Shown: one piece after another, positions 1 through 64,000 of the stretch
Layout of the letters: each line of letters begins with the position of its first letter
Numbering within the stretch: position 1 is the first letter of the stretch
Origin: Candidatus Kaistella beijingensis
GTDB lineage: Bacteria; Bacteroidota; Bacteroidia; Flavobacteriales; Weeksellaceae
Assembly (NCBI RefSeq): GCF_020084865.1
Contig: NZ_CP071953.1
Location: 1,798,001-1,862,000, forward strand
Length of the DNA: 64,000 bases
Direction: 5' to 3'
Position numbers and translations under genes: made by a program
Notes under the pieces: generated by a model
The model's input: the letters and a program-made list of their open reading frames with translations, nothing else
What the model was told of the DNA's origin: nothing
Databases searched by the model: none

Positions 1-1827
1 CGTAAGGGTAAACTTCAGATCGCGCACGGGACTGTCTTTCGGAAGCGAAGTGTCATAAGGCGATTTCATCATCCCATAATTCAATGTGGTAATCCCGGAA
101 GCAGGCATCTGGTGTTTTGAGTGATCCATTTCTGCATCACTACTTTCCATCTTATTCATGGTCATTTCTGCATGATTTTCAGCAATAATTTCGGGGTACA
201 TCACCTGATTCATATCCATCGTCTGATAACTCATCTTCATGCCCATATCTTTCATGTCACCGTTCATCTTCATCATGTCGTTCATCATCTTCATCCCTTC
301 AAAGTATTTGAGTTTGGGTAATGGATCATGGGATTTCGTAGCTCCTTCTCCAATAAACACTGACGCAGATTTTGTGCGGTCTTCGGGTGTAACAAGGAGT
401 TCGTATGAAGTGTTTTTTTCAGGAATTTCCACTACGATATCCACTGTTTCGGAAACCGCCAGGATCAGGCGATCCACTTCGACCGGTTCAATATCCAATC
501 CATCACTGGCCACTACTTTTATTTTTCCTCCGGCATAATTGAGCCAGAAATAGGAGGAAGCACCGCCGTTGGCGATTTGAAGCCGAACTTTGTCACCGGC
601 TTTGTATCCTGCCAGCTGGCTTTCGGTTTTCCCGTTAACCAGAAATGCGTCATAGTAAACGTCGCTCACATCCATGGCCAGCATGCGCTTCCACTCATTG
701 GTAAGCTTGGTTTTGAAATGTCCCTGTTTTATGGCTTCAGAATAGCTCTGCGTAGCGCCCTTCTTGATTGCGAACCAGTCGTTCGCATTGCGGAGCATCC
801 GCTGAACATTATTGGGGTTCAGGTTTGTCCACTCGCTCAGGATAAGCTGCTCCGTGGGCAAATCATCAATCCCCGGCCGGAAAGTAGGATCTTCGGGACG
901 TTTTTTCAGAATCATCATCCCATACATTCCAATCTGCTCCTGCAGGCCAGTATGTGAGTGATACCAGTGGGTTCCGTTTTGGATGATGGGAAAGGAATAT
1001 GTATAAGTGGATTTGGGTGGAATGGGTTTTTGGGTAAGCCAGGGAACCCCATCTTCTTTATTTGGAAGATGAAGACCGTGCCAATGCAGAGAAGTTTCTT
1101 CATCCATCAAATTGTGGACAATAACTTCTGCCGTATCTCCTTCGTAAAACACGAGTTTTGGCATCGGAATCTGTCCGTTCACAGCAATGGCGCGTTTCTG
1201 TTTGCCCGCAAAATTTACCAGGGTATCTTTCACATAAAGATGGTAGGTCACTTTGCGCCCAGCTTTCAGGTTTTTTTCAGGCATCGGCATGACCATTTTA
1301 TGAGTACCGTCCTTCATTGTATTCCCGTGTTCAGAATGATCTTCTTTTTTTTCTTGAAGGACCAGATTCATTCCGCATTTGGGACACTTTCCGGGTTTGT
1401 CTGAAACCACTTCCGGGTGCATCGGACAGGTGTACATTTTTTGCGGAGCTTCATGCTGATGGGGAGCAGTTGTTGAATGTTCCGGCGTTTTGACGCTTGT
1501 TGGATCTTTCGGTACTGCTTTAGTCTTTGGCATCACCGGTTTTTTAACTTCCGCTTTTGACTTTGTTTTTGCAGGGGTCACTTCAGGTTTCTGAATCGTA
1601 GTTTTTTTAACTGCGGTGGCCTTTTTAGGAGCGGGCGCGGATTTGGCCGCCGTTTTTTTCTCAGTAACGGATTTTTTCACCAGGGTCATACCGCAAATGG
1701 GGCAGTTACCGGGTGCTGATTTCACCACCTGCGGATGCATCGGGCAGGTGTACACGGTTTTGGTGCTCTGTGAATAACTGTTTATGGACATTGCCATAAA
1801 TAGAAAGAGCGAAAATATATATTTCAT
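1..1827 (-). CDS. Multicopper oxidase with two N-terminal heavy-metal-binding domains (C-terminus outside window)
   Basis: Periplasmic copper oxidase of the CopA/CueO type, which would oxidise Cu(I) to the less toxic Cu(II). The frame is open from the ATG at 1827 to base 1 (609 codons) and the 3' end lies beyond the left edge. A signal peptide occupies residues 1-20. Two Cys/Met/His domains (YTCPMHP...CPxCGM) lie at about 26-50 and 132-155, separated by a Lys/Pro/Ala-rich linker. Cupredoxin copper ligands are visible as HWHG (248-251) and HWYHSH (287-292). The remaining C-terminal ligands (HxxHxxHxH, HCHxxxH) should be off the edge. It is the last visible gene of the leftward copper operon, 7 bp after the P-type ATPase gene. 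Family assignment is secure; the exact substrate is inferred. Confidence 0.93.
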   Translation of the reverse strand, partial: MKYIFSLFLFMAMSINSYSQSTKTVYTCPMHPQVVKSAPGNCPICGMTLVKKSVTEKKTAAKSAPAPKKATAVKKTTIQKPEVTPAKTKSKAEVKKPVMPKTKAVPKDPTSVKTPEHSTTAPHQHEAPQKMYTCPMHPEVVSDKPGKCPKCGMNLVLQEKKEDHSEHGNTMKDGTHKMVMPMPEKNLKAGRKVTYHLYVKDTLVNFAGKQKRAIAVNGQIPMPKLVFYEGDTAEVIVHNLMDEETSLHWHGLHLPNKEDGVPWLTQKPIPPKSTYTYSFPIIQNGTHWYHSHTGLQEQIGMYGMMILKKRPEDPTFRPGIDDLPTEQLILSEWTNLNPNNVQRMLRNANDWFAIKKGATQSYSEAIKQGHFKTKLTNEWKRMLAMDVSDVYYDAFLVNGKTESQLAGYKAGDKVRLQIANGGASSYFWLNYAGGKIKVVASDGLDIEPVEVDRLILAVSETVDIVVEIPEKNTSYELLVTPEDRTKSASVFIGEGATKSHDPLPKLKYFEGMKMMNDMMKMNGDMKDMGMKMSYQTMDMNQVMYPEIIAENHAEMTMNKMESSDAEMDHSKHQMPASGITTLNYGMMKSPYDTSLPKDSPVRDLKFTLT

Positions 1828-1834
1828 CTTGTAA

Positions 1835-3961
1835 TTATTTAATTTTTAACAAACTTGCATTAAGTGCGACCACGATGGTACTGACACTCATCAGCACTGC
1901 GCCCATGGCGGGACTCAGGACAAATGTGGGATACAGAACACCTGCAGCAAGTGGAATAGCCACGACGTTATAGCCCACTGCCCATACGAGATTCTGGATC
2001 ATCTTGTTGTAGGTTTTCTTTCCAAAATCTATCATTTTCACCACGTCTCGAGGGTCACTGTTGACCAGAATAATATCTGCGGTTTCGGCAGCAACATCAG
2101 TTCCGCTGCCAACTGCAATGCCTACATCTGCTGCTGCCAAAGCCGGTGCATCATTTACGCCGTCACCTGTCATCGCAACGATTTCCCCTTTATCCTGAAA
2201 TTCTTTTACTTTTTCCTGTTTGTGGTGCGGAAGTACATTTGCCAAATATCCGTCCATTCCTAATTGCTTTGACACCGCCGCCGCTACCTTTTCGTTATCA
2301 CCTGTAAGCAGGAATGATTTAATGTTCATGCTTCGAAGTTGATCAATAGCTTCTTTTGCGCCTTCGCGAATGGTATCTGCTAAAGAAACAATACCCACTG
2401 GCACATCATCAATCAGAATAAAGTTCACTGTTTCTGCATCCTGGTTGATTTCTTCCGAAATGGCAGGTACCTGTTTATTGTTTTGAACAAAATAATTAGG
2501 ACCGGCCGCGACAACCGATTTACCGTTTACGATTCCTGTCACTCCAATTCCCTGCATGTAGCGGAAATTGTCTGACTTCCATAGCTCCAGTTTTTTCTCA
2601 GAAAGGGTCTGCATGATTCCTTTTGCAATGTGATGTTCGGAGTTCTGCTGCACTGCTGCTGCATACTGGAGTAAATCGTTTTCCGAATAGTGTTCCGTTA
2701 GAGGAATGATTTTCTGCACAGTGTGGGAACCTTTCGTAAGGGTGCCGGTTTTATCGAAAATAATGGTCGATAATTTTCTGGTGGTTTCAAAAGCCGTGCG
2801 GTTTCTGATGAGTAAACCATTTGTCGCTGAAAGTGTAGTGGAAATGGCCACCACCAGAGGGATTGCCACTCCTAAAGCATGAGGGCAGGCCGTTACCATT
2901 ACCGTTACCATCCGTTCCAGAGCAAAAGCCAAATCTCCCATGGTGATGTACCAGTAAGCGAAAGTTCCTACTCCCACCACAATTGCTACTATAGTAAGCC
3001 ATTTGGCTACTTTATCCGCCAGATTCTGAGTGTTCGACTTTGCTGCCTGCGCATCCTGAACCAAATTAATGACCTTATTGAGGTACGAATCCTTTCCAAC
3101 CCCTGTTGCTTTTATCTTTAAAGCCCCGTCTCCATTGATAGACCCTGCGATAACCTTTCCACCGGACTCTTTTCTTACAGGAACACTTTCTCCGGTCAGC
3201 ATGCTTTCATTTAAATAGGAACTGCCCTCGACAATCATACCGTCAGCGGCGACTTTTTCGCCCGGTCTTATGATTACGGTATCTCCGTTTTTCAGCTGTT
3301 CCAGTTTTATTTTAACCGGACTTCCGTTATGCTCGACGGTTACGTCATTTGGTAGCAATGCCACTAAGGATTGTAACGCTTTTGAAGCTGCCATCTGTGA
3401 ACGCATTTCGAGCCAATGACCCAGAAGCATGATGACAATTAGGGTGGCGAGCTCCCAAAAGAAATCCATGCCCGGCAGCCCGAATACGACGGCAACGGAA
3501 TAGACATAAGCTACGGTAATCGCCAAAGCAACGAGCGTCATCATCCCAATAGCTCCGGCTTTCACTTCGCCCAAAAACCCTTTGAAAAAAGGCATTCCAC
3601 CGTAGAAATAAATAATACTTCCCAAAACCAACAGCACGTATTTATCGCCTTGAAAAGCTATGGTGAAACCAAGCCACTGCTGAATCATGTGGGAAAGCAG
3701 CAGCACCGGGACAGAAAGTACCAGTGTAATCCAGAATCTTTTTAGAAAATCCGGAGTATGATGACCTGCATGTTTGTCAAATCCCGCCGCTGAACTATCA
3801 GATTCTGAGTGATGATCATGATTCTGATGATGATGGCTGTGTTCGTCTTTTTCAGGTCGGGCGGTTCCTCCCAAGGGAATTAAGTTCATTCCGCAAAGTG
3901 GACATTTCCCCGGTTCGTCCTTCAATATCTGGGGATGCATGGGACAGGTGTATTTTTTCAT
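1835..3961 (-). CDS. copB: Copper-translocating P1B-type ATPase, CPH class (CopB-like)
   Basis: Inner-membrane ATPase that pumps copper or silver from the cytoplasm. The 708 residues contain an N-terminal Cys/Met/His domain (3-28), a His-rich stretch (41-68), TGES (257-260), the transmembrane metal motif CPH (359-361), the phosphorylation motif DKTGT (403-407) and GDGVND (599-604). The CPH motif places it with CopB/P1B-3 pumps rather than CPC-type CopA. The nucleotide-domain motif usually written SEHP reads SEHH here (441-444), a substitution worth checking. It sits between the DUF305 protein and the multicopper oxidase in one leftward operon. The family is certain; preference for Cu(II), Cu(I) or Ag(I) is not visible. 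Confidence 0.95.
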   Translation of the reverse strand: MKKYTCPMHPQILKDEPGKCPLCGMNLIPLGGTARPEKDEHSHHHQNHDHHSESDSSAAGFDKHAGHHTPDFLKRFWITLVLSVPVLLLSHMIQQWLGFTIAFQGDKYVLLVLGSIIYFYGGMPFFKGFLGEVKAGAIGMMTLVALAITVAYVYSVAVVFGLPGMDFFWELATLIVIMLLGHWLEMRSQMAASKALQSLVALLPNDVTVEHNGSPVKIKLEQLKNGDTVIIRPGEKVAADGMIVEGSSYLNESMLTGESVPVRKESGGKVIAGSINGDGALKIKATGVGKDSYLNKVINLVQDAQAAKSNTQNLADKVAKWLTIVAIVVGVGTFAYWYITMGDLAFALERMVTVMVTACPHALGVAIPLVVAISTTLSATNGLLIRNRTAFETTRKLSTIIFDKTGTLTKGSHTVQKIIPLTEHYSENDLLQYAAAVQQNSEHHIAKGIMQTLSEKKLELWKSDNFRYMQGIGVTGIVNGKSVVAAGPNYFVQNNKQVPAISEEINQDAETVNFILIDDVPVGIVSLADTIREGAKEAIDQLRSMNIKSFLLTGDNEKVAAAVSKQLGMDGYLANVLPHHKQEKVKEFQDKGEIVAMTGDGVNDAPALAAADVGIAVGSGTDVAAETADIILVNSDPRDVVKMIDFGKKTYNKMIQNLVWAVGYNVVAIPLAAGVLYPTFVLSPAMGAVLMSVSTIVVALNASLLKIK

Positions 3962-3998
3962 AATTCAATTTTTTTGCGTTAAATTCTGCTATTTGAGA

Positions 3999-4571
3999 TT
4001 ACTTCCGGGTTTGAAGTTCCTTAATTTTCGCCCTCATGACGGCAATTTCTTCCTCCTGTGCTTTGATAATTTCCTCGCCCAACTTTCTCACTTCCGGATC
4101 GACCAGATTACTTTCTTCGACCATAAGAATAGCCCCTGCATGGTGTGGAATCATGGACTTTAGAAACTGGACATCTCCCACGGCTGTCTGCTGCCGAATC
4201 CCGGACCAAAACAGCACCATCATCAGCACTCCGAGGCCCATAAGAATTTTATTGAGTTTTTTGTTGGGATACATCTTCCCCATTAACAGCAGTTCGATGA
4301 TTAACATAGGAGAAGCCATCAGGCCTGCCATGTATAACTGGTTTATGTTTGGAATTACGTTAGCCAGCTTGTCCACCATCGCATACATTAGTATAAACAT
4401 TGAAATAAAGGAAATCAGAAGCATCCAAAATAACTTTTTGTATGCAGAGGCATGGCTTTCTTGCGCGTGCTGGACAGACTCCTTGCCCGATTCCATTTCA
4501 TGTTTGGAATGATTGCCTGTTGTTGAATCAGTATCCTTAAGCATGTTGTGATCATGTTCTAAATTTTTCAT
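3999..4571 (-). CDS. DUF305 family membrane protein
   Basis: 190-residue protein with a His/Met-rich N-terminus (about 5-40), three predicted membrane segments (about 46-65, 79-98, 107-123) and a C-terminal DUF305 segment that includes MIPHH (140-144). DUF305 proteins often sit in copper-resistance clusters and carry conserved His/Met pairs thought to bind metal. Here the domain is membrane-anchored, with its motif after the last membrane helix. It is 37 bp downstream of the P-type ATPase start side and 12 bp from the haem-binding-domain gene in the same direction. A metal-handling role is inferred from context; the biochemical function is unknown. Confidence 0.85.
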   Translation of the reverse strand: MKNLEHDHNMLKDTDSTTGNHSKHEMESGKESVQHAQESHASAYKKLFWMLLISFISMFILMYAMVDKLANVIPNINQLYMAGLMASPMLIIELLLMGKMYPNKKLNKILMGLGVLMMVLFWSGIRQQTAVGDVQFLKSMIPHHAGAILMVEESNLVDPEVRKLGEEIIKAQEEEIAVMRAKIKELQTRK

Positions 4572-4583
4572 CCTAGTAATTTT

Positions 4584-5042
4584 TTAGTGTGGGTTAATGG
4601 TATTAAAAAAATCTAACAGTTCTTTTTTTTCATCCGCTGATAATCTGGCGTTTCCGTGCATCATGCGGTATGATCTTAAAGGCATTTCCTCTTTTTCAAT
4701 CTGACTGATTACGCTTTTTATTTTTGCTTTTTTTCGTCTTTTTGAATAGTTATTGAACTCATCAAAATTGAGTTCGTCTCTCCCTTTTTTAATATGCTGC
4801 GCCATAAACCAAGCGCCGGGCTGCAATTCTGAATACCACGGATAACGGGTATTATTTGAATGACAGTCATAGCAGGAAACTTTCAGAATAGCAGCCACGT
4901 TGGCGGGCACCTTTTCGGTTCTTTCAAAACTTTGACCTGGCGGAACGGTGGAGACATTACGCTCCACCGGTATGAATTGAATGGCTAAAACAACCGCCAC
5001 TACTATCACCGACAGCCAGCCTATCATATTCAATTTTCTCAT
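4584..5042 (-). CDS. Haem-binding domain protein (single CxxCH)
   Basis: 152-residue membrane-anchored protein with an N-terminal hydrophobic segment (about 8-25) and one c-type haem motif CYDCH at 57-61, followed by the conserved N-T-R-Y-P-W-Y block of the Bacteroidota haem-binding domain family (Haem_bd, Pfam PF14376, assigned by eye). It would lie on the periplasmic side and could pass electrons to or from metal or oxidase components. It starts 1 bp upstream of the end of the CusB-like gene at 5044, so the genes are clearly co-transcribed. A redox role in copper oxidation next to the multicopper oxidase is possible but inferred. Confidence 0.85.
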   Translation of the reverse strand: MRKLNMIGWLSVIVVAVVLAIQFIPVERNVSTVPPGQSFERTEKVPANVAAILKVSCYDCHSNNTRYPWYSELQPGAWFMAQHIKKGRDELNFDEFNNYSKRRKKAKIKSVISQIEKEEMPLRSYRMMHGNARLSADEKKELLDFFNTINPH

Positions 5043-5043
5043 A

Positions 5044-6249
5044 TTACATGGTGCTCATATCGTGACCCGCCATGGGATCTGCCCCTTTCTTAAATATATA
5101 TTCGCTGTTCAGCAGGAAAGCCCCGGAAACCACCACTTCGTCTCCCGCTTTAATTCCGGAGGTGATTTCTATTCTGTCTTCATATTCCAGACCCGTTTCC
5201 ACCATTCTGTTGACGAAGGTGTTCTTCGCGGTTTTCACCCACACCGTGGAGGATTTCCCATCCCTGATTACTGCATCCACAGGCATTGAAATACCATCAC
5301 GGGATTTGTTTTCTACCAGAACATATACCGGCATGCCGGGTTTCAGCAGGTTTCCTTTGTTGGGCACGGAAATGCGAACCAGATTTATCCTGCTGGAGGC
5401 GCTTATTTCAGGGTTTGTAAAATCAATCTTCCCATTAATCTTCAAATTATCCAGATCGGGAATATATACGGTGACCTTGCTGTCTTTCTGAAGGAGAGCC
5501 ATTTGGGAAGAATACACCTGCGCCTCTGCCCAAAGCGATGAAAGATCTGCCAGATTCACGATGGTGCTACCTTCGGCAAGATAATCGCCTTCGGCAATGC
5601 TCAGATCGGTGATGTAACCGGCTGCATTGCTGAACACAGTGGTGGTAGGTGTGGCTTTTCCTGATCTTTCCAGCTGTTTGATCTGGCCTTCGGACATTCC
5701 CCATAAATAAAGCTTGTTTCGGGAACTTTGGAGCAGCTGATCAAAATCAATGGAAGTATTACCGACGAACAGCTTGCGTCTTTCTAATGCCAGCAAATAT
5801 TCCTGCTTTGCATTATTGAGTTCTTCACTGTAAATATCGACCAACGGCGCCCCCTTCGGAACAAAATCGCCAATGTTTTTATAATACAACCGTTCAACTC
5901 TACCCATTACTCTTGAACTTACTGCCTGCATTTGGTACTGATTAAAATTGAGTGTTCCGGTCAGCGTAAGTTTATCAGCCATAGACCCATCTGATAGCGC
6001 GACTGTTTTGATATTCCCAAGTTTAACCTGCTCGTCATTCAAAATAATTTCGTTAGGATCAGCATTCTTTTTCTTCTCGACAGGCACCAAATCCATGTGA
6101 CAAATCGGGCATTTTCCGGGTTTATCGGAGACTACCTGTGGGTGCATGGAACAGGTGTAGTAGGTATCGTGGCCGGCATGAGGATCTTCCTCCTTTTTAC
6201 AGGAGTAAAGAAAAACCAGCAAGGCCAGCATTAAAATATTAAATTTCAT
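5044..6249 (-). CDS. cusB: Efflux RND periplasmic adaptor subunit (CusB-like, second copy)
   Basis: Membrane-fusion protein that links the CusA pump to the TolC-like channel in the periplasm. The 401 residues begin with a lipoprotein signal (lipobox Cys at 17), then a Cys/Met/His domain (about 31-55, ending CPICHM), then the HlyD/CusB barrel-sandwich and beta-barrel regions. The C-terminal tail is rich in Met and His, a plausible metal site. It lies 11 bp from a second, divergent CusB-like adaptor (6261-7511). Two adaptors in one operon suggest a heteromeric assembly or a division between metal delivery and scaffold roles; that is inference. Confidence 0.93.
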   Translation of the reverse strand: MKFNILMLALLVFLYSCKKEEDPHAGHDTYYTCSMHPQVVSDKPGKCPICHMDLVPVEKKKNADPNEIILNDEQVKLGNIKTVALSDGSMADKLTLTGTLNFNQYQMQAVSSRVMGRVERLYYKNIGDFVPKGAPLVDIYSEELNNAKQEYLLALERRKLFVGNTSIDFDQLLQSSRNKLYLWGMSEGQIKQLERSGKATPTTTVFSNAAGYITDLSIAEGDYLAEGSTIVNLADLSSLWAEAQVYSSQMALLQKDSKVTVYIPDLDNLKINGKIDFTNPEISASSRINLVRISVPNKGNLLKPGMPVYVLVENKSRDGISMPVDAVIRDGKSSTVWVKTAKNTFVNRMVETGLEYEDRIEITSGIKAGDEVVVSGAFLLNSEYIFKKGADPMAGHDMSTM

Positions 6250-6260
6250 CTTATCAATTT

Positions 6261-7511
6261 TTATCTGTTAATTTTTATGAAACTTTCGCTGTCCATCAGG
6301 TACTGTGCATTTTCGGCAACTCCATCTTCAGGAAGCAAACCACTGACGATCTGAATTTTATCGCCTACCACCGCGCCGGTAACAACCTTGTGGGCAATAA
6401 AACCGCCTTCAACTTTTTTGAACGCAATTTTATCAATCCCCAAAGAAACCACCGCTGATTTCGGCAGCCAATCTGCCATTCTGTTGTGGCTCATAATCTC
6501 CGCTTTAACCTGACTTCCGACAGGAATTTTTGCGGTGGAATTATCAAAATAGACGCGCGCCGTTACGGTTTTGCTGCCCTGCCTGAAGAACGGTTCAATA
6601 AAACCGATGGTTCCTTTGAAGCGGCTCTCCGGATTAGCTTCTGGGATGATCATGACTGACTGTCCTTTGCTGACCAGTGCGATGTCTTCAGAGAAAATAT
6701 TGATCAGAGCCCAGGTTCTGTTGGGATTGTAGACACTGAAAATATTCTGTCCTTTCTGGAGATACATTCCTTCTTTTAGAGGTAGTTCAGCGGTGGCTGC
6801 CGTATTTGAAGCCATTGCGGGTGCAGATTGTGGTGATGACCCCATGCTTCCGGCCGATCCTGCCTGCTGAATGTGTCCGCTGTAATTGCTGAAAACCGGA
6901 ACTGTGAGATCAGGTTTCCCTCGCTGGATGACTTTCTGTATCTGTGAAGCCGGCATTCCCAAAAGAAGGAGTTTCTGGCGTGAAGCATCGATCATTGTTT
7001 TGTTTGAGCGGTCATTTTTAATAACGAAGAGCAGGTTTTGCTGTGCGGTTAAAAGTTCCGGGCTGTATATATCTAAAATACGCTGCCCTTTCGACACTTT
7101 CTGGTATTTATACCGCACATAGAGTTTCTCGATACGGCCCGCAACGCGTGAGGAAATACTGCCAATCTGTCGAGTATCGTATTCTACCGTCCCTAAAGCA
7201 TCAACCGTGGTGGGTATGTTTTCTCTTTTTACTTTTATTACGGGCTGTTCCGACACTACAAATTCATTGGTTGGTTTCAGCAGATCGTCGAGTTTAATCC
7301 CCTCTTCCTTTTTTTCAGGGGCATCTTTCAGGACCAAATCCATCCCACATTTGGGACATTTGCCGGGTTTGTCTGAAATCACTTCCGGGTGCATCGGACA
7401 GGTATAAGCATGCATTGCAGCTTCTGCCGAGTGCTTATCTTCCCAGAACTTAACTTTGTCACACGCGGTCAAACCAAATAAAAGCATAGTGAATATTATA
7501 ATTTTTCTCAT
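6261..7511 (-). CDS. cusB: Efflux RND periplasmic adaptor subunit (CusB-like, first copy)
   Basis: 416-residue lipoprotein adaptor (lipobox Cys at 17) with a Cys/Met/His domain at about 36-60, then the barrel-sandwich/hairpin region and the C-terminal beta-barrel. A Gly/Ser/Ala/Met-rich insertion lies near 210-240, inside the hairpin region, and is not shared with the second adaptor at 5044. The gene overlaps the end of the TolC-like gene by 4 bp, a typical coupled start. Role: connects the CusA pump to the outer-membrane channel and probably binds Cu(I)/Ag(I). Confidence 0.93.
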   Translation of the reverse strand: MRKIIIFTMLLFGLTACDKVKFWEDKHSAEAAMHAYTCPMHPEVISDKPGKCPKCGMDLVLKDAPEKKEEGIKLDDLLKPTNEFVVSEQPVIKVKRENIPTTVDALGTVEYDTRQIGSISSRVAGRIEKLYVRYKYQKVSKGQRILDIYSPELLTAQQNLLFVIKNDRSNKTMIDASRQKLLLLGMPASQIQKVIQRGKPDLTVPVFSNYSGHIQQAGSAGSMGSSPQSAPAMASNTAATAELPLKEGMYLQKGQNIFSVYNPNRTWALINIFSEDIALVSKGQSVMIIPEANPESRFKGTIGFIEPFFRQGSKTVTARVYFDNSTAKIPVGSQVKAEIMSHNRMADWLPKSAVVSLGIDKIAFKKVEGGFIAHKVVTGAVVGDKIQIVSGLLPEDGVAENAQYLMDSESFIKINR

Positions 7512-8755
7512 CTTCTTTCTATTAAGCGGTCAATTTCAGTTTGCGTCTGCAGTGCTTTGGTAAGGATCTCGAAATATTCCAGTTGGGCCATATTCAGCTG
7601 TTCCCATGCGTCATATAACATGAAGAGTTCTTCCGTATTCTGCTCATAGCCCAACTGCATGGATTTGTAGTTGTTTTTTAAGGCCGGAATAATGGTGTCT
7701 TCGTAGAGTTTCAGCTGATTTTTATTCAGGTCCAGTTCATTGCGCATTCCGTAGGCCATTCCGCTGTATTCGTTCACCATCATTTCTTTCTGTGCCTGCA
7801 AGGCTTCTTCTTTCAGTTTCAGGCTTTCAATATTGGCTTTATTCATGCCTGAAGCCCAGGATACGAAAGGCAGTTTTGCCATCAGCATCAGAGAAAACTG
7901 CATGGGCTGGCCACCAAAACCAAACATGTTTTCGAACTTTACGCCAAATTCCGGCTTTAGATTCTGCTTTTCCAGATCCTGTTTGAGTTTGGCAATATTG
8001 ATTTCCCGGTCGATGCCGCGGAGATCACTTCTGTTCTGATAAAAGAGATCCTGACCAAAAGTCTCGAGAGAGTAGTCATTCAGGTTGTATTCGGGCTCAA
8101 TCTCCAGCGGTGCGAGCGCGTCTCTTCCCATAAGGGCATTCAACCGGATCCGGTTGACGCGGAGGTCATTCTCGTACATGAGCTGCATGTTTTTGGAACT
8201 GCCAAGCGCAGCTTTTGCTTTGTAATATGCAGATATTTTGGAAAGCCCATTTTTATACCTGATCTCGGCATTTTTAATCATAAAGTCGAGCATCTTTTCG
8301 TTTTCCTTCACGACTTTCAGTTTTTTATCCAGGACGATGGAACTGTAATACAGTTTTTTGGCATCCTGAAAGTTTTCATTGAGGGCGGCAAAGAGCTTTT
8401 CCTTTTCTACGGAAGACATTGCCTTCATGAGATTTTCGTTGGCGTCGAGTTTCTTTCTGTTCGGAAACATCTGTTCCACCGAAACTGCTACCGAGCCCAT
8501 GCCTAGCATATCGCCGTCGCGCTGCCAGAGTTTTGCATTATAAGGTGTCATGAAAAGACCTGCTCCCACCGTTGGCGCCATCCAGCTTCTTGCTCCTTTG
8601 GCGGCAGCATCCATTGACCGGATTTCGGCATTGTACATTTTTACCACCGGATGGTTGGCTGCGATACTGTCCATTACTGCGGGCAGGGACATTTGCTGAG
8701 CATCAATGGTGGTGTAAAGCAATGCAAGTACTGCTGTTATTATTAATTTTTTCAT
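7508..8755 (-). CDS. TolC family outer-membrane efflux channel (CusC-like)
   Basis: 415-residue outer-membrane factor with a signal peptide (about 1-19) and the long alpha-helical heptad pattern of the TolC family (outer membrane efflux protein repeats). It provides the exit duct of the CusCBA-type efflux pump. It lies between the adaptor at 6261 (4-bp overlap) and the 3' half of cusA at 8774 (18-bp gap), all read leftwards. The family is clear from composition and context; substrate specificity is inferred from the operon. Confidence 0.92.
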   Translation of the reverse strand: MKKLIITAVLALLYTTIDAQQMSLPAVMDSIAANHPVVKMYNAEIRSMDAAAKGARSWMAPTVGAGLFMTPYNAKLWQRDGDMLGMGSVAVSVEQMFPNRKKLDANENLMKAMSSVEKEKLFAALNENFQDAKKLYYSSIVLDKKLKVVKENEKMLDFMIKNAEIRYKNGLSKISAYYKAKAALGSSKNMQLMYENDLRVNRIRLNALMGRDALAPLEIEPEYNLNDYSLETFGQDLFYQNRSDLRGIDREINIAKLKQDLEKQNLKPEFGVKFENMFGFGGQPMQFSLMLMAKLPFVSWASGMNKANIESLKLKEEALQAQKEMMVNEYSGMAYGMRNELDLNKNQLKLYEDTIIPALKNNYKSMQLGYEQNTEELFMLYDAWEQLNMAQLEYFEILTKALQTQTEIDRLIERR

Positions 8756-8773
8756 TTTGTAATCATTTAAGGA

Positions 8774-10732
8774 TTAATGGGAAGCGTCGAGCACGTCAAT
8801 TTTCCCCAGTTTGTTCAGTTCCCATTCCTTCTGCATATAAAAGATAATGGGTGTTACCAAAAGGATGTGAATGGCCGAAGTGAAAACACCACCAACCATC
8901 GGCAATACAATTGGTTTCATCATGTCACTTCCCACACCGTGGCTCCACAGGATGGGAACGAGTCCGAAGAGGGTCACGCAAACCGTCATAATTTTAGGTC
9001 TTAATCTTTTCGCTGCACCGTTGATCACATATTCACGAAGTTCTTCATTGGTAATGGTCTCCCGTGAGTTGCCATTTTTTGCAATAAGCTGAACCATAGC
9101 GTCGTTCAGGTAAATTACCATCACGATTCCGGTTTCCACCGCAAGTCCGAACAGGGCAATAAAGCCCACTGCTACAGCTACCGAGAGATTCACTCCCCAA
9201 ATTGAAATCATGAATACGCCGCCAATTAAGGCAAAAGGAATACTGATGAGATTAAAAAAAGCTTCGCGGTAAGAATTGAATGCAAAGTACATGGAAAGGA
9301 AGATCACGATTAATACGAGGGGCATAATCATTTTTAAAGTCTGCTCACCGCGAATCAGGTTTTCGTACTGTCCGCTCCATTCCACGAAATAACCTTTAGG
9401 CATTTTGTTCACCATGTTATTGAGTTTTGCCTGGGCTTCTTCTACGGTACTGCCTAAATCCCGGTCGCGTACGTTGAATAGAACAGTTCCACGCAACATT
9501 GCATTTTCAGAATTGATCATTGGTGGTCCTTCTGTAAGACGAATGTCAGCCACTGCACTTAGCGGAATGGAACCAAATTCCATCGTCTGCATGGGCAATC
9601 TTCTCAGAGATTCCAAATTATTTCTGAAATCCTGGCCGTATCTGGCATTTACCGAAAAGCGCTGTCGGCCTTCCACGGTGGTGGTGAGTTTCATTCCGCC
9701 GAGCGCACTTTCCACGACGGCATTTACATCATCCACGCTTAGCCCGTATCTTCCTACTTCTTCGCGTTTCACTTGAATGTCCACATATTTTCCGCCGGTA
9801 ATCGGTTCGACATACATGTCCTTGATCCCTTCAATTCCTGTGAGTTCCTTTTTAATCTTTTCTGAAAGGACGGCAATACTGTCCAGGTTCTGTCCGTATA
9901 CTTTTACGCCCACATCCGTTCTGATCCCGGTTGAAAGCATATTGATTCGGTTGGAAATCGGCATGGTCCAGCCATTGGTAACGCCTGGAATCTGCAGTTT
10001 GGCATTCAGCTCATTGATGAGATCATCTTTTGTTTTGCCCTCGCGCCATTCGCTTTGCGGTTTCAACAAAATAATGGTTTCAATCATGGAGATGGGTGAA
10101 TTATCTGTCGCCGTGTTGGCTCTTCCGGCTTTTCCGAGGACATGATCCACTTCCGGAATTCCCTTAATGATTTTATCCTGTACCTGCAGTAATCTTTTGG
10201 CTTCAGAGTTTGAAATATCGGGAAGGGTAACCGGCATAAAGAGCAGGGATCCTTCATCCAAAGGCGGCATAAACTCACGTCCAAGGTTCATTATCATTGG
10301 AATACTGATGAGCAGTGCCAAAATATTAATTCCCAGCGTGGTTTTTTTCCATTTCATGCACCATCTTATCAGCGGTTCGTAAATCCGTTCCAAGCCTCTG
10401 TTTATTGGGTTTTTATTATCGTCCTTAAATTTTCCCTTCATGAAAAAGGAGATGAGCACCGGGGCAAGGGTAAGCACCAGGATTGCATCAACAATCAGGA
10501 TGAATGTTTTAGTGTACGCCAGCGGATGAAAAAGTTTACCTTCCTGACCGGTCAACATAAATACCGGGAGAAAAGAAACCACGATGATTACCGTAGAAAA
10601 AAATACGCCTCTGGATACCTGTAAGGATGATTTTTCGATAATCTTCAACCGAATGTCTTCGGGAATTTTAACGTAACTGTCTTTCTCCTTCTCTTTTTTT
10701 CTGAATATATTTTTAAACCAGTTGGTCTTCAT
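8774..10732 (-). CDS. cusA: CusA/CzcA heavy-metal RND pump, C-terminal part (split gene)
   Basis: 652-residue C-terminal part of a CusA-family RND pump. It starts in the cytoplasmic loop after TM4, runs through the hydrophobic stretch F-L-P-V-F-M-L-T-G-Q-E-G-K-L-F and the second periplasmic domain, and ends with the last membrane helices. The proton-relay residues known from CusA are recognisable here: the Glu of A-V-E-T-G and the Lys of R-P-K-I-M. The ATG at 10732 lies 3 nt beyond the stop of the N-terminal part and in the -1 frame relative to it. Reading through would need a one-base shift at a C5 tract (10738-10742). See the finding on this split. Confidence 0.9.
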   Translation of the reverse strand: MKTNWFKNIFRKKEKEKDSYVKIPEDIRLKIIEKSSLQVSRGVFFSTVIIVVSFLPVFMLTGQEGKLFHPLAYTKTFILIVDAILVLTLAPVLISFFMKGKFKDDNKNPINRGLERIYEPLIRWCMKWKKTTLGINILALLISIPMIMNLGREFMPPLDEGSLLFMPVTLPDISNSEAKRLLQVQDKIIKGIPEVDHVLGKAGRANTATDNSPISMIETIILLKPQSEWREGKTKDDLINELNAKLQIPGVTNGWTMPISNRINMLSTGIRTDVGVKVYGQNLDSIAVLSEKIKKELTGIEGIKDMYVEPITGGKYVDIQVKREEVGRYGLSVDDVNAVVESALGGMKLTTTVEGRQRFSVNARYGQDFRNNLESLRRLPMQTMEFGSIPLSAVADIRLTEGPPMINSENAMLRGTVLFNVRDRDLGSTVEEAQAKLNNMVNKMPKGYFVEWSGQYENLIRGEQTLKMIMPLVLIVIFLSMYFAFNSYREAFFNLISIPFALIGGVFMISIWGVNLSVAVAVGFIALFGLAVETGIVMVIYLNDAMVQLIAKNGNSRETITNEELREYVINGAAKRLRPKIMTVCVTLFGLVPILWSHGVGSDMMKPIVLPMVGGVFTSAIHILLVTPIIFYMQKEWELNKLGKIDVLDASH

Positions 10733-10734
10733 TG

Positions 10735-12018
10735 TTAGGGGGTTTTATTTTGTTGATGGTTCTGCCAATCGGAGAGATTTTTATATGCATTTTCAGACAT
10801 GATAATTCCGTTATCCACGATCACCCCAATTGCCAGCGCAATTCCTGTAAGGGACATGATATTTGAGGAAAGTCCAAACGCATTGAGCAGAATAAAACTG
10901 ATGGCAATGGTGACCGGAATCTGAATGATGATGTTCAATGCACTTCGCCAGTGGAATAGGAACAGAATAACAATCATTGCCACCACGATAATTTCTTCAA
11001 TCAGCTTGGTTTTAATATTGTCTATTGCCCCTTCAATCAGCGTACTACGGTCGTACGATGTTTTGAAGGTGACGCCTTCCGGTAGACCTTTTTCAACATC
11101 CTTCATTTTCTCTTTCACATCGTTGATGACCTTATCTGCATTTTCGCCATACCGTGCCACTACGATACCGCCCACGACTTCGCCTTCACCGTCTGCATCA
11201 AAAATACCCAGACGCAGATCGCCACCCATTTGTACCGAGCCAATATCTTTCACCCGCACGGGAATACCGTTGTAATTTCCCACCGCGATTTCTTCGATAT
11301 CGGCTACATTCTTAATGTAACCAAGTCCACGGATGACGTAGGCCATATCGGCCATTTCAAATTTACGTCCGCCCACATCATTATTATTGGCTTTCACTTT
11401 GTTCATCACATCCATCAGAGAGACGTTATAGTACTGCAGTTTTACAGGATCTACGACGAGTTGGTACTGTTTTTCGAAACCTCCAAAAGAAGCTACTTCC
11501 GCAACGCCGGGAACCGTCTGCAGGGCAAACTTGACGTACCAGTCCTGGAGGGCGCGCTGGTCTCCTAAATCCATTTTAGGTGCATCCAAATGGTACCAGA
11601 AAACGTGACCAACACCAGTGCCATCCGGTCCGAGCGTAGGGGTGACATCTTGTGGGAGTAAACGCTGCGCATAATTGAGGCGTTCCATTACCCGGGTTCT
11701 GGCCCAATAAATATCTACGTTATCTTCGAAAATGACATACACGAAACTCATCCCAAACATAGAGGAAGCCCGGATGTTCTTAATTTTCGGAATTCCCTGA
11801 AGGTTGCTGACCAGAGGAAAAGTCACCTGATCTTCAATAATCTGGGGACTTCTGCCCATCCACTCGGTAAAAACGATGACCTGGTTCTCACTCAGATCCG
11901 GAATGGCATCGATGGGATTGTCCCTTACCGCAAAAATACCCCAGATAAAAAGGCCGATTGCAATCAGCAAAACGAAATACCTGTTGCGGAGGGAGAGTTT
12001 GATTAAATTTTGAATCAT
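10735..12018 (-). CDS. cusA: CusA/CzcA heavy-metal RND pump, N-terminal part (split gene)
   Basis: 427-residue N-terminal part of a CusA-family pump: TM1 (about 14-30), the first periplasmic porter domain, and TM2-TM4 ending in the G-V-I-V-D-N-G motif whose Asp (about 402) matches the proton-relay Asp of CusA. The frame stops at TAA (10737-10735), just after a run of five C on the coding strand. The family is normally about 1040-1080 residues long, and 427 plus 652 gives that size, so this is half of a broken or frameshifted pump. It may be a sequencing indel, a true mutation, or functional as two chains. Confidence 0.9.
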   Translation of the reverse strand: MIQNLIKLSLRNRYFVLLIAIGLFIWGIFAVRDNPIDAIPDLSENQVIVFTEWMGRSPQIIEDQVTFPLVSNLQGIPKIKNIRASSMFGMSFVYVIFEDNVDIYWARTRVMERLNYAQRLLPQDVTPTLGPDGTGVGHVFWYHLDAPKMDLGDQRALQDWYVKFALQTVPGVAEVASFGGFEKQYQLVVDPVKLQYYNVSLMDVMNKVKANNNDVGGRKFEMADMAYVIRGLGYIKNVADIEEIAVGNYNGIPVRVKDIGSVQMGGDLRLGIFDADGEGEVVGGIVVARYGENADKVINDVKEKMKDVEKGLPEGVTFKTSYDRSTLIEGAIDNIKTKLIEEIIVVAMIVILFLFHWRSALNIIIQIPVTIAISFILLNAFGLSSNIMSLTGIALAIGVIVDNGIIMSENAYKNLSDWQNHQQNKTP

Positions 12019-12032
12019 GGTTCAGTATGTTT

Positions 12033-12656
12033 TTACTTAATCTCCTCCTGAACCTCGCCACACGACAGCATTTCTTTGCCATAATAAGGATTCTTCACCT
12101 CACGTGAATCGCTAAGCCAAAAAGTCCCTTTGTTATCATTGAACATTGGACAGAAGATTTTGTACACCGGTTTTGGAGTTCCGAAATCCTTCAACAGGTC
12201 GTAAAAATCTGCACTCATTATGTCCAGGTGTTCGCGCTGATGATCAATCTTTCCAGCATTCTCCGCAATATGCTGCGCATGTTCTCTAATGCTTGATTCG
12301 AGGTCAGCATATTCTTTTTTCTGTTCAGCGGAAAATCCGTTTTTGTCTATTTTAGTTAGCGCCTCTAACATCCCCTTAGCAGCATTGACTGCTTCTTTAT
12401 CATCATCACCCGACAACGCAAATGTAAGATGGGTGTAATGGGAATAGAGTTCTGTAAGATTTGCGGAAGATTTTTTTGCGTCTATCACGGTTACCTTTCT
12501 ATCCATAGGCATATCGCCCATCGCTGAACTGTCAGACATCATGCTCATATCATGCTGCATGGATGTTTCAGTGGTGCTTTTCTGTTCTTTGTTTTCTTTA
12601 CAAGAAGAGAGTGCAAGTGTGCCAATTGCTAAAAGGCTGAATATTAGTGTTTTCAT
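12033..12656 (-). CDS. DUF3347 lipoprotein of the copper operon
   Basis: 207-residue lipoprotein (Cys at 19, sequence L-S-S-C) with a His/Met-rich segment (about 34-52) followed by a DUF3347 domain. That domain is four-helical, with conserved H, C and F-W positions near the C-terminus (C-P-M-F and G-T-F-W-L-S). In many Bacteroidota the domain is fused to CusB; here it is free-standing, 14 bp upstream of cusA. Likely a periplasmic or outer-membrane metal carrier feeding the CusCBA pump, inferred from the domain and position. Confidence 0.85.
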   Translation of the reverse strand: MKTLIFSLLAIGTLALSSCKENKEQKSTTETSMQHDMSMMSDSSAMGDMPMDRKVTVIDAKKSSANLTELYSHYTHLTFALSGDDDKEAVNAAKGMLEALTKIDKNGFSAEQKKEYADLESSIREHAQHIAENAGKIDHQREHLDIMSADFYDLLKDFGTPKPVYKIFCPMFNDNKGTFWLSDSREVKNPYYGKEMLSCGEVQEEIK

Positions 12657-12675
12657 TATTTTATAAGTTTAAAGG

Positions 12676-13062
12676 TTATTTATTATTAAAAAAGGCTTCG
12701 TAGTTTGCTTTATTTTCGAAGTACACGACATTATCATTTTTATCAGAGATTGCGATAATTGCGGTCGCTTTATCGATGAGTTGATGAGATATCGGATCAT
12801 ACGCCATGCGCGCATTTTCTTCCTGCGGGATTCTGAGTTTGCAGTTTTCGCAGCAACCGTAGTAGGTTTTGCCGTCATGCTTTACTTCGAGCTGTTTTTT
12901 GCCCATGTAGGCGTTGTTTACCATACAGACCTGGTCGTGAGGAACAATGTCGCCGGTCTTGAACTGTGCATTGGTAATTTGGGTATTTTCGGCTTTTGAA
13001 TTGGTGCAGGAAACGAGAAACACTGCTACAAAAGCCAGTATTCCTAAAAGAATATTCTTCAT
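12676..13062 (-). CDS. Metallochaperone-like lipoprotein (Cys-rich, NosL/TRASH-like)
   Basis: 128-residue lipoprotein (lipobox V-S-C, Cys 19). The mature part contains C-M-V-N-N (about 46-50) and a G-C-C-E-N-C-K segment (about 69-75), then a C-terminal part with V-Y-F-E-N reminiscent of the NosL/TRASH metal-binding folds. It likely binds copper in the periplasm and is the second gene of the copper operon. The specific family could not be fixed by eye; the metal-binding inference rests on the Cys cluster and the neighbours. Confidence 0.7.
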   Translation of the reverse strand: MKNILLGILAFVAVFLVSCTNSKAENTQITNAQFKTGDIVPHDQVCMVNNAYMGKKQLEVKHDGKTYYGCCENCKLRIPQEENARMAYDPISHQLIDKATAIIAISDKNDNVVYFENKANYEAFFNNK

Positions 13063-13279
13063 TAAATTATCGGTTAAAGGTTAAATTTGAGCCTCCGTCT
13101 TGAGAGACTGTGTACGAATATCCTGATCTTCAAGTTGTTCTTTAAAGAACATTCTTTTCTAAAAGATTACTTAAAGGAGAAATGGAAGTTCGAAGGGACA
13201 TTCAGCACCGCTAAATAATCTGCGGAAAGTGTCATAAACACTTCACGACCAGACACAATTCGGGCTGTAAAAGAAGATC
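13063..13279. other. Non-coding gap inside the copper operon
   Basis: 217 bp between the small Cys-rich gene and the metallochaperone gene, much longer than other gaps in this operon (1-20 bp). A short leftward frame runs here for about 40 codons but has no good start and no recognisable family. The gap could be decayed coding sequence or an untranslated leader. No clear promoter or terminator was found. Confidence 0.4.
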
Positions 13280-13696
13280 TTAACCTATTTTGGGCGGTTC
13301 CCAAATGGTATGGAATCCACCGGAGTAATGGGGATTCTGATAAAAGAAATTAGAATTTTTGTCATCGTAACCGGACGCTTCGTTTTTAGAATCCTCTAAA
13401 AATTTGCTGTCTGCTAGAATGGTATACTGAGCAGTGCTGCAAAGGTTACCGCTGCAATTTCCTGAGCATCCATCGGTTTGACAATTGTGTGATTTTGGGT
13501 GACAGCATTCTTCTTTGCAATCGCCGCTGTCGCAAGACGGCTGTATCTGTGCGAATGACTGTTTTATGAAAGTTTGCGAACTGGTCGCGGTTTTAATAAC
13601 CTGCTTCTCCTTTGTACTGCAAGCCTGAGAAATCCCTGGCGCCAGAAATAACGCGAGTGTAAGGGAAAGCAACAGTATTTTAAAATTTCCGACCAT
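13280..13696 (-). CDS. Small secreted Cys-rich protein, first gene of the copper operon
   Basis: 138-residue exported protein with a signal peptide (about 1-25) and a dense Cys block in the middle: C-D-S-G-D-C-K-E-E-C-C-H-P, then four more Cys. The C-terminus ends W-E-P-P-K-I-G. The ATG at 13696 was chosen over one at 13714 because the likely -7 promoter element (13719-13712) overlaps the upstream codon. It resembles small Bacteroidota proteins with CC and PP motifs found before metal operons. A copper-binding or sensing role is plausible but unproven. Confidence 0.7.
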   Translation of the reverse strand: MVGNFKILLLSLTLALFLAPGISQACSTKEKQVIKTATSSQTFIKQSFAQIQPSCDSGDCKEECCHPKSHNCQTDGCSGNCSGNLCSTAQYTILADSKFLEDSKNEASGYDDKNSNFFYQNPHYSGGFHTIWEPPKIG

Positions 13697-13711
13697 TGTA
13701 AGTAAACAGCA

Positions 13712-13719
13712 CAAAGATA
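13712..13719 (-). promoter_or_regulatory. Putative -7 promoter element of the copper operon
   Basis: The minus strand reads TATCTTTG, matching the Bacteroidota -7 consensus TAnnTTTG, 15 bp upstream of the ATG at 13696. No TTG lies at the expected -33 position, so activation by a regulator is possible. No sensor or regulator gene for copper is visible inside the window. Confidence 0.5.
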
Positions 13720-13823
13720 GGGAATTATTTTAGAAGCTAAACTACTTCCTTAAAACGAAATTTATTTTTCCTAAATTATTCACAATGTTACTCTTAGCAA
13801 ACTGTAATAAATACGTCAATAAA

Positions 13824-13852
13824 TGTCCAGTTTTTTATTAAAAAACTGGACA
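13824..13852 (-). terminator. Perfect 13-bp hairpin between mobilisation and copper operons
   Basis: Arms TGTCCAGTTTTTT (13824-13836) and its exact complement (13840-13852) flank a 3-base loop, ATT. It lies 13 bp downstream of the stop of the leftward coiled-coil membrane gene and about 105 bp upstream of the copper operon promoter. It would end transcription from the mobilisation genes. Being fully palindromic with T and A tracts inside the stem, it could act in both directions or be a protein-binding site. Confidence 0.6.
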
Positions 13853-13865
13853 AATAATTTTTAGT

Positions 13866-14450
13866 CTACCTACTCTCATACCCCTCCTTAAACTTCAAAA
13901 ACTTTTCTGCGTCCTTTGGATTTTTCTTCATCCATTTTTTCATTAGTGCGGTATTGTGCTCCAGCTGTTTTACTTGCTCTGTTTCATAAATCGCCTTGTT
14001 TTCATACTTGATCTCCTCCAGGATTTCCTCTCGAACCTCGGTCTTGGTGCGGATGCTTTCGCGGTACCAGTTTTTTCCTAGATAAACAGTTGCTGTTAAA
14101 ATAAAAAATGCAACCAGCAATAGAGCCAGGATTCCGAAAAACCAATATTTAACAGTATCTGATTTCTGATGGAATTTTTCCAGATGCTTTATAACGTCCG
14201 GAGATAATTCTGTGATAATATTGTTGGGGATGGATTTAAGCAATTCCTGCCGTTTTAGATTTTCTTCATGTGCCAGTGCTTGGATCTTTTTCACATCCTC
14301 CTTGATGTCGCAGTACATGTGGAAAATCGCCTTCCCCGAAATTTCTACCGCCTTATTGCTTTCTATGACGCGGTGCAAAAGTTCGATGCCTGCATCTTGT
14401 GAAGAATAATTTTCTGTATTCATGTCTTGGTTGTTAAATTCGTTGTTCAT
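13866..14450 (-). CDS. Coiled-coil membrane protein of the mobilisation module
   Basis: 194-residue protein with a soluble helical N-terminal half (Lys/Glu-rich, 45-85), a single membrane helix (about 105-127) and a charged helical C-terminal half. No enzymatic motif is visible. Its position just downstream of the relaxase gene, read in the same direction, matches small membrane proteins often found after relaxases in Bacteroidota mobilisable elements. It might connect the relaxosome to a membrane transfer channel, which is inference from position only. Confidence 0.65.
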   Translation of the reverse strand: MNNEFNNQDMNTENYSSQDAGIELLHRVIESNKAVEISGKAIFHMYCDIKEDVKKIQALAHEENLKRQELLKSIPNNIITELSPDVIKHLEKFHQKSDTVKYWFFGILALLLVAFFILTATVYLGKNWYRESIRTKTEVREEILEEIKYENKAIYETEQVKQLEHNTALMKKWMKKNPKDAEKFLKFKEGYESR

Positions 14451-14484
14451 TTTATTTTTTTAATTAATTTAATTTTGTTTTGAC

Positions 14485-15393
14485 TTATCGTCTTCTTTTT
14501 CTCTTCCTCAGCAATTCATCGTCTGCCGCCGGTGTGTAGCTCGGTTTGAGGAGTTCCTTCACGGCATTTTCAATCTCCCTGAGGGCTGATTTTTCCGGAT
14601 GTTTTATTTCGTTCGTTTGTGGATTACTCTGACTGAAAATTGCCGACTGGTAGCTTTCCGCATTCCGGTTTAGAATTTCTTTGATGTCCTTAATCTTCAG
14701 TTTGCTGGTGATCTCCGAAAGTTTGTAACCGGGATGGTACTGCCTCTGGGTATGGTCGTTTATGTCCTTTAATCTAACAATCCGCATCCCCGAAATACCG
14801 TCCTTCACATTCTGCGAGAGCGTCACTCTGTAACCACATCTCCGCATATAATCGACCAAGTCATCAAAATTTCTTGAGACCTTCATACAGTTTTGCAGGA
14901 TTTTCAGCATCTGCTGCTTTTTCTCCTTTCCGATTTCCACATCTGTTTTCAGGTTCATCTCTTTGCAGACATTTCGAACCGATTCGCCGAAGCGCCTTCC
15001 GATATTGGCAGATTTTACCGTGCATTTACCATAAACATCTATGCGGTTCACGATGAAGTGGATATGTTTCTGCTTCGTGGAATTGTGGACATCCAAGACG
15101 ATTTGGTTATTTTCTGTAAGTCCCACATCTTTCAATGATTTTAAAGCCAGTTCCTTCAATTCGTCGTTGGTCAGTATGTCTCCAATTTCCTTTGCCGGAG
15201 AAATGTAACCTGTGAGAGCCCATTTCTTTACATTCGGATTTCTCTCGGCGACAATCTTCATCTCTTCAAATCTTTCCTCCGGCATTGTTGAAAGCAGGTT
15301 GTTGGAATAAACACATTCCGCCGTGCCTTTGTCATTGCCGTTGTATTCAATCGCTATCTTACTGATCCTCCTCGTCGTTGCCGAATTGTTCAT
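14485..15393 (-). CDS. Relaxase / mobilisation nuclease
   Basis: DNA strand transferase that nicks the element at oriT and pilots the strand during conjugal mobilisation. The 302 residues have the three-histidine metal motif of the relaxase family (H103, H110, H112 in D-V-H...K-H-I-H-F-I-V-N-R) and upstream Tyr candidates for DNA attachment (Y17, Y29). The C-terminal third is basic and ends in R/K repeats. The start overlaps the upstream MobC-like gene by 35 bp, so the two are translationally coupled. At 302 residues it is near the short end for these enzymes but looks intact. Confidence 0.9.
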   Translation of the reverse strand: MNNSATTRRISKIAIEYNGNDKGTAECVYSNNLLSTMPEERFEEMKIVAERNPNVKKWALTGYISPAKEIGDILTNDELKELALKSLKDVGLTENNQIVLDVHNSTKQKHIHFIVNRIDVYGKCTVKSANIGRRFGESVRNVCKEMNLKTDVEIGKEKKQQMLKILQNCMKVSRNFDDLVDYMRRCGYRVTLSQNVKDGISGMRIVRLKDINDHTQRQYHPGYKLSEITSKLKIKDIKEILNRNAESYQSAIFSQSNPQTNEIKHPEKSALREIENAVKELLKPSYTPAADDELLRKRKRRR

Positions 15394-15835
15394 GCTTGAT
15401 GATTTGTTGGTAGAGGTATTCCCGGATCAACCTCGTTGCAGTTTGAATTTCCTCAAGGATCTCTTTCTTGTTTTCAAACTCATTCCATTCTCTGTTCCGG
15501 AGCAGATTGGATATCCTTATAAAATTGTTGCCATAATTCAACAGGACTACATCGGTTTGAAACTCGTTTACTTTAAGTTCCTTTTCGGTAGAAATCAGTC
15601 TTAAATATTTTGAAATTTTGAGTTTGTAGAAGTCAGCCTCCTTTTGAATTTTCTCAAACTCCTTTTCGGTAAAACGAACTGAGACTACCTTCGAAAATTG
15701 GTTCGCCGTCTTCTTTTTCAAACCTCCCTCTCTACCGATTTCGCGAAAGCGGTTCCTTCTTTTTTCTTCTGCAACCTTTGCAATTTGCTGCTCGGAAATC
15801 TGTCTTACAAACTGTTTTAAAAAGTCATTTTTCAT
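15359..15835 (-). CDS. MobC-like relaxosome accessory protein
   Basis: 158-residue protein with a basic N-terminus (about 20-45) and a ribbon-helix-helix-like segment beginning V-S-V-R-F-T-E-K-E-F, then a helical region containing L-L-N-Y-G-N-N-F-I-R typical of MobC/MbeC-like accessory proteins. It binds oriT DNA and helps the relaxase. It is the first gene of the mobilisation operon, directly downstream (leftward) of the candidate oriT, and overlaps the relaxase gene by 35 bp. Confidence 0.85.
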   Translation of the reverse strand: MKNDFLKQFVRQISEQQIAKVAEEKRRNRFREIGREGGLKKKTANQFSKVVSVRFTEKEFEKIQKEADFYKLKISKYLRLISTEKELKVNEFQTDVVLLNYGNNFIRISNLLRNREWNEFENKKEILEEIQTATRLIREYLYQQIIKHEQFGNDEEDQ

Positions 15836-15885
15836 ATTGTGTTTATGTGGTGTTTAATTTTTTTATAATTTTAAACTATGGGCTT

Positions 15886-15985
15886 GAATCGTAGTTCCAG
15901 ACATGCGTTTCCGACGATAGGAGGAAACCAAAAAGCCCGATTTTTACGGCAAGCATACGCTTGTTGTAAACATTGGGTACTTTTT
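15886..15985. other. Candidate origin of transfer (oriT)
   Basis: Non-coding stretch between the MobC-like gene and the primase gene with nested inverted repeats: GGGCTT near 15882 pairs with AAGCCC near 15934, and CAAGC-ATAC-GCTTG (15950-15963) forms a short hairpin. Relaxase families commonly nick next to such hairpins beside their own mobC gene. The nick site cannot be called. The evidence is location plus inverted repeats only. Confidence 0.4.
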
Positions 15986-16071
15986 GCACTAAATACATGG
16001 CCAGTTTTTACCCAGCTTTTTTAGAGTATTCCACCTGTGCTTATTTTGCGCAGCCCGGCTTGTATAAATCT

Positions 16072-16989
16072 TCATCTTTTTCTCCTGTAAATATTCCGGT
16101 TTCCCTCAGCATCGTGTATGGCTGTTTGATTTTTTTCAAGCTTATTTTCAAGTGTCTTTTCTTCCTGTGATATCAGGAAATCATTCAGATCTTGATGGAG
16201 GAAATATTCATTCGATCGGTCATTTGCCTTCGGGAAAATTTTCAAAATTGAATCCCGGCACTGTTCGCCGGCGCGGTCGTTATCCAGGTACATTTCGACA
16301 GATTTATAATTTCCAAAAAGCCCTGATGTCTTGTGAACCATGGCGACAGAGTTCAGAATTAGATAGTCGGAAGGTGTCTTTTCCGGTTCTAAAATTTTAT
16401 GGGAGAGGTAATCGGTAAAGCCCTCGAAAACCTTGAGGTTTTCAGAATTATTTTTTATCGTGGTGATATCCTTTTTTCCAAGACAGATTTTGGAAAAACT
16501 GCTGCGGATTTCGTAGCCTCCCGAATCGTTTTTAAAACCGAGCCCGAAATATCTTTTGTCGTTAATCCGGTAGTGTACTTCGCTCAATTGCGATTTTTGT
16601 GACTCGAGTTTTCTTGATTTCAAATAGTCTAACAATGCCGGGTGAATAACTTCCTTTACTTCGAGAATTTGATTTGTATTTTCAGCAGTAATTGCTTCCG
16701 TCACACTCGGCTTTTTATAAGAAAAATCGAAACGAGAAAGATATTCAAGAGCATCGGATACAGTGCATTGTTTGAGCTCCTGAACTATCGACACGACATC
16801 GTATTGTTTTCCAGTGCCAAAATCAAAGGCAATATTTTTCACATAATTCACTAATAAACTTGGCGTTCGTTCTTGTCGATTGATAGCATAATAATAGGCT
16901 GTTTTCGGATGTTCTTTGCTTGGGAATAGAGAAAAACTTTCCATTACTTCTTTGATGCTGATATTTTCGTTGGCTTGTTTGCAATTCAT
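16072..16989 (-). CDS. Toprim-domain primase-like protein of the mobile element
   Basis: 305-residue protein with an N-terminal part shaped like a CHC2 zinc-finger primase domain but lacking its Cys/His ligands, and a Toprim domain (about 183-260) with catalytic Glu E189 and the D-N-D pair (D236, D238). Such proteins, next to VapE-type ATPases and relaxases, are the replication/primase component of Bacteroidota integrative mobilisable elements. The missing zinc ligands suggest the N-terminal domain no longer binds zinc. Function as a primase is inferred from the family. Confidence 0.85.
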   Translation of the reverse strand: MNCKQANENISIKEVMESFSLFPSKEHPKTAYYYAINRQERTPSLLVNYVKNIAFDFGTGKQYDVVSIVQELKQCTVSDALEYLSRFDFSYKKPSVTEAITAENTNQILEVKEVIHPALLDYLKSRKLESQKSQLSEVHYRINDKRYFGLGFKNDSGGYEIRSSFSKICLGKKDITTIKNNSENLKVFEGFTDYLSHKILEPEKTPSDYLILNSVAMVHKTSGLFGNYKSVEMYLDNDRAGEQCRDSILKIFPKANDRSNEYFLHQDLNDFLISQEEKTLENKLEKNQTAIHDAEGNRNIYRRKR

Positions 16990-17047
16990 TTTTTGTGTTT
17001 TTAAAATTTATTTCTTTATATCCAGTTATATTTTCACCGTTTTTCCA

Positions 17048-17228
17048 TACCTGCCTACCTAGACATTGAATATCAGTTCGTTATATCATTTTATGACTTA
17101 TCTTGTTGTTACCTGTTAATTGGATCCCTACTTCAACTATGGTAGTTTAGGTAAAGTCTTATCTATTTTATTACCTTGATAAATATTTGTAAATGAGTTC
17201 TGTAAGTCCAATTAGGTAAGTAGGTAGG
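17048..17228. repeat. Iteron-like cluster of TACCT/AGGTA motifs
   Basis: In the 271-bp gap between the VapE-type and Toprim genes, TACCT or its complement occurs seven times (17048, 17056, 17110, 17149, 17172, 17214, 17222). TAATTGGA (17117-17124) has an exact inverted partner at 17207-17214, and GACATTGAAT (17062-17071) has a near-inverted partner at 17233-17242. The layout resembles a replication-origin or repressor-binding region serving the flanking replication genes. Confidence 0.5.
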
Positions 17229-17260
17229 ATAAATTGAATGTCAATGATTTAAACTTTCTT

Positions 17261-18448
17261 TCAGTCAATCTTTCTTCGGATCAGGTAGCCGTACACCTGG
17301 AGTTTCGGATGCTTGATTCTTTCATACTTGAGCCTGGTGAGCGCCTTTCCGACCTTGATGTTGTTCAATCTTAAATTCAGGGCGTTGTTCATTGCCACAA
17401 CGATGTCCGTCGCCGTAAGAAAGTCCTTGATATCCTTCGATTTCTCGAAGTGTGCGGAAACGATTTCCTGCTCAAGTGAAAGCTGGGAAAACTGCTCGTT
17501 CCTCAGCTCATTAGCCTCTATGTCCGAGAGCGTCATTTCCGGTTGGTAATTTTTTCTTTCAAAAGCATTGTGGTACGCCTGCGCCCATACCTTGTCTATG
17601 TCTATTTCTTTGGAATAATTGAAGTCAATGCTTAAAACTTCGAAAACCAGCCACCTTACGCTTCCTGTCTCGTCGGTAAGGAAATCTGTTCTGTTGGTGG
17701 AGGCAACAAAGGAACATATCCTATCCATGTTCTCCGGCTTCCGTCCGTAAGGCACCCTTACTTTTGCGCCGCCCATCGAGATGAAGGATTTCAGAGTGTT
17801 GACATCCGATTTGGACAGGACGGCCAGCTCGTCCGCATTGAGGATGAAATTTTTGCAGATGGCAATGATGCCGTCCTTGTCCACTGTGACATTTTCGGAA
17901 TAATAACCCTTGAGCCCGTCCGGGATGAGGAACCGCAGGAAGGTGGTTTTGCCCGTGTTCTGTTTGGAGCTTGCCAGCACGAGGCACTGCTTGTTGACAT
18001 AGTCTTTCTTCAATGCGCAAAGCACGGCGCGGGTCAGCCACTTCTCGAGATGGTAGTGGAACGCTTCGCTGTCGTTGGTCCGAACAAATCCCGCCAGCTT
18101 CCGGATATGGTCTTCGCCGTCCCAGCCCGCGAGTTTTTTAAAGTATTCCGCTATCGGGTTGTATCTCTTTATCAGGTGGCTCCGTACTAGGATCTCCAAC
18201 TTCTGCATGGTGATCTGCATCCCGGCCTGTACGAGTTCTATCAGCAGGGAGTTGATGTTTAGCTCTGTCCAGTCGTCCTTTCCCTTGAGCGATATTTCTA
18301 TCTCCAGGGCGATGGCGTTAAAGCGAAGGTCATACTTGCTTTCCAGATACTTCATCACCATATCGAAAATGGTAGTGGTCTCGGAAGCGGTTTGGTAGAG
18401 TACTGGGATTTTTTGCTCTTCAGCCGGCTTGTTGGTTATTTCTTCCAT
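17261..18448 (-). CDS. VapE-family (virulence-associated E) AAA+ ATPase
   Basis: 395-residue protein of the VapE family (PF05272), a phage/plasmid-type helicase-like ATPase used in replication of genomic islands. Walker A is A-S-S-K-Q-N-T-G-K-T (159-168), Walker B N-A-D-E-L (204-208), and the conserved T-N-R-T-D-F block with R-W lies at about 251-266. The gene is distinctly GC-richer in codon choice than the flanking core genome. It overlaps the helix-turn-helix gene by 13 bp. Confidence 0.92.
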   Translation of the reverse strand: MEEITNKPAEEQKIPVLYQTASETTTIFDMVMKYLESKYDLRFNAIALEIEISLKGKDDWTELNINSLLIELVQAGMQITMQKLEILVRSHLIKRYNPIAEYFKKLAGWDGEDHIRKLAGFVRTNDSEAFHYHLEKWLTRAVLCALKKDYVNKQCLVLASSKQNTGKTTFLRFLIPDGLKGYYSENVTVDKDGIIAICKNFILNADELAVLSKSDVNTLKSFISMGGAKVRVPYGRKPENMDRICSFVASTNRTDFLTDETGSVRWLVFEVLSIDFNYSKEIDIDKVWAQAYHNAFERKNYQPEMTLSDIEANELRNEQFSQLSLEQEIVSAHFEKSKDIKDFLTATDIVVAMNNALNLRLNNIKVGKALTRLKYERIKHPKLQVYGYLIRRKID

Positions 18449-18777
18449 CGCTCCAGAATTTCCTGCTCGAATGCATCGTAGTCATCATTTTGTATTTCCT
18501 CCACATTATCCCCCAGAAGATAAGCTTCCAGATCTTCTTTGCGAAAGTAGATTTTCTTTTGCCCCTTCTTTTTGTAGGCCTTCAGTTTGCCGTGGTGTTT
18601 GAGTTGGTAGAGATAGTCCGGATCCAGGTTGAGGAACAGCGCGGCCTCTTCCTTGGAATAGATCTTCTTGGTTCCGAGGGCGAGCATCTGTAGCGCCTTG
18701 GAGGTAAACTCTTTTTGCGAGTTTACCAAGGTGGACATTTGGCTTTCTAGCGCAGCTAGTCTTTCTTGGTCTTTCAT
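18436..18777 (-). CDS. Helix-turn-helix (excisionase-like) DNA-binding protein
   Basis: 113-residue protein starting at the ATG at 18777; a longer frame exists only with a TTG start at 18813. The helical N-terminus is followed by an HTH_17/MerR-like motif (about 40-90: Y-S-K-E-E-A-A-L-F-L-N-L then Y-F-R-K-E-D-L-E-A-Y-L). In Bacteroidota mobile elements this gene is the usual first gene before vapE and acts as a regulator or recombination directionality factor. The overlap with vapE supports coupling. Confidence 0.85.
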   Translation of the reverse strand: MKDQERLAALESQMSTLVNSQKEFTSKALQMLALGTKKIYSKEEAALFLNLDPDYLYQLKHHGKLKAYKKKGQKKIYFRKEDLEAYLLGDNVEEIQNDDYDAFEQEILERWKK

Positions 18778-18826
18778 TTCGTTGAATTTTGTTGAGGCCA
18801 AGATATTTCCCAAAGAAATAGCCGCC

Positions 18827-18936
18827 TAAAAGCGACTTAAAAAGTTTTTTGTAAAATAAAACAACCTAAAGAAATGTGCGTTCAATAGGAGGTTTTGTTT
18901 TATAATGGTTTAGTCAATAAACCATTAAAAGCGACT
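18827..18936. repeat. Direct and inverted repeats upstream of the helix-turn-helix gene
   Basis: TAAAAGCGACT occurs at 18827-18837 and again at 18926-18936. Between them AATGGTTTA (18904-18912) and TAAACCATT (18918-18926) form a perfect 9-bp inverted repeat with a 5-base loop. The site lies just upstream of the helix-turn-helix gene and is a natural operator for it, or an excision-control site. Confidence 0.45.
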
Positions 18937-19010
18937 AACTGTCACCTTTATAATTCTGTTTATCAGACAAATATGATTTTTAAAGAGAAAATGTTTTTTT
19001 GGATTTTAGA

Positions 19011-19946
19011 CTATATATCATCCTGAACATCGCTGTTGGAAAGATATTTTGAGAGGTTCCTGCTGTTTATTGGCTCTTCTGCGATATTTCCGAGCCTGTC
19101 TTTTGCCGAGGTGACGGCGTTGATAATTTTGCAGGTTTCGGCTTGGGTTATTGTGCCGGATTTACAACTTTCCATAACATTAGTAAAGGTCGAGAAAAAG
19201 TCCAAAATAGGCTGTACGCTCACGCCGTTCCTTGCAGGCTTTGTAAACAGAATCTTTCCAGAGTTTTTCTTCCGCAGTAAAAAGTCCGATAAATCCCTCT
19301 CGGAATCTTTAGAAATAAAATAATCCCGCAAAATGTCATCAATGACCATATTCGGATTCTTTTTTATTTCAAAAGCAAAATCGGATTCCTGTAGGATAAT
19401 ATTGTTGTGTTTTGCGAGTTCGTTGGTTTCAGATAAAATGATTTGTTGATTATTTAATTCGTTTGAAATCTTAGTGCCAACTTTCAAAAATTCTCTTTTT
19501 AACTCATTGGAATGGTGTTCTATTTTATCTGCCGCGTCTTGCTTTTCTCGGAACTCAAACCTTTCGCTATAACTGTTTTTCTTGAATTTTTTGAATGCCT
19601 GAATTGGCTTAAATGGGTGTTCCATTTTTACCTCGAACAGTATTACGGCAAGAATTTGAAGAATGATATAGAATAGGATTTGGGTAAAGTCGATCTTCTC
19701 GGCATGGATATCTTCCAGTATTTTCCCGCCCCAGAAAAAGGAAAGCGACAATGAAACCAAAAATAAATTCAAAACGATTAAAAACCGCTGGGTGTTCCAG
19801 TCGTTATACCAGTTTGCCCTTTCCTTGGAGTAATAGTTTATCGCAAACGGACTGAACGCAAACCAAAGCCGCCCTGCAAGATAGAAGGGGACAAGGATTG
19901 TAAAGGTTACCATTAGAATATATGTTGCGATATAGAAGTCAGTCAT
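19011..19946 (-). CDS. Membrane protein of unknown function at the tRNA-proximal end of the island
   Basis: 311 residues with three predicted membrane helices in the first 110 residues (about 5-27, 53-72, 86-106), then a cytoplasmic region of about 200 residues rich in charged helices (125-190), then a compact C-terminal domain. No motif I recognise. It is read leftwards from its own promoter and sits between the tRNA-Asn gene and the helix-turn-helix gene, a position usually held by an integrase or cargo. Membrane-anchored proteins with a soluble C-terminal domain are common among defence cargo, but nothing here proves that. Confidence 0.6.
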   Translation of the reverse strand: MTDFYIATYILMVTFTILVPFYLAGRLWFAFSPFAINYYSKERANWYNDWNTQRFLIVLNLFLVSLSLSFFWGGKILEDIHAEKIDFTQILFYIILQILAVILFEVKMEHPFKPIQAFKKFKKNSYSERFEFREKQDAADKIEHHSNELKREFLKVGTKISNELNNQQIILSETNELAKHNNIILQESDFAFEIKKNPNMVIDDILRDYFISKDSERDLSDFLLRKKNSGKILFTKPARNGVSVQPILDFFSTFTNVMESCKSGTITQAETCKIINAVTSAKDRLGNIAEEPINSRNLSKYLSNSDVQDDI

Positions 19947-19972
19947 AGATAACGTACTAAAATATTCTTACA

Positions 19973-19980
19973 CAAAAATA
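19973..19980 (-). promoter_or_regulatory. Putative -7 element for the 311-residue membrane gene
   Basis: The minus strand reads TATTTTTG, a match to TAnnTTTG, 26 bp upstream of the ATG at 19946. No TTG is found at the -33 spacing. Confidence 0.4.
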
Positions 19981-20000
19981 GCATTAAAATAAAATACTTT

Positions 20001-20020
20001 TGTTCGTGAAATGTTCGTGA
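20001..20020. repeat. Direct repeat next to the putative attachment region
   Basis: TGTTCGTGA occurs at 20001-20009 and 20012-20020, one helical turn apart, between the tRNA-Asn terminator and the promoter of the 311-residue gene. It could be an operator or an integrase arm site. Confidence 0.35.
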
Positions 20021-20026
20021 CAAATA

Positions 20027-20059
20027 TAAAAAAAGACACTCACATTTCTGTAAGTGTCT
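20027..20059 (-). terminator. Rho-independent terminator of tRNA-Asn
   Basis: On the minus strand a hairpin (AGACACT pairs with AGTGTCT, with one mismatch then two more pairs) is followed by a run of T, 12 bp beyond the tRNA 3' end. Orientation and T-run fit termination of the tRNA transcript. Confidence 0.75.
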
Positions 20060-20070
20060 CATTTTCAGTG

Positions 20071-20144
20071 CTCCTCTTGCTGGGCTCGAACCAGCGACCC
20101 TCTGATTAACAGTCAGATGCTCTAACCAACTGAGCTAAAGAGGA
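20071..20144 (-). tRNA. tRNA-Asn (GUU)
   Basis: 74-nt tRNA on the minus strand. The 7-bp acceptor stem (TCCTCTT / AAGAGGA) is complete, the D-loop region contains AGCTCAGTTGGTTAGAGC, the anticodon loop CTGTTAA gives anticodon GTT, and the T-arm contains GGTTCGAGCC. The discriminator is G and CCA is not encoded. Its 3' end faces the mobile island, the usual layout for an element integrated in a tRNA 3' end. Confidence 0.95.
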
Positions 20145-20218
20145 ATTTTGCTCTTTGCGTTAAGCGTTTGCAAATATAAAAACTTTTTAATTACTGCCAA
20201 AATTATTTTTAGAAATTT

Positions 20219-21556
20219 TTAAAATTTTCCAGTAATCCACTTCACAATATCGTTCCCGAAGATTAGAACCATTAATCCAAGAAGGAAAATTACTCCGATC
20301 ATTTGCGCGTTTTCAAGCACTTTTTGCGGAACCGGTTTTCCCGTGATCATTTCCCACAAGGTAAACATTACGTGACCGCCGTCTAAGCCCGGAATTGGAA
20401 TCAAATTAAGGAAAGCCAACCAAACTGAAAACATCGCCGTAAAGCTCCAGAAAAATTCCCAATTGATGGTTTCCGGCATTTGTTTGATGATTCCGATTGG
20501 TCCCGAAACTTTTTTGTAACCTTGAGTTTTGCTGTTGAAAACAATTTTAAACTGCTTAATCTGCATCGTCAAAACATCAATTGTTCTTTGGAAACCTCTT
20601 GGAATTGCCCCTAGTAATGAATATTTTTTTGTGACTTGTGATTTTTCAAATTCTTTTTGAGCAACATTGGTATCGGTACTAAATCCGATTTTTCCTTTGT
20701 TGTCAACTTTGACATCAATTTTTTGCGGAGCATTATTTCTCTCGATGTCTAAAGAAATATTTTGATTTTTATACTTCTCGAGTTCTGGTCCCAACTCGTC
20801 AAAAAACGCAATAGGTTTTCCATTAACACCAACAATTTTGTCACCTTTCAACAATCCAGCTGCTTTCGCTGTTCCGTTTTGGAAAAGACTGTCAATCACA
20901 GCGGGAAATCGTGGACTAAAATAAGCTTTCGCCTCACTTTGCGCCAAAACTGCCGCGACTCCATCTTCATTGATTGGGAAAGTAATTTCTTTTCCTTCCC
21001 GTAAAACGGTTGCATTGTTTGCAAAAAGCATGTTGATGGTGGAAGTCTCCATTCTTTCGGCAGGTTTACCATCGATTTTCAAAATTTTATCTCCGGTTTT
21101 CAAGCCCATTTTTTGCCCGGCGTCAGAAACCGCAACTCCGTTCTCAAACTTCGCATTGTCGTGGAAAGTTTCGCCTTTAAAATAGCTTAATGAGGAATAA
21201 ATAAACCAAGCCAAAAAGAAATTCACGGTAACTCCACCCAACATGATGATTAATCTTTGCCATGCCGGTTTGCTTCGGAATTCCCAAGGTTCTGCGGGTT
21301 TTTTCAGTTGCTCGGTGTCCATGCTTTCATCCACCATTCCGGCAATTTTCACATATCCTCCAAAAGGTAACCAGCCGATTCCGTATTCAGTTTCACCCAC
21401 TTTCTTCTTCACTAATGAAAACCATGGGTCAAAGAAAAGGTAGAACTTTTCGACTTTGGTCTTGAAATATTTTGCGGGGATAAAATGTCCCAATTCATGC
21501 AGAATAACAAGGATTGAAATACTTAATATGAATTGAAATAATTGTATTAAAGTCAT
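20219..21556 (-). CDS. rseP: RIP metalloprotease RseP (site-2 protease)
   Basis: Inner-membrane zinc protease that cleaves membrane proteins such as anti-sigma factors. The 445 residues have H-E-L-G-H at 20-24 in the first helix, PDZ-like domains in the periplasmic region (about 130-300), and the second active-site motif N-L-I-P-I-P-G-L-D-G-G-H near the C-terminus. It is the first clearly core gene to the right of the tRNA, with a promoter at 21583-21613. Confidence 0.95.
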   Translation of the reverse strand: MTLIQLFQFILSISILVILHELGHFIPAKYFKTKVEKFYLFFDPWFSLVKKKVGETEYGIGWLPFGGYVKIAGMVDESMDTEQLKKPAEPWEFRSKPAWQRLIIMLGGVTVNFFLAWFIYSSLSYFKGETFHDNAKFENGVAVSDAGQKMGLKTGDKILKIDGKPAERMETSTINMLFANNATVLREGKEITFPINEDGVAAVLAQSEAKAYFSPRFPAVIDSLFQNGTAKAAGLLKGDKIVGVNGKPIAFFDELGPELEKYKNQNISLDIERNNAPQKIDVKVDNKGKIGFSTDTNVAQKEFEKSQVTKKYSLLGAIPRGFQRTIDVLTMQIKQFKIVFNSKTQGYKKVSGPIGIIKQMPETINWEFFWSFTAMFSVWLAFLNLIPIPGLDGGHVMFTLWEMITGKPVPQKVLENAQMIGVIFLLGLMVLIFGNDIVKWITGKF

Positions 21557-21582
21557 TGATTTTAATTAAAATTAAAGATTTG

Positions 21583-21613
21583 CGAAGATACGAATTATCA
21601 AAAGCATGCCAAA
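21583..21613 (-). promoter_or_regulatory. Promoter of rseP
   Basis: The minus strand carries TTG (21613-21611), a 20-bp spacer, then TATCTTCG (21590-21583), a one-mismatch match to the Bacteroidota consensus, 26 bp upstream of the rseP start at 21556. Confidence 0.5.
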
Positions 21614-21614
21614 T

Positions 21615-21643
21615 AAAAAAGGTCCTCATTTTGAGAACCTTTT
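21615..21643 (-). terminator. Terminator of the outer-membrane barrel gene
   Basis: Hairpin with arms AAAGGT (21619-21624) and ACCTTT (21638-21643), an inner CTCA/TGAG pairing and one mismatch. It is followed on the minus strand by a T-run, 19 bp after the stop at 21663. The A-run and T-run on both sides could make it bidirectional. It overlaps the spacing used by the rseP promoter. Confidence 0.7.
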
Positions 21644-21662
21644 GTCATATATTAAAGTGTTT

Positions 21663-22103
21663 TTAGAAATTGAAAGAAACTCCTAAAGATCCATTATTTC
21701 CAAACTCTCCGTAAACACCTACATTATTGTTGAAGAAATACCTAACTCCAAGATGCGCTCCGAAACCGAAATCTTTACCAAGAACTCCCAAATTTACACC
21801 TGGATAGATATCCCATTTTTCAGGAAGAGAAAGTGGCTCTTGTAAATGGAAACCTACTCGTCCGAAGAAGAAAATATTGTTGTCTTTGTTTCCATCCTTG
21901 TAACCGTCAAAATATACATTTGCTCCCGCTCCGATTGATACAATTTTACCTAAACCGTAATCATAGGTTCCGGTAATTCCGTTTCCGTAACCCCATCCGT
22001 TGAACCCTACTTGAAGTTTTTGATCACCCTTTCCGTTCCAAGCTTGTGCAAATGCAGACTGTCCTAAAAAGAACATTGTGCATACTAATAGTAACTTTTT
22101 CAT
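21663..22103 (-). CDS. Small outer-membrane beta-barrel protein (DUF6646-like)
   Basis: 146-residue exported protein (signal peptide about 1-19) with alternating Gly/Tyr/Phe strands ending in a C-terminal Phe (G-V-S-F-N-F), typical of small outer-membrane barrels. It resembles the DUF6646 family of Flavobacteriia. It stands alone with its own -7 element upstream and the terminator at 21615-21643. Function unknown. Confidence 0.75.
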   Translation of the reverse strand: MKKLLLVCTMFFLGQSAFAQAWNGKGDQKLQVGFNGWGYGNGITGTYDYGLGKIVSIGAGANVYFDGYKDGNKDNNIFFFGRVGFHLQEPLSLPEKWDIYPGVNLGVLGKDFGFGAHLGVRYFFNNNVGVYGEFGNNGSLGVSFNF

Positions 22104-22221
22104 AATTTAAGATTTTAATGTTATGCTTTCGAGCAATCAAAAATAAGACCAAAGGTAAAATCGTTTAGTTCAGACTGTTTAAAATTTTGTATATTTAATG
22201 GCCATTTTCATTAATATCATT

Positions 22222-22983
22222 ATGAATAGTTTAAAAATTGCAGGATTAAATTTGGACATCTTGTGGAAACAAAAAGAAAAAAATTATGTTAAAATCGACC
22301 AGTATTTTGTTAAAATCTCTTCAGACTTACTGATTCTCCCCGAAATGTTTTCCACAGGATTTTACATGAACCCTGAAGAAATTGCAGACCGAAATCAGGA
22401 AACCTTATCCTGGATGAAAAGTTTTGCACAAGAAAAGAATACCGCAATTTGCGGAAGCGCTTCCATTGAGGAAAATGGAAAATTTTACAACCGTTTTTAT
22501 TTTGTAGAAGCCAACGGAAACTACCATCATTACGATAAAAGACACCTGTTTTCTTTTTCAGGAGAAAATAAAACCTACTCTTCAGGAAACGAGAGAGTCA
22601 TTGTCAATTTTAAAGGATGGAGAATTTTGTTGCAGGTTTGCTATGACTTAAGATTTCCTGTGTTTGCAAGAAACAATGATGATTACGATGCCATTCTTTA
22701 TGTGGCAAATTGGCCTGAACCAAGAATTGATGCTTGGAAAACTTTGCTGAAAGCAAGAGCCATTGAAAACCAATGTTATGTTTTTGGTCTGAACAGGATT
22801 GGGACCGATGCAAATAATTTGAATTATCCTGAAAGTTCTTATTGCTTCTTTGCTGATGGAAGCGTGGTTTCTACGCTGGAAAACAATATCGTTTCCGCAG
22901 AATTTGATGCTGAAAAATTAAAAGCGTTTCAAGACAAATTTCAGTTTTTAAATGATAGAGATTCTTTTGAAATCAAAGATTAA
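22222..22983 (+). CDS. Nitrilase-family amidohydrolase (omega-amidase-like)
   Basis: 253-residue carbon-nitrogen hydrolase with the catalytic triad Glu41 (L-P-E-M-F), Lys105 (D-K-R-H-L-F) and Cys139 (L-Q-V-C-Y-D-L-R-F-P). The short length and these motifs fit the YafV/NIT2 omega-amidase group, which removes the amide from alpha-ketoglutaramate and similar compounds. The ATG at 22222 is preferred over 22198 because a TATATTTA element lies immediately before 22198 and the family starts near this point. Its end overlaps the convergent thioredoxin gene by 4 bp. Confidence 0.88.
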   Translation: MNSLKIAGLNLDILWKQKEKNYVKIDQYFVKISSDLLILPEMFSTGFYMNPEEIADRNQETLSWMKSFAQEKNTAICGSASIEENGKFYNRFYFVEANGNYHHYDKRHLFSFSGENKTYSSGNERVIVNFKGWRILLQVCYDLRFPVFARNNDDYDAILYVANWPEPRIDAWKTLLKARAIENQCYVFGLNRIGTDANNLNYPESSYCFFADGSVVSTLENNIVSAEFDAEKLKAFQDKFQFLNDRDSFEIKD

Positions 22984-23282
22984 TTGGCAAATTTTTTTAG
23001 AAGTTCCGTCAAGGTATTCACATCATGAACGCCGCTTTCTTTCCAAAGCAAATCGCCATTTTTGAAAACCGCCAAAGTGGGTACGCCGCGAACCCCATAC
23101 TCTGCTGCAATAGCAGGGAATTGATCGACATCAATTTTTACAATTCTTGCCAATTCACCAACATTTTCTTTTACCGTTTTTAAAACGGAGGACTGCACTT
23201 TACACGGACCACACCAAGTGGCGAAAAAATCGATTAATACAGGTCTTTCCGAGTTGATAAGTTCTTTAAATTTTTGAGACAT
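22980..23282 (-). CDS. Thioredoxin
   Basis: 100-residue single-domain thioredoxin with the active site W-C-G-P-C at 23-27 and the cis-Pro segment G-V-P-T-L at about 75-79. It lies next to sulfur-handling genes read in the same direction and would reduce persulfides or rhodanese products as well as general disulfides. It is preceded by a tandem 14-bp repeat (23293-23320). Confidence 0.93.
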   Translation of the reverse strand: MSQKFKELINSERPVLIDFFATWCGPCKVQSSVLKTVKENVGELARIVKIDVDQFPAIAAEYGVRGVPTLAVFKNGDLLWKESGVHDVNTLTELLKKFAN

Positions 23283-23292
23283 CGCTTATTAT

Positions 23293-23320
23293 AAATGATA
23301 ATTGGTAAATGATAATTGAT
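23293..23320. repeat. Tandem 14-bp repeat (two 7-bp units) upstream of thioredoxin
   Basis: AAATGATAATTGGT (23293-23306) is followed directly by a 13/14 identical copy (23307-23320). It lies 11 bp upstream of the thioredoxin start on the minus strand and belongs to the group of short-period arrays next to start codons in this window. Confidence 0.7.
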
Positions 23321-23364
23321 ATTTTTCGCAGCAAATTTTAGTCCAAATACCTTAAACTAAAGTT

Positions 23365-23574
23365 TTAGTTTTGAAGTTCGGAATCTTTTTTCTGAAGGGG
23401 AATTTCGCAGTTTCCCGATGCACATCCGAAACGGAAAACCGCCATCGAAATGAAATAAAGTCCAAACGGAATCATCCACCAGGTTCTGTCGTTAATTGCG
23501 ACTAAAACGAAGAAAATTCCACCAATCAGGTAAATAATTCTTCTAAAATTCCAATTTGACAAGTAGTTTTTCAT
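23365..23574 (-). CDS. Small membrane protein of the sulfur cluster (DUF2892-like)
   Basis: 69 residues with two hydrophobic segments (about 12-28, 32-48) and a C-G-C...C pattern after the second (F-G-C-A-S-G-N-C). It resembles the short YgaP/DUF2892 membrane proteins that accompany rhodaneses. It overlaps the rhodanese gene end by 4 bp, so the two are coupled. Function is inferred from neighbours. Confidence 0.65.
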   Translation of the reverse strand: MKNYLSNWNFRRIIYLIGGIFFVLVAINDRTWWMIPFGLYFISMAVFRFGCASGNCEIPLQKKDSELQN

Positions 23575-23882
23575 GAGTTTAATTTATTTTGAAGTGAATC
23601 CCAACCTCCTCCATTGTAAGCTTCGAAACCGTTTTGTTTGAGGATTGCTTTTGCAGACGCGCTTCTCATTCCGCTTGCACAACACGTAACAATCGGTTTT
23701 TTCAAATCCAATTTTTTCATTTCTGCGGCAAGTTGTTGCAACGGAATATTTTTGGAGTTTCTGATATGTCCATTAGAAAATTCTGCGGGAGTTCTCACGT
23801 CAATAATTTGAGCGCCGTTTCGCACCAATTCTTTATAATCAACAGATTTTCCGCCAAATAATTTTTTTATGAAATCAAGCAT
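23571..23882 (-). CDS. Rhodanese-domain sulfurtransferase
   Basis: 103-residue single rhodanese domain with D-V-R-T-P (28-32) and the active-site loop C-A-S-G-M-R-S (68-74), Cys68 being the persulfide carrier. The ATG at 23882 is chosen over one at 23906 because it gives the usual short N-terminus and a short overlap (8 bp) with the upstream gene. It would move sulfane sulfur in the cytoplasm as part of the persulfide cluster. Confidence 0.88.
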   Translation of the reverse strand: MLDFIKKLFGGKSVDYKELVRNGAQIIDVRTPAEFSNGHIRNSKNIPLQQLAAEMKKLDLKKPIVTCCASGMRSASAKAILKQNGFEAYNGGGWDSLQNKLNS

Positions 23883-24084
23883 TTTCTTTCTTTTTAGCGT
23901 TATCAAACATGGAGAACAACAAATAACCCATCAACATTCCGTACACTGAAGAGTTAAAAGGTTTTGAGGTAATCGCACAACTTCCTGTATTACAACCGAT
24001 GAAGTGATAATAAGCGTAACCTAAAATTCCGCCGACAAAAATCCCGATAATCCCTAATTTATATTTTTGAATAAATTCTTTCAT
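23875..24084 (-). CDS. DUF6132 family membrane protein
   Basis: 69 residues with two hydrophobic segments (about 10-28, 45-62) and the conserved I-G-C-N-T-G-S-C-A-I-T-S-K-P motif between them, the signature of the DUF6132 family in Bacteroidota. The Cys pair could carry sulfur or bind metal. It sits between two rhodanese genes, 2 bp from the cupin gene. Confidence 0.8.
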   Translation of the reverse strand: MKEFIQKYKLGIIGIFVGGILGYAYYHFIGCNTGSCAITSKPFNSSVYGMLMGYLLFSMFDNAKKKENA

Positions 24085-24086
24085 TT

Positions 24087-24383
24087 TTACAATACTTGGA
24101 TTACGGTAAATAAATTTTCATCGGAAACTCCTACAACTTCGTGAACCACATCCACAGGAATTTCAAAAGTATCGAATTGTTTTAACAAAATTTGCCGGTC
24201 GTCAAAAACGAAATCTATTTCTCCTTTTAAAACCAACAAAGTCGCAGGAAAAGCGGTGGTATGTTTTTTCAAAACCGCATCCTTTCCCAGTGCAACTGCA
24301 AAATATTTTATTTTGTCGTTTTTTCGGAGATGAAAAACATTCGCCTTTTCTGTACTAAATTCTATATTTTCTAAAATGTTCAT
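24087..24383 (-). CDS. Small cupin-domain protein
   Basis: 98 residues with a single cupin barrel (about 30-95): G-K-D-A-V-L-K-K-H-T-T at the first motif and a second motif with P-V-D-V-V-H-E. Cupins of this size bind metal or small ligands. It overlaps the neighbouring rhodanese gene by 4 bp. Catalytic function is not evident. Confidence 0.8.
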   Translation of the reverse strand: MNILENIEFSTEKANVFHLRKNDKIKYFAVALGKDAVLKKHTTAFPATLLVLKGEIDFVFDDRQILLKQFDTFEIPVDVVHEVVGVSDENLFTVIQVL

Positions 24384-24754
24384 TCTTTTTGATTTTGAAT
24401 TGCCGATACATTTTCTAATGTTTTTGCGCTATAGACATTTTCGATCCCGTGTTTCCGAAGAATGTCTAAAGCTTGTTGCGCCTGAAATCCACGATTGCAA
24501 AATAAAACGGTTTGTTTTTGCTTTCTAAAAAAATCGAGATTACTTTCAATTTCCGCTAATGGAATATTGACTGCGTTTTTTGCGGTTTTCTGTTCAAATT
24601 CTCCCTGCATTCTAACATCAACTAAAGTGGTTTCGGGATTGTTGACCATTTCTACCATGTTGACATTCTGAGTTGAAGTGGGCGGAATCGTCGTCTTACA
24701 TGAGACCGTCAGAAAACCGATTATCATAAAACCAATTAGGATGTTGCTTTTCAT
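24380..24754 (-). CDS. Rhodanese-domain lipoprotein
   Basis: 124-residue lipoprotein (signal ends L-T-V-S-C) carrying a rhodanese domain with D-V-R-M-Q and active-site loop C-N-R-G-F-Q. The ATG at 24754 was chosen because it opens the lipoprotein signal; the frame continues upstream to 24841 without a signal-like sequence. It would handle sulfane sulfur at the cell surface or periplasm. Confidence 0.85.
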   Translation of the reverse strand: MKSNILIGFMIIGFLTVSCKTTIPPTSTQNVNMVEMVNNPETTLVDVRMQGEFEQKTAKNAVNIPLAEIESNLDFFRKQKQTVLFCNRGFQAQQALDILRKHGIENVYSAKTLENVSAIQNQKE

Positions 24755-24844
24755 TTTTAATCTTTTTAAAAAATTCACCAAAAGAATTCTCTCTGAAAGA
24801 ATTTCACCGCCGAAGTCGAATTCGCAGCGATGAAAATTCACTCT

Positions 24845-26251
24845 TTAATGCGTTTTGCTTTGACAAACGAAATTACTTTTCGAAACCGATGTTTCCTTTA
24901 TTTTATTAAAACCGCCTTCAACTTCTGAAAAATTTCTGATTCCTCTTGAATTCAAAATACTTGCGGCAATCATACTTCGGTAACCTCCTGCACAGTGAAT
25001 AAAGAAATGTTCATCGTTGTTCAGCGAATTTGCCCACTCATTAATATCAGAAAGCGGTCTTTGAAAAGCTTCGTTGACATGTTCCGCTTGATATTCACTT
25101 TCTTTTCTTACGTCGATGACTTTTGAATTTTCATTAAATTTCTGTGCGAATTCTTCCGCAGAAATTCTGTTAATCGTATCAATTTCCTTTCCTGAATTTT
25201 GCCAAGACTCGAAACCGCCATTCAAAAATCCAACGATATTATCGAAACCAACTCTTGAAAGACGAGTAATCGCTTCTTCTTCAGTTCCTTCATCGCAAAC
25301 TAACAAAATCGGTTGCTGTACATCCACAATCATGGCTCCAACCCACGGTGCGAAATCTCCCTTCAAACCAATATTAATCGAGTTCGGGATAAATCCTTTG
25401 TGGAATTCTGCCGCGTTTCTTGTATCTAAAATTAAGGCGCCGCTTTGTTCAGCAACATTTTCAAAGTCTTCAACGGAAATTGGGTTTTTCCCTTTCTTCA
25501 TCACATTTTCAAAACTTTCGTAACCGCCCTTGTTCATGGCGACATTCATCCCGAAATATTGTGGTGGTGCAGAAAGTCCGTCTAAGACTTCTTTTACAAA
25601 AGATTCTTTGTTTGGTTGATTCAAAGCGTAATTGGTTTTTTTCTGATTTCCCAACGTATCCACCGTTTCTTTCTGCATATTTTTTCCACATGCAGAACCT
25701 GCTCCGTGTGCAGGATAAACGGTGATTTCATCGGAAAGCGGCATGATTTTGTTCTGCAAACTTTCATATAAAATTCCCGCCAATTCTTCCTGCGTCATGT
25801 TTGCGGCTTTTTGCGCCAAATCAGGTCTTCCAACATCGCCTAAAAATAAGGTGTCGCCGCTGAAAATCGCAGTTTCTTTTCCGTTCTCGTCAATCAAAAG
25901 ATACGTTGAACTTTCCATCGTGTGTCCAGGTGTGTGCAAAACTTTGATTTTGATTTTCCCGATTTCAAAAATTTGGTTGTCTTCGGCGATAATCGCGTCG
26001 AATTCAGGTTTTGCAGTGGGTCCGTAAACAATCGGTGCTCCTGTTTTGTTCGACAAATCAACGTGTCCCGAAACAAAATCCGCATGGAAATGCGTTTCGA
26101 AAATGTATTTCAACTTCACGCCGTCTTTTTCAAGTCGGTCGATGTAAGGTTTTGTTTCTCTTAAAGGGTCAATAATTGCTGCTTCGTTTTCGGAAACAAT
26201 ATAATACGCTCCTTGAGCAAGACAACCTGTATATATTTGTTCTATTTTCAT
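24845..26251 (-). CDS. Persulfide dioxygenase-like MBL protein with two rhodanese domains
   Basis: 468-residue fusion: an N-terminal metallo-beta-lactamase domain of the ETHE1/persulfide dioxygenase type (T-H-F-H-A-D with H54, H56, D58, H63), then two rhodanese domains whose loops both keep Cys (V-C-D-E-G-T and H-C-A-G-G-Y-R-S). It oxidises glutathione or low-molecular-weight persulfide to sulfite and moves sulfane sulfur on the same chain. The ATG at 26251 fits the conserved M-K-I-E-Q start. It is central to the leftward sulfur cluster with the TauE/SafE exporter upstream, which could export the sulfite. Confidence 0.92.
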   Translation of the reverse strand: MKIEQIYTGCLAQGAYYIVSENEAAIIDPLRETKPYIDRLEKDGVKLKYIFETHFHADFVSGHVDLSNKTGAPIVYGPTAKPEFDAIIAEDNQIFEIGKIKIKVLHTPGHTMESSTYLLIDENGKETAIFSGDTLFLGDVGRPDLAQKAANMTQEELAGILYESLQNKIMPLSDEITVYPAHGAGSACGKNMQKETVDTLGNQKKTNYALNQPNKESFVKEVLDGLSAPPQYFGMNVAMNKGGYESFENVMKKGKNPISVEDFENVAEQSGALILDTRNAAEFHKGFIPNSINIGLKGDFAPWVGAMIVDVQQPILLVCDEGTEEEAITRLSRVGFDNIVGFLNGGFESWQNSGKEIDTINRISAEEFAQKFNENSKVIDVRKESEYQAEHVNEAFQRPLSDINEWANSLNNDEHFFIHCAGGYRSMIAASILNSRGIRNFSEVEGGFNKIKETSVSKSNFVCQSKTH

Positions 26252-26351
26252 AATTTTATTCTTAAAGTTTTGCGCAAATTTCGACATTAATTATACCAAA
26301 ACAGCGATATAAAATTTAATTTCAATTGATAACATCAATTGTTCTAATTTT

Positions 26352-26711
26352 CTATCTGTATTCGGAAGAATTTCCCGCTTTGTCGGTTAATCTTCCTCCT
26401 TTTCCTTCCTGCGTCATTTCCCACATCCATTCTTCGTTGGTGAAAATTGGATTTCCGTTGGAACTTGTAGTTTTTGCGGAAAGTTTTTCTTCTTTTGCTC
26501 CTGTTTTTTGCAGTTTTACGGCGACTTCGCTTCCTTCGGCAAAATAAGTTACCGAGATTTCTTCTCCCTTGTCGTTTTTCAATTTCACTGCATCTTGCAC
26601 CAAACTCACTTCTTTAGAATTCGGAGTCGAAGTTTCTGTTTGTGTTTGAGCTTCCTTCTTACAAGAATTCAGTAAAAACAAACCGAAAATTAATATTGCT
26701 AATTTTTTCAT
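26352..26711 (-). CDS. Lipoprotein of unknown function
   Basis: 119-residue lipoprotein (L-N-S-C, Cys 17) with a Thr/Glu/Gln-rich linker and a C-terminal part of beta character containing E-E-W-M-W-E-M-T-Q-E-G-K. The pattern is faintly like MliC-type lysozyme-inhibitor folds, but I cannot confirm it. Two bp from the TauE/SafE gene, same direction. Confidence 0.6.
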   Translation of the reverse strand: MKKLAILIFGLFLLNSCKKEAQTQTETSTPNSKEVSLVQDAVKLKNDKGEEISVTYFAEGSEVAVKLQKTGAKEEKLSAKTTSSNGNPIFTNEEWMWEMTQEGKGGRLTDKAGNSSEYR

Positions 26712-26713
26712 TT

Positions 26714-27514
26714 TTAAAATTGTTGTTTTAGAAATACTTCTTTAATGATGATGAAAATTCCCATTGCAAGCACAATCCAACCAAAAAGTGGCTTCAGTTT
26801 TTTTCCGTCCATTTTTTTTGAGATTCCCGTTCCTATAAAAATTCCTACGACAGATAATGCGCTGAATGTCAACAGAAAAGTCCAATCGTGTTTCACCATC
26901 TTCATGGTGCTGAGAAATCCTAAAGTGGAGTTCATCGCGATAATAAAAAGTGAAGTTGCAACCGCTCGTTTCATATTCAAGCCGAGCAACATGACTAAAG
27001 CGGGAACAATCAAAAATCCGCCACCTGCACCGATTAATCCTGTGATAATCCCTACCAAAAGTCCTTGAGAAACCAAAATAGTGTAATTGGTTTCGCCATC
27101 TTTGCTGAGTCGTGGTCTTTCAATTCTGCGAATCATTTTAAACGACGCAATCAACATGAGAATTGAAAAAAGCAGCAATAAAAACATGTCTTTTGTTAAC
27201 GTAATTCCCCATCTGTTGATGATATAATGCGGTAAATGCGGCAAAACCAAACGGCGTGAAAACAAAACTCCCAAAATCGAAGGAATCCCGAAAATAAATG
27301 CGGTTTGAAAATCGATTTGTTTCTGTTTTATAAATCCCGCACTTCCAACCAAACTTGTAACTCCAACCACGAAGAGCGAAAGTGCAGTTGCCGTAACCGC
27401 ATCAAAACCAAATACATACACAAAAATCGGAACACTTAAAATACTTCCACCACCACCAATTAATCCCATAACGAGTCCGATGATGATTGCGGAAAGATAT
27501 CCGATGATTTCCAT
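26714..27514 (-). CDS. TauE/SafE family sulfite exporter
   Basis: 266-residue polytopic membrane protein with the two repeated G-G-G-G motifs of the family (G-L-I-G-G-G-G-S near the start and G-L-I-G-A-G-G-G at about 160), each opening a four-helix half. It likely exports sulfite made by the neighbouring persulfide dioxygenase. It is the most upstream gene of the leftward sulfur cluster. Confidence 0.9.
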   Translation of the reverse strand: MEIIGYLSAIIIGLVMGLIGGGGSILSVPIFVYVFGFDAVTATALSLFVVGVTSLVGSAGFIKQKQIDFQTAFIFGIPSILGVLFSRRLVLPHLPHYIINRWGITLTKDMFLLLLFSILMLIASFKMIRRIERPRLSKDGETNYTILVSQGLLVGIITGLIGAGGGFLIVPALVMLLGLNMKRAVATSLFIIAMNSTLGFLSTMKMVKHDWTFLLTFSALSVVGIFIGTGISKKMDGKKLKPLFGWIVLAMGIFIIIKEVFLKQQF

Positions 27515-27581
27515 TACTAATTTTTGGCAAAGTTAAACTTTAATTTAAGGTTTGAATGTGACCGAGGTTACAAAAGAATTT

Positions 27582-28025
27582 TTAGTTAAATGATTGAATA
27601 ATAAGCTTATTGTCGCCAATTTCGACTGTATCTCCTATTTTTTTTTCCTTTAGTTTTGCAAAAATCGGAGCTTCCTCCGAAAAAGAAATCACCTCTTTAT
27701 CGCCAATTTTGAAAACAGGAACAGAAATCCCCACGAACAGAAAATTTTTGTCTGTTTCAACGACGCTTCCGTTTTCGATTTCACTGTGGAGCATTTCTTT
27801 TTCGTTTTCTAGAAAAACAAGGTTTTGGTTTGCATCGCCCAATAATTTTTCATAACGCAGCTGCATGTCTTTCGCCTCGCTTTGATGGGAAAAATCTTCA
27901 GGATCGTGCGTGCTTTCTTCATCCATATCTGAAGCTTTGCGGTAGTTCCCAACGGTTTCTTCCAAATTTGAAATGATTTTATTTTGCTCAGCGATTATTT
28001 GCTCTAAAATTTCTGTCCTTTTCAT
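27582..28025 (-). CDS. GreA/GreB-like transcription elongation factor homologue
   Basis: 147 residues: an N-terminal acidic coiled-coil region (about 1-85) and a C-terminal FKBP-like domain (about 90-147) with E-E-A-P-I-F-A-K-L-K-E-K-K-I-G-D. The arrangement matches Gre-type secondary-channel factors of RNA polymerase, but the usual acidic tip residues are only partly present (D-M-D-E-E). It may be a Gre-like regulator rather than a true GreA. It stands alone in the minus direction. Confidence 0.7.
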   Translation of the reverse strand: MKRTEILEQIIAEQNKIISNLEETVGNYRKASDMDEESTHDPEDFSHQSEAKDMQLRYEKLLGDANQNLVFLENEKEMLHSEIENGSVVETDKNFLFVGISVPVFKIGDKEVISFSEEAPIFAKLKEKKIGDTVEIGDNKLIIQSFN

Positions 28026-28104
28026 TTTTTAAGTTTTCCTATTTAACAAATTTACTGAAAAATTACAACCGAACTTCAATCGTTAGAAATGCGATAAATC
28101 ATAA

Positions 28105-30096
28105 TTAAAAGTTATAATTGATATTCACAAAGAAATTTCGTCCCGGTCTCGGAATTCGGTTCCAATCGGCGTAAGTGGTGTAATTTCTGTCCAAAAGGTT
28201 TTCCACACCAAGTTTAGTAAAGATTTTACTGTGACCAAAATCGAATTTGTAACCAAGATTTGCATTCAGCAAGACATAATCAGAAACAGGTTTTTCGCCA
28301 TAAACTGAGGCGTAACTGCTGTGTTTCAAATTTCCGTTTACAGAAACTTCTGCATTGAATTTATTTTTTTCAAAGAGAATTTTAGACAAATAAGAAATGG
28401 GGCTTATAAAAGGAAGGTTCACGTTTTCAAAATCTTTTCCGCGACTGTAAACAACTTGGGAAGTCCATTTTAATTCAGGCAAAACCTTAATTTCAGCATC
28501 TAAACTGATGTTAAAAATGGTGGCATAATCTAACGCGGAATACAGTTTTACTCCTTTCGCACCAATCGTCATGGGAGCAAAATTAGGGTTGACTTTCCCT
28601 ACAATATAATTTGAAATATGGAAATAAGACGAAGAAATTTTGCCAAAGAAATTGGTCTTTTTCAAACTTAGATAAGCGTTGGCTTCAAGAGAAGATTCAT
28701 TTTTTAGATTTGGATTTCCGATGTAGTCGTAATTTTCAGAACTGTTGAAAAGATAAAATCCGTAACCTTCAGAAACGGAAGGCGCTCTATCACCGTAACC
28801 AACGCCGATTCCGTACTCAAAACCAAACTGATTTCTGCTATAATTTGCGGAAACACTTTTTAAAATACGATTGTTTTGCACCTTCATTTCAGGATAAAAA
28901 ATTTGAAGACTGTTCAAACCAAAATCGCTTTGAACCTTATTGGAATGATAACTTAAAGAGGCCGAAAATGTAAATTCAGAAAAATCGTCGAGCTGAAAAT
29001 GGTCTTCTAGAAAAATTCCCTGATTGAAAGTTCTCACATCGGGCCATGTGTACATGAACATTAAATTTTCCGTAGGATTGGTAGGATACATCGTCATTTC
29101 CGCAACCGATTGATTGTAAAATCCGTTCAAATTTAAATTGAAGTGATGTTGATTCAAAGTCGTTTGCAGTTTTGAAAAATATCCCGCAGTTTTGCTCCAA
29201 CCGGGCATATCCATGTGAATGGGAACGGAAGGACGTTTCGTATCGTCCATTCTGTGTGTGATGGTGTTGAAATAAATTTTGGTTTCCCAATCAGAAATAA
29301 ATTTATTTTTTGGAAGATATTGAAATTTCAGCGAGGTAATTAACGCTTCCGCTAAAGAAACGTCCATCGGTAAAGCAGGATAACCAACATCATTGGCTTT
29401 GTCGTAAATCACGGACGCTTCAAGAAGTTTGTTCTTTCCTATTTTTACTCCGCTGATTCCTGAAATGTTAAATTTTCTGTATTGCGAAAACCGAATTTCT
29501 TCACCGTTTCCTGCTTTATAATTTTCCGCGTCTCGGTTCATGAAATTCAAATCGGTGTAAAATTTTGTATTTCTGTAACTTGCGGATGAGCCGAAAATTT
29601 TCTGAAGACTCACGCTTTCAAATCCTGAATTGAGTCCGAAGCGAAACTTTTCGTCGCCAAACGTACTTTTTTCCCGCACCAAATCTATGGAACCTCCAAT
29701 TGTACTTCCGTGCGAAGAACCACTTTGTCCTGAAGAAATTTCGGCTCTTGAAAGATTGGAAACCTCAACATAAGAAGTTACAGGATCCATTTTGTCGGTA
29801 CATGCACCGAAAATCCGCATTCCGTCAATCGTTACTAAAGTTCGTTCAGTAGGCATATTGTTCAGTATCGGTTCCCATGCATAAGCACCACGTTTCAACA
29901 TATTGATGTTTGCGGATTGTTCTAAATATTCATCAATGGAACTCAAAGGTTTCGATTGTTTTTGAGAAATATCTTTCGTTCCAATTACGATAACTTCCTG
30001 AATATTGCTGTGTTTCAACGAGTCGTGCTGAATATCCTGCGCAGAAAAATTCAGATAAAATACCGACAGAAAAAACAGCGGAATTGTTTTTTTCAT
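28105..30096 (-). CDS. TonB-dependent copper receptor (OprC/NosA type)
   Basis: 663-residue outer-membrane receptor (signal peptide about 1-20, plug about 30-140, 22-strand barrel to the C-terminal Phe). The plug has C99-x-x-x-M103 (G-A-C-T-D-K-M-D-P) and the barrel has H281-x-M283 (I-T-H-R-M-D-D), the same Cu-binding pair known in Pseudomonas OprC. This points to copper import. Start at 30096 chosen at the signal peptide. The two genes to its right, read with it, encode a Met/His-rich lipoprotein and a small Cys protein, which fit a copper-uptake operon. Confidence 0.9.
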   Translation of the reverse strand: MKKTIPLFFLSVFYLNFSAQDIQHDSLKHSNIQEVIVIGTKDISQKQSKPLSSIDEYLEQSANINMLKRGAYAWEPILNNMPTERTLVTIDGMRIFGACTDKMDPVTSYVEVSNLSRAEISSGQSGSSHGSTIGGSIDLVREKSTFGDEKFRFGLNSGFESVSLQKIFGSSASYRNTKFYTDLNFMNRDAENYKAGNGEEIRFSQYRKFNISGISGVKIGKNKLLEASVIYDKANDVGYPALPMDVSLAEALITSLKFQYLPKNKFISDWETKIYFNTITHRMDDTKRPSVPIHMDMPGWSKTAGYFSKLQTTLNQHHFNLNLNGFYNQSVAEMTMYPTNPTENLMFMYTWPDVRTFNQGIFLEDHFQLDDFSEFTFSASLSYHSNKVQSDFGLNSLQIFYPEMKVQNNRILKSVSANYSRNQFGFEYGIGVGYGDRAPSVSEGYGFYLFNSSENYDYIGNPNLKNESSLEANAYLSLKKTNFFGKISSSYFHISNYIVGKVNPNFAPMTIGAKGVKLYSALDYATIFNISLDAEIKVLPELKWTSQVVYSRGKDFENVNLPFISPISYLSKILFEKNKFNAEVSVNGNLKHSSYASVYGEKPVSDYVLLNANLGYKFDFGHSKIFTKLGVENLLDRNYTTYADWNRIPRPGRNFFVNINYNF

Positions 30097-30163
30097 TTTT
30101 GAAAAATTAGGTAAAAAGCAATGCTTCACAATCATCGGAAACATTGCTTTTGAAAAAGTGATT

Positions 30164-31018
30164 TTAGAATTCGATTTCGTGATAAAGCGAACTTGCAGGA
30201 TTTGCTTCCGTTACAGGTTCTCCTTTCAAAACAGTTCCATCGGCTTTTGTAAGTTGCAGGTTTAGTTTCCAATAACCAGTCATTGTGAGTGAAAGTTTTC
30301 CGAAATAAAATCCACCAGCTTGCACTTGTTTCGCATCTACATTATTGGGCGAACTGTGATTTCCCATTCCGGGCATTCTTGGGTCTAATTTCACGGTAAG
30401 TCCGTCTGCAACAGGGAAATTCATCATATCCTCCATTTTCCAAACTCCTACAACCCAATCGTTTACGGAAACTTTTGGCGTTCTTGGTTCGATGTAGGCA
30501 ACGATGTATCTGCTGTTATCCGAACCCAAAAAAGAAGTTACCGTTTTTTTGCTTTCCAAAGGAACAGAAATTCCTGTTGTAGCTGTATAAGAAGCTCCAT
30601 TAATTTGGTAATCAATTTTCAAATCCCAATATTCAGAAGCGTTTTCTGCCATTTGAAATACGATATAACCTTCGTATAAAGTACCATCAGTTGATATTTT
30701 CTTAACCGCAGATTTCGGGCAAGAATGCGACATGGAAGTCATGTGCATTACAGGCATCCAAGAAATTGTCGCGCTTTTTTCGTATTGATTCGTGGATTTA
30801 TTTTTTATTCTGATTTTAAGGTTGTTGTAACCCATTTTTGCAGTTCCCGATGCGGAATACAGTTCGATAACGTGAGTATCATTGGAAACTTCTTTAATTT
30901 TATTTAATCCATCTAACTCGTTTACGGTTGGAGTTACAGGGTCATCGGAGGTTCTACAAGACGTAAGGAACAGTGTCATCGCAAAAAATGCAATGAATAT
31001 TTTAAGTGAAAATTTCAT
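30164..31018 (-). CDS. Met/His-rich lipoprotein of the copper-uptake operon
   Basis: 284-residue lipoprotein (L-T-S-C, Cys 21) with two Ig-like beta domains. The first has M-P-V-M-H-M-T-S-M-S-H-S-C near residue 87-99, a likely copper site, and the second has D-P-R-M-P-G-M-G-N-H of the YtkA/FixH-like type. It is encoded just upstream of the OprC-like receptor and would capture copper at the surface or pass it to the receptor; this is inferred. Confidence 0.78.
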   Translation of the reverse strand: MKFSLKIFIAFFAMTLFLTSCRTSDDPVTPTVNELDGLNKIKEVSNDTHVIELYSASGTAKMGYNNLKIRIKNKSTNQYEKSATISWMPVMHMTSMSHSCPKSAVKKISTDGTLYEGYIVFQMAENASEYWDLKIDYQINGASYTATTGISVPLESKKTVTSFLGSDNSRYIVAYIEPRTPKVSVNDWVVGVWKMEDMMNFPVADGLTVKLDPRMPGMGNHSSPNNVDAKQVQAGGFYFGKLSLTMTGYWKLNLQLTKADGTVLKGEPVTEANPASSLYHEIEF

Positions 31019-31134
31019 TTTTTTAAATTTTTGATTAAAAAAGGTTGATGTTCTTAAAGTCTTTTTAACTTTAAAAAACGAGGTTAGATTCCATTCAAAA
31101 AAAGCATTGAACAGAAAGACAGAAAATCAAAAAT

Positions 31135-31494
31135 TCAGATTTGCGGCGGATGCGGAAGAATATTGAAAAAACCTTTGTTCAAAACAAAATTTGAAACGGT
31201 GTTGAAATTTTGATATTCCTTCACAACTTTTACTTTCTTGAAACTGAATTCTAAAGCTTTTGTCGGAAGAATATTGAATTCAAAACTTTTCACCACTTTG
31301 AAAGGCGAGTTGGTTTTCTCGCTTTCTTTTTTCATTTCGCATTTTCCGTGGCAGTTCATTTCGGGTTTTGCCTTGTTGATACAGTGGATTTCATAGAAAT
31401 TTCTGTTGATTTTATAATCAATCAAAAGCAAAGAGTTTTGGAAACTTGCCAAAAATATAATTGCGGATAATATGGAAAGAAAAAAGGTTTTCAT
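31135..31494 (-). CDS. Small exported protein with Cys/His motif
   Basis: 119-residue protein with an N-terminal hydrophobic helix and a C-I-N-K-A-K-P-E-M-N-C-H-G-K-C motif (near residue 38-53), then a C-terminus ending P-H-P-P-Q-I. The motif is typical of small proteins that precede copper TonB receptors in Flavobacteriia. The ATG at 31494 is preferred to 31506 because the -7 element ends at 31504. It is the first gene of the leftward copper-uptake operon. Confidence 0.75.
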   Translation of the reverse strand: MKTFFLSILSAIIFLASFQNSLLLIDYKINRNFYEIHCINKAKPEMNCHGKCEMKKESEKTNSPFKVVKSFEFNILPTKALEFSFKKVKVVKEYQNFNTVSNFVLNKGFFNILPHPPQI

Positions 31495-31503
31495 TTCAGA
31501 ATT

Positions 31504-31511
31504 CAAATATA
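31504..31511 (-). promoter_or_regulatory. Putative -7 element of the copper-uptake operon
   Basis: The minus strand reads TATATTTG, a perfect TAnnTTTG match, 10 bp upstream of the ATG at 31494. No -33 TTG at the right spacing. Confidence 0.5.
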
Positions 31512-31634
31512 AGACTTTTTAATCCGAATTCATAAATGATATTCGTCACTAAAAACTACGTTCTAATTCTTTTTAAAAAATGTAATTATGGTTCAATATT
31601 TTTTATCTTTATCCTTTCAAATTTTTTAAACAAA

Positions 31635-33161
31635 ATGGCAGACAAGGCAAAATTCATTGCAGATTTAAACGCAAGATACACTCCGAAAGGTGAACACATC
31701 ATCCTCGGAAAAGGAATTTTCAACGGTGAAGTAGTACCAGAAGTCAACGTCACACTTCCTCTAAAAACCATTAACCGACACGGATTGATTGCAGGTGCAA
31801 CGGGAACGGGAAAAACCAAAACGATACAGGTTTTTGTGGAACAGCTTTCGCACGCAGGAGTTCCGTCTTTGGTTCTTGATATCAAAGGGGATTTTTCGGG
31901 AATTGCAGAACCTGGTCAAAGAAATGCCATTATTGAAGAACGTTATGCGAAAACGCAACTCAATTGGGAAGCCCAAAGTTTCCCTGTGGAACTGATGACA
32001 ATTTCAGGTGAAAGAGGCGTAAAACTTCGTGCAACCGTGACCGAATTTGGACCCGTTTTGCTTTCAAAAATTTTGTTGCTGAACGATACACAGGCAAGTA
32101 TTATGTCGATCGTTTTTAAATATTGCGATGATAAAGGTTTGCCGCTGATTGATTTGGATGATTTGAAAAAAGTTTTGCAATATGTCACCGATAATCCACA
32201 AGGAAAAGCTGATTTAGCCAATAATTACGGCTCCATTGCTCCTGCTTCTTTGGGTGCGATTCTTCGTTCCATTGTTGCTTTGGAACAACAAGGTGCGACA
32301 AATTTCTTTGGGGAACCAAGTTTCGACGTGGAAGATTTATTGCAACAGAGAGACGGAAAAGGGGTGGTAAATATTTTACGAGTTGCCGATATCCAGACGC
32401 AACCTCAGCTTTTCTCAACATTTATGCTTTCACTTTTTGCGGAGATTTACATGACTTTCCCAGAAGAAGGCGACGTTGGAAAACCAAAACTCGTTCTCTT
32501 TATTGATGAGGCGCATTTGATTTTTAAGGAAGCTTCAAAAGCTCTGCTTTCCCAGATTGAAACGATGGTGAAACTCATTCGTTCAAAAGGGGTGGGAATT
32601 TATTTTATCACCCAAATTCCAGGAGACGTTCCTGAAAATGTGTTGTCGCAGTTAGGTTTAAAAATTCAGCATGCATTACGTGGATTTACCGCAAAAGACA
32701 AAAAAGAAATCACCAAAGCTGTTGAAAATTACCCAATTACGGAGTTTTACGATGCCGCAAATCTCATCCAAAATTTAGGAATTGGAGAAGCTTTTGTCAC
32801 TGCATTGGACGAAAAGGGCATTCCGACACCTTTGGTGGATACTTATTTAATTTCGCCCGAATCAAGAATGGACGTTCTTACCGATGCTGAAGTGGCAGAT
32901 TTAACTTCTCGTTCCGCATTGGTTGCAAAATATGAAAATGCCGTTAACAAAGATTCTGCCTACGAAATGTTGACTTCACGAATGGAACAGGCCGTTCAAA
33001 ATGCTCCCGCAACAGTGAAAACAAAACCTGTGAAAGAAGAACCAGGAATGGTAGAACAAGTTTTAACAAGCCGTGCCGGAAGAACTTTCACCAATACTTT
33101 GATGAGAGAAGGTGCAAAAGCGATTTTAGGAATGTTTGGTTTGGGTGGAAGAAGAAGATAA
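31635..33161 (+). CDS. HerA-like ATPase (DUF853)
   Basis: 508-residue P-loop ATPase with Walker A A-T-G-T-G-K-T (about 55-61) and Walker B L-V-L-F-I-D-E-A-H near 290-300, followed by a Ser/Gln arginine-finger-like region. It belongs to the DUF853/HerA-helicase group. No NurA nuclease partner is present beside it. The start at 31635 is chosen because the frame upstream is hydrophobic junk unlike the family. Confidence 0.9.
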   Translation: MADKAKFIADLNARYTPKGEHIILGKGIFNGEVVPEVNVTLPLKTINRHGLIAGATGTGKTKTIQVFVEQLSHAGVPSLVLDIKGDFSGIAEPGQRNAIIEERYAKTQLNWEAQSFPVELMTISGERGVKLRATVTEFGPVLLSKILLLNDTQASIMSIVFKYCDDKGLPLIDLDDLKKVLQYVTDNPQGKADLANNYGSIAPASLGAILRSIVALEQQGATNFFGEPSFDVEDLLQQRDGKGVVNILRVADIQTQPQLFSTFMLSLFAEIYMTFPEEGDVGKPKLVLFIDEAHLIFKEASKALLSQIETMVKLIRSKGVGIYFITQIPGDVPENVLSQLGLKIQHALRGFTAKDKKEITKAVENYPITEFYDAANLIQNLGIGEAFVTALDEKGIPTPLVDTYLISPESRMDVLTDAEVADLTSRSALVAKYENAVNKDSAYEMLTSRMEQAVQNAPATVKTKPVKEEPGMVEQVLTSRAGRTFTNTLMREGAKAILGMFGLGGRRR

Positions 33162-33196
33162 TTATGCAAGAGCAATCGACAATCAAAAATTTTTAG

Positions 33197-33217
33197 TCGA
33201 AAGCTGAAAGAAGAAAA
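33197..33217. repeat. Three 7-bp repeats abutting the exonuclease start codon
   Basis: TCGAAAG, CTGAAAG and AAGAAAA lie in exact 7-bp steps and end on the base before the ATG at 33218. One of several heptamer arrays in this window. Confidence 0.6.
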
Positions 33218-34441
33218 ATGTATTCAATAATTGATATAGAAAGTAACGGCGCAGGTTTCAGGAAGGAAAGCATTATTGAAATCGCAATATATAAATATGA
33301 TGGTCATGAAATTGTGGATCAGTTCATTTCGTTAATCAATCCTGAAAACGAGATCACCCCTTTTGTGCAAAAACTGACTAAAATTTCACCAAAAATGGTA
33401 AAAACTGCACCAAAATTTCATGAAATCGCCAAAAGAGTTGTTGAAATTACGGAAGGCACCACTTTGGTTGGACACAATATCGACTTTGATTACAGGATGC
33501 TTCGCCAGGAGTTCAAAAGATTGGGTTACGAGTTCAAAATCAACACTTTAGACACCATTCCACTTGCAAAAAAATTGATTCCCGAAGCGGAAAGTTATTC
33601 GTTGGGAAAACTGGTAAAATCTTTGGGAATTCCGTTAACCGACCAACACAGAGCGGGAGGTGACGCAAGAGCCACTTTGGATCTATTTAAGTTGCTAATT
33701 ATTAAAGATAAAGATTCAGAAATCATCCAGCAACATCACGAAGAAGTTAATGCAAAAACTTATCTAAATAAAGTTCGCGATTTAACACAGGATTTGCCTT
33801 CAGAAAGAGGAATCTTGTATTTCCAAAATTCGGATGGCAAAATAATTTTTTCGGATTTTGTGGAAGATTTAAACAAATTTGCAAAATCGGTTTTCAACAC
33901 GAAAAAGAAGCGTTGGGAAAAACTTCAGGAAGAAACCGAAAATATTCAGTACGAATTAACGGGCAATGATATTTTGGCAAAACTGATGATGAAAACCAAA
34001 GGTTTACGAAAACGGGAAAACCTTCCTCTTGGGCTCTATCACAAAAACGACAAATATTTTGCCGACCGAACTATCAATCAAAAAGAAGAAAAACCACTGC
34101 TGAAATTCAAATCATTTACGCAAGGTTTAAAAGCCGTAAGTTTTATTAAATCGAATGAAAAGTTTGACGATATAAAAGAGTTCACAAAACTAATCAACCT
34201 TAAAAAACGCAATGAAATTTGGCTTTCTTCAGGAAGAACATTAGGGGAAAAAAGTTTTCTGCTTTTTGAAAATGGCAAACTGACTTCCTACGGATTTTAT
34301 GAATTCCACACCCAAATTCAATCCAGAAAGAAAATTAATCAATTGAAGATCGATGTCAAAACTTCAACCGTTGATTTGCAAAATGATTTAAAGTTAGGTT
34401 TATTGCGTGGCGATTTTGAAATTCAGCCACTTCCGAAATAA
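33218..34441 (+). CDS. DEDDh 3'-5' exonuclease with degenerate GIY-YIG-like tail
   Basis: 407 residues. The N-terminal exonuclease domain (about 1-165) has the DEDDh residues: D6 and E8 in I-D-I-E-S, D in H-N-I-D-F-D, and H with D in H-R-A-G-G-D-A, as in DNA polymerase III epsilon. The C-terminal part (about 195-280) has the layout of a UvrC/Cho-type GIY-YIG domain (L-P-S-E-R-G-I-L-Y-F...G-K-I-I-F-S-D-F), but the catalytic Tyr of Y-V-G-K is replaced, so it is probably inactive. Such fusions are common in Bacteroidota. Confidence 0.85.
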   Translation: MYSIIDIESNGAGFRKESIIEIAIYKYDGHEIVDQFISLINPENEITPFVQKLTKISPKMVKTAPKFHEIAKRVVEITEGTTLVGHNIDFDYRMLRQEFKRLGYEFKINTLDTIPLAKKLIPEAESYSLGKLVKSLGIPLTDQHRAGGDARATLDLFKLLIIKDKDSEIIQQHHEEVNAKTYLNKVRDLTQDLPSERGILYFQNSDGKIIFSDFVEDLNKFAKSVFNTKKKRWEKLQEETENIQYELTGNDILAKLMMKTKGLRKRENLPLGLYHKNDKYFADRTINQKEEKPLLKFKSFTQGLKAVSFIKSNEKFDDIKEFTKLINLKKRNEIWLSSGRTLGEKSFLLFENGKLTSYGFYEFHTQIQSRKKINQLKIDVKTSTVDLQNDLKLGLLRGDFEIQPLPK

Positions 34442-34459
34442 TTTTTCTTCAAAAATTTC

Positions 34460-34530
34460 TACATTTGCAGTCTCGAATTTGAAACAAAGTTTCATCTTCC
34501 GTCTTCGCACTTCAAAACTCAAACTCATCA
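34460..34530 (+). promoter_or_regulatory. lysA leader: -7 element and heptamer repeats
   Basis: TACATTTG at 34460-34467 is a perfect -7 match 66 bp upstream of the lysA ATG. Between it and the start lie five 7-bp units, CTTCCGT, CTTCGCA, CTTCAAA, ACTCAAA, CTCATCA (34496-34530), ending 2 bases before the ATG at 34533. Confidence 0.5.
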
Positions 34531-34532
34531 AA

Positions 34533-35732
34533 ATGACCAATAAAGATTTATTAAAAATAGCCGACCAATTCGGCACTCCAACTTATGTTTATGATGCAGA
34601 AAGCATTAAAATTCAATACGAAAAACTCACTTCATCTTTCCATAAAAGTACACGGTTTTTTTATGCGTGTAAAGCACTTTCCAACATCAACATCTTAAAA
34701 TATGTAAGAAGTTTGGGCGGAAATCTCGACTGTGTTTCCATCAACGAGGTGAAATTGGGTTTAAAGGCAGGTTTCGAACCGAGTAAAATTCTTTTCACGC
34801 CAAACTGTGTGGATTTGGCAGAAATCGAGGAAGCGATGTCGCTGAAAGTTCACATTAATATTGACAATATTTCCATTCTTGAACAGTTCGGAAATAAGCA
34901 TGGAAATTCTTACCCAATCTTCGTGAGAATCAATCCGCATATTTTCGCAGGCGGAAATTATAAAATTTCGACAGGGCACATCGACTCAAAGTTTGGAATT
35001 TCTATTCACCAACTCCGTCATATTGAACGAGTTATGAAAACCACGGGAATTAATGTAGAAGGTCTTCACATGCACACCGGAAGCGAAATAAAAGATCCTG
35101 ATGTTTTTCTTCAGGGCTTGGAAATCATGTTTGAACTGGCGGAACATTTCCCGAATTTGAAGTATCTCGATATGGGAAGCGGTTTCAAAGTTCCTTACCA
35201 AGATGGCGATATGGAAACGGATGTGAAAACTTTAGGCAAAAAAGTAGAGAAAGCGGTTTCAGAATTCTCTAAAAGTTCAGGTAAAAAATTTGAGCTTTGG
35301 TTTGAGCCGGGAAAATTCTTAGTTTCAAAATCAGGACATCTTTTGGTAAAAACCAATGTGATCAAGCAAACTACAGCGACTGTTTTTGCAGGAATCAATT
35401 CCGGTTTCAATCATTTGATTCGTCCGATGTTTTACGATTCTTACCACATTATTGAAAACCTTTCCAATCCAAAAGGTTCGGAAAGAATTTATACCGTTGT
35501 CGGAAATATCTGTGAAACAGACACTTTCGCGTGGGACAGAAAAATTAATGAAGTTCATGAAGGCGATATTTTGGTTTTCAGAAACGCGGGAGCTTATGGT
35601 TTTGAAATGAGTTCCAATTTTAATTCGAGACTGAAACCTGCCGAAGTTCTTTGGTTGGACGGAAAAGCGCATCTCATCAGAAAAAGAGATGAATTTGAAG
35701 ATTTATTGAGAAATCAAATCGAGGTTTTGTAG
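34533..35732 (+). CDS. lysA: Diaminopimelate decarboxylase
   Basis: 399-residue PLP enzyme that makes L-lysine from meso-diaminopimelate. The PLP-binding Lys is K47 (F-Y-A-C-K-A-L-S), H-M-H-T-G-S-E-I supports the fold-III barrel, and the catalytic Cys lies in C-E-T-D-T-F-A. The ATG at 34533 matches the family N-terminus. The upstream frame runs through the heptamer leader. Confidence 0.95.
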   Translation: MTNKDLLKIADQFGTPTYVYDAESIKIQYEKLTSSFHKSTRFFYACKALSNINILKYVRSLGGNLDCVSINEVKLGLKAGFEPSKILFTPNCVDLAEIEEAMSLKVHINIDNISILEQFGNKHGNSYPIFVRINPHIFAGGNYKISTGHIDSKFGISIHQLRHIERVMKTTGINVEGLHMHTGSEIKDPDVFLQGLEIMFELAEHFPNLKYLDMGSGFKVPYQDGDMETDVKTLGKKVEKAVSEFSKSSGKKFELWFEPGKFLVSKSGHLLVKTNVIKQTTATVFAGINSGFNHLIRPMFYDSYHIIENLSNPKGSERIYTVVGNICETDTFAWDRKINEVHEGDILVFRNAGAYGFEMSSNFNSRLKPAEVLWLDGKAHLIRKRDEFEDLLRNQIEVL

Positions 35733-35772
35733 ATTTTTTTTAAGTTTGGCTTAAAATAGATCAAACTTTAAA

Positions 35773-36156
35773 ATGAAAAAACAACTTTCTGCTTTTTTGT
35801 TATTTGCATTTGTGACTACTTTCAGTCAAATAAAAAACTGGGATGCAGATCCATACTATAAAGAAGGTTCCGATAAGTATTTTGCTGAATTTAGAAGAGC
35901 GCTAACCTATGTGCATCAAGACTATACGGTTTTTGGAAAAATGACATTCTCTGTTTTCGTTGACGATAAAGGCGTGGCAAAAATTGTAGATGTAAAGCCG
36001 AAGGTGAAAAATTACGACCTTTTCCTTACCGATATTAATTACGTTTTACGTAAGACAAACAAAAAATGGATTCCTGCGCAAAAAGATAATAAACCCGTAA
36101 GTTCAAATTATACTTTTATCATCAATTTCAATACGGAAGTTTATGACCACGATTAA
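35773..36156 (+). CDS. Exported TonB-C-like protein
   Basis: 127 residues with a signal peptide (about 1-19) and a compact domain resembling the TonB C-terminal fold (V-F-V-D-D-K-G-V-A-K-I and W-I-P-A-Q). It is followed 10 bp later by a second protein of the same type. It probably interacts with the outer membrane; no specific partner is visible. Confidence 0.7.
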   Translation: MKKQLSAFLLFAFVTTFSQIKNWDADPYYKEGSDKYFAEFRRALTYVHQDYTVFGKMTFSVFVDDKGVAKIVDVKPKVKNYDLFLTDINYVLRKTNKKWIPAQKDNKPVSSNYTFIINFNTEVYDHD

Positions 36157-36166
36157 GAATTTTAAA

Positions 36167-36883
36167 ATGAAAAAAAAAATCTCAGTTTTATTTATCTTCT
36201 TGGCAGTCTTTGGTTTTTCACAGCAGGTTTATGAAAACTATCCTCCTGGTCAAACCGACTATGTTGGTGGAAACGTTCAATTTTACAAAGATTTCAAAAA
36301 GGTTTTGATTGAAAAAAAAATCAAGCCTTGTGAAAAAAACGAGCACTACCTCTTTCGATTGGTTATTTATCCCGATCAAACAATTAAATATATAAAAGAA
36401 GAAGATCAAAAATATCTGGAAGAAAATAAGTGCGCATTTGATGTTTCTAGAGAAGTTGCAAAATATCTCGACGGATGGAATCCTGCAAGTGTAGATGGAA
36501 AAAATGTAGCAGCAATGACCAGCTTCTGGATTTTCCCGAATGAGCTGTTTGGTGAATTACCTGAGGATTATGATCCGGTGAACGACATGATTTTGGCGAA
36601 TTACGAAGGTGGAATAAATAATTTCAGGAAGAAAGTTGTTCAGGATATTGATATGAGGAGATTTACTTTTAACGGGAAATTTCGCATCGAAGTAACTTTT
36701 GTAATAGAGAAAGACGGCAAAATGAGCAATGTGCAGCTTGCACAGTCATCTGGTTTAAAAGAATTTGACGATATGCTGGTTAATCGGATAAAAGGTATTA
36801 GAAACAAATGGACTCCTGCAAGTATTCATGGAGTTCCTATAAAATATCGGTTCAGATTGCCCTTGCTTTTCTCAGCAGAATAG
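36167..36883 (+). CDS. Exported protein with TonB C-terminal domain
   Basis: 238 residues with a signal peptide (about 1-18) and two TonB-C-like halves: an N-terminal half (about 45-120, with W-N-P-A-S) and a C-terminal TonB-C domain (about 150-235, F-V-I-E-K-D-G-K-M-S-N and W-T-P-A). The start at 36167 follows the end of the preceding gene and opens the signal peptide. A role in envelope energy transfer or as a stand-alone TonB-like domain is likely. Confidence 0.75.
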   Translation: MKKKISVLFIFLAVFGFSQQVYENYPPGQTDYVGGNVQFYKDFKKVLIEKKIKPCEKNEHYLFRLVIYPDQTIKYIKEEDQKYLEENKCAFDVSREVAKYLDGWNPASVDGKNVAAMTSFWIFPNELFGELPEDYDPVNDMILANYEGGINNFRKKVVQDIDMRRFTFNGKFRIEVTFVIEKDGKMSNVQLAQSSGLKEFDDMLVNRIKGIRNKWTPASIHGVPIKYRFRLPLLFSAE

Positions 36884-36933
36884 TATTGACTCTTACCAAC
36901 AAGAATTTTCTGCCATTCTGTCACAAAAATTCT

Positions 36934-36941
36934 TATCTTTG
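36934..36941 (+). promoter_or_regulatory. Putative -7 promoter element of miaB
   Basis: TATCTTTG, a perfect TAnnTTTG match, 103 bp upstream of the miaB start. The 10-bp repeat array lies between it and the gene. Confidence 0.5.
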
Positions 36942-36950
36942 CACCCAAAC

Positions 36951-37040
36951 TTTTGGTTTGATATCATTTGATTTGGTTTGATATTGTTCAAACGACTTCA
37001 AACGACTTCAAACAATTTTCAAACCTTATCAAACTATTTT
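36951..37040. repeat. 10-bp-period repeat array with inverted arms, upstream of miaB
   Basis: Nine consecutive 10-base blocks. The first three end in TTTG (TTTTGGTTTG, ATATCATTTG, ATTTGGTTTG); the next six run ATATTGTTCA, AACGACTTCA twice, AACAATTTTC, AAACCTTATC, AAACTATTTT. The left arm TTTGAT is the complement of the right arm's ATCAAA, so the RNA could fold back. It ends 3 bases before the GTG start of miaB. Confidence 0.8.
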
Positions 37041-37043
37041 GAA

Positions 37044-38480
37044 GTGCAAGAAAAATACATAGACGAAACCAAGCAAGGCGAAGCATTTGCCATCGCTGAA
37101 AAACCCGAAAATTCCAAGAAATTATTTTTGGAAAGTTACGGTTGCCAAATGAATTTCTCCGATTCTGAAATCGTGGCTTCGATTCTCAACGAACAAGGTT
37201 ACAACACGACTTTGAATGTAGAAGAAGCGGACTTAATTCTACTAAACACTTGTTCCATACGCGAAAAAGCGGAACAAACCGTGAGAATGCGACTTTCGCA
37301 ATTTAAAAATCAAAAAAAATCCAATCCCAATCTTACTGTGGGGGTTCTTGGTTGTATGGCAGAACGTTTAAAAACCAAGTTTTTGGAAGAAGAACATTTG
37401 GTGGATTTGGTTGTTGGTCCCGATGCTTACAGAGATTTACCGAATCTTTTAGCTCAAACAGAAGACGGAAGAGACGCCATCAATGTAATTCTCTCAAAAG
37501 AAGAAACTTATGCCGATATCAATCCGGTTCGTTTAGGCGGAAATGGCGTTACAGCGTTCGTTACGATTACTCGTGGTTGCGATAATATGTGCACATTTTG
37601 TGTGGTTCCATTTACTCGTGGTCGCGAGAGAAGTCGCGACCCACATTCCATTATTGAAGAATGTAAAGATTTGTGGGAAAACGGTTATAAAGAAATCACA
37701 TTGCTTGGTCAAAACGTAGACTCTTACCTCTGGTTTGGCGGCGGAGCAAAGAAAGATTTTAAAAACGCTTCCGATTTACAGAAATTAACGGCGGTAAATT
37801 TTGCACAACTCCTTGATATGGTGGCAACTTCGGTTCCCGAAATGCGGATTCGTTTCTCTACTTCCAATCCTCACGATATGACGACGGATGTTTTTGAAGT
37901 GATGGCAAAACACGACAATATCTGCAAATACATTCACCTTCCTGTTCAAAGTGGTAGCGACCGAATTTTAGAGAAAATGAACCGTCAACATACGAGAGAA
38001 GAATATTTGAACTTGATTAATAAAGCCAAAGAAATCATGCCCGAAATTGCATTTTCGCAGGATATGATTGTTGGTTTTTGTGGAGAAACTGAAGAAGACC
38101 ATCAAATGACTTTGAGTTTAATGCGAGAAGTGGAATACGATTACGGTTATATGTTTGCCTATTCGGAAAGACCTGGAACTCCCGCCCACAAAAAAATGGA
38201 AGATGATGTTCCTGCAGATATAAAACAAAGAAGATTGACCCAAGTGATTGCGCTTCAAGGCGAACTTTCCCGAAAAAGAATGGAATCTTATGTTGGAAGA
38301 AATCATGAAATTTTGATTGAAGGCACTTCCAAAAAGAACGAAAACCAATGGAAAGGAAGAAATTCCCAAAACGCAGTCTGTGTTTTCGATAAAGAAGAAG
38401 GACAAAAATTAGGCGACATTGTGACTGTTTTTGTTCACGGAAATACGCAGGGAACACTTTTGGGGAAAACGGTAAATTAA
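37044..38480 (+). CDS. miaB: tRNA-2-methylthio-N6-dimethylallyladenosine synthase MiaB
   Basis: 478-residue radical-SAM methylthiotransferase that modifies A37 of tRNAs reading UNN codons. The three N-terminal Cys are C34, C70 and C104; the radical-SAM Cys are C179, C183 and C186 in [15 protein letters not shown] domain follows at the C-terminus. The GTG at 37044 is chosen because upstream sequence in the same frame is the 10-bp repeat array. Confidence 0.95.
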
Positions 38481-39926
38481 ATGGATACTCAGCAACTGAA
38501 AGATTTGATTAATGAATTAGTTAAACAACCCAAAGAAAGTGAATGGGTTGAGTTTAAACTAAATTTTCATTCTGCCGAAGAAATTGGAGAAACTATTTCT
38601 GCTATTTCTAATGGAGCTTGTATTCATAATCAAAAATATGGTTATCTCGTTTTCGGTATTGAGGATGAGACTCAAAAAATTATAGGAACAACATTTAAAG
38701 CGAAAATTCATAAAAAAGGAAATGAGGATCTGGAGCATTGGCTGCTAACAAGACTAAATCCAAAAATTGATTTCGAAATTTTTGAATTTAATTATGACGA
38801 AAACCGTAAGATATGTGTTTTCATAATTCCTGCAACTGTTAATCAACCTGTGGAATTTTTGCATAAATCTTATGTAAGAATAAATTCTATAACAAGAAAG
38901 CTTTCAGAATTTCCGCAAAAGCAGGCAAAAATTTGGAAAAAGGAAATGGTTGCTTTTGAAAAAGAAATAGCCAAGAAAAATTTAAATATTTCCGACATTA
39001 CAAAATATTTAAGCACTGAAACATACTTCGACTTGATGAAAATTCCATATCCGTCAAATCAGGAAGGAGTTATTGAAAAATTTATTGAAGAGGGTTTGAT
39101 AATTAAAGAAAAAACTTTTTCAATTACGAGGTTGGGAGCTTTGTTATTTGCAAAGAATCTAAAAGATTTTGAAAGTGTGGAAAGGAAATCGATAAGGGTT
39201 ATTGTATATAAAGGAAAAAATAAAGTTGAAACAGAGCGTGAACAGGTTGGAGGAAAAGGCTACGCAATTGGTTTTGAGGGTTTAGTAGAATGGATCAACA
39301 GTCAGCTTCCTGCTAATGAAGAGATTGGAAGAGCATTAAGAACAGAATCAAGAATGTATCCTGAAATTGCAATAAGAGAACTCGTAGCAAATGCTTTAAT
39401 CCATCAAGATTTGACAGAAAAAGGATTTCCAATGGTCGAAATTTTTGCCGACAGAATTGAAATTTCAAACCCAGGAACACCTTTAGTTACGCCAGAAAGA
39501 TTCATCGACGCGTATTTGTCCAGAAATGATAAACTTGCTGATTTAATGCGAAGATTAGGATTTTGTGAAGAAAAAGGAAGTGGTTTAGATAAAGTTATTT
39601 TTTACAATGAAATTTATCAATTACCTCCAATTCAGGTTATAGTATCCGAAAATAGGACAAGAGTTACAATTTATTCTTACAAAACACTAAATCATCTTGA
39701 CAAAAAGGAAAAAATCAGGGCGTGTTATCAACATGCTTGTCTGAAATATGTTTCAAATGAGAAAATGACTAATCAGTCTTTAAGAGAAAGATTTAAAATT
39801 GATGATCATAATTATTCTATTGCTTCTAGAATTATACGGGATGCTTTAGAAGATAATGTCATAAAAGAAGATGATCCTGAAAGCAAGTCTAGAAAGTTTG
39901 CTAGTTATCTTCCTTTTTGGGCGTAG
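38481..39926 (+). CDS. AlbA_2 (Schlafen-type) ATP-binding protein
   Basis: 481 residues: an N-terminal AlbA_2 DNA-binding domain (about 15-150, E-W-V-E-F-K-L-N-F; G-N...Y-G-Y-L-V-F-G-I) and a C-terminal HATPase-like domain of the GHKL type (about 300-375, E-L-V-A-N-A-L-I-H-Q-D and D-R-I-E-I-S-N-P-G). This pair is typical of predicted regulators and of some defence proteins. The start follows the miaB stop directly, and the gene is AT-richer than miaB and the sigma-54 gene, which fits a later insertion between them. The function is not known. Confidence 0.85.
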   Translation: MDTQQLKDLINELVKQPKESEWVEFKLNFHSAEEIGETISAISNGACIHNQKYGYLVFGIEDETQKIIGTTFKAKIHKKGNEDLEHWLLTRLNPKIDFEIFEFNYDENRKICVFIIPATVNQPVEFLHKSYVRINSITRKLSEFPQKQAKIWKKEMVAFEKEIAKKNLNISDITKYLSTETYFDLMKIPYPSNQEGVIEKFIEEGLIIKEKTFSITRLGALLFAKNLKDFESVERKSIRVIVYKGKNKVETEREQVGGKGYAIGFEGLVEWINSQLPANEEIGRALRTESRMYPEIAIRELVANALIHQDLTEKGFPMVEIFADRIEISNPGTPLVTPERFIDAYLSRNDKLADLMRRLGFCEEKGSGLDKVIFYNEIYQLPPIQVIVSENRTRVTIYSYKTLNHLDKKEKIRACYQHACLKYVSNEKMTNQSLRERFKIDDHNYSIASRIIRDALEDNVIKEDDPESKSRKFASYLPFWA

Positions 39927-39928
39927 TT

Positions 39929-40016
39929 TTATGTGATGGTTATGTGATAATTTCAATTAATTAGTTTGAAAAACCCCGTTACAAAGGCAAAATCTTATGT
40001 GATGGTTATGTGATAA
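39929..40016. repeat. Pair of 22-bp direct repeats, four TTATGTGA half-sites
   Basis: A 22-bp sequence composed of TTATGTGA-TGG-TTATGTGA-TAA occurs perfectly at 39929-39950 and again at 39995-40016, 66 bp apart. It lies between the AlbA_2-type gene and the sigma-54 activator. Four identical half-sites in two tandem pairs resemble an operator for a dimeric regulator, or borders of an inserted segment. Confidence 0.85.
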
Positions 40017-40033
40017 ATATTTATTTAATAAAA

Positions 40034-41317
40034 ATGAACGAACTACAATCCATAAAAAACCGCTTCGGAATTATCGGGAATTATCCCGCTTTGAACCGTG
40101 CTTTAGAAAAATCCATTCAAGTTGCACCAACCGATATTACCGTTTTAGTTATCGGCGAATCTGGAACAGGAAAAGAATTTATTCCCAAAATTATTCACGC
40201 GGAATCGAAAAGAAAACATCAACCTTATATTGTTGTAAACTGCGGTGCAATTCCCGAAGGAACGATAGATTCTGAACTTTTCGGTCACGAAAAAGGCGCT
40301 TTTACCGGCGCAACCACCACAAGAAAAGGTTATTTTGAAGTTGCAGACGGTGGAACGATTTTTCTTGATGAAGTTGGCGAACTTCCTTTGCAAACGCAAG
40401 TTAGGTTGCTTCGTGTTTTAGAAAGTGGCGAATTTATGAAAGTCGGTTCCTCGCAGATTCAAAAAACGGATGTGAGAATCGTTGCTGCAACGAATGTGAA
40501 TATGATGAAGGCGATTCAGGAAGGAAGATTTCGTGAAGATTTGTATTATCGCTTGAATACCGTTCAAATCGATATGCCGCCTTTAAGAGAAAGAAAAGGC
40601 GATATTCACTTACTTTTTAGGAAATTTGCCATCGATTTTGCGGAAAAATATAGGATGCCCGAAATTTATTTAAGTGATGATGGCGTTGATTATTTAGAAA
40701 ATTATTCATTTCCCGGAAACGTTCGTCAATTGAGAAATTTGGTGGAACAAATGACGGTTGTGGAACAAAATCGTGAAATTAATTCCACAAAATTATCGGA
40801 ATATATCCCGATGAATGCAAATCTTCCAGCGGTTGTAAATAAAAATCACGGTTCAATCTCGAATTCAGAATTTAATTCGGAAAGAGAGATTATGTACAAG
40901 ATTTTGTTCGACATGAGGAACGATTTGAATGATTTAAAATCCTTAACTTCGGAACTGATAAAAAATCGTGGGAATAACGAGTTCAGTCATCAGGAAAAGA
41001 ATTTGATAAACAGGGTTTTTACGCAGGAAACGGCTTCACAAAATCCAAATTCGCTGCTGTTTTTTGAAGGTAATAATCCGGCTCAAGTTCATCATCCAAC
41101 TTATGTTTCAGAACAAAATCCTGAATATGAAGATGTGGAAGATATAGAAATTGAGGAAGCAAAACCTGAAACGCTATCGCTTCAAAATAATGAGAGAGAA
41201 CTGATTGTGAAAGCGTTAGAAAAACACCGAGGTAGAAGAAACAAAGCCGCCGATGAATTGGGAATTTCTCAACGAACGCTTTACAGAAAGATAAAACAGT
41301 ATAATTTAGAAGAATGA
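40034..41317 (+). CDS. Sigma-54-dependent transcriptional activator
   Basis: 427-residue AAA+ activator: Walker A G-E-S-G-T-G-K-E (41-48), sigma-54 contact loop G-A-F-T-G-A (88-93), a central linker, and a C-terminal FIS-type helix-turn-helix ([15 protein letters not shown]). It has no receiver domain in front. The start at 40034 fits this family. It overlaps lptE by 4 bp (ATGA), so expression is linked to LPS transport. Confidence 0.92.
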
Positions 41318-41865
41318 AAAGTTTGAAGTCCGAAGTCCGAAGTCCGAAGAACCATTTGAAAGTCTTATTACTTGGCTCTTGGCTCTTTATACTTGGCTCT
41401 TGTTATTCCTTCACCGGCTCTTCTTTAAGCCCGGAAACCAAAACTATTCAAATCAATGATTTCCCAAATAATGCGGCATTGGTGAATCCAAGTTTGGCGC
41501 AACAATTTTCTACGGATATTCAAAATAGGTTTTTGCAGCGAACGACTTTAAAGGGAACCAAACAAAATCCTGATATTTTGATTGAGGGCGAAATCACGGA
41601 CTATTCAATTACTCCAACCACGATTTCGTCTGCACAAAATGCTCCCGGTGGAATGATTCAAGCCGCACAAAACAAGTTAACCATCGCAGTTAAAGTTCAC
41701 TACGAAAACAAGATAGAACCCGATAAAAGTTTCGACAGAACCTATTCCGATGAAGCGGTTTTCAGCAGTGATCTGGACATCAATGCTATCGAAGCATCGC
41801 AGGTAAAGGTGGTGAACGAAAGAATCATCAACAAAATTTTTAATGATATTGTAGCCAACTGGTAA
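41314..41865 (+). CDS. lptE: LPS assembly lipoprotein LptE
   Basis: 183-residue outer-membrane lipoprotein that partners LptD in LPS insertion. The lipobox L-G-S-C follows the hydrophobic signal. The DUF4136/LptE-like fold is supported by I-Q-I-N-D-F-P and [11 protein letters not shown]. The ATG overlaps the sigma-54 stop, but the N-terminal 30 codons are made of heptamer repeats, so the start could be the TTG at 41356, which opens a normal signal peptide. See the lptE repeat finding. Confidence 0.88.
41325..41405. repeat. Heptamer arrays inside the lptE signal-peptide coding region
   Basis: GAAGTCC occurs three times at 41325-41345 followed by a partial unit, and CTTGGCT-type units (CTTGGCT, CTTGGCT, CTTTATA, CTTGGCT, CTTGTTA) run at 41371-41405. 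Seven is not a multiple of three, so gain or loss of a unit would shift the lptE frame. Confidence 0.8.
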
Positions 41866-41866
41866 A

Positions 41867-43681
41867 ATGAACGCAAGAGTTTTAGAATTAATAAAGAATC
41901 CGGAATTATTTCAAATCAATGATTTGCAGTTGCTGAATCAAGAAATTGAAAAGCATCCTTATATTCAGAGTTTTAGAGCGTTGCATTTGTATGGAACGCA
42001 TCTTTTCAATCCGGAAAATTATCAGTCTGAACTTGCAACAACTGCGGCCTATACAACGGATAAAAAGATTCTTTATCAGTTAATCAATAAAAAAACGGTT
42101 GAAACAAAATCGGATTTCGTTGAGGAAAGGAAACCAACTGAAACGGTTAAAAGTATTTATCATGAAGTTGAAGTAAAATTGGTTGAAGCACCAAAACCGG
42201 TAATCGTAAACGGTGAGGTGAACCGGATTCTTTTTGAGGGTGAAGAAGATTTTCTTGAAAGACCTTCTGAAATTATCGATTTGGAATCAACTTTAGAATC
42301 GGGCGTAATCGTTACTCAATCTGTTGAAAACAAAGAATTAACATCTGAAACTCAACTTGCAGAAACGGAAGACGCAGAAAGGTTTTCTAAAGATATCGTC
42401 ATTAATGAAAACAAAATCACAGAAGAAAAACCGGAAATCGAAAACAATTCTGATATCAGTTTTCAAGAAACGCAAGTATTTTTGCCCGATGTGACAGTTC
42501 CGAACGAAACGGGAAGTGAATCTACTACTTTTGAAGAAGCGAAAGACGTAGAAGATTTTTCTAAAGAAACCGTCATTAAAGAAGAAGTTATTTCTACCGA
42601 AGAACCGATTATTGAAAATCCGGCGCAAGTCAGTTTTCATGCTTCGGAATCTTTTCTTCCCGATGTTAAATTAGAAACAAGTTCTTCAAAATCAGAATCG
42701 TATTCGGTCCCAAAACCAACTCTAAATCGTCACGAAGAAGAAATGCAGCGATTGATTGCAGAAGTGGAAGCAAAAATGAAGTTGGGCAAAAAATCAAAAT
42801 TTAAGGATGAAGCAACGCATCAAAACACCGAAGTCAATTTTGCGGAAACTCAAAATTTTGAAGTTATAAAAGATGATGGAATTAAAACTTCAGTAAAGGA
42901 AAATGAAGAAAAACCTGAAATTGAAAAACCAGAAATTTTAATAAAATCGGAAAAAAAAGAATCAAAAGCTGATGAAAAAGAGCAAAAATCTACTGAATTT
43001 GTTGAAAAATCATCAGAACTAAAATCCGAATGGAAACCAATGCAATTTGCAGGAAACACTCCTGATTCTTTGATTGCTAAAAACGTTGAAGAAAAAACTT
43101 CAACTCCAAAAGTAGAAGTTTCCGAGAAAAAAGAAAAACCAAAAGAAATTATTGAAGAAGCGATTCCTCAAGAAAAAATAGAAGCAAAAACTGAAAAACG
43201 TCCTGTTTTCAACGTATCGTTTTTCACTCAAAAAGTTTCGCCGATCGAATCTGAAAAAAATGAGGAACAAAAAGAAATCGAGTCAAAAGTTCACGAAACG
43301 CCAAAAGAAACTGCTGAAAGCAACATTCCAACTTTCATCAATACTTGGCAAAATTGGTTAAAAATTGACCGAAATCAGCCAAAAACTGAAGAAAAAACCG
43401 AAATTTCAATTACTGAAATCAAAAATAAGGTAATCGACAATTTCATTGAAAATGAACCAAAGATTTCAAAACTGAAAGAAGGTTCCGATTTTGTGATTAA
43501 AGAAAAAAGCGACGACATTTCCCATTTAATGACGGAAACTTTGGCAAAACTTTATACCGAACAAAAACTGTATTCGAAAGCCATCAAAGCTTATGAAATT
43601 CTATCCAACAAATTCCCCGACAAGAAATCTGAATTTGCGGATAAAATTAAGGAAATCAAAGAATTACGACAAAATAAATAA
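41867..43681 (+). CDS. Glu-rich protein with internal 38-residue repeat
   Basis: 604 residues, highly charged. A 38-residue block (172-209, starting R-F-S-K-D and ending F-L-P-D-V) recurs at 230-267 (D-F-S-K-E ... F-L-P-D-V). The C-terminus (about 555-595) has a single TPR-like helical pair (L-A-K-L-Y-T-E-Q-K-L-Y-S-K-A). No catalytic motif. The protein starts 1 bp after lptE, so it is co-transcribed. Function unknown; possibly a scaffold at the envelope. Confidence 0.75.
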   Translation: MNARVLELIKNPELFQINDLQLLNQEIEKHPYIQSFRALHLYGTHLFNPENYQSELATTAAYTTDKKILYQLINKKTVETKSDFVEERKPTETVKSIYHEVEVKLVEAPKPVIVNGEVNRILFEGEEDFLERPSEIIDLESTLESGVIVTQSVENKELTSETQLAETEDAERFSKDIVINENKITEEKPEIENNSDISFQETQVFLPDVTVPNETGSESTTFEEAKDVEDFSKETVIKEEVISTEEPIIENPAQVSFHASESFLPDVKLETSSSKSESYSVPKPTLNRHEEEMQRLIAEVEAKMKLGKKSKFKDEATHQNTEVNFAETQNFEVIKDDGIKTSVKENEEKPEIEKPEILIKSEKKESKADEKEQKSTEFVEKSSELKSEWKPMQFAGNTPDSLIAKNVEEKTSTPKVEVSEKKEKPKEIIEEAIPQEKIEAKTEKRPVFNVSFFTQKVSPIESEKNEEQKEIESKVHETPKETAESNIPTFINTWQNWLKIDRNQPKTEEKTEISITEIKNKVIDNFIENEPKISKLKEGSDFVIKEKSDDISHLMTETLAKLYTEQKLYSKAIKAYEILSNKFPDKKSEFADKIKEIKELRQNK

Positions 43682-43682
43682 A

Positions 43683-44057
43683 ATGAAAATGGACGCAACC
43701 ATCATCATTGGATTGATTCTTCTCGGATTATTGGCAGGTTATTTAAGCGGATTGGTAGGAATCGGCGGCGGAATTGTGATGGTCCCGGTTTTGGTTTTGC
43801 TGTTCGGTTTCACGCAGCATAAAGCGCAGGGAACAACTTTGGCGCTTCTGATCATTCCCGTCGGAATTTTAGGCGTGATGAATTACTACAAAACAGGAAA
43901 CGTCGATATCAAAACTACACTTTTACTTTGTGTCGGATTTGTTTTAGGAAGTTATCTTGGAAGCAAAACCGCGATTACCCTTTCACAAGAAACCTTACGA
44001 AAAGCGTTTGCCATCTTAATGGTTATTGTTGCGGCAAAGATGTTTTTTCAAAAGTAA
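43683..44057 (+). CDS. Half-size TauE/SafE family transporter
   Basis: 124 residues with four predicted membrane helices and one copy of the G-L-V-G-I-G-G-G motif (17-24). Full-length members have two such halves, so this is either a half-size member working as a dimer or a fragment. Start at 43683, 1 bp after the upstream gene. Confidence 0.85.
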   Translation: MKMDATIIIGLILLGLLAGYLSGLVGIGGGIVMVPVLVLLFGFTQHKAQGTTLALLIIPVGILGVMNYYKTGNVDIKTTLLLCVGFVLGSYLGSKTAITLSQETLRKAFAILMVIVAAKMFFQK

Positions 44058-44063
44058 GATTAC

Positions 44064-44089
44064 AAAAAAATCCCGATTTGATCGGGATT
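44064..44089. terminator. Bidirectional terminator between convergent genes
   Basis: Perfect 9-bp hairpin AATCCCGAT-TTG-ATCGGGATT (44069-44089) with an A-run on the left side, giving a T-run after the hairpin for the minus-strand gene (44094-44741). It also follows the plus-strand TauE gene by 11 bp. Confidence 0.8.
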
Positions 44090-44093
44090 AAGT

Positions 44094-44741
44094 TTATTCT
44101 AAAGATTTCCTTTCAACGACTTCTACATCTATTGTTTTTGCATTTCGGTCGGAATTAAAATTTCTAAATTTCTTCCAAATTTTCCTCCCTAAAACCAAAA
44201 CGACAACCAACAAAATTATCGCACAAATAAAGGCAATAAAGGGCGCGGCAATCGCGAGGAATGACATGATTCCCGCTCCCGCAGTTTCCGTTGTTGCGAC
44301 GACAGAATTCCCCAAACCGCCCGTTGTTGCTGTAGAAGCCGCTCTTGTGCCGGCAAATCCCGAACTGATTGCAGCTGCAGTTCCACCACCCGCAATTAAT
44401 GCTAAAGCCCATTGCGGAAATGTTCCGATATCTGCAAACTGACTGGCAAACATTACGGAACCCGCAACTGTTGCTAAAGGAACCGACATCGTGTCCAAAA
44501 TATGGTCAACAAAAGGAATGTAATACGCTAGAATCTCAACAACCGTCGCAATTCCGGTCGTAATTAAAGTGGGAAGTCCGGAAAGCCACTGAAAACTTTC
44601 GTTCATAGGAATCCAACCCATGTAGGAGGCAAGACTTACTGCGAACATCGGCAGAAAAACTCTGAAACCAGTTGCTGCAGCCAAACCAATCCCGATAAAT
44701 GCGCTGATTGCGTAAGGTAAATAAGGAATGTTATCTAACAT
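44094..44741 (-). CDS. DUF4126 family membrane protein
   Basis: 215 residues with several hydrophobic segments, Gly/Ala-rich (T-T-G-G-L-G-N-S), characteristic of DUF4126. Function unknown. It converges with the half-size TauE gene and ends at the shared terminator. Confidence 0.85.
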   Translation of the reverse strand: MLDNIPYLPYAISAFIGIGLAAATGFRVFLPMFAVSLASYMGWIPMNESFQWLSGLPTLITTGIATVVEILAYYIPFVDHILDTMSVPLATVAGSVMFASQFADIGTFPQWALALIAGGGTAAAISSGFAGTRAASTATTGGLGNSVVATTETAGAGIMSFLAIAAPFIAFICAIILLVVVLVLGRKIWKKFRNFNSDRNAKTIDVEVVERKSLE

Positions 44742-44804
44742 TTCGTGTAAAGTTTAAAGTTTATTTTCAACCAAATTTACAAAAAACGTGCTAACTTTTA
44801 TTTT

Positions 44805-45185
44805 TTATTTTTTTGATTCACAAAGTTTTAGCAATTCTCTTTCCACTTCGTCATAATTTTGCGGAAGATTTTTCGAAGCCCAAAATATCATGGATAACGA
44901 ATGTTTTCCGAATTTATCAGCAAAAATTTCTTTATTTAAACGATAAGCTTCTCTCAGCAATCTTTTGATTCTGTTTCTGTGAACCGCTTTTTTGAAAAAT
45001 TTTTTAGAAACCGAAACTCCAGCTTTTTGATTTGAAATTTCAAAATTTTCTTGAGGTTTTTTCTCTGAATCGATTGAAATAATCCGCAGATTTCCACAGG
45101 AATTCCATTTGCCTTTCGCGAAAAGCAAATCGATTTCTCTCTTTTGTTTGAGTTTTTCCTTTCGTGGATATTTTTGGTTGGTCAT
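44805..45185 (-). CDS. rnpA: Ribonuclease P protein component
   Basis: 126-residue basic protein that assists the RNase P RNA in 5' trimming of tRNA precursors. The signature H-R-N-R-I-K-R-L-L-R-E-A lies at 69-80. It is followed leftwards by DUF4126 and preceded by tcdA (12 bp). Confidence 0.95.
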   Translation of the reverse strand: MTNQKYPRKEKLKQKREIDLLFAKGKWNSCGNLRIISIDSEKKPQENFEISNQKAGVSVSKKFFKKAVHRNRIKRLLREAYRLNKEIFADKFGKHSLSMIFWASKNLPQNYDEVERELLKLCESKK

Positions 45186-45197
45186 TTATTTTTAAAC

Positions 45198-45953
45198 CTA
45201 ATTTTCTTCCGACTTCGGACTTCCGTCTTCCAACTTTTTTATCAAGTAATTAATCACTTCTGCTGCTGCATACAATCCGAAAATCGCAGGAATAAAACTT
45301 ATCGTTCCGTAAAATGAGCGCTTAAAATTCGTTCCATCCGTCATTCTCAGGCTTTCCTCATTTTGAATTTCATTCGAGAAAACACAGCGAACTCCCTTGT
45401 TGATTTTTTCTTTTTTCAAACGTTTCCTCACTTGTTTTGCGAGGTAGCAATTGTGGGTTTTGCTCAAATCTCGAACCATCACTTTTGCAGGGTCAATTTT
45501 TCCACCTGCTCCCATACAACTCACGATTTTGATTTTTTTTCTTCGTGCGGATTTAATCAATGTAATCTTCGGAGTTACGCTGTCGATACAGTCTAAAACA
45601 TAGTCGAACTTTTGCGAATCGAGAATGTCCTCCATGTTTTCAGGATTGAGAAATTCGTTGATTTTAGTAAGCTGAAGTTCGGGATTGATGTCTAAAAGTC
45701 TTTCCCCAACAATTTCCGCTTTCAACTTTCCAATGGTGGAATGAAGTGCCGGAAGTTGTCGATTGATATTCGTAATATCCACAACATCCCCATCTACAAT
45801 CGTCATTTTTCCTACTCCTGCTCTTGCTAAAAATTCCGCGGCAAATGAACCGACTCCGCCTAAACCAATCACTAAAACATTCGCATTTTTTAGCTTTTCA
45901 AGGTTTGTTTCCTTGATGAGCAATTCGGTTCTTTCAAGCCAATTTTTCTTCAT
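45198..45953 (-). CDS. tcdA: tRNA threonylcarbamoyladenosine dehydratase (TcdA/ThiF family)
   Basis: 251-residue E1-like enzyme that converts t6A to cyclic ct6A in tRNA. Rossmann motif G-L-G-G-V-G at 29-34, adenylation D-C-I-D near residue 118 and a C-terminal G-L-Y-A-A-A-E-V-I-N. The last 13 residues (K-L-E-D-G-S-P-K-S-E-E-N) come from a heptamer array, so the natural C-terminus has probably been extended by repeat insertion. Confidence 0.92.
   Translation of the reverse strand: MKKNWLERTELLIKETNLEKLKNANVLVIGLGGVGSFAAEFLARAGVGKMTIVDGDVVDITNINRQLPALHSTIGKLKAEIVGERLLDINPELQLTKINEFLNPENMEDILDSQKFDYVLDCIDSVTPKITLIKSARRKKIKIVSCMGAGGKIDPAKVMVRDLSKTHNCYLAKQVRKRLKKEKINKGVRCVFSNEIQNEESLRMTDGTNFKRSFYGTISFIPAIFGLYAAAEVINYLIKKLEDGSPKSEEN
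45206..45240. repeat. Heptamer array in the tcdA 3' end
   Basis: CTTCCGA, CTTCGGA, CTTCCGT, CTTCCAA, CTTTTTT in exact 7-bp steps (plus-strand reading). It encodes the last 13 residues of tcdA on the minus strand. Confidence 0.75.
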
Positions 45954-45954
45954 T

Positions 45955-46584
45955 TTATGATGAAATATTTAAAAAGTGAAGGTTTTTCATGATTTTTTGA
46001 TTGAATCCTTCCAGTTTTAGGTTTTTTAGTTCGGCCACTTTTTCATACAAATCTTTAATATCAAAATCTGCAGAATCGGTTTCCAAAAACATTTTTTCAA
46101 TTGGGAAATCCCTCACAAAATCCTGCAAATTTACATTTTGCAAAACAGATTTTCCAAAACTGAGATAAAAATCGTGTTTCAGCAAATCGTCGCCGATGGT
46201 TTTTCTTTTGTTAAATCCGTGCACAATCATCGGAACTTTTGTTTTTTTTCGAAAAGGAATTAATTGCGAAAACCTTCTCACACAATGGATAATTAAAGGT
46301 TTTTGGATTTCATTAGCTAAAAAAATCTGCTTCTCAAAAACTTCTTCCTGTAATTTTTCATCCACTTGAATTAATCCGTCTAAACCGCATTCTCCGATGG
46401 CGGCACAGTTTTTATTTTTTGAAATTTCCTTTAACCACAAAAAATGTTCGTCCATATTTTCTACTATGGAATCAGGGTGAATTCCAGCAGAAAATAAAGT
46501 TTCAGGAATTTCTTCCCCAAACTTTAGATTGTAAATTCCAAACCAGGCTTTGGGGTGGTGATGATGGAAATCGAAAAATTTCAT
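45955..46584 (-). CDS. TatD-family hydrolase
   Basis: 209-residue metal-dependent hydrolase with the N-terminal metal ligand group F-D-F-H-H-H-H (residues 4-10), then G-E-C-G-L-D-G and a late E-T-D-S (metal Asp). The start at 46584 is used because the preceding 14 residues of the frame are not conserved-looking. It overlaps closely with tcdA (1 bp gap), suggesting co-transcription. Confidence 0.85.
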   Translation of the reverse strand: MKFFDFHHHHPKAWFGIYNLKFGEEIPETLFSAGIHPDSIVENMDEHFLWLKEISKNKNCAAIGECGLDGLIQVDEKLQEEVFEKQIFLANEIQKPLIIHCVRRFSQLIPFRKKTKVPMIVHGFNKRKTIGDDLLKHDFYLSFGKSVLQNVNLQDFVRDFPIEKMFLETDSADFDIKDLYEKVAELKNLKLEGFNQKIMKNLHFLNISS

Positions 46585-46678
46585 TTTCAAAAATATTAAA
46601 AAAATCATCTTTGAAACATTAAACATTTGTTTTAAAAATTGTTAATAATTCCTTAACTTTACTAAAATAAAAAACGGG

Positions 46679-47305
46679 ATGAAAAAGAAATTTACCGAAA
46701 AGCAAATCCATATATTAGATGTCGCCGAAAAACTTATTGCCAAAAAAGGGTTTGAAGGCACTTCTGTTCGCGATATTTCTGCAAACGCCAAAATCAATGT
46801 GGCGATGATTTCTTATTATTTCGGTTCTAAAGAAAAGATGATGTCTTATCTTTATCGATACCGCGTTCAAAAAACAAGGGAAAGTTTTGCTGAATTTGCC
46901 GAAATCATCAAAGAAGGAAAACCCGAAATGCAGATGAAAGAGCTCATAAAGTTTGTCATCAACCAACTTTTTAAGTTCAGTTATTTTCATGGATTTGTTA
47001 CGCAGGAACTTCGTCACACTGAACATTTAAAAGATGATTTGCTTGAATTTTACACCACTTTCACCACAAAAATTGATGAAGTCATTAAAAAGGGTGTTGC
47101 TTCGGGGGTTTTTCATAACGCTCCAAAACCTGAAGATATTTTGACTTTGATTGTGGGTTCTTCTCTTTTTGTGATTAGAAATAAGAATTTCTATGAAATT
47201 TACGTTTCTGGGAAAGAGGAAAATTACCTTCAGGAAGCGGAGAAAAAAATCCTGGCAAATCTTTTGGTGACCGTTTTTTCTGTTTTGGGTTATAACGCCG
47301 ATTAA
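46679..47305 (+). CDS. TetR/AcrR family transcriptional regulator
   Basis: 208 residues with an N-terminal TetR helix-turn-helix (about 8-50: A-E-K-L-I-A-K-K-G-F-E-G-T-S-V-R-D-I and I-S-Y-Y-F-G-S-K-E) and a helical ligand domain. It is divergent from the tatD-like gene and may regulate that leftward group or bamD downstream. The ligand is unknown. Confidence 0.93.
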   Translation: MKKKFTEKQIHILDVAEKLIAKKGFEGTSVRDISANAKINVAMISYYFGSKEKMMSYLYRYRVQKTRESFAEFAEIIKEGKPEMQMKELIKFVINQLFKFSYFHGFVTQELRHTEHLKDDLLEFYTTFTTKIDEVIKKGVASGVFHNAPKPEDILTLIVGSSLFVIRNKNFYEIYVSGKEENYLQEAEKKILANLLVTVFSVLGYNAD

Positions 47306-47354
47306 ATTAATTAGTTAAATTCTCTTAAAAAAAAATCTATTGCCAAAAAAGTTA

Positions 47355-47362
47355 TATTTTTG
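47355..47362 (+). promoter_or_regulatory. Putative -7 element of bamD
   Basis: TATTTTTG, a TAnnTTTG match, 39 bp upstream of the bamD ATG. A TTG lies at 47340, closer than the usual 19 bp, so the match is partial. Confidence 0.45.
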
Positions 47363-47401
47363 CAAACTGAACCGCAGAAATACTTCTGCTATAATTGATT
47401 T

Positions 47402-48376
47402 ATGAAAAGACTATTGCTCGTAATTTTCGCATTTTTTGCTTTATCGGCTTGTAACAGACAACAAGATTTGGCGATGAAAAGTGCAGACAAGGACTTTATC
47501 CTAAAAGTTGCCAACGAAAAATTTGAAAAGAAAAAATGGAAAGACGCCATCGCGCTTTACGAAAGACTTTCTAATTTGGTAGCCGGAACCGATGACGCGG
47601 CAAACGTGGTTTACAATTCAGCTTATGCAAATTATTACGACAAAAACTACAAATTGGCGGGACATCAGTTTAAGAATTTCGCAGTGACTTTTCCTCAAGA
47701 CAAACGTGCAGAAGACGCTTCATACATGTCGGCTCTTTGCTATTATCAAGGTTCGATGGATTACAATTTGGACCAATCGAGTACAGAATTGGCGATTAAC
47801 GAGCTGCAAAATTTTCTTAACAGTTATCCGAATTCTGAAAAGTCAAAAAACATTAATGAATTGATTGATGAACTCACTTACAAACTTGAATTCAAAGCAT
47901 ACGAAAACGCTCGGCAATACTACAAGATGGCGGATTACAGAGCAGCAAGTGTCGCCTTTGAAAATGTTTTAGAAGATTTCCCGAGTACAAAACTCCGCGA
48001 AAAAATCTACGACTACATGTTGAAGTCTAAATATGAGCTTGCTGTAAACTCAATTTATGATTTAAAGAAAGACCGAATTGAAAATGCAATTGCCTTTACA
48101 AAACAGGTTGAAAGAGAAGTTCCAAATTCTGCGAATGCTAAAAATGCAACAGATTTAAGAACGAAATTGGAAAAAGAGAAAGTCAGTTTAATAGAACTTG
48201 AAAAGAAAGTAGAAGCGCGTAAAAAAGAGCTTCAGGACAAGCAAAGAGAAGCGGAGGCAAAACAAAATCAGGAAAAAGATTTGCGTGATGCCGTGAAAAA
48301 AGGCGAACAAGCAGCAAGAGACAGCGCTAAATCTGCAACTCCAGCACCTTCAGCAACTTTTCCGATTAGAAAATAA
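47402..48376 (+). CDS. bamD: Outer-membrane protein assembly factor BamD
   Basis: 324-residue lipoprotein (L-S-A-C, Cys 17) with TPR repeats of the BamD type (F-E-K-K-K-W-K-D-A-I-A-L-Y-E and F-P-Q-D-K-R-A-E-D-A) and a long charged coiled-coil C-terminal tail (about 255-315, Lys/Glu/Gln-rich). The BAM complex folds outer-membrane barrels. It opens the conserved cluster bamD-rpoZ-coaBC-DUF4835-recN. Confidence 0.93.
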   Translation: MKRLLLVIFAFFALSACNRQQDLAMKSADKDFILKVANEKFEKKKWKDAIALYERLSNLVAGTDDAANVVYNSAYANYYDKNYKLAGHQFKNFAVTFPQDKRAEDASYMSALCYYQGSMDYNLDQSSTELAINELQNFLNSYPNSEKSKNINELIDELTYKLEFKAYENARQYYKMADYRAASVAFENVLEDFPSTKLREKIYDYMLKSKYELAVNSIYDLKKDRIENAIAFTKQVEREVPNSANAKNATDLRTKLEKEKVSLIELEKKVEARKKELQDKQREAEAKQNQEKDLRDAVKKGEQAARDSAKSATPAPSATFPIRK

Positions 48377-48381
48377 AAATG

Positions 48382-48389
48382 TATATTTG
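48382..48389 (+). promoter_or_regulatory. Putative -7 element of rpoZ
   Basis: TATATTTG, a perfect match to TAnnTTTG, 29 bp upstream of the rpoZ ATG. Confidence 0.5.
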
Positions 48390-48418
48390 CAAACTCAAAA
48401 TATAACAACGAACTGAAA

Positions 48419-48742
48419 ATGAGCGTAAAAGATTCTAAAGCCGAATTAAGTACAATAACTTACGACCGAGATAAAATCGAAAAAAACGTAGGCTCTATCT
48501 ACGAAGCAATCGTGGTGATGGGAAAAAGAGCAGAACAGATCAATGCAGAAATCCGCTCGGAACTTCACAATAAATTAGATGAATTCGCAGTGCACAACTC
48601 AACTCTTGAAGAGGTTTTCGAAAACAGAGAGCAAATTGAGATTTCAAAACATTACGAAAAATTGCCAAAACCAACTTCTATCGCAATCCAGGAATGGTTG
48701 GACGGTGAAATCTATTTCAGAAAAACAGACGAAAGAAATTAA
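48419..48742 (+). CDS. rpoZ: RNA polymerase omega subunit, Bacteroidota type
   Basis: 107-residue omega/Rpb6-like subunit with S-I-Y-E-A-I-V-V-M-G-K-R-A-E-Q-I near residue 25-41, the conserved core helix. It stabilises the beta-prime fold. The gene position between bamD and coaBC is typical for Flavobacteriia. A terminator follows at 48767. Confidence 0.92.
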   Translation: MSVKDSKAELSTITYDRDKIEKNVGSIYEAIVVMGKRAEQINAEIRSELHNKLDEFAVHNSTLEEVFENREQIEISKHYEKLPKPTSIAIQEWLDGEIYFRKTDERN

Positions 48743-48766
48743 TTATTTATTTTTCTTAATTATTAT

Positions 48767-48800
48767 AAAAGTCGCAGAGTTTCACTTTTGCGACTTTTTT
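48767..48800 (+). terminator. Rho-independent terminator after rpoZ
   Basis: AAAGTCGCA pairs with TGCGACTTT (9-bp stem) around a loop of about 12 bases, followed by a T-run, 25 bp after the rpoZ stop. Confidence 0.8.
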
Positions 48801-48813
48801 TGTGGTTTTTTCA

Positions 48814-49026
48814 AACGCAAAGACGCAATTTATTAATTATGCAACATTATTTTTAAGGTTCGCAAATGCGTTCCGCTCAACAAATCATAGTTCAAGAAAA
48901 GTATGAGTTTCCATCTTATTTTAATTTTTATCCTTCTTAAGAATTTGGGTGTTTCAATTGCTAAGTGAAACGCCTTTGCGAACGAAATTACTTAAAAAAT
49001 CAGAAAACTCCTTGCGTCATTGCGTT
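48814..49026. repeat. Long nested inverted-repeat element between rpoZ and coaBC
   Basis: This 359-bp intergenic region (48743-49101) holds no gene. AACGCAAAGACGCAA (48814-48828) pairs with TTGCGTCATTGCGTT (49012-49026) with one mismatch; inside it TTCGCAAATGCGTT (48859-48872) pairs imperfectly with AAACGCCTTTGCGAA (48968-48982). The nested arrangement forms a long stem of about 210 bp, like a small non-autonomous (MITE-like) element. Confidence 0.7.
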
Positions 49027-49101
49027 AAAATTTTAAGTTTGATTATTACCAATTTCAGTTCTAAAATTTTAACTAAATTCGTTTCACCTAAAATTCGCTA
49101 A

Positions 49102-50304
49102 ATGACACTTCAGGGAAAAAGAATCCTCATCTGCATTTCGGGTGGAATTGCCGCCTACAAAATCAATCTTCTCATTAGGGATTTGATTAAAAAAGGTGCA
49201 GAAGTTCAGGTTTTAATGACACCTTCCGCAGAAAATTTTGTTTCTAAACTCACGCTTTCCACGCTTTCAAAAAATCCGGTTTTTTTAGATTTTTATTCAG
49301 AAAACGGAACGTGGAACAATCACGTGGAATTTGCACTTTGGGCAGATTTGATTTTGTTTGCGCCCTGTACTGCAAACACTTTGGCGAAAATGGTTCATGG
49401 AATTTGCGATAATTTGGTCATTGCAACTTACATGTCGGCAAAATGTCCCGTTTTCATCGCACCTGCAATGGATTTGGATATGTACCAACATCCGTCCACC
49501 AAACAAAATTTAGAATTGGCGGAAGATTTTGGGCATTTCATTATTCCGGCAGAATCAGGCGAATTAGCGAGCGGACTTTTCGGGCAGGGAAGAATGGCGG
49601 AACCGGATACAATTTCTGAAAAAATTGAGGAATTCTTTCATTCAAATTCTAATAAAAGTTTAATGGGAAAAACGGTATTAATTACAGCGGGACCAACGTA
49701 TGAAGCCATTGATCCTGTGCGATTTATTGGAAATCATTCTTCCGGAAAAATGGGTTTTTCAATAGCAGAAGAAGCGGCAAAAAGAGGAGCAAAAGTAATT
49801 TTGATTTCGGGGCCAAGTTCGCAGAAAACCGCCGATCCAAACATTGAAATTCATCGGATATCTTCTGCAAGGGAAATGTTTGACGAAGTTTTTAAACATT
49901 ACCAAAATGCAGATATCGCCATTGCAAGTGCCGCAGTTGCAGATTACGCACCGAAAGAAGTTGCCAAAGAGAAAATCAAAAAAAGCGAAGATTCTTTAAC
50001 TATTGAATTGGTAAAAAATCCCGACATCTTGAAAACGATGGGCGAAAGAAAATCCAAACAATTTTTGGTTGGGTTCGCTTTAGAAACACAAAACGAGGAA
50101 GAAAACGCCAAAGGAAAACTGGAGAAGAAAAACCTTGATATGATTGTTCTAAACTCTCTTCGTGATGAAGGTGCAGGTTTTAAAATTGATACCAACAAAA
50201 TTAAAATCTTCACAAAAACCCGCCTCAAAGAATTTCAACTCAAATCAAAAAATGAAGTGGCAAAAGATATTTTAAACTTCATTGAGGCGCAGATTCTGAA
50301 ATAA
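49102..50304 (+). CDS. coaBC: Phosphopantothenoylcysteine decarboxylase / phosphopantothenate-cysteine ligase
   Basis: 400-residue bifunctional enzyme of coenzyme A synthesis. N-terminal flavin decarboxylase domain (G-G-I-A-A-Y-K at 13-19, catalytic P-A-M-D near 130) and C-terminal ligase domain (G-P-T-Y-E-A-I-D-P-V-R-F-I-G-N-H-S-S-G). The start at 49102 is the ATG directly preceded by the repeat element. Confidence 0.95.
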   Translation: MTLQGKRILICISGGIAAYKINLLIRDLIKKGAEVQVLMTPSAENFVSKLTLSTLSKNPVFLDFYSENGTWNNHVEFALWADLILFAPCTANTLAKMVHGICDNLVIATYMSAKCPVFIAPAMDLDMYQHPSTKQNLELAEDFGHFIIPAESGELASGLFGQGRMAEPDTISEKIEEFFHSNSNKSLMGKTVLITAGPTYEAIDPVRFIGNHSSGKMGFSIAEEAAKRGAKVILISGPSSQKTADPNIEIHRISSAREMFDEVFKHYQNADIAIASAAVADYAPKEVAKEKIKKSEDSLTIELVKNPDILKTMGERKSKQFLVGFALETQNEEENAKGKLEKKNLDMIVLNSLRDEGAGFKIDTNKIKIFTKTRLKEFQLKSKNEVAKDILNFIEAQILK

Positions 50305-50341
50305 TATTGCTAAATTTCCGTTCTCAAATTTTACCGTTATA

Positions 50342-51244
50342 ATGAAGAAACTTTTTACGATATTCGTCCTTATTTTTAGTTTTAATCTGAATTTTTCGCA
50401 GGAACTTTTAGCGACTGTACAAGTTAATGCACAGCAACTTGGCGGAAGTAACACTCAGGTGTTCAAAACTTTGGAGAAAAACCTTCGCGATTTCATCAAC
50501 AATACGAGTTGGACAGGGAAAAAACTTCAAAATTTTGAGAAAATCAAGTGCAATTTTGCATTGGTGGTAAATGAAAGAACGGGTAACAATTTCAAAGGCA
50601 GCCTTGTTGTACAGGCGGTTCGACCTGTATTCGGAACTACTTACGAAACACCTCTGATGAACATCAATGATACCAATTTCGGATTTGAATATTTGGAAAA
50701 TGAAAACTTAACTTTCAATGAGAGGCAGTTTTCGGGGAAGAATTTAATTGATGTCATCAGCTATTATGTGTACACGATTTTGGGTTATGATGGCGACAGT
50801 TTCAAAGTTCAAGGTGGGCAACCTTGGTTTGAAAAAGCTCAGAAAATCTCAAACAATTCGATGAACCAGAATTTTGCGGGATGGTCGGTAATGGAAGGTC
50901 CGAAAACTCGAGGTGCCCTAATCGACAACATGATGAAGCCTGAACAAAACACCTTGCGAAATCTTTATTATACCTATCACAGAGCGGGGTTAGACAACTT
51001 AGGAAAACAAGACCAGTCATCCGGAAAAAAAATAATTTTCGATGCCTTGATGCAGCTAAAAGCATACGAGAATAATTTCCAGATGAACTATCCTGTAAAT
51101 GTTTTCATCGATAGCAAAAAGCAGGAAATCTTCGATATTTTCAGCACGGGAAATAACGCCAATGTGAACATCAACGATTTGAAGGCACTTTTTGTAATTC
51201 TATCTCCAAAAGATATCGACAGCAAGTGGAACAAATGGAAATAA
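50342..51244 (+). CDS. DUF4835 family exported protein
   Basis: 300 residues with a signal peptide (about 1-19), and conserved blocks Y-Y-V-Y-T-I-L-G-Y-D-G-D-S-F and N-V-N-I-N-D-L-K. Typical of Bacteroidota between coaBC and recN. Function unknown, probably envelope-associated. Confidence 0.9.
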   Translation: MKKLFTIFVLIFSFNLNFSQELLATVQVNAQQLGGSNTQVFKTLEKNLRDFINNTSWTGKKLQNFEKIKCNFALVVNERTGNNFKGSLVVQAVRPVFGTTYETPLMNINDTNFGFEYLENENLTFNERQFSGKNLIDVISYYVYTILGYDGDSFKVQGGQPWFEKAQKISNNSMNQNFAGWSVMEGPKTRGALIDNMMKPEQNTLRNLYYTYHRAGLDNLGKQDQSSGKKIIFDALMQLKAYENNFQMNYPVNVFIDSKKQEIFDIFSTGNNANVNINDLKALFVILSPKDIDSKWNKWK

Positions 51245-51250
51245 AAGAAC

Positions 51251-51278
51251 TGGAAGATGGACGGTTGATGATGGAAGT
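51251..51278. repeat. Heptamer array downstream of the DUF4835 gene
   Basis: TGGAAGA, TGGACGG, TTGATGA, TGGAAGT in exact 7-bp steps, 7 bp after the stop codon at 51244. Confidence 0.6.
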
Positions 51279-51377
51279 CTAAAAAATCACAATCTTCAAA
51301 CGCTGATATTTATTTTTCAATATTTCAAATTTTCATAATCTGTTTTAAAAACCATAAATTTGCAGCTCGAAACCCTT

Positions 51378-51398
51378 ATCTCGTAACTCGTATCTCGC
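51378..51398. repeat. Heptamer array abutting the recN start codon
   Basis: ATCTCGT, AACTCGT, ATCTCGC in exact 7-bp steps, ending on the base before the recN ATG (51399). Confidence 0.7.
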
Positions 51399-53048
51399 AT
51401 GCTGTCAAGAATTTTCATTCAAAATTTTGCGCTTATCGATTCTCTTGAAATTACTTTAAACAAAGGTTTACAGGTAATCACGGGTGAAACAGGTGCCGGA
51501 AAATCGATCATTCTTGGAGCGTTGCGTTTGATTTTGGGGGAGAGAGCCGATGCCAAATCAATCCAAAATTCTGAAACCAAAAGTATTGTTGAAGCAGAAT
51601 TCAACATCAATGGAAATTTTAAAAATTTCTTTGAAGAAAACGATTTAGACTTTGAAAATCAAACGGTTATCCGAAGAGAAATTTTACCCACAGGAAAATC
51701 GAGAGCATTTGTAAACGATGTTCCCGTAACTTTGGAAACACTGAAGATGCTTTCGTCAAAACTCATTGATATCCACTCGCAATTTGAAACATCCAATTTG
51801 TTCGACGAGGAATATCAGTTTAAAATCATTGATGGACTATCCAAGAACAAGACGCTTATTCTTAGTTATCAGAAAGAATTTTCAGATTATAAAAAACTTC
51901 AGAAAGATTTAGAAAACTTCAAAAAACAACTTTCCGATGGAAATAAAGAAAGCGACTACAAAACTTTTCTGTTGAATGAATTGAATGAAGCAAACCTTGA
52001 CGAGCTCGATTTCGAGGAACTTCAAAACCAAATCAGTAAACAAGTAAATGCAGAAGCCATCACCGAAAACCTCTCCCAAATCTTTACTAAACTCGACTTG
52101 GAGGAAATCGGAATTCTGGATTCCTTTGCTGAAATCAAAAATAAACTTTCAAAAGTGGCGGGATTGTCGCATGAATTCTCTCTTTTAAATCAGCGTTTAG
52201 AAGAAAATTTTCTTGAGTTTAAAGACATTATTTTCGAGCTTCAAAACGGAGCAGAAAAAATGGAGACCAGTCCCGAAATTTTATTTGAATTAAATTCTAA
52301 AATCAACAGAATCAATTCGCTATTTGTAAAGCACAATGTGAATTCTGTTGAGGATTTAAAGAAAATCCGTGATGATATTTCCGGCGAACAAAGCGGTTTT
52401 GCGGAACTTGAAAATGATATTGCCGATATTGAAGAGAAAATTGCCGATGCAACAATCCGATTGGAAGAAATTTCTTCCGATTTATCGAAAAACCGAAAAA
52501 AATCAGTTCCTGTTTTCATTAAAAAAGTCGAAGTTTTGCTGAAGCAACTCGGTCTTGAAAAAGCAAAAATCGAGGTCGAACTTTCAGACAGTCAAAACTT
52601 TAACCAATTCGGCAAAGAAAATATTCAACTGTTGTTTCAGGCGAATTCGGGATTTCCGTTAAAGCCGATCCAAACCGCAATTTCTGGTGGAGAAAGGTCA
52701 AGAGTGATGCTTTCCATCAAAAAACTGATGGCGGAAAATGCGGAACTTCCCACTTTAATTCTAGACGAGATCGACACAGGAGTTTCCGGGAAAGTCGCCG
52801 AGGAAATGGGAAATGTGATGAAAGAAATGGCTGAAAACATGCAGCTCATCGTCATTACGCACCTCGCTCAAGTCGCCGCAAAGGGAAACAACAATTACAA
52901 AGTAGTGAAACAAGACGTTTCCGGGAAAACGCAATCGAACATTATTTCTTTAAACCAAGACGAGAAATTACAGGAAATCGCACAACTTTTGTCGGGCTCA
53001 AAAATTACGGAAGCCGCTGTTTTACAGGCGAAGGAATTGATGAAGTAA
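51399..53048 (+). CDS. recN: DNA repair protein RecN
   Basis: 549-residue SMC-like ATPase for double-strand-break repair. Walker A G-E-T-G-A-G-K-S near residue 30-37, coiled-coil arms in the middle, and C-terminal S-G-G-E-R-S-R-V with Walker B L-I-L-D-E-I-D-T. It closes the bamD-rpoZ-coaBC-DUF4835-recN cluster. Confidence 0.95.
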   Translation: MLSRIFIQNFALIDSLEITLNKGLQVITGETGAGKSIILGALRLILGERADAKSIQNSETKSIVEAEFNINGNFKNFFEENDLDFENQTVIRREILPTGKSRAFVNDVPVTLETLKMLSSKLIDIHSQFETSNLFDEEYQFKIIDGLSKNKTLILSYQKEFSDYKKLQKDLENFKKQLSDGNKESDYKTFLLNELNEANLDELDFEELQNQISKQVNAEAITENLSQIFTKLDLEEIGILDSFAEIKNKLSKVAGLSHEFSLLNQRLEENFLEFKDIIFELQNGAEKMETSPEILFELNSKINRINSLFVKHNVNSVEDLKKIRDDISGEQSGFAELENDIADIEEKIADATIRLEEISSDLSKNRKKSVPVFIKKVEVLLKQLGLEKAKIEVELSDSQNFNQFGKENIQLLFQANSGFPLKPIQTAISGGERSRVMLSIKKLMAENAELPTLILDEIDTGVSGKVAEEMGNVMKEMAENMQLIVITHLAQVAAKGNNNYKVVKQDVSGKTQSNIISLNQDEKLQEIAQLLSGSKITEAAVLQAKELMK

Positions 53049-53054
53049 GCAATT

Positions 53055-53903
53055 TTACTGAATCTCAATCGGATTATTCGTTTTCTTGATTTCCTCCTTA
53101 ATTCTTTCTTCCATTTGTTTGCGCTGATTTGGATCGGGTTGTCTCATTCCACCTCCACTTCTACTCATTGGAGCAGAAATTCCTGAACCTCCTCTTCCAG
53201 AACTCATTTGTGCCTGAAAAAACGAAACCGGGTCGTTTCGGAAAGCCGCATTTTGTTTCTCGTAATCTTTTCTTTTTACTTTAATAACGCTTCCAAAAGA
53301 ATCCAAATTTTGAAGTTCTGCAATTTTTTTCGTCTCTTTTAAATCAAATGAATAGTCACCTTTTGAATCTTCCACTTTCACAATCAATCCCGGAAGTCCC
53401 GAAAATTTATACGGCCCGTCTTGGAAGGGAACATCTGTTGTAAACCAAGCGTACCAAGTTCGTCCGCCAAAATTGGTTTCTGCCTTTTGAGTTTTGTAGT
53501 CGCCAATTCTTGTTGTTTCAGGAAGAATTTTCCATTCCATTGGTCGGTCTTCATCGTAGGAATACTGGTCTCTTGCAATTCTTGATGTAAAAGTTTTTGT
53601 ACCTGTTTTAAAATCTTTCTCGATCGTGAAATCGATGTTGGAACGCAAACTTTGCATCTGACTTCTATCAAAATTAAAACTTCCTGTTTGTCGAGCTCTT
53701 CCAAAAATAGAATCTCTTTTCATTCGATTTTCAGAATAAAAAATTGATTTTTCTTTATTTACATCGAGATAAGCGTTTTCTGTTTTGATGTCGGAAGGAT
53801 TCGCAGCATCTGGTTTCATGGTGACCTGGTAAACAAAACGGCTTGCTTGTGCCAAGAAAATTTGGGCGGAAAATGCCAAAATGAGGATTCCTAATTTTTT
53901 CAT
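53055..53903 (-). CDS. GLPGLI family exported protein
   Basis: 282 residues with a signal peptide (about 1-19), the G-L-P-G-L-I motif near 170, and Arg/Gly/Met/Gln-rich C-terminal segment. The family is specific to Bacteroidota; function unknown. It converges with recN (6 bp gap) and is divergent from the suf operon. Confidence 0.92.
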   Translation of the reverse strand: MKKLGILILAFSAQIFLAQASRFVYQVTMKPDAANPSDIKTENAYLDVNKEKSIFYSENRMKRDSIFGRARQTGSFNFDRSQMQSLRSNIDFTIEKDFKTGTKTFTSRIARDQYSYDEDRPMEWKILPETTRIGDYKTQKAETNFGGRTWYAWFTTDVPFQDGPYKFSGLPGLIVKVEDSKGDYSFDLKETKKIAELQNLDSFGSVIKVKRKDYEKQNAAFRNDPVSFFQAQMSSGRGGSGISAPMSRSGGGMRQPDPNQRKQMEERIKEEIKKTNNPIEIQ

Positions 53904-53992
53904 TTGAATGATTTGAGTTTTTGATGAGAGTTTTTCTGAAAAGTTAAATATTATCGTCTATAAAAGCGATAGACAAATATACAGCGGTGAAT

Positions 53993-54022
53993 TTGATATT
54001 CATTATATTATTAGTAATTTTG
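53993..54022 (+). promoter_or_regulatory. Promoter of the suf operon
   Basis: TTG (53993-53995), a 19-bp spacer and TAATTTTG (54015-54022) match the full Bacteroidota consensus. It lies 28 bp upstream of the sufA ATG. Confidence 0.75.
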
Positions 54023-54050
54023 CAATCTAAAATCATTCTAAATAAAAACA

Positions 54051-54380
54051 ATGATAAAAGTAAGCGATCAAGCAAAAGAAAAAGCCATTCAGTTGATGAC
54101 CGAAGACGGCTTCAAACCTTTTGAGGATTACATAAGAGTCGGCGTGAAAAGCGGTGGCTGCTCCGGTTTGGAATATGTTTTAAAGTTTGATAACCAAAAA
54201 ACAGATTCCGACCAAGTTTTTGAAGATAATGGAATTAAAATCATTGTCGATAAAAAATCCATCCTTTATCTTGCAGGAACAACGCTTGAATTTTCAGGAG
54301 GATTGAATGGAAAAGGATTTGTGTTCAACAATCCAAATGCGAACAGAACTTGTGGATGCGGAGAATCTTTTAGTCTATAA
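54051..54380 (+). CDS. sufA: Fe-S assembly scaffold/carrier SufA-like
   Basis: 109 residues with the three conserved Cys of A-type carriers: G-G-C-S-G near residue 38-42 and T-C-G-C-G-E-S-F at the C-terminus. It carries Fe-S clusters to targets. It is the first gene of the suf operon, 3 bp from sufB. Confidence 0.93.
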   Translation: MIKVSDQAKEKAIQLMTEDGFKPFEDYIRVGVKSGGCSGLEYVLKFDNQKTDSDQVFEDNGIKIIVDKKSILYLAGTTLEFSGGLNGKGFVFNNPNANRTCGCGESFSL

Positions 54381-54383
54381 ATT

Positions 54384-55832
54384 ATGGCGAAGTATACAGA
54401 AGATGATTTAAGAGAAGATCTTAAAACAAAAGAATATGAAGCGGGATTTTATACCGATATCGAGTATGAAGATTTCCCGGTTGGCTTGAATGAAGATATC
54501 GTCCGTATGATTTCGGCAAAGAAAAATGAACCGGAATGGATGACGGAATGGAGATTGGAAGCTTTCCGAGTTTGGTTGAAAATGGAAGAACCAAATTGGG
54601 CTAATGTTACGTACGAAAAGCCTGATTTTCAGGCGATAAGATATTACGCAGCACCAAAGAAAAAACCTGAATTGGCAAGTTTGGACGAAGTGGATCCTGA
54701 ATTATTGAGAACTTTCGAAAGATTGGGAATCAACATCGAAGAACAAAAAAGATTGACCGGAGTTGCAGTTGATATCGTAATGGATTCCGTTTCGGTGAAA
54801 ACGACTTTTCAGGAAACCTTAAAGGAAAAAGGAATTATTTTCTGTCCGATTTCTGAAGCGATTCAAAATTATCCGGATTTAGTTAAAAAATATATCGGAA
54901 AGGTGGTTCCAAGAGGCGATAATTTCTACGCAGCCTTAAATTCTGCAGTGTTTTCTGATGGAAGTTTCTGTTACATTCCAAAAGGCGTGAAATGTCCGAT
55001 GGAACTTTCCACGTATTTCAGAATCAACCAATCCGGAAGCGGACAGTTTGAAAGAACGTTGGTTATTGCAGATGAAGGAAGCTACGTTTCCTATCTCGAA
55101 GGCTGCACTGCGCCGTCAAGAGACGAGAATCAACTTCACGCCGCCGTTGTTGAATTAATCGCAATGGATGGAGCGGAAATTAAATATTCCACCGTTCAAA
55201 ACTGGTATCCCGGAGATGCAGAAGGAAAAGGTGGCGTTTTCAATTTCGTAACAAAACGAGGAATTTGTGAGAATAATGCAAAAATTTCCTGGACGCAGGT
55301 GGAAACCGGTTCTGCCGTAACTTGGAAATATCCGAGCTGTATTTTGAAAGGAGACAATTCAATCGGCGAATTTTATTCCATCGCGGTGACCAATCATCAT
55401 CAATATGCAGATACAGGAACGAAGATGATTCACATCGGAAAAAACACGAAATCTACCATTATTTCCAAGGGAATTTCGGCAGGAAAATCCAACAATTCTT
55501 ACCGCGGTTTGGTGAAAGTAATGCCGACTGCGAAAGGAGCGAGAAATTTTTCGCAGTGTGATTCGCTTTTGATGGGAAATGAATGTGGAGCGCACACTTT
55601 TCCTTACATCGAAATCAAAGATCCTTCTGCACAGTTGGAACACGAAGCCACTACTTCAAAAATCGGTGAAGACCAAATTTTCTACTGTAACCAGAGAGGA
55701 ATCGACACGGAACGAGCAATCGCCTTGATTGTCAATGGTTTCGGAAAAGAAGTGTTAAATAAACTTCCAATGGAATTTGCTATCGAAGCACAGAAATTAT
55801 TGGAAATCTCATTGGAGGGAAGTGTCGGATAA
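54384..55832 (+). CDS. sufB: Fe-S assembly protein SufB
   Basis: 482-residue scaffold component of the SufBCD complex with the usual beta-helix and conserved C-terminal block [12 protein letters not shown] and G-A-H-T-F-P-Y. Two sufficiently conserved Cys remain (C-T-A-P-S-R near 245). It is followed after 109 bp by sufC. Confidence 0.95.
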
Positions 55833-55838
55833 AATTAA

Positions 55839-55934
55839 TTTGAAATTGTTTGAAATTTTGAAACCGTGCGATAAAGTTCGTTTTTTCAATCAAAATCAGA
55901 CAAAATCAAACAAAGTCAAATAAAATCAAACGAG
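55839..55934. repeat. 10-bp-period repeat array between sufB and sufC
   Basis: Left arm TTTGAAAT at 55839 and 55849 with a related TTTTGAAA at 55857; a centre containing AAACCGT; right arm of ten-base blocks CAAAATCAGA, CAAAATCAAA, CAAAGTCAAA, TAAAATCAAA (55891-55930). It ends about 12 bases before the sufC ATG and lies inside the operon. Confidence 0.8.
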
Positions 55935-55941
55935 TTATAGA

Positions 55942-56685
55942 ATGTTAACGATCAATAACCTACACGCCGAAATCGAAAACGGCGTAGAAATCTTAAAAGG
56001 AATTAATTTAAAAATCAATCCGGGCGAAGTTCACGCAATTATGGGACCGAACGGAGCAGGAAAATCCACCCTTTCCTCTGTAATTGCAGGAAAAGAAGAT
56101 TACGTAGTAACCGATGGTGAAATTATTTTCGAAGGTGAAGACATCGTGGAAGATGCGCCGGAAGAAAGAGCGCACAAAGGAATCTTCATGTCGTTTCAAT
56201 ATCCGGTGGAAATTCCTGGAGTTTCGGTGACAAACTTCATCAAAGCAGCGATGAACGAAACGAGAAAAGCAAACGGACAGGAAGATATGCCCGCAAAAGA
56301 AATGCTTGGTTTGATCCGCGAAAACTCCGAAAAATTGGGAATTAAAAAAGATTTTCTTTCTCGTTCATTGAATGAAGGATTTTCAGGCGGCGAGAAAAAA
56401 AGAAACGAAATTTTCCAAATGTTGATGTTGAATCCAAAACTGGCAATCCTCGACGAAACTGATTCAGGTTTGGATATCGACGCTTTGAGAATTGTTGCAG
56501 ACGGCGTAAATTCTTTCAAAAATGAAGGAAACGCTGTTCTTTTAATCACCCATTACCAAAGACTTTTGGATTATATTCAACCTGATTTCGTGCACGTTTT
56601 AGCTGATGGAAAAATCATCAAAACAGGCGACAAAACTTTAGCCTTAGAATTGGAAGAAAAAGGTTACGATTGGCTTTTAAATTAG
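55942..56685 (+). CDS. sufC: Fe-S assembly ATPase SufC
   Basis: 247-residue ABC ATPase of the SufBCD complex. Walker A G-P-N-G-A-G-K-S-T at about 36-44, signature S-G-G-E-K-K-R near 150, Walker B L-A-I-L-D-E-T-D-S-G. The gene starts just after the 10-bp repeat array. Confidence 0.95.
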   Translation: MLTINNLHAEIENGVEILKGINLKINPGEVHAIMGPNGAGKSTLSSVIAGKEDYVVTDGEIIFEGEDIVEDAPEERAHKGIFMSFQYPVEIPGVSVTNFIKAAMNETRKANGQEDMPAKEMLGLIRENSEKLGIKKDFLSRSLNEGFSGGEKKRNEIFQMLMLNPKLAILDETDSGLDIDALRIVADGVNSFKNEGNAVLLITHYQRLLDYIQPDFVHVLADGKIIKTGDKTLALELEEKGYDWLLN

Positions 56686-56778
56686 TTTGAAATCGTTTGA
56701 AAATTTGATATGGCTTGAAATCCTTTTCTAAACCGTATCAAACAAGTTCAAATCATATCAAACAAAATCAAACAAAAA
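56685..56778. repeat. 10-bp-period repeat array between sufC and sufD
   Basis: Ten-base blocks with left arm GTTTGAAAT (56685, 56695) and centre TCTAAACCGTATC, right arm of ATCAAAC units (56738, 56758, 56768) with an intermediate TTCAAAT (56748). It ends 2 bases before the sufD ATG at 56780. Confidence 0.8.
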
Positions 56779-56779
56779 C

Positions 56780-58099
56780 ATGGCTTTATTAGAAAACATA
56801 CAAAACAATCATTCGTCTTTTCTTGAAACGTTGAAGCATAGCTTCTTGGATGAAAACCGTAAATCTGCTTTGAAAAACTTCTTTCAACAAGGTTTTCCCA
56901 CCAAAAAAGATGAGGAATACAAATACACCAATCTTCGCGAAATCACCGAAAAGAACTACAATTTCTTTCCGAACGAACACCACACGATTTCAAAACAGCA
57001 AATAGACGAACTGCATTTAGGCGAAGAAAATTTTGATTGGATTGTGTTTGTAAATGGGCATCTTCACAAGGAATTATCAAAAATTTCTATTGAAAATGTG
57101 GAACTTCTTTCGTTCAATTACGCATTGAACAGCCCTGAACACAAAGACGTTTTCGAAAAATATTTCAACACCATCGCCAACAAAGATTTGGCTTTCGTGA
57201 ATTTGAATTTGGCATACGTAAAAACAGGATTTTTCCTGAAAGTTCCAAAAAATGTGGTGATAGAAAAACCAATTCACGTTTTCTATCTCTCTCAAAATCA
57301 AGATGAAAACACGTTTTACAACACAAGAAATCTTTTAATCGCGGAAGAAGGTTCCAAAATTGAAATTATCGAAAGTCACCACAATTTTGACGATACTTTT
57401 GTTTTAACCAATTCCGTGACGGAAATCTTTACCTACCAAAATGCAAAAGCAGATTGGCATAAATTGCAAAATGACAGCGACACTTCCTATTTAATCGACC
57501 ACACTTTTGCAAAACAGGAACGCGACAGTTTGACGACAGTGAACACCTTTTCTTTCGGTGGAAAAATCGTGAGAAATAATTTGGATTTCATTCATAACGG
57601 ACAGAATATCAACTCTTTCATGAACGGAATCACGATTATCGGGAATGAGCAGCTGGTTGACCATCACACCGCAGTTCACCACAACACGCCGAATTGCGAA
57701 TCTTACCAAAATTACAAGGGAATTTTCAAGGACAAATCTCACGGCGTTTTCAACGGGAAAGTTTTTGTAGATAAAATTGCTCAAAAAACCAATGCTTATC
57801 AACAGAATAACAACGTTTTACTCAACGAAGGCGCAACAATCGACACCAAACCCCAACTTGAAATTTTCGCCGATGATGTGAAATGTTCGCACGGTTGTAC
57901 CGTTGGTCAGTTGAACGACGACGCTTTGTTTTACTTAAGAGCAAGAGGAATTTCCAAGAAAGAAGCGCAAGCTTTATTACTGTACGCTTTTGCTAATGAT
58001 GCAATGGAAAACATTGATATCGAACCACTTAAATTAAAAATATCCAAACTTTTAGCAGAAAAATTAGAAGTGAATTTGGCTTTTGAGGATATTTTTTAA
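56780..58099 (+). CDS. sufD: Fe-S assembly protein SufD
   Basis: 439-residue partner of SufB and SufC with the same beta-helix layout (G-V-F-N-G-K-V-F-V and K-C-S-H-G-C-T-V-G). It completes SufBCD. No sufS or sufE gene follows in this window. A terminator lies 22 bp after the stop. Confidence 0.95.
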   Translation: MALLENIQNNHSSFLETLKHSFLDENRKSALKNFFQQGFPTKKDEEYKYTNLREITEKNYNFFPNEHHTISKQQIDELHLGEENFDWIVFVNGHLHKELSKISIENVELLSFNYALNSPEHKDVFEKYFNTIANKDLAFVNLNLAYVKTGFFLKVPKNVVIEKPIHVFYLSQNQDENTFYNTRNLLIAEEGSKIEIIESHHNFDDTFVLTNSVTEIFTYQNAKADWHKLQNDSDTSYLIDHTFAKQERDSLTTVNTFSFGGKIVRNNLDFIHNGQNINSFMNGITIIGNEQLVDHHTAVHHNTPNCESYQNYKGIFKDKSHGVFNGKVFVDKIAQKTNAYQQNNNVLLNEGATIDTKPQLEIFADDVKCSHGCTVGQLNDDALFYLRARGISKKEAQALLLYAFANDAMENIDIEPLKLKISKLLAEKLEVNLAFEDIF

Positions 58100-58120
58100 T
58101 CCAATACATTTAAAAAATAT

Positions 58121-58147
58121 AAAACGTGTTTTGGGACACGTTTTTTC
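58121..58147 (+). terminator. Terminator of the suf operon
   Basis: Perfect 9-bp stem AAAACGTGT / ACACGTTTT around TTTGGG, followed by a T-run, 22 bp after the sufD stop. Confidence 0.85.
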
Positions 58148-58293
58148 TTTATTTTTGGGCGACAATTTCCGCATCGAGTTTATACTGAGCATGTCGAAGT
58201 ATTCCCGCTTTTTTGTTCCACTTCTTTTCACAAAAAGAGCTCCACTCAAGTCGGGTCGCGTTTTTGTCCTAATATCAAATCTCCGTGAAAAAA
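58148..58293. other. Intergenic region with dispersed-repeat-like sequence
   Basis: Contains ACTGAGCATGTCGAAGT near 58183-58200, a form of the ACTGAGCCTGTCGAAG motif that is common in many Bacteroidota intergenic regions. No gene is supported here; a weak open frame on the plus strand has no start or family. Confidence 0.45.
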
Positions 58294-58803
58294 ATGAATC
58301 TCGAAAACATTTCCAACCATCTTTCCGCCTACAAAGAAAATGACCAAATTTTTGATGCGGCAAATTTCCTCATCCGAACTTTCGGTCTTGAAAGTGACAA
58401 TTTCGCAGGTTTCGGGTTTCGACCCGAATTGGAACCGAACAAAATGCTTTTAACAACAGAAGGTGCACTAGGAGAAAAACAAATGGTGATGATTCCTAAA
58501 AATTTGTTCGATTTCGATTTGAATTTGGTCGCCAATATGGTCGCTCACGAAATGTTACATGTACGTCAAAAAGCGCCAGAAACATTGGTGGAAGATAAAA
58601 ACGAAAGAGAATTTCAAGCTTATTACGAGATGCTTTTCCATAAAGTTTTTCCAAACATTCCCGATGTTTCCGATTTCCACAAAAAATTCTTCGGCGAAAA
58701 AGCGTTGGAATATTACAAAAGAATGGGTGAAAATTCTGAGCTTCAACAAAAATATTCGGAACAGAAGAAGGAAGTTGAGGATTTGATTGGAAGCTTACCG
58801 TAA
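58294..58803 (+). CDS. Putative HExxH metallopeptidase-like protein
   Basis: 169 residues with H-E-M-L-H at 85-89 and a downstream N-E-R-E-F-Q-A-Y-Y-E that could give the third ligand Glu, as in M48/Minigluzincin-type folds. No signal peptide. The ATG at 58294 is chosen over a GTG at 58285. It directly follows the suf operon and its terminator. Substrate unknown. Confidence 0.7.
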   Translation: MNLENISNHLSAYKENDQIFDAANFLIRTFGLESDNFAGFGFRPELEPNKMLLTTEGALGEKQMVMIPKNLFDFDLNLVANMVAHEMLHVRQKAPETLVEDKNEREFQAYYEMLFHKVFPNIPDVSDFHKKFFGEKALEYYKRMGENSELQQKYSEQKKEVEDLIGSLP

Positions 58804-58917
58804 AAAATAAATAAATTTTGACTAAAGCCAAACGAATTTTTAACAAAAAAAAACGGACTAAAGTCCGCTCCTATTGATATTTGAAAATCTGCGCCATCTG
58901 CTAAATCTGCGAGAATC
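58804..58917. repeat. Short dispersed-repeat cluster upstream of the mutase stop
   Basis: Contains GGACTAAAGTCCGCTCC (an inverted GGACT/AGTCC) near 58855-58871 and CAGAT units in 9-bp steps on the minus strand near 58885-58915. No gene is supported. Confidence 0.4.
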
Positions 58918-61047
58918 TTATCCCAAATACCCCTCCAAAATCTTGCACGCAGATTTCGGCAAGTTCGTTCCCGGACCAAAAATAAAATCCGCGCCATTGG
59001 CATACAAAAACTCATAATCCTGCTGCGGAATTACACCTCCCACCACAATGGTGATATCACCTGCACCGAGTTTTTTCAGTTCTTCCACCACCTGCGGAAC
59101 CAAAGTTTTGTGACCTGCAGCCAAAGAAGAAACACCTAAAATGTGAATATCGTTTTCTACAGCTTGTTTCGCCACTTCTTCCGGAGTTTGGAAAAGCGGA
59201 GCGACATCCACGTCGAATCCCATGTCCGCAAATGCGGTTGCCACGACTTTAGCGCCACGATCGTGACCGTCTTGTCCCATTTTTGCGACCATGATTCTTG
59301 GTCTTCTTCCTTCTTGGTCTTCAAATTTTTGGGTTAAAGAAACCGCCTTTTCGAAATATTCGTTTTTACCTGCATTCATCGCATAAACTCCTTGGATTGT
59401 TCTGATATTGGCTTTGTAACGACCGAAACTTTCTTCCATTGCGTCGCTCATTTCTCCCAAAGTTACTCTTCTTCTTGCCGCTTCGATACAGATTTCGAGA
59501 AGGTTTCCATTGCCGGATTTTGCCGCTTCTTTAAGTTTTTCAATAATTTCTGCAACCTTTACAGGATCTCTTTCGGCTTTGATCTGGTTTAATCTTTCGA
59601 TTTGTTTTCGGCGAACTTCGGAATTGTCGATATCCAAAATCTCCAATTCCATTTGCTTAAGATTTGATTTAAAGGAATTTACACCGATGATGAATTCTTC
59701 GCCACTATCAATTTTCGCCTGTTTTTTTGCAGCAGCTTCTTCAATTCTCATCTTTGGAATTCCGGCTTCTATTGCTTTTGTCATTCCGCCTTCTTTTTCC
59801 ACCTCATCAATGAATTTCATGGCTTCATCAATCATTTGTTGAGTTAAAGTTTCCACCAAATGGCTTCCTCCCATTGGATCCACTACATCGCAAATTCCAC
59901 TTTCCTGCTGTAAGATAATTTGGGTATTTCTTGCAATCTTCGCAGAATAGTCGGTTGGTAAAGCTATTGCTTCGTCTAAAGCGTTCGTATGTAGAGATTG
60001 TGTTCCACCCAATGCGGAAGATAGTGCTTCAATTGCAGTTCGGGTAATATTGTTGAAAGGTTCCTGTTCCGTTAGAGACCACCCCGAAGTTTGAGAATGT
60101 GTTCTCAATGCCAAAGATTTCTGATTCTGTGGATTGAATTGAGTTAAAAGATTCGCCCAAATAAATCTCGCCGCTCTCATTTTCGCAATTTCCATGAAAT
60201 GATTCATTCCAATTGCCCAGAAAAACGAAAGTCTTGGTGCAAAATCATCTACATTCATTCCTGCTTTTATTCCGGTTCGAACGTATTCCAACCCATCGGC
60301 TAAAGTATAGGCCATTTCCAAAACTGGCGTTGCTCCTGCTTCCTGCATGTGATAACCAGAGATAGAAATCGAGTTGAATTTGGGGATATTTTTAGCGGTA
60401 TATTCAAAAATATCGGCGATAATTTTCATCGATGGTGTCGGTGGATAAATGTACGTATTCCGAACCATGAATTCCTTCAAAATATCATTCTGAATCGTTC
60501 CTGAAAGTTTTTCTTGTGAAACTCCTTGTTCTTCCGCAGCTACGATATAGAAAGACAAAATTGGCAAAACCGCTCCATTCATGGTCATTGAAACGGAGAT
60601 TTCATCCAACGGAATTTGATCGAAAAGAATCTTCATATCTTCCACGGAATCTATGGCAACTCCTGCTTTTCCAACGTCGCCTACAACTCTTGGATGGTCG
60701 GAATCGTAACCGCGATGTGTCGCCAAATCGAACGCCACGGAAAGTCCTTTTTGTCCAGCCGCCAAATTTCTTCTATAAAACGCGTTCGATTCTTCCGCTG
60801 TAGAAAAACCTGCGTATTGACGAATGGTCCAGGGTTTTTGAACATACATGGTGGAATATGGCCCTCTCAAATACGGTGCAATTCCTGCGGAGTATTCTTT
60901 TTCTGTAAGACTTTTGGAGTCGTGTTCGGTGTAAGAAGACTTCATTTCCAAACCATCTTTTTCAAAGAAATAAGGAAGTTTATCTTCGAAACTGCTTGTG
61001 AAATCTGGATTTTGTTTTTGGATTTTTTGGCGCATTTTACTTTGCAT
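58918..61047 (-). CDS. scpA: Methylmalonyl-CoA mutase (large subunit-like)
   Basis: 709-residue coenzyme B12 enzyme that interconverts methylmalonyl-CoA and succinyl-CoA. Substrate-domain motif R-P-Y-S-T-M-Y appears as G-P-Y-S-T-M-Y; the B12-binding motif D-G-H-D-R-G (DxHxxG) lies in the C-terminal domain near 600. The start is the ATG at 61047 (61035 is possible). A -7-like TAACTTTA lies about 11 bp upstream. A separate small-subunit gene is not in this window. Confidence 0.93.
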
Positions 61048-61162
61048 TATAGAAAAGTAAAGTTACGAATTTTTGAAGAAAATGAATTTTGATCTTGCTA
61101 CTTTAATATAGATGAAAAACTGGCTGTTAAATCTGCCTTATGCCGAATAAATAATTTCCATT

Positions 61163-61194
61163 AAAAAATGGACGCCTCACTTTTGAGAAAGTCT
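61163..61194 (-). terminator. Putative terminator of the AsmA-like gene
   Basis: An imperfect hairpin on the minus strand (CTC...GAG inside GAC...GTC) followed by a T-run, directly after the stop at 61195. The stem has a bulge, so the strength is uncertain. Confidence 0.4.
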
Positions 61195-63837
61195 CTACTT
61201 TTTAAAAATATTTCTGAAAATTCCCTTTTCCTTAACCTTTTCTTTGGTGTCCTGAACTTTTTGTTTTACATCGCTTTTGGTTTCAGCGATATCTTCCTTG
61301 GTTTGTTTCAGGGTTGATTTGGTGACTTCAACTGCATTTTTAACTTTCACCTCTGTTGTTGGTGCATTCTTGCCAATCAACGTCTTCTTTAAACCTTGCT
61401 CGATTCCGCGCCAAAAAAGGTTGAAGAAAGATTTCGTTTTATCCCGCTCCACATTTTCTACCGCAACAGATTCGGGATAATTTCCAGAATTGGTTTTTAC
61501 TACCATATTCGCAACTGCTGATAGCATCTTGTTTTTTTCACCGGTCGGTTTCAAAACCGCAACTTGAAGATTTTGGTGTACCATTTTTAAAGTTCCATGA
61601 ATTCCACTAAAATTCCCTCTAAAATTAAAAATGAGGTCAGAAATTAGACCCGTTGCGCGAATTTTTAGATATGGCTCAATAAAAGAATTAATTTCTGCTG
61701 CAGGCAAATCCGCAATATTTCCCGAAATCGCAAAAGCGTCGTTCATGTTTGCCGTATCAAAACTCCATTTCACTTTCATCGGCGATGCGTTCATGAATCG
61801 ACAGTTGATAGAAATTGGAACCAAAGTTGGTTTACCCTTCATCTTCCCCGAATTCAAGTTTTTTGCATTCAAGTTAAAATTGTTGAAGGTTAATTTTCCG
61901 GGACCATCGCTTTTTTTGGTGTCTTCTTCGTAAACCAAAACTGAATTTCTTACATCCAAATTCTGAATAAACATCGGGAACTTAATCGTTCGCAACAATT
62001 TGGAATAAAGCAGTTTCTCCGTCAAATCGTCTTTTGGAATTTTACTGCGGAAAATATCGGCGTTCATCCCGTTTAGAGTAACTTCAGACGCATCAAGGAA
62101 CTTACTTTCCGAAGCCAAATCCCAATTTCCTTTTGCGGAAATTTGATTGATTTTTAAATCATACAGATCCTTTTCCGCAGGAATCATTCGGATGAACTGC
62201 GCTCTGGAAACCAAAGGTTTTAGAGAAAAATTACTGACCAACAAAGCGTTTTTATTCTGCGTCAAAGCACCAATATTTATTTGATAAAATTGGTTGATTT
62301 TAAAACTGAAATTCTTTGTCGTCAATCGATAATTTTCGGTTTTAAAGGGGATTTTTTCGCGAACGGTTTTTTCATTCATTTCAAGATTCTGAATTTTTGC
62401 ATTCAAATCATTGAAAACTAATGGTTTGTCGAGATTGTCAATCGTAAGGTTTGAATTTTTTAAATCGATATTTTTAATCTTCAATGGCAACTGAATTCCG
62501 CTGTAATTTGGTTTCTTTTTGTTCGGGTTTTTTGCGGCGGTAACTTTTCCGTTTAAGCCATTTATCAAAACATTTTGAACATCCAATTTCAGCTTATTGT
62601 TCAGAAAGTTCCATTCGTTGATTTTCAGGTTAATTCGATTCGCATTCAAATCCATCAAGGTTTTATCAGACACCGAAACCGTAGGTTTTACCGAAACATT
62701 TCTTAAGTCCGCCGATTTCGGATTAATCGCCAAAGCCGAAACTTTCACATTTTCACGGTCGGAAATATAGTTTAAATTCTTCCCGTTCATTTTAAAATTG
62801 TCATAATTAAAGGGAATATTTCCTTTAGCAGTTTCATCGTTCATCAAGAATTTATTGATGTTCATAGTGAGATTTTCTGCGATAAACAAAGGGGTTCCGT
62901 TTGGTTTTAGAATTTTGATTTTGGCGTTATTCATCAACACATCTTCTAAATTTACGTCGTAGGTAAAACTCTTTTTTTTCTCACTTATTATTACATTCGT
63001 CGTGTACATTTTCAGCTCTGGATTCTCGAAACGTACATTGGTGAGATTGATTTTATTGTCCTTCAAAATGATGTCTTTAAACTCCATTTCAGAAGATGTA
63101 AAGTCAAAAAGATTTCTTTTTTTTGGATAAAATTTTGTAAAATTTTGATAAGAAAGAAGTGGAACCAAAGCGAAATCCTTAATACTCATCTGATTTTCCT
63201 TCGTGGTAACATAATTCGCCGTGAATGCGTAAACATTATCGGGACGGAAAAAGAAATTCTTCCCGTTGATATCATACTTGTCGAAAACCACAGGAAGTTT
63301 TTTCTCCACCGATTCTTCGGTCATTTGTAGGTTTTCGACATTCAAATTCAAATCATTTACTGAAAGAAATTTTTGTTTGGTATGCCTGAAAATTTGAATA
63401 TTCCCGTTGTTAATTTTAATATTCTCAAAAGCGACGGGATTTCTTTGTTTGCCCGTTTTTTCATCAATAGGTTTCGCGAGAACGATATTAAGGTTGGGAC
63501 TTTTGAGAAGTAAATTGGAGGTATTGACTCTTTTATTAAAAATCGCGTCATAAATTCCTAGTCGGGAAATTGATAAGGTGTCAATCGTTCCCTGCAATCC
63601 TATAACGTTTTGATTTTGAGGGTTTTTGTTGTTAATTGAAATTCCTGTGGAATGAATGTTTCCCGTAGCAATGTCCACATCCAATGTCTTGTAGGAAATT
63701 AGGTAATGTGAATTGTTTTTAACATATTGCGGGAGCTGAGATTTCAGCCAATAATTAATCCCAAAATTGGCAACAATGAAGAGTGCGAGAAAAATCCCGA
63801 GAAAAATGGCGATAATTTTGAGGTAGTTTTTCTTCAT
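61195..63837 (-). CDS. AsmA-like giant envelope protein (DUF748-like)
   Basis: 880 residues with one N-terminal membrane helix (about 8-28), a long repeating beta-strand region of the AsmA/DUF748 type (repeats of L-N-x-x-N-L and I-x-N-x-x-L), and a C-terminal charged helical tail (about 820-870, repeats of K-x-x-V-K-x-K). Such proteins are thought to move lipids between membranes. It is convergent to nothing and read leftwards from close to the right edge. Confidence 0.85.
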   Translation of the reverse strand: MKKNYLKIIAIFLGIFLALFIVANFGINYWLKSQLPQYVKNNSHYLISYKTLDVDIATGNIHSTGISINNKNPQNQNVIGLQGTIDTLSISRLGIYDAIFNKRVNTSNLLLKSPNLNIVLAKPIDEKTGKQRNPVAFENIKINNGNIQIFRHTKQKFLSVNDLNLNVENLQMTEESVEKKLPVVFDKYDINGKNFFFRPDNVYAFTANYVTTKENQMSIKDFALVPLLSYQNFTKFYPKKRNLFDFTSSEMEFKDIILKDNKINLTNVRFENPELKMYTTNVIISEKKKSFTYDVNLEDVLMNNAKIKILKPNGTPLFIAENLTMNINKFLMNDETAKGNIPFNYDNFKMNGKNLNYISDRENVKVSALAINPKSADLRNVSVKPTVSVSDKTLMDLNANRINLKINEWNFLNNKLKLDVQNVLINGLNGKVTAAKNPNKKKPNYSGIQLPLKIKNIDLKNSNLTIDNLDKPLVFNDLNAKIQNLEMNEKTVREKIPFKTENYRLTTKNFSFKINQFYQINIGALTQNKNALLVSNFSLKPLVSRAQFIRMIPAEKDLYDLKINQISAKGNWDLASESKFLDASEVTLNGMNADIFRSKIPKDDLTEKLLYSKLLRTIKFPMFIQNLDVRNSVLVYEEDTKKSDGPGKLTFNNFNLNAKNLNSGKMKGKPTLVPISINCRFMNASPMKVKWSFDTANMNDAFAISGNIADLPAAEINSFIEPYLKIRATGLISDLIFNFRGNFSGIHGTLKMVHQNLQVAVLKPTGEKNKMLSAVANMVVKTNSGNYPESVAVENVERDKTKSFFNLFWRGIEQGLKKTLIGKNAPTTEVKVKNAVEVTKSTLKQTKEDIAETKSDVKQKVQDTKEKVKEKGIFRNIFKK

Positions 63838-63898
63838 TTCGTTGAAGATTAAAATTTTGTGCCATTTAACGGAGTGATTTATTTAATCATGGTCATTT

Positions 63899-64000
63899 TT
63901 AAACTTCCAAGTCAATCACATAACCTTCATGTCCTCTCACATTGATGAAGTTTCCGCCATCGAAAGCAAGGTATTGTCCTTTAATTCCCTTTAAAATTCC
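63899..64000 (-). CDS. C-terminal fragment of a DUF2797-like protein (start outside window)
   Basis: 33 codons before the stop TAA at 63899-63901 encode G-I-K-G-Q-Y-L-A-F-D-G-G-N-F-I-N-V-R-G-H-E-G-Y, which resembles the conserved C-terminal end of DUF2797 proteins. The 5' part is beyond the right edge. Confidence 0.6.
   Translation of the reverse strand, partial: GILKGIKGQYLAFDGGNFINVRGHEGYVIDLEV

Follow-up and report, generated by a model that had tools for sequence, protein, structure and literature searches.

Inverted 10-bp arrays in the suf operon gaps of Candidatus Kaistella beijingensis and their possible kinship with four-helix-bundle gene elements

Two gaps within the suf operon of Candidatus Kaistella beijingensis, one between sufB and sufC and the other between sufC and sufD, each contain a pair of oppositely oriented arrays built from a degenerate 10-bp word, and another copy precedes miaB in the same window (that is, the whole stretch of DNA analyzed, 64,000 nucleotides). 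We put at about one half the probability that these three sites belong to a class of stem-loop elements between cistrons whose full form carries a four-helix-bundle (FHB) gene that they lack, with the start-side arm acting as a leader. FHB refers here to the four-helix-bundle protein that 23S rRNA intervening sequences (IVSs) encode (PF05635/TIGR02436).

In the model that we propose, a complete member of the class would consist of an upstream stop codon, a left arm, an FHB gene, a right arm and a downstream start codon. Each arm would repeat a short word, oppositely oriented on the two sides, with the word varying by locus, and one such word, TCAAAYNANW, would have multiplied in this lineage. 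Between sufC and sufD, an FHB gene would once have been present and then have been lost here. In the transcript, the left arm would pair with the first units of the right arm to form an imperfect stem between cistrons, which RNase III might cut and which might alter the SufB:SufC:SufD ratio, and the last right-arm units would remain mostly single-stranded, presenting a G-poor, A-rich leader for sufC or sufD.

Arrays in the suf gaps and before miaB

A preliminary description, made from the letters of the window, gave the spacing as 3 bp between sufA and sufB, 109 bp between sufB and sufC, and 94 bp between sufC and sufD, and these sizes are correct. The inverted 10-bp arrays that it reported in both larger gaps are real, and their units can be located in the sequence (Table 1). 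Between sufB and sufC, TTTGA begins at 55839, 55849 and 55857, and TCAAA at 55890, 55906, 55916 and 55926, with TCAGA at 55896 as one extra unit of the right arm. Between sufC and sufD, the corresponding positions are 56686, 56696 and 56704 for TTTGA and 56738, 56748, 56758 and 56768 for TCAAA. Both gaps therefore share a plan of three TTTGA units starting 0 to at most 7 nt past the stop codon, a short center, four TCAAA units and an ATG. The AAACCGT that was described as a common center is not one: it ends the left arm in the sufB-sufC gap, adjoins the right arm in the sufC-sufD gap, and is missing from the miaB copy and from both suf gaps of a congener, G028. The miaB copy spans approximately positions 36957 to 37033, after the promoter-like sequence TATCTTTG and before miaB.

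Table 1. Window positions of the suf genes, the two gap elements and the miaB copy
Feature	Position	Strand	Basis
sufA (IscA/SufA-type scaffold)	54051..54380	+	ORF; TIGR00049
sufB	54384..55832	+	ORF; NCBIfam name SufB
sufB-C element, left (stop-side) arm, three TTTGA units	55839..55863	+	sequence reading
sufB-C element, center; CGATAAAGTTCG common to G028 sufB-C gap	55864..55885	.	sequence comparison
sufB-C element, right (start-side) arm, 10-bp TCAAAYNANW array; end is 11 nt before sufC ATG	55886..55931	+	
sufC	55942..56685	+	ORF; NCBIfam name SufC
sufC-D element, left arm; first base adjoins sufC stop codon	56686..56720	+	sequence reading
sufC-D element, center	56721..56737	.	sequence comparison
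sufC-D element, right arm, four TCAAA at 10-bp steps; end is 7 nt before sufD ATG	56738..56772	+	
sufD	56780..58099	+	ORF; NCBIfam name SufD
TATCTTTG, promoter-like motif 5' of miaB array	36934..36941	+	
miaB leader element, left arm	36957..36985	+	sequence reading
miaB leader element, right arm, five TCAAA units with a single step of 11 bp	36988..37033	+	miaB = TIGR01574

Several other explanations of the suf gaps were considered. A coding explanation was rejected because the ORF listing has no frame of at least 80 aa inside either gap, and neither gap center in the window contains a PF05635 gene, for which these centers are too short. Searches with Rfam 15 found no structured RNA at the gathering score in window positions 30000-60000. 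A promoter inside the gaps was also rejected, because the Bacteroidota promoter motif TANNTTTG has no match in 55833-55941 or 56686-56779. The gaps moreover lie within one string of genes; promoter function there is unlikely, as the preliminary description had judged.

The arms of each suf gap are complementary and made of one word, with the left arm following a stop codon and the right arm preceding a start codon between co-directional neighbors. Each of the 15 two-armed sites tested is predicted to fold more stably than the mean of its shuffled sequences (z from -1.65 to -7.01). The suf gaps have z values of -1.65 and -5.55, with about 17-19 expected arm-arm pairs when 0, 30 or 80 nt of flank is included, and we infer from these models that their arms could form a stem in the cell. 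Within the 10-bp family, arms taken from the same site fold no better than swapped arms (-23.2 versus -24.8, p 0.94, n = 15) and exhibit no covariation, so selection for locus-specific hairpins in this family is not supported. Because the pairing of arms comes from their shared word, we do not claim that the stem is under selection. At least 13 nt immediately before the start codon are predicted to be unpaired in 8 of 11 two-armed sites, and the predicted unpaired value of the leader is 0.94 for sufC-sufD, 0.47 for sufB-sufC (with 80 nt of flank added) and 0.30 for miaB.

Arrays of other short words also occur in the window. Positions 41325-41402 carry (GAAGTCC)n followed by (CTTGGCT)n, which are arms built from different words and close to where the ORF at 41314-41865 starts. 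A one-armed array of another word, of the type CTCGTAACTCGTATCTCG, occupies 51366-51398 and adjoins the ORF at 51399-53048. On the minus strand, short-word arrays at 23291-23321 and 45160-45190 (CAATTATCATTTA; GGAAGTCCGAAG) are situated beside minus-strand ORFs.

A dispersed repeat family and its start-side arm

The window's own genome (G000, 2.82 Mb) contains 43 matches to a pattern of four TCAAA units with at most one mismatch, versus 0 for a reversed control pattern, and 99 versus 17 with at most three mismatches. The earlier statement that the arrays exceed chance is thus borne out. The claim of three copies in the window is right to the extent that the third is found in the miaB leader, but the construct is not limited to three, as we read 40 array sites in this genome. 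By our reading, TCAAA is on the gene strand 5' of a start codon in 35 of the 40. Other placements include two sites in coding sequence (L035 and L044) and two on the 3' side of genes (L041 and L043), and L047 is the single site with the opposite orientation. Both arms are present at 9 of the 40 sites, and 31 have a TCAAA arm without a TTTGA arm; at some of the latter, the left arm is built from another word. Among 65 units of the 10-bp word TCAAAYNANW, position 6 is C or T in every unit, position 8 is A in 60, and position 10 is A or T in 60.

In the two coding-sequence sites (at approximately 1017425 and 2376658 of the genome, for L035 and L044, respectively), the 10-bp array is in frame, and that of L044 resembles the linker of an ABC-F-type ATPase.

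The genes that follow the arrays are many and, from a reading of their products, unrelated. Copies at sufC, sufD, miaB and a RimO-like gene (L038) could have indicated an Fe-S regulon; this idea was rejected because most of the 40 sites, whose translations were read by eye, have no Fe-S link. Relative to promoters, the array is downstream at miaB and L018, and upstream at L223 and L225 of G028.

The arrays could also be binding sites for a DNA-binding protein that contacts one face of the helix. The fixed 10-bp step, invariant core, inverted arms and lack of arm covariation would all fit such a protein. However, the one-armed sites have a strong tendency to point in the direction of the gene, sites occur in transcribed gaps after promoters, and the products of the downstream genes reveal no visible common theme, which makes this explanation very improbable in our estimation.

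Among 36 genomes of the genus, the pattern was matched 43 times in G000, 96 times in G028, 5 times in G005, and once each in G023, G026 and G029, and the control pattern was matched once each in G009 and G026. The other 30 genomes of the genus and 24 genomes from outside it have no match to the four-unit pattern. Within the genus, the array family is thus limited to G000, G028 and, weakly, G005.

Such lineage-specific bursts might be expected if the arrays were neutral minisatellites, in which slippage and template switching expand short words wherever a gap tolerates them. The degenerate units, the many other words found in other gaps, and the absence of arm covariation are likewise compatible with this process. 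We nevertheless regard it as quite unlikely, because the one-armed sites are strongly biased in strand and position, because one word at about 40 places with varied spacers is not expected from local slippage, and because unit positions 6, 8 and 10 are constrained (to C/T, A and A/T among the 65 units).

In the phylum Bacteroidota, translation starts without Shine-Dalgarno pairing. To characterize the array leaders, we used 31 of the 35 start-proximal sites, leaving out L005, L016, L023 and L028. The distance from the last TCAAA to the ATG has a median of 11 nt and is 7-16 nt in 21 of the 31 sites. Array leaders contain 4.3% G versus 12.3% in 45 array-free window genes, and the minimum free energy of positions -40 to +30 is -2.55 versus -5.91 (p 6e-7), in comparisons whose control starts are unrefined first-start ORF calls that may be misplaced. 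The phase of the 10-nt unit relative to the ATG falls in one half at 23 of the 31 sites (p 0.005), a bias that was looked at post hoc. The low G content of the start-side arm and its usual end point, 7-16 nt before the ATG, make a role as a translation leader likely. The preliminary description had suggested a function in mRNA stability, processing or translation of sufC and sufD; a role at the RNA or translation level fits the placement of TCAAA on the sense strand before starts, but the element is not specific to suf or to operons.

The same data could be explained by leader arrays that have no tie to FHB genes. TCAAAYNANW would then have been copied to positions just before start codons, where unstructured, A/C-rich sequence aids initiation, and TTTGA arms would be a by-product. 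Sense placement near starts, the distance to the ATG, the low G content and low structure, and the phase bias all agree with this explanation, as does the presence of sense TCAAA before a start in 26 of the 31 one-armed sites. The available part of a study of Flavobacterium johnsoniae is also in agreement, in that adenines at -14 to -11 together with low structure favor initiation, for which contact with ribosomal protein S1 was proposed (PMC6847099). On the other hand, some sites are 5' of promoters, at 3' ends or in coding sequence, a leader needs no 10-bp periodicity, and the possibly misplaced control starts weaken the leader comparison. Two-armed sites that begin at a stop codon, as well as arms around FHB genes, are left unexplained. 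We therefore consider leaders without an FHB tie to be an unlikely account of the whole.

Right-arm composition and spacing (RNA that contains C, is low in G and has UC at 10-nt intervals) also resemble features that support Rho utilization, and the arrays might in principle be rut or other attenuation sites. Ribosomes would shield this RNA, however, since the array lies against the start codon of a gene that is translated, and attenuation is extremely unlikely.

Four-helix-bundle genes and the suf gaps of congeners

The case for our preferred reading, in which the suf gaps and the miaB leader are gene-less relatives of FHB elements, includes FHB genes with similar arms in the sufC-sufD gap of congeners. 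In a suf tree, G000 groups with G016, G028, G008 and G005 (support 99/98), and the nearest named relatives of SufC are those of Chryseobacterium, Epilithonimonas and other Weeksellaceae, up to 91%. We read 30 suf loci from the 36 genomes of the genus. Comparison of the gaps in related genomes, which the preliminary description had proposed as a check, gave a mixed outcome in which its refuting condition, unrelated sequence in the same gaps, half applies: the sufB-sufC array is present in only two of the 30 loci (G000 and G028) and the rest differ, and the sufC-sufD gap has TTTGA straight after the stop codon in 17 of the 30.

In the other genomes, the sufB-sufC gap contains unrelated sequence, an FHB gene (G016), or small gene pairs (G026, G031 and G010), and across the genus this gap looks like a hot spot for insertions. 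By eye, the pairs (L176 in G026, L179 in G031 and L178 in G010) are toxin-antitoxin-like.

The sufC-sufD gap contains an FHB gene or pieces of one in seven of the 30 loci (G012, G016, G017, G026, G010, G029 and G013). In five of these seven (G017, G026, G010, G029 and G013), the left arm is TTTGAAATTTGATGTTTGAAATTTGA, and an intact or shortened FHB gene lies behind the TTTGAAATTTGA left arm. TCAAA words are present in the right arm in all four gaps of these five that were seen whole. The G016 copy is broken and has no left arm, and the G017 and G026 genes are truncated in frame. The arms of the sufC-sufD FHB genes are of the TTTGAAATTTGATG type and have no 10-bp period. In an FHB tree, six of the seven sufC-sufD genes group together (89/86), and they form one subgroup with a G028 gene (99/100). 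The broken G016 piece is on a long branch, and all seven are on one branch in only 36% of bootstrap trees. We infer that an old FHB element resided in the sufC-sufD gap and was lost in the lineage of the window.

The G028 gene (L214, 1473669-1473980) is flanked by the 10-bp arrays of the window, with TTTGA before it and TCAAA after it, and is the only FHB gene that we saw with true 10-bp arms. Its profile names are TIGR02436 and PF05635, a sequence comparison places 2gsc closest to it among solved structures (E 1e-4), and its reading frame is broken near the end.

FHB genes are common in general. PF05635 was detected in all 36 genomes of the genus, with 1-11 matches each (three in G000); of 118 genomes sampled from the phylum, 90 have it. 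Reading of the flanks found short-word arms around most FHB genes, the word changing from one locus to the next; two of the three FHB genes in G000 were read, and their arms consist of other words. Of 68 FHB loci, 54 are bordered by two genes that point the same way. For 45 FHB loci of the genus, the duplex energy of 150-nt flanks is -50.9 for own pairs versus -37.9 for swapped pairs (permutation p 5e-5), and for 30 FHB loci of other genera it is -57.3 versus -47.7 (p 5e-5); these loci are the best-scoring matches of each search and not a random draw. The same comparison gave no difference for sufC (p 0.38, n = 30) or window genes (p 0.52, n = 48). Individually, 13 of the 45 loci and 8 of the 30 are at or below 0.05, and L214 has an own-versus-swapped rank of 0.114. 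The genus set left out the duplicates L201 and L213, matches with an E value above 1e-15 and genes that lay too near the end of their locus, and kept L173 and L176 despite their truncated FHB frames.

Two observations concern individual FHB loci. At L205, an FHB element with GTTGATGG arms has a right arm that continues in frame into MetH-like sequence, as if a gene were split. In front of a thiolase-like gene (L186-L188, L191, L193, L198, L199, L201, L202, L206 and L209), two FHB clades occur, one with TTAGA-type and the other with GAGAC-type arms; this pattern suggests that whole elements may replace one another in the gap.

Several data bear on turnover and possible mobility. At tpiA, the one locus compared apart from suf, a one-armed array is present only in G000 among 12 genomes, in none of which was a trace of an FHB gene found at tpiA. 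Among 16 array loci of G028 (from its 96 matches), 11 share no genes with a G000 array locus and five do; the five correspond to four gaps, namely sufB-sufC, sufC-sufD, miaB and a uridine-phosphorylase-like gene. When FHB genes in different gaps are at least 0.70 identical, a cut-off picked after the table was seen, the six such pairs share a mean of 43.8 six-mers versus 16-21 in lower bins (p 0.005). At an identity of at least 0.50, no link to the arms was detected (p 0.60 for 235 pairs). Over all pairs, the rank correlation is slightly negative (-0.09). Of the six high-identity pairs, L190 with L196 and L190 with L189 do not fit; the four that do fit represent two cases (L192 versus L194, L195 and L197; L204 versus L205). 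As patterns of shared words, these data are suggestive only that FHB elements may move together with their arms.

Several observations count against reading the suf gaps as FHB-related elements: the arms do not covary, 31 of the 40 sites have no TTTGA arm, G000 has only three FHB genes, true 10-bp arms were seen at a single FHB gene, the own-versus-swapped difference reaches 0.05 at a minority of individual loci, the leaders of sufB-sufC (with 80 nt of flank) and miaB are predicted to be half and mostly paired, respectively, and the tpiA array comes with no trace of an FHB gene. A broader scenario can also be imagined, in which Bacteroidota operons have been colonized by selfish intercistronic elements, relatives of rRNA IVSs, that move with an FHB protein and arms of a private word, survive because the start-side arm is a portable leader, and, as copies of one word that lack the gene, can multiply in bursts within a genome. 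We offer this scenario as speculation that is unlikely to hold in full.

Relation to known systems

Searches of the open-licence text of PubMed Central listed no title that describes these elements, and passages of PMC5395568 say nothing about them. According to the portion of a report available to us, the PF05635 domain is functionally uncharacterized (PMC11270868). PF05635 proteins are abundant, and consistent short-word arms in operon gaps would give this family a genomic setting. The same anatomy, if consistent, would provide a handle on the mobility of the FHB family and account for degenerate intergenic repeats that are widespread here. If our preferred reading is true, an insert would be tolerated between essential co-transcribed genes by bringing its own unstructured leader.

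REP/BIME dispersed palindromic repeats are present as many short extragenic copies, often between co-transcribed genes, and the likeness to the present arrays is to this general description. Unlike them, the arrays consist of a degenerate 10-bp tandem word, are often one-armed and are oriented to the next start. Avd of diversity-generating retroelements is a lead only: PF05635 resembles Avd, according to part of a published account (PMC10053308), but no template or variable repeat was seen at the FHB loci. The closest Bacteroidota counterparts are FHB genes of TIGR02436/PF05635, which in congeners occupy the same sufC-sufD gap between similar TTTGA/TCAAA arms. Both gaps of the window are without an FHB gene, and we therefore propose kinship or descent, not possession.

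The 23S rRNA IVSs provide the remaining comparison. In the Coxiella IVS, as presented in the accessible text of one study, the S23 (IVP) gene is in the loop of a 28-bp stem that is cut by RNase III, and tandem heptamers precede the S23 start (PMC4990558). Complementary arms around an IVP-family gene in the loop, as observed in congeners and G028, and the decay and loss of that gene are IVS-like, and the Coxiella heptamers before S23 recall the short-word arrays. In contrast to an IVS, the arms in the window are arrays of degenerate short words, and the elements are situated between sufB, sufC and sufD. The suf-gap element thus has IVS-like anatomy but is not an IVS, because it lies outside rRNA and has no IVP gene in its loop.
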